From Desulfuromonas sp. SDB (GTDB taxonomy: Bacteria > SDB-A), in contig LKUE01000202.1 of assembly GCA_001412365.1 (NCBI GenBank), positions 1 through 6,874 on the forward strand: a stretch of 6,874 nt of DNA, in the 5' to 3' direction. Position numbers and translations under genes: made by a program. Below are positions 1-6,874 of the stretch, in pieces; positions within the stretch are counted from its first letter, which is position 1, and each line of letters begins with the position of its first letter. The notes below the pieces were generated by a model. That model saw only the letters and a list, made by a program, of their open reading frames with translations, was not told where the DNA came from and made no database searches.

Positions 1-43
1 CTTTTTCAAGGAATTGGAAAAATAATGAATTTACACAAGAAAC

Positions 44-72
44 TTGACAGTACCTGTACATTTGGTTTTAAC
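44..72 (+). promoter_or_regulatory. Candidate promoter of the operon
   Basis: Two overlapping promoter readings are possible. One is a sigma-70-like pair: TTGACA at 44-49, a 17-nt spacer, then TTTAAC at 67-72, which matches 4 of 6 bases of the -10 consensus. The other is TACATTTG at 57-64, a perfect match to the Bacteroidota -7 consensus TAnnTTTG, but with no convincing -33 TTTG about 20 nt upstream. Either places the transcription start roughly 70-80 nt before the SIR2 start codon. All four downstream gaps are short, so this would serve the whole cluster. This is motif matching in an A/T-rich region only, so confidence is low. Confidence 0.35.
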
Positions 73-76
73 CAAA
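61..76. promoter_or_regulatory. Perfect palindrome, candidate operator
   Basis: The arms TTTGGTT (61-67) and AACCAAA (70-76) are exact reverse complements around a 2-nt centre. The site overlaps the putative -10/-7 region, where a dimeric repressor or activator would bind. It is not followed by a T-run and its 2-nt loop is too tight for an RNA hairpin, so a terminator is unlikely. No regulator gene is present in the window, so any binding protein would be encoded elsewhere. The palindrome is seen directly; the operator role is inferred. Confidence 0.35.
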
Positions 77-155
77 ACGTAAAGTAAAATTAAAAAATAA
101 CAAAAATCTGAGTTTTTGCCAATGACACTTTATAAGAAATGATAAGATAAAATAT

Positions 156-1313
156 ATGAGTACAGTAAAACATGATCCATTAAGAGAATTAACAGAAATT
201 CGTGATCAATTATCGTATTCAAAGAGAATTGGTTTTCTGTTTGGAGCAGGAACTTCTAAATCTATGGGTATTTCAGATATTTCTGGATTAACTAAACTGA
301 TTGAAGAAAAAATATCAAAAGACCTAAGTCCAAAATTAGAAAAAGTTAAAGCACAATTAAATCCAGACCAAAAACATATAGAAGGTATATTGAACCAAAC
401 TAGACTGATAAGACAAATTACATGTGATTCTAAAGATAAATCATTTGATGGAATAAATGGTGAAGAAGCTAAAAACCTTGATAAGTCAATTTGCGATAAA
501 ATTTATAATATTATTTCAGAGGAAGAAGAAAAATCTGATGTTAGAACTGCTAAGAAGTTTATAAGATGGTTGAATTGGTTATCAAGAGATTATCCAAAAG
601 AGATTTTTACAACTAACTATGATTTAATTTTTGAGAAATCTTTTGAAGATTTATTTATTCCCTTCTTTGATGGTTTTATTGGTTCACATGAACCATTTTT
701 TGCTTATCAGACAATTGAAAATACTACAACATATGATAGACCTCCTATTTCTTGGATTCGTCTTTGGAAATTACATGGTTCTTTAGGATGGTTCTGGAAA
801 AAAGGAGAAAATGATAAAAGTGATAGAGTGATTAGGTTAGCTGCTGGTTCAAAAGAGAATTATCCAGATTCTGAATTAGTAATTTATCCTTCAAAAGATA
901 AATATGAGTCATCAAGAAAACAACCATTCACCAGCTATTTTGACAGACTAAAAGAATTTCTATTAGATGGTGAAGGTATTTTTATTATTAATGGGTATTC
1001 CTTTGCCGATGAACATATTAATGAAGTAATATTTAATTCACTAAATCAAAATAATAGAATTCATGCAATAGTATTTTTTTATAGTGATAAATCACTAAAA
1101 CGAATAATTGAATCAAACAAGAACATTCCTAATTTTACTTTAATCAGCCCTTCGCAAGCATCTATTTCAGGAATCGTTGGAGAATGGGAACTCAACAAGG
1201 AAAATGAGATACTAAGTCCATTTTGGAATAAAGATCAGAAATGCTTAACCATTGGAGATTTCAAGCATATGGTAGATTTCTTTATTTTATGTTCTGGAAT
1301 GAAAGAAGACTAA
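156..1313 (+). CDS. SIR2-family NADase-like effector (SIR2-HerA type)
   Basis: This 385-residue protein has a SIR2 Rossmann-like fold. The motifs seen, in order, are GAGTS at 30-34 (NAD-binding loop), TTNYD at 152-156 (the TxNxD motif, with N154 and D156), LHGS with H207 as the candidate catalytic histidine, and GYSFADEHI at 280-288 near the C-terminal edge of the fold. The paired CxxC zinc ligands of deacetylase sirtuins are absent, as is usual for defence SIR2 proteins that hydrolyse NAD+ rather than deacylate protein. No signal peptide or membrane segment is seen, so it should be cytoplasmic. Size and position directly before herA match the two-gene SIR2-HerA anti-phage systems, in which SIR2 subunits assemble on a HerA hexamer. 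NAD+ depletion on phage infection is therefore the expected outcome, by family analogy. The ATG at 156 has no Shine-Dalgarno sequence, like its neighbours; the GAGTS loop lies 30 residues in, which fits this start. All key residues are intact, so it should be active. Confidence 0.9.
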   Translation: MSTVKHDPLRELTEIRDQLSYSKRIGFLFGAGTSKSMGISDISGLTKLIEEKISKDLSPKLEKVKAQLNPDQKHIEGILNQTRLIRQITCDSKDKSFDGINGEEAKNLDKSICDKIYNIISEEEEKSDVRTAKKFIRWLNWLSRDYPKEIFTTNYDLIFEKSFEDLFIPFFDGFIGSHEPFFAYQTIENTTTYDRPPISWIRLWKLHGSLGWFWKKGENDKSDRVIRLAAGSKENYPDSELVIYPSKDKYESSRKQPFTSYFDRLKEFLLDGEGIFIINGYSFADEHINEVIFNSLNQNNRIHAIVFFYSDKSLKRIIESNKNIPNFTLISPSQASISGIVGEWELNKENEILSPFWNKDQKCLTIGDFKHMVDFFILCSGMKED

Positions 1314-1320
1314 CAACCAA

Positions 1321-3111
1321 ATGAGAAAAGACATAACATACTTGGGAAGAGTGATAAGTGTCAATAGTGGAAATGTTGAAATTGAAATTTCAAAGGAAAT
1401 TCCTTCCGCAGCTCCAATTATTGAAGGTAGATTATATAAAGTAGGACAAATTGGTACATTTGTTAAATTTCCAATTGGCAGCCTAACTCTATATGGAATA
1501 GTATCTTCGGTAAGTAATTCTCCATCTTCACTTGAGCAATCTTCTTACGAACCTAATTATGGCTTTAGATTTCTACAAGTTCAATTAATTGGAGAAAAAC
1601 TTGGAAATGAAAAATTTGAAAAAGGAGTTGGAACATATCCAACAATTAATGATCAAGTGCATATTGTAACTGAAGATGATCTAAGATTAATTTACGGAGA
1701 CAAGAAAGATGGTTTTATTGAGATTGGAAAGCATTCCTCATCAGAAAATCTTCCTGTATATATTGATACACACGACTTGGTTTTAAGACATTCTGCTATT
1801 TTAGGATCAACAGGAAGTGGCAAATCAAATACGACAGCTAATATTATCAAAAGAATTCTTAATGAGTATGAAGGTTCAAGAGTCGTATTAATTGATCCCC
1901 ATGGAGAATATTCATCTGCTTTTCCAGATATGTCAAAAGTTTTCAAAATAAATTCTAAAGAAAATCCCTTATGTATACCTTTTTGGGCAATGACATTTGA
2001 TGAATTATCATTTTTTTTAGTTGGTCGACCTGAGGGCCAGGAACAACCTGCTGATAAGAGATTAAGAGAAAAAATTATTGACCTAAAGAAAAAAAGTGCG
2101 GATAGTTTGAAAGCAGGCAAGATAGATGAACTATACATTACTGCTGATTCACCAGTTCCATTTGATATTAAAAAAATGTGGCATGATTTCAATAGAGAAG
2201 TGTATGGTACATATAGCACTGCTGTAAAAGATGAACAAACATTAGATACAGAAGAACTAGAAAATGCAGGAGATCCTAAAAATCTTATTCCTGCTAAGTT
2301 TAAACCTTATGCAATGGGAAGTGAAGCTCCTTATAAATCGAAAAATGAAGTCATGTATTCTTATGAGGCTAAAATCCTTTCACGCCTGAAAGATAACCGT
2401 TATAAATTTATGTTTGATCCTAATGATTATTTTGATGCAAGTAGCCAAAACGACATTGATCATTTGTTCAGAAGTTGGATTGAACATGATAAGCGTTTGA
2501 CGATTTTAAACTTAAATGGTGTTCCATTTGAACTAATAGATATCTCTGTTGGATTAATCAGTAGAATGATATACGATTCTATGTATTGGGGAAGGTTTGA
2601 AACTTATACAGGAAGAAGCAGACCAGTTTTAATGATTTATGAAGAAGCACATTCTTATTTGCTAAAATCTGAACATAGCAATCACATATATGGTTATGCA
2701 AGAAAATCTGTTGAGAAAATCTTCAAAGAGGGTAGGAAATTTGGAGTTGGATCAATGGTCGTAACTCAAAGACCATCAGAAATATCTGAAACCATTTTAG
2801 CACAAGTGGGTACATTTATTACTCTTCGCTTAACAAATAGTGGTGATAAAGGTACAGTTCAATCCTCAGCACCAAATAATATGAGTAGCCTTATAGAATT
2901 ATTGCCATCATTAAGAGTTGGAGAAGCAATTATTGTCGGAGAAGCTATAAATATTCCATCACGGATTAGAATCGAATTGGTGGAACCTAGACCATCTAGT
3001 AATGATCCTGAACTTGTTGCGGCATGGAAAAAGAAATTTAATCCTAATGATAATAATTATAAACAAATTGTTACAGCAATTAGGGAGCAAAAATCAATAC
3101 AAAAAAAATAA
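1321..3111 (+). CDS. HerA/FtsK-family hexameric ATPase of SIR2-HerA system
   Basis: This 596-residue protein is a HerA-type motor ATPase. Residues 1 to about 115 form the beta-rich HAS-barrel typical of HerA. Walker A is GSTGSGKS at 162-169 (K168), followed by DPHGEY at 192-197. Walker B is VLMIYEEAH at 436-444 with the acidic pair E441-E442. The HerA-specific stretch FKEGRKFGVGSMVVTQRPSEIS (about 468-489) includes the TQRP sensor. The C-terminal segment about 533-552 (LRVGEAIIVGEA, then a basic strand) is also family-typical. The variable region at about 230-390 between the Walker motifs is common in bacterial HerA proteins. In SIR2-HerA systems the HerA hexamer scaffolds and activates the SIR2 subunits and may translocate DNA. 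It starts 7 nt after the SIR2 stop and is probably translationally coupled. Here it is not paired with NurA, its housekeeping partner in archaea, which supports the defence reading. The gene ends in an A8 run next to the downstream KTSC gene. Confidence 0.92.
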   Translation: MRKDITYLGRVISVNSGNVEIEISKEIPSAAPIIEGRLYKVGQIGTFVKFPIGSLTLYGIVSSVSNSPSSLEQSSYEPNYGFRFLQVQLIGEKLGNEKFEKGVGTYPTINDQVHIVTEDDLRLIYGDKKDGFIEIGKHSSSENLPVYIDTHDLVLRHSAILGSTGSGKSNTTANIIKRILNEYEGSRVVLIDPHGEYSSAFPDMSKVFKINSKENPLCIPFWAMTFDELSFFLVGRPEGQEQPADKRLREKIIDLKKKSADSLKAGKIDELYITADSPVPFDIKKMWHDFNREVYGTYSTAVKDEQTLDTEELENAGDPKNLIPAKFKPYAMGSEAPYKSKNEVMYSYEAKILSRLKDNRYKFMFDPNDYFDASSQNDIDHLFRSWIEHDKRLTILNLNGVPFELIDISVGLISRMIYDSMYWGRFETYTGRSRPVLMIYEEAHSYLLKSEHSNHIYGYARKSVEKIFKEGRKFGVGSMVVTQRPSEISETILAQVGTFITLRLTNSGDKGTVQSSAPNNMSSLIELLPSLRVGEAIIVGEAINIPSRIRIELVEPRPSSNDPELVAAWKKKFNPNDNNYKQIVTAIREQKSIQKK

Positions 3112-3115
3112 TATT

Positions 3116-3328
3116 ATGGAAATGATACAAGTTAAATCTTCAAATCTTGCAGCAGTTGGTTATGATCCAAACAGTGCAGTTTTAAAAGTTGAATTTTTAA
3201 ATTGTAGAATTTATGAATATTATGATGTCCCTCAGTATATTTTCGATGAGTTATTAGCAGCTGACTCAAAGGGAAAGTACGCTGCATCAAACATATATAA
3301 GAATTATAACCAGCAAAGAATTTTATAA
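3116..3328 (+). CDS. KTSC-domain small protein
   Basis: This 70-residue protein consists almost entirely of one KTSC domain, named for its occurrence at the lysyl-tRNA synthetase C-terminus. The sequence shows the family pattern: SSNLAAVGYDP at 8-18, a strand LKVEF, then the central YxY motif Y33-E34-Y35 followed by YDVP. A short helix follows (IFDELLAADSKGKY), and a basic, Asn/Tyr-rich tail. The family function is unknown; RNA binding has been suggested. The ATG at 3116 is 4 nt after the herA stop and gives a protein of normal KTSC length; ATG 3122 is an in-frame alternative. The reading frame extends upstream to 3002, but that part overlaps herA and is not KTSC-like. The stop lies 1 nt before the DUF2130 start, so these two genes are tightly coupled. 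Its role here is unknown: a nucleic-acid sensor, a small accessory subunit or a partner of DUF2130 are all possible. Confidence 0.8.
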   Translation: MEMIQVKSSNLAAVGYDPNSAVLKVEFLNCRIYEYYDVPQYIFDELLAADSKGKYAASNIYKNYNQQRIL

Positions 3329-3329
3329 A

Positions 3330-4601
3330 ATGGAAGGAAAAACTAGAATAAAGTGCCCAAATTGTGGTACTTTCATAGATGTTCAAGATATTCTTGCACA
3401 TCAATTAGAGGAAGAAATCCAGAAAAAATATCAGGATCAACTTTCCGAACAAAAAAAGAAATATGACTCAGATTTGATTCAACTTAATAATGCTAAGAGA
3501 GAATTTGAAGAGCAAAAACGTATGGAGAATGAAAGATTTAACAAACTCCTTGATAGTAAGATAAAAGAAGAGAAAAAAAACCTTGAGGAAAAAATTAAGA
3601 TAAAGTTTCTAGAAGAACAATCTGAACAATTTCAAGCATTACAAAAAGAGCTTAATGAGAAATCTGAACAGATCAAAGAACTGAACAGAACAAAAGCTGA
3701 GATTGAAAAACTGAAACGTGAAAAAGGGGAATTAAAAACAGCAGCAGAAGCAGAAGCACAAAAAAAACTTAATGAGTTACTTTTATTGGAACGAAAGAAA
3801 ATAAGGAAAAGTGAAGAAGAAAAAACTGAATTGAAATTCAAAGAACTTCAAAAACAACTTGAAGATCAAAAGAAACTGACTGAAGAAATGAAACGTAAGC
3901 AGGAACAAGGGTCAATGCAATTACAAGGTGAGGTTCAAGAATTAGCAATTAAAGAATGGCTTTCATTCCAATTTCCTTTAGATACTATTGAGGAAATTAA
4001 AAAAGGAGTAAGAGGTGGCGATTGTTTACAAATCGTTAATACAAGAAGTCGTCAGAATTGTGGAAAAATATACTATGAAAGTAAGCGTACAAAAGACTTT
4101 CAACCAAGTTGGATTGAAAAATTCAAGGCAGATATGAGAATTAAAAGTGCTGACATTGGTGTTCTTGTTACTGATGCAATGCCATCAGACATGGAACGCA
4201 TGGGAATGCAAAACGGAATTTGGATTTGTAATTACAATGAATTCAAAGGTTTATGTTCTGTATTAAGAGAATCAATCATACAATTAAGCCTGGTATTGCA
4301 ATCACAAGAAAATAAAGGGGATAAAATGCACTTGTTGTATGATTTTCTAACCAGTAATAGTTTTCGCATGCAAATTGAAGCAATTGTTGAGGGATTCTCT
4401 TCAATTAAATCTGCATTGGATAGTGAAAAAAGATCTATGCAACGTATCTGGAAAGAAAGAGAAAAACAAATTGAAAAGGTTATCTATAACACAATTGATA
4501 TGTATGGTTCAATTAAGGGAATTGCAGGAAATGCAATACAGTCAGTTAAAGCATTAGAATTACCCGAAGGAGAAGATAATTCTGAAGAAATATCTGAATG
4601 A
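3330..4601 (+). CDS. DUF2130 coiled-coil protein, predicted PD-(D/E)XK nuclease
   Basis: This 423-residue protein belongs to the DUF2130 family and has a normal length for it. The N-terminus carries a single CPNCG knuckle (C9, C12) with no second Cys pair. Residues about 25-198 are Lys/Glu/Gln-rich heptads predicting a long coiled coil. The core then shows a PD-(D/E)XK-like pattern: E201/E204 in GEVQELAI, D231 in RGGDCLQIV, and YESKRT at 249-254 giving E250-x-K252, followed by a hydrophobic strand ADIGVLVTD at 274-282. The C-terminus has family-typical stretches LLYDFLTSNSFR (about 335-346), MQRIWKEREKQIE (370-382) and MYGSIKGIAG (391-400). The layout resembles RmuC, a coiled coil plus nuclease fold. 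DNA cleavage is inferred; the family lacks a firm biochemical function as far as I know. It starts 1 nt after the KTSC stop, and its own TGA is overlapped by an ATG (ATGA at 4598-4601) that is out of frame with the next gene. Confidence 0.85.
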   Translation: MEGKTRIKCPNCGTFIDVQDILAHQLEEEIQKKYQDQLSEQKKKYDSDLIQLNNAKREFEEQKRMENERFNKLLDSKIKEEKKNLEEKIKIKFLEEQSEQFQALQKELNEKSEQIKELNRTKAEIEKLKREKGELKTAAEAEAQKKLNELLLLERKKIRKSEEEKTELKFKELQKQLEDQKKLTEEMKRKQEQGSMQLQGEVQELAIKEWLSFQFPLDTIEEIKKGVRGGDCLQIVNTRSRQNCGKIYYESKRTKDFQPSWIEKFKADMRIKSADIGVLVTDAMPSDMERMGMQNGIWICNYNEFKGLCSVLRESIIQLSLVLQSQENKGDKMHLLYDFLTSNSFRMQIEAIVEGFSSIKSALDSEKRSMQRIWKEREKQIEKVIYNTIDMYGSIKGIAGNAIQSVKALELPEGEDNSEEISE

Positions 4602-4636
4602 ATACAATATTCAAATTGATAAATCGCACAAATTGA
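4598..4636 (+). other. Out-of-frame ATGA start at DUF2130/nuclease junction
   Basis: ATG 4598-4600 overlaps the DUF2130 stop TGA 4599-4601, the arrangement usually seen for translationally coupled genes. Its reading frame lasts only 12 codons and ends at TGA 4634-4636. The long downstream frame is offset by one base: 38 nt separate ATG 4598 from the in-frame codon at 4636, where 39 would join them. One missing base, or a -1 ribosomal shift, would link this ATG to the downstream protein. No classic X XXY YYZ slippery heptamer is visible at the join, so a sequence or assembly deletion, or simply a different start, is at least as likely. Confidence 0.45.
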
Positions 4637-6561
4637 AAGACTCTTATAATATTTTTAATGTTTTATTTGATCCTGATCTCATGCAAAAAGCTACCAAAAT
4701 AACCGAAAAATTTTTCTTTGAAGGTCGGGAACGTTACTTTCAAAACGAGATCAAAACCAGCAAAGAAACGTATAAATGTTTAAAACAATATCTTGATTTC
4801 TTGATGAGACAGGTTAAAAAAAGGATGAGTCAACATTCAAAATATAGTCTTATTTACTATTTCCGACGTATATTGAGTAACATGTTACAAACATATGACA
4901 ATACTGAATGGAAACAGGAAGAAATAAAAACTTTTAAGACCGAGTTATTATGGTTTGTTTGGTTTTCTAACAGAATTACACTTGCAGCTATAAAATATGG
5001 TCGTTCTAGTTTAGATGATCTGCAAAATTTTTCTTTCAAACATAAAGGTTTTTCAGAATATATTGAATTGAATCAATTGACTTCAAAATATAGTGTAGAT
5101 TTACATGTAACATTATCTCTGATGTGGGAATGGGATAAAATAAGATATTGTATGAAAAGATTAGCTAGAGGTGGAAAATTTATTTGGCGAAATAGAAATA
5201 AATTTGAATTTGATATAATAATGGAACCAAATATTAAAAATCTTGTTAATATATTTGATACCCGAGTAAATTCAACAGACAATCTATTAAACATTCAAGG
5301 TTCATGGGCTCCTATGATAACAAGTTTTGAATTCCCACTACCTTCATCTAGAGGTATATATAAACCTCTTCATATTTGGCCGAAAGCATTCTCCATTAAT
5401 AGTGGTGCTCTATCTTATTATCTTCCAATAGTGTTGACATTATTGCCAAATATTAGTAATCAAGGTAGTGATTTAGGATGGCGAGATCCTACAACAAATC
5501 AACTGATTCCTTCTCCTTCTTGGATATTTCATTGGTATCGATTAGATTTTATACTACCTAGAATTGAATTATTTCGTGGTGTTATCAAAAAATATCTAGA
5601 ATTCTCTGGACGTACAAATTATGAACCAGAAGATTTGATCTTAACCCTATCTGCAATAACACAATATTCAATAAACGCAGGACTTAATAATGATAAATGT
5701 TGGTATCAAATCTTTTCATATGGTTATTCTATTTGGAATGATCCATATGAGTTATTAAAACATAAAGTTTTACCGGAATATAGAAACTTAAAAAAAATTT
5801 CTCTTGGTAAAACTTCATCAAAAGGAGATTGGGAATCACTAAAATCAGTTATTGAAGATATCAAATGGAATGAAATACAATATAAAAACCTCAATATATT
5901 GAGATACTCACCTATTAATCTTATTTTACCAATTGACAAAAATATATGGCTCATTGATTGGTCTTTAATGCTTCATGTAATTTTAGATTTGACGAAATCT
6001 TATGGAAGAATATTTGGTACTGTTGCGATTCTTAAAGGATTTGAACTTGAACGAACCCTTTCTGAATATTTTAAATCCAATTTTCAGACATTGGGAATTT
6101 CTTTGTGGTGGTTGGGTCAAGGAGCGAAAAATAAAATTAGATTTCATGCTGGGGGAGTGCGAGATATTGATATTGGTATTATTGTGGATGATCATCTTCT
6201 AATACTCGAAGTAAAAGCATATTCAGGACGATGGGATTTATATCTTAATCCTGATCCTAATATGTTAAAGAAAAGATGGGAAAAAAAAATTAAACCGGCT
6301 ATAAATCAGGTAGATACACTTTCAGAACGTTTAAGTATTGAAATAGAAGGAAAAAACTTCAAAATACCGTGTGATGTGAGATGGGTTGTTCCTATTGTTT
6401 GTAGTCCATTTGTTGAATGGATCCCATCATATAACCAAAAATGGTGGCTTTATAAAAATATCCCAAGAGTTTGCACACCAGATGAAATATTTGAGATAAT
6501 TGAACAGATAAAAAAAGGGAACTCACCTAATTATAAATTACCTGTTGCCAGAACTAGCTAA
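4633..6561 (+). CDS. Large unrecognised protein with C-terminal NERD-like PD-(D/E)XK nuclease
   Basis: This 642-residue protein (counted from TTG 4633) has two parts. Residues 1 to about 455 match no family I recognise; they look mostly alpha-helical, rich in Trp, Tyr and Lys, with no signal peptide or convincing membrane helix. Residues about 457-600 show a PD-(D/E)XK restriction-endonuclease-like core: E471/E473 in GFELER, D511 and D513 in RDIDIGI, LEVKA with E526-x-K528, and a later helix with Q559. The order E...D...ExK...Q resembles NERD-type nuclease domains. The catalytic set looks intact, so it may cut DNA or RNA, and the N-terminal part may be the sensor or targeting module; this is inference. 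The start is uncertain: TTG 4633 is 31 nt after the DUF2130 stop, ATG 4681 would give 626 residues, and the frame stays open upstream to 4558 without ATG or GTG. AAGGAG at 4567-4572, inside DUF2130, precedes a CTG at 4582, but the other genes do not use Shine-Dalgarno sites. The gene ends with tandem stops, TAA TAG. Confidence 0.75.
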   Translation: MKDSYNIFNVLFDPDLMQKATKITEKFFFEGRERYFQNEIKTSKETYKCLKQYLDFLMRQVKKRMSQHSKYSLIYYFRRILSNMLQTYDNTEWKQEEIKTFKTELLWFVWFSNRITLAAIKYGRSSLDDLQNFSFKHKGFSEYIELNQLTSKYSVDLHVTLSLMWEWDKIRYCMKRLARGGKFIWRNRNKFEFDIIMEPNIKNLVNIFDTRVNSTDNLLNIQGSWAPMITSFEFPLPSSRGIYKPLHIWPKAFSINSGALSYYLPIVLTLLPNISNQGSDLGWRDPTTNQLIPSPSWIFHWYRLDFILPRIELFRGVIKKYLEFSGRTNYEPEDLILTLSAITQYSINAGLNNDKCWYQIFSYGYSIWNDPYELLKHKVLPEYRNLKKISLGKTSSKGDWESLKSVIEDIKWNEIQYKNLNILRYSPINLILPIDKNIWLIDWSLMLHVILDLTKSYGRIFGTVAILKGFELERTLSEYFKSNFQTLGISLWWLGQGAKNKIRFHAGGVRDIDIGIIVDDHLLILEVKAYSGRWDLYLNPDPNMLKKRWEKKIKPAINQVDTLSERLSIEIEGKNFKIPCDVRWVVPIVCSPFVEWIPSYNQKWWLYKNIPRVCTPDEIFEIIEQIKKGNSPNYKLPVARTS

Positions 6562-6603
6562 TAGAAAATAAGGATGATCAAAAGTAATTACATTACATAT
6601 GTG

Positions 6604-6618
6604 AAGTAAAATTTACTT
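6604..6618. repeat. Inverted repeat after the operon
   Basis: AAGTAAA (6604-6610) and TTTACTT (6612-6618) are exact reverse complements around a single base. As RNA it could form a 5-bp stem with a 5-nt loop. With only one G-C pair per arm and no following T-run it would be a weak terminator at best. Another weak pair, TAGTA 6621-6625 and TACTA 6640-6644, follows directly. The site could contribute to transcript ending or protein binding; neither is shown by the sequence. Confidence 0.35.
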
Positions 6619-6822
6619 GGTAGTATTCGAAGTTCATTGTACTATCGAAATTGTTATGGGTGATGTCATGATAGCTGATAAAATGTTTAATTTAAGTTAA
6701 ATGAGTTATTCTTTTCAGATTACTATTAAGTTCGAGACAATCTAAATGTTAATGGTTACGAAATAATCCTTATTTTAAATATTGGAGAAGAACAATAGAT
6801 ATATAATTATAATGTTAAACTA

Positions 6823-6847
6823 GATTTGACAGCACTTGATTTGACAG
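6823..6847. repeat. GATTTGACAG direct repeat, 15-bp spacing
   Basis: GATTTGACAG occurs at 6823-6832 and again, identically, at 6838-6847, start to start 15 nt. Each copy contains TTGACA, a perfect sigma-70 -35 hexamer, so the pair may be part of the regulatory region of a gene beyond the window edge; no convincing -10 is seen before position 6874. The first copy with its right flank also resembles 44-56 in the operon leader (11 of 13 positions identical). Confidence 0.5.
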
Positions 6848-6874
6848 GTGACAAATTTCTCTCATTCAAATTGT

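Follow-up and report, generated by a model that had tools for sequence, protein, structure and literature searches.

The window analysed here, a stretch of 6,874 nt that makes up the whole of contig C202 in a 433-contig, 3.14-Mb MAG assembly, probably carries an abortive-infection operon of the SIR2-HerA (Nezha) type, in which a three-gene core would be joined by an optional and swappable DUF2130 nuclease and followed by a passenger fifth gene; for this reading, drawn from sequence comparison, we estimate a probability of roughly 0.6. A preliminary description had placed five same-strand genes between positions 156 and 6561 with gaps of 4, 1 and about 31 nt ahead of the last three, and both points were confirmed, since five ORFs on the + strand lie at these coordinates and the computed gaps are 4, 1 and 31 nt, preceded by one of 7 nt between SIR2 and HerA. 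The features are as follows.

61 to 76, no strand: perfect inverted repeat, possible operator (upstream of SIR2)
156 to 1313, + strand: SIR2-family NADase of the SIR2-HerA system, 385 aa (Pfam, PADLOC, solved-chain alignment)
1321 to 3111, + strand: HerA/FtsK-type hexameric ATPase, 596 aa (Pfam, PADLOC, match to 8WIV_A)
3116 to 3328, + strand: KTSC-domain protein, 70 aa (Pfam, position after HerA, fusion in 8WIV_A)
3330 to 4601, + strand: DUF2130 protein, 423 aa (Pfam, AF2 model, invariant residues)
4633 to 6561, + strand: fifth gene, 642 aa, TTG start or ATG at 4681 (ORF; C-terminal NERD-like stretch)

In GC and tetranucleotide make-up the window is mildly unlike the other contigs of the assembly (0.92 vs 0.95-0.97), and the contig may be a binning error; the source phylum is represented by only four genomes in the collection. 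The inverted repeat TTTGGTTTTAACCAAA, with arms TTTGGTT and AACCAAA around a central TT, lies 80 nt 5' of the SIR2 start and has a chance expectation of 0.01; it is absent from all other loci fetched. Promoter and terminator scans of the window returned no more than shuffles did, and an Rfam search of it gave no match.

The first two genes are readily assigned. They contain a SIR2_2 domain (Pfam, 1.1e-17) and a HerA DUF87 domain (Pfam, 1.3e-38), respectively, and match the PADLOC SIR2-HerA models at 1.8e-117 (SIR2) and 2.2e-155 (HerA), while KTSC, DUF2130 and the fifth gene have no match in the PADLOC defence models. The SIR2 protein aligns over its full length with the solved SIR2 chains 8W9L and 8J4U, and its residues N154 and H207, invariant across the SIR2 alignment (A1), fall on N168 and H227 of 8J4U as hand-counted in the alignment. 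N168 and H227 are catalytic, and mutation of residues with the same numbers in the V. cholerae Nezha system led to loss of immunity (PMC11559045). HerA matches the solved chain 8WIV_A over its full length (1.8e-127) and keeps both Walker A (GSTGSGKS) and Walker B (EEAH), the key residues being invariant in the alignment. Since the matches to solved chains, the catalytic residues and the Walker motifs are all kept, the expected primary action here, by analogy with the homologues, is that SIR2 and HerA assemble into a complex and deplete NAD+. The locus is like the described SIR2-HerA or Nezha system (Gao 2020; 8J4U, 8WIV series; PMC11559045) in its SIR2-then-HerA order, its full-length matches, its catalytic residues and the expected NADase/ATPase complex, but that system is described as having two genes, whereas here a separate KTSC gene stands third and a DUF2130 gene fourth.

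The KTSC profile (PF13619, 3.1e-22, positions 1-58) covers all 58 domain positions in the third gene. With alignment A1, 80 loci were fetched from one-per-species genome contigs, and 76 of them have HerA and the downstream side intact; left out were L033, which ends inside HerA, L053, L068 and L085, all cut by contig ends or having no HerA in the stretch. KTSC lies directly 3' of HerA in 75 of the 76 intact loci (the sole exception is L025), a percentage that describes this SIR2 clade and not all SIR2-HerA loci, because the seeds used for fetching all carried KTSC. L250 was considered as a KTSC-less locus and rejected, its HerA being disrupted. The hosts of KTSC loci include Bacteroidetes, Proteobacteria, Bacillota, Acidobacteria, Chloroflexi, Planctomycetota, a Treponema and Candidatus Omnitrophica. 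On viral contigs this SIR2 clade has 12 loci that continue beyond HerA, and all 12 carry KTSC, whereas none of the roughly 45 SIR2-HerA loci from other clades does; annotated plasmids concur, with KTSC in KTSC-clade loci and none in loci of other clades, and when genomes were drawn evenly from a single phylum, the intact loci fetched also had KTSC after HerA.

The solved complex 8W9L/8WIV, whose SIR2 was nearest to KTSC-clade loci in the plasmid search, provides the strongest evidence that KTSC is a core part of this clade. As read from the chain sequence, HerA chain 8WIV_A ends in a full KTSC domain (residues 628-696, 6.6e-30), either as a natural fusion or as part of the construct; entries 8WLD, 8WOC, 8WOD and 8WOF of this series also contain the SIR2 chain, and SIR2 and HerA chains alone were matched in them. 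KTSC is fused in the solved complex and has its own gene in the window, where, in sequence terms, the 70-aa protein corresponds to the C-terminal domain of 8WIV HerA, split off. Because KTSC is fused to the HerA C-terminus in a solved SIR2-HerA complex, the core of this SIR2 clade is, on these comparisons, the three genes SIR2-HerA-KTSC. The preliminary description had put KTSC outside the described system, which is correct for the PADLOC models, as they lack KTSC, but is at odds with its near-universal presence in the clade and its fusion to HerA. A link between HerA and KTSC has already been published for variants made up of HerA, KTSC and an endoDNase (PMC9503650); these pair HerA with a KTSC gene and a DNase, as here, but in them the DNase replaces the sirtuin, whereas the window has SIR2 and a predicted DNase together. 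KTSC is usually overlooked; SIR2-HerA is studied as a two-gene system. A two-gene SIR2-HerA locus of V. cholerae, which may or may not belong to the KTSC clade, is protective (PMC11559045). Should KTSC be required throughout the clade, its systems may have been only partly rebuilt where just two genes were used, and the fused KTSC of the solved complex makes such a requirement directly testable.

The comparisons point, more weakly than for KTSC, to DUF2130 as a real but optional fourth gene of SIR2-HerA-KTSC; a fourth nuclease gene is absent from most loci of the KTSC clade. DUF2130 adjoins the core at L016, L020 (downstream), L022, L055, L057 and L094 (upstream). In the genome-contig loci that have it, it is the immediate same-strand neighbour in six of six (positional P about 0.0015 given the gene slots), with a spacing of 1 nt, 9 nt or an overlap in several of them. 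On the SIR2 tree, where the identical SIR2 sequences of L055 and L057 were counted once, its presence requires at least four changes, which would mean that DUF2130 came to lie beside the core independently in four or more lineages. Positions 168 to 4588 of the window (SIR2 to the end of DUF2130) align to L016, a Muricauda MAG, in one unbroken stretch at 73% DNA identity, with protein identities of 70.5 (SIR2), 80.7 (HerA), 68.1 (KTSC) and 76.0% (DUF2130), as expected if the four genes had travelled together. The block common to the window and L018, where another family (F345, see below) is found, ends at KTSC. At L020 (10160-13076) the DUF2130 frame stops at about 155 aa beside reverse-strand genes resembling IS proteins (with no profile annotation), and it looks like an interrupted fourth gene.

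DUF2130 is predicted to be a PD-(D/E)XK nuclease, its activity being inferred from the model and from conserved residues. The protein matches the DUF2130 profile (PF09903) at 6.7e-76 over positions 2-253 of 255 and consists of an N-terminal zinc ribbon (CPNC), a long coiled coil and a C-terminal PD-(D/E)XK nuclease core, in which D231, E250 and K252 are invariant in 13 sequences. In VIA-align, residues 193-321 of the AF2 model reached Z 8-10.4 against McrC, Can2, Hjc/Holliday junction resolvases and restriction enzymes, and about 110 residues of the core superpose on PD-(D/E)XK nucleases with an rmsd of about 3 A. By itself, Foldseek returned nothing significant for the model, and no relative of DUF2130 was found in the PDB.

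Judged by its neighbours, DUF2130 is a portable module, because it adjoins Gabija, OLD and R-M genes and is mostly found away from SIR2-HerA. Across 326 genomes of the phylum of L016 it was found in 55 places, and it is adjacent to SIR2 only at L016 itself, in the centre genome; in other genomes, 11 regions with DUF2130 had no SIR2-HerA in the vicinity. Genes packed closely against DUF2130 at such places include the Gabija genes GajA/GajB, OLD-like and AAA_15 ATPases, a PDC-S06 ATPase and a type IIG R-M enzyme; on two Chryseobacterium plasmids its neighbours are type I R-M genes. On an Aliarcobacter plasmid (L003, 7001-12207) DUF2130 lies 1 nt 5' of a GajA-GajB pair, a distance from a defence system equal to that in the window; the Gabija core is unrelated to that of SIR2-HerA, which illustrates that DUF2130 is portable. 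On one Bradyrhizobium plasmid DUF2130 lies about 1.5 kb from KTSC and is not adjacent to it.

In sister loci the place of DUF2130 appears to be filled by F345, an unnamed family of about 345 aa with no Pfam family above threshold and an invariant GDI...IECK motif. F345 lies directly 3' of KTSC at L018 (10194-11219), L019, L021, L023, L024, L092, L093, L166, L245 and L251, the last being a Paracoccus plasmid, and further downstream of KTSC at L017, where an 826-aa gene with weak similarity to LmuB (PADLOC) stands between the two (7512-9989). Its presence requires at least five changes on the SIR2 tree, and it was found only with SIR2-HerA-KTSC, including its single place in the 326 genomes of the phylum of L016, an even draw; it is accordingly a candidate for a dedicated fourth component. 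In the subclade of the window (the eight-row set with L023 and L024) either DUF2130 or F345 is present in 10/10 loci. Common descent of the two families is not claimed, as hhalign gave a probability of only 4%, even though the part it aligned coincides with the GD..ExK motif. A wider proposal, which we make tentatively, is a dedicated exchangeable nuclease slot, occupied by DUF2130 or F345, that would couple NAD+ depletion to targeted DNA cleavage, with DUF2130 as a general plug-in for SIR2-HerA-KTSC, Gabija, OLD-type and R-M systems. DUF2130 is almost absent from the literature searched, and such a slot, if real, would make it a portable defence effector.

The fifth gene is probably a passenger, because the shared block does not extend to it and the searches returned no relative, although its rarity alone is no proof. 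The block common to the window and L016 ends at the DUF2130 stop, and the L016 contig ends 270 nt past DUF2130 without a frame matching the fifth gene. No relatives were found in viral contigs, plasmids or genome contigs (the last searched for close relatives only), in 290 diverse genomes, in the 11 genomes of related loci or in 395 genomes of the phylum of L016; these searches could show only close or profile-detectable relatives, and this absence is not proof. Residues 502-589 give a borderline NERD match, its 22.0 bits (E 2.4e-4) falling just short of the cut-off of 22.1, and the single-sequence AF2 model has a pLDDT of 33. The start of the fifth gene (window 4598-4681) is irregular, since the 642-aa frame offers only TTG at 4633 or ATG at 4681, and an ATGA overlapping the DUF2130 stop at 4598 opens 12 codons out of register with the frame; either a sequencing indel or a real start would account for this.

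The main rival to an operon with an optional fourth gene is that two modules lie end to end, a complete SIR2-HerA-KTSC system followed by an independent DUF2130 (with the fifth gene), placed there by the clustering of defence genes. DUF2130 is common without SIR2-HerA and near other defence genes (Gabija, OLD, PDC-S06 and R-M), so its adjacency could reflect such defence-island clustering, and most SIR2-HerA-KTSC loci lack it. We nevertheless regard this as unlikely, given that DUF2130, wherever the flanks in genome contigs contain it, directly adjoins the core on the same strand, in several loci at 1 or 9 nt or with an overlap, that this adjacency arises repeatedly on the SIR2 tree, that a four-gene block is common to the window and the Muricauda MAG, and that the slot is refilled by F345, a family seen only beside SIR2-HerA-KTSC. 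That all five genes form one system, in which NAD+ depletion is coupled to two nucleases, could be argued from the common strand, the small gaps throughout and the NERD-like C-terminus of the fifth gene, but is highly improbable, as none of the SIR2-HerA loci or genomes searched contains a relative of the fifth gene, the homologous block stops before it and its start codon is irregular. Both ideas of the preliminary description survive in part: its extended SIR2-HerA system holds for KTSC (near-universal presence, HerA fusion) and more weakly for DUF2130 (recurrent adjacency, four-gene block) but not for the fifth gene (no relative, outside the block), and its two modules placed end to end agree with the portability of DUF2130 but not with KTSC, which belongs to the first module. 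The pattern it had named as speaking against extension, namely that the three genes after HerA are mostly found apart from SIR2-HerA and are missing from its relatives, was seen for the fifth gene, partly for DUF2130 and clearly not for KTSC.

For the preferred operon with a three-gene core and an optional nuclease, the mode of action would be as follows. SIR2 would join a HerA hexamer and destroy NAD+ on infection, as known for homologues. KTSC, as third subunit, would most likely dock on the C-terminal face of the HerA ring, because it matches the domain fused to the solved HerA C-terminus, and may there help to engage or sense DNA and thereby gate the ATPase and the NADase. DUF2130 would probably cut invading DNA, and in doing so could act as a second effector or create ends onto which HerA loads, and F345 would fill its slot in sister loci. 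Alternatively, KTSC (or DUF2130) could be neither a sensor nor an effector subunit but a regulator or antitoxin that holds the SIR2 NADase in check, in keeping with the small size of KTSC and its position as last gene of the core operon. This seems quite improbable to us, since KTSC is fused to HerA and not to SIR2, which points to a constant structural partnership with the ATPase ring, and since other SIR2-HerA clades lack KTSC.

HerA-DUF4297 and HerA-NurA also combine a HerA ATPase with a nuclease, but there HerA is partnered by the nuclease in place of SIR2, whereas DUF2130 in the window is a separate accessory. A further family was seen to adjoin SIR2-HerA-KTSC, being common to L029, L031, L080 and L091, where it lies upstream, and L088, where it lies downstream; its L029 member matches DUF2779 at 1.2e-41 and has weak Cas4-like similarity.

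What the first reader, a model, noticed from the sequence alone, without database searches (positions are those of the whole stretch)
4633..6561. Unrecognised ~455-residue N-terminal region fused to an intact PD-(D/E)XK core
The C-terminal domain keeps E471/E473, D511/D513, E526-x-K528 and Q559, in the order of NERD-like nucleases, while the larger N-terminal part matches nothing I recognise. In defence proteins such a region is often the sensor or targeting module, so this may be a new effector architecture.
Basis: partly seen in the sequence, partly recalled or inferred. Interest (0 to 1): 0.62.

Follow-up and report, generated by a model that had tools for sequence, protein, structure and literature searches.

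The report
Orphan protein ending in NERD nuclease
The gene encodes a likely DNA-cutting enzyme of the NERD type joined to a large front part that resembles nothing in the databases searched, and it sits behind a known anti-virus gene set in an uncultured bacterium, so it is a plausible but untested new defence nuclease.

Summary
The frame 4633-6561 is open for 642 codons, is coding by codon statistics, and carries E471, E473, D511, D513, E526, K528 and Q559 as stated. Residues ~500-630 are a NERD-type PD-(D/E)XK domain: Pfam NERD E 8.7e-5; profile comparison 94.7% probability against at most 6.7% for 60 shuffles. D513, E526-x-K528 and Q559 align with conserved NERD residues; E471/E473 lie outside the aligned part. 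No confident 3D model could be made (pLDDT 38), so the fold is untested.

Residues 1-455 match nothing in Pfam, PADLOC, NCBIfam, PHROGs, PDB sequences, plasmids, phages or ~760 whole genomes. In the NERD proteins inspected the domain never follows ~460 residues.

The gene ends a tight five-gene run: SIR2, HerA, KTSC, DUF2130, this gene. SIR2-HerA is a known defence module; with KTSC it occurs without DUF2130 or this gene on three plasmids. DUF2130 recurs beside various defence-type genes. A defence nuclease is the best reading, by association only. The 'sensor' role of the N-terminus and any link to SIR2-HerA are inference. I rate it a new architecture of a known nuclease kind, seen once.

The parts
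4633..6561 (+). ORF X, 642 aa, TTG start: orphan N-terminal region plus C-terminal NERD nuclease domain
4633..5997 (+). residues 1-455 of X: unrecognised region, basic (pI 9.3), 17 Trp, no strong transmembrane segment
   Evidence: no significant match
6022..6540 (+). NERD-type PD-(D/E)XK domain of X, about residues 464-636 (profile-aligned part about 506-629)
   Evidence: Pfam NERD, hhalign 94.7%
6160..6222 (+). core motif R510-D511-I-D513 ... E526-V-K528-A-Y530
   Evidence: pattern match; same spacing in NERD proteins L020, L021, L025
6307..6309 (+). codon of Q559, aligned with the conserved Gln of NERD domains
6043..6051 (+). codons of E471-L-E473, possible first-helix acidic residues; not covered by the profile match
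3330..4601 (+). DUF2130 protein with coiled coil and a conserved G-x-D ... YESK-TK block; immediate upstream neighbour
   Evidence: Pfam 6.7e-76; alignment block
3116..3328 (+). KTSC domain protein, third gene of the SIR2-HerA run
   Evidence: Pfam 5.3e-22; same place on plasmids
1321..3111 (+). HerA ATPase of the SIR2-HerA defence module
   Evidence: PADLOC HerA 2.2e-155; 58-59% identity to plasmid HerA
156..1313 (+). SIR2 protein of the SIR2-HerA defence module
   Evidence: PADLOC SIR2 1.8e-117; 47% identity to a plasmid SIR2

Best explanation
The gene encodes a DNase of the NERD branch of PD-(D/E)XK enzymes (D513, E526 and K528 bind a divalent metal ion and cut DNA) carried on a large N-terminal region that most likely supplies nucleic-acid or partner binding and keeps the nuclease in check. 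It lies directly behind a SIR2-HerA-KTSC module and a DUF2130 nuclease-like protein, and most likely acts in antiviral or anti-plasmid defence by degrading DNA once triggered. Shown by sequence: the NERD-type core and its conserved residues, the lack of detectable relatives of the N-terminus, the gene order, the defence identity of SIR2-HerA. Inferred: metal-dependent DNA cleavage, regulation by the N-terminus, a defence role, and any cooperation with the neighbours.
For: Pfam NERD on the C-terminus E 8.7e-5. hhalign to a NERD alignment 94.7% over 121 columns with D513, E526, K528 and Q559 in register, N-terminus 0.3%; shuffles at most 6.7%; DUF2130 0.5%. A genome-wide scan with X's spaced core motif returned three proteins above the Pfam NERD cut-off and one Mrr-type endonuclease among 24 matches. 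SIR2 and HerA match PADLOC at 1.8e-117 and 2.2e-155. DUF2130 relatives lie beside OLD/GajA-like, PDC-S06, AriA-like and methyltransferase genes. The five genes are 1-31 bp apart on one strand.
Against: No second copy was found, so there is no conserved association with any neighbour. The SIR2-HerA-KTSC trio occurs without DUF2130 and X on Citrobacter, Rhizobium and E. coli plasmids. The fold is untested. NERD domains also occur in proteins with no known defence role. The contig is short and the genome is a draft with 3.9% contamination.
Confidence: 0.5

Rival explanations
1. X is a stand-alone nuclease gene that merely sits in a defence island next to SIR2-HerA-KTSC and DUF2130. It has its own trigger and no functional link to its neighbours. 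(This refines rather than excludes the best explanation.)
For: SIR2-HerA-KTSC occurs without it on three plasmids; DUF2130 has different neighbours at nine further genome loci and none is X-like or NERD.
Against: Spacing of 1-31 bp on one strand from SIR2 to X suggests co-expression.
Confidence: 0.5
2. X and DUF2130 are dedicated accessory parts of this SIR2-HerA-KTSC system, adding DNA degradation to NAD depletion.
For: Five genes in one tight run; a variant of HerA-KTSC systems with an endoDNase in place of the sirtuin has been reported (PMC9503650).
Against: No X on plasmids that carry 58%-identical HerA; no other locus with this combination was found.
Confidence: 0.15
3. X is a nuclease of a mobile element or a repair protein rather than a defence effector, its N-terminus serving DNA handling.
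For: NERD is a DNA-processing domain found in many protein contexts; a Tn3 DDE transposase model touches residues in the N-terminal half, but only at E 0.04-0.11, below cut-off.
Against: No mobile-element or repair gene in the window; neighbours are of defence type.
Confidence: 0.2
4. X is a decaying or frame-disturbed gene: the out-of-frame ATG at 4598 marks the old start and the protein is no longer made.
For: No in-frame ATG near the start; an ATGA overlap with DUF2130 in another frame closes after 12 codons.
Against: 642 codons without a stop, coding statistics intact throughout and catalytic residues kept; TTG starts are common in bacteria.
Confidence: 0.07

Closest known systems
NERD domain proteins (PF08378, PD-(D/E)XK superfamily)
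   Same: D513, E-x-K, Q559 and the span of the C-terminal domain; the RDID-x12-ExK-x-Y spacing occurs in several NERD proteins.
   Different: In 13 well-scoring NERD proteins inspected the domain starts at residue 13-221 of the open frame, and the three from the motif scan have it at the front, two of them before a helicase; in X it follows about 460 unknown residues.
Nhi (single-gene NERD nuclease-helicase, antiphage)
   Same: NERD-type nuclease listed among defence proteins (PMC10952713); Nhi nicks and unwinds DNA and is linked to phage SSB (PMC12904381).
   Different: X has no recognisable helicase domain.
PglW of the Pgl phage growth limitation system
   Same: A NERD domain within a larger defence protein (PMC9009780).
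   Different: In PglW the NERD domain is N-terminal and joined to a kinase; X has no kinase match.
TALON systems
   Same: Rare operons with a NERD-subtype PD-(D/E)XK endonuclease (PMC12458937).
   Different: They hold a YprA helicase, TPR-CSD and TBP genes; none is in this window.
SIR2-HerA (Nezha) defence system
   Same: The first two genes of the run, with KTSC third, as on three plasmids.
   Different: DUF2130 and X are absent from those relatives, so X is not a defining part.

Membership tests
NERD (PF08378) | score above Pfam's gathering cut-off (22.1 bits) | tested here: inconclusive
   C-terminal part alone 23.4 bits, whole protein 22.0 bits
NERD (PF08378) | conserved D, E-x-K and downstream Q in order and register | tested here: met
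   D513, E526, K528, Q559 in register
NERD (PF08378) | profile-profile match well above controls | tested here: met
   94.7% against at most 6.7% for 60 shuffles
NERD (PF08378) | first helix with conserved acidic residue (profile positions 1-26) | tested here: inconclusive
   Pfam match begins at profile position 27; E471/E473 not placed
NERD (PF08378) | PD-(D/E)XK fold | tested here: inconclusive
   model pLDDT 38; helix-strand-strand-strand-helix order as expected but without confidence; Foldseek empty
NERD (PF08378) | nuclease activity | not testable with these tools
   needs an assay
SIR2-HerA system | SIR2 plus HerA gene pair upstream of X | tested here: met
   genes 156-3111
SIR2-HerA system | X as a constant component | tested here: not met
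   absent from plasmid relatives
Nhi | helicase domain fused to NERD | tested here: not met
   no helicase match in X
PglW | kinase domain fused to NERD | tested here: not met
   no kinase match in X
TALON | YprA helicase, TPR-CSD and TBP genes in the operon | tested here: not met
   no such gene in the window; the contig ends 313 bp after X

The most novel reading that the evidence does not exclude
Residues 1-455 are a new recognition or regulatory module, and X with DUF2130 forms a two-nuclease extension of SIR2-HerA-KTSC, giving one operon that both depletes NAD and degrades DNA.
Probability: 0.12. Interest if true: 0.65.

Novelty: new variant of a known kind. Interest (0 to 1): 0.36.

Why it matters
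NERD nucleases recur in defence proteins, usually in front of helicases or kinases. A NERD domain behind a large unrecognised region would be a new way of aiming or restraining this nuclease. The locus also adds evidence that DUF2130 proteins are regular members of defence islands, which can be tested directly.

Tried and rejected
Relatives of X were sought by exact-peptide scans of genome contigs and viral contigs, tblastn of plasmids and phages, about 760 whole genomes, degenerate motif probes in viral contigs (made-up sequences served only as probes) and a spaced core-motif scan of viral and genome contigs: none gave an N-terminal relative. The G490 hit at E 0.005 lies in an 87-residue frame with a stop inside the match: chance. 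The five viral motif matches are unrelated proteins or out of frame. AF2 of the full protein (pLDDT 33) and of the C-terminus with three NERD proteins (pLDDT 38) were unusable; Foldseek on the latter gave nothing. DUF6710, BnzA, Tn3 DDE and phrog hits to the N-terminus are sub-threshold and were rejected. That X is a regular part of a described SIR2-HerA system was rejected because plasmid relatives lack it. DUF2130 neighbours in nine further genomes hold no X-like or NERD gene. Promoter and terminator scans did not exceed shuffles.

Full report
What is there. The window is a complete short contig (G000:C202) of a bacterial draft genome: 98.7% complete, 3.9% contamination, in a phylum with four held genomes; its 16S fits the bacterial model best. 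Five genes lie on the + strand in one run: SIR2 156-1313, HerA 1321-3111, KTSC about 3116-3328, DUF2130 3330-4601 and the gene of the finding, X, 4633-6561. After X there are 313 bases without a recognised gene up to the contig end.

The observation. X is open for 642 codons. The chance of that at this composition is about 2e-26, and frame-specific codon scores favour its frame in both halves. The start is uncertain: there is no ATG in frame near 4633. An ATG at 4598 overlaps the DUF2130 stop but is in another frame and closes after 12 codons. TTG 4633 is the first usable start; the other genes of the window show no clear Shine-Dalgarno either.

The C-terminal domain. Pfam gives NERD at E 8.7e-5 for residues 456-642 (23.4 bits, cut-off 22.1) and 22.0 bits for the whole protein. 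An alignment of 16 NERD domains from independent genomes matches the C-terminus with 94.7% probability over 121 columns; the N-terminus scores 0.3%, 60 shuffled C-termini reach at most 6.7%, and the neighbouring DUF2130 scores 0.5%. D513, E526, K528 and Q559 are in register with the conserved positions. D511 is shared only with a subset of NERD proteins. E471/E473 could not be placed by alignment. A scan of 84,980 species genomes with the spaced core motif returned 24 stretches. Three are NERD proteins above the Pfam cut-off and one is an Mrr-type endonuclease; many of the rest are chance. So the core motif is one that real nucleases use. The structure could not be tested: the models have pLDDT 33 and 38, and the fold search with the second model found nothing, as expected from its quality.

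The N-terminal region. Residues 1-455 are basic (pI 9.3), contain 17 tryptophans and have no strong transmembrane segment. No library recognises them. No relative was found by tblastn in plasmids and phages or in about 760 whole genomes. The scans of the large collections use short peptide patterns and would miss distant relatives, so absence there is weak evidence. In the 13 NERD proteins above 43 bits that were inspected from the 145-genome survey, the domain starts at residue 13-221 of the open frame; none has about 460 residues in front.

Context. SIR2 and HerA match PADLOC's models at 1.8e-117 and 2.2e-155. HerA is 58-59% identical to genes on enterobacterial plasmids. On Citrobacter, Rhizobium and E. 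coli plasmids SIR2-HerA is followed directly by KTSC and then by unrelated genes. A review reports HerA coupled with KTSC and an endoDNase in place of the sirtuin (PMC9503650). So the first three genes are a module that occurs on its own, and X is not a constant part of it. DUF2130 relatives in several further genomes and on an Aliarcobacter plasmid adjoin different defence-type genes: OLD/GajA-like ATPases, PDC-S06, an AriA-like ATPase with NDT, methyltransferases, and an ATP-dependent endonuclease with a UvrD helicase. Other DUF2130 loci have ordinary neighbours. None of the nine genome loci holds an X-like gene. The locus therefore looks like a stack of defence genes.

Mechanism. The likeliest reading is a metal-dependent DNase whose large N-terminal part binds nucleic acid or a partner and restrains the nuclease, serving antiviral or anti-plasmid defence. 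The nuclease assignment is well supported by sequence. The defence role rests on neighbours, and the role of the N-terminus is inference. Whether X works with SIR2-HerA or alone cannot be told from one copy; I favour its acting on its own.

Verdict. The finding is real and correctly described at sequence level. It is a new architecture of a known nuclease kind, represented so far by one protein. A deep metagenomic search should come before any experiment.

Noticed in passing
window 3330-4601; L006, L085, L086, L088, L089: DUF2130 proteins sit directly beside varied defence-type genes (OLD/GajA-like, PDC-S06, AriA-like plus NDT, methyltransferases) in unrelated bacteria and carry a conserved G-x-D ... 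YESK-TK block, suggesting a recurrent defence-island nuclease.
   Followed up: partly
window 3116-3328; L005 8778-8990; L011 8832-9041; L012 8824-9033: A KTSC gene directly follows HerA in this SIR2-HerA locus and in all three plasmid relatives opened, so it looks like a regular third gene of this SIR2-HerA subtype.
   Followed up: partly
window 4598-4636: An ATGA overlap with the DUF2130 stop opens a 12-codon frame that closes just where X begins in another frame; either X starts at TTG 4633 or there is a frame change or assembly error at its start.
   Followed up: partly
G000:C172:13362-13565 (L003): The only other NERD-model match of the genome is a 127-residue frame that looks like a YraN/UPF0102 protein (from memory, not tested); the NERD model picks up many such short frames at E about 1e-6 to 1e-8 in the survey.
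   Followed up: no
L007 2662-17257: On the Sulfurimonas aquatica plasmid the DUF2130 gene lies among Fic-family genes, a caspase-family gene and unknown genes.
   Followed up: no
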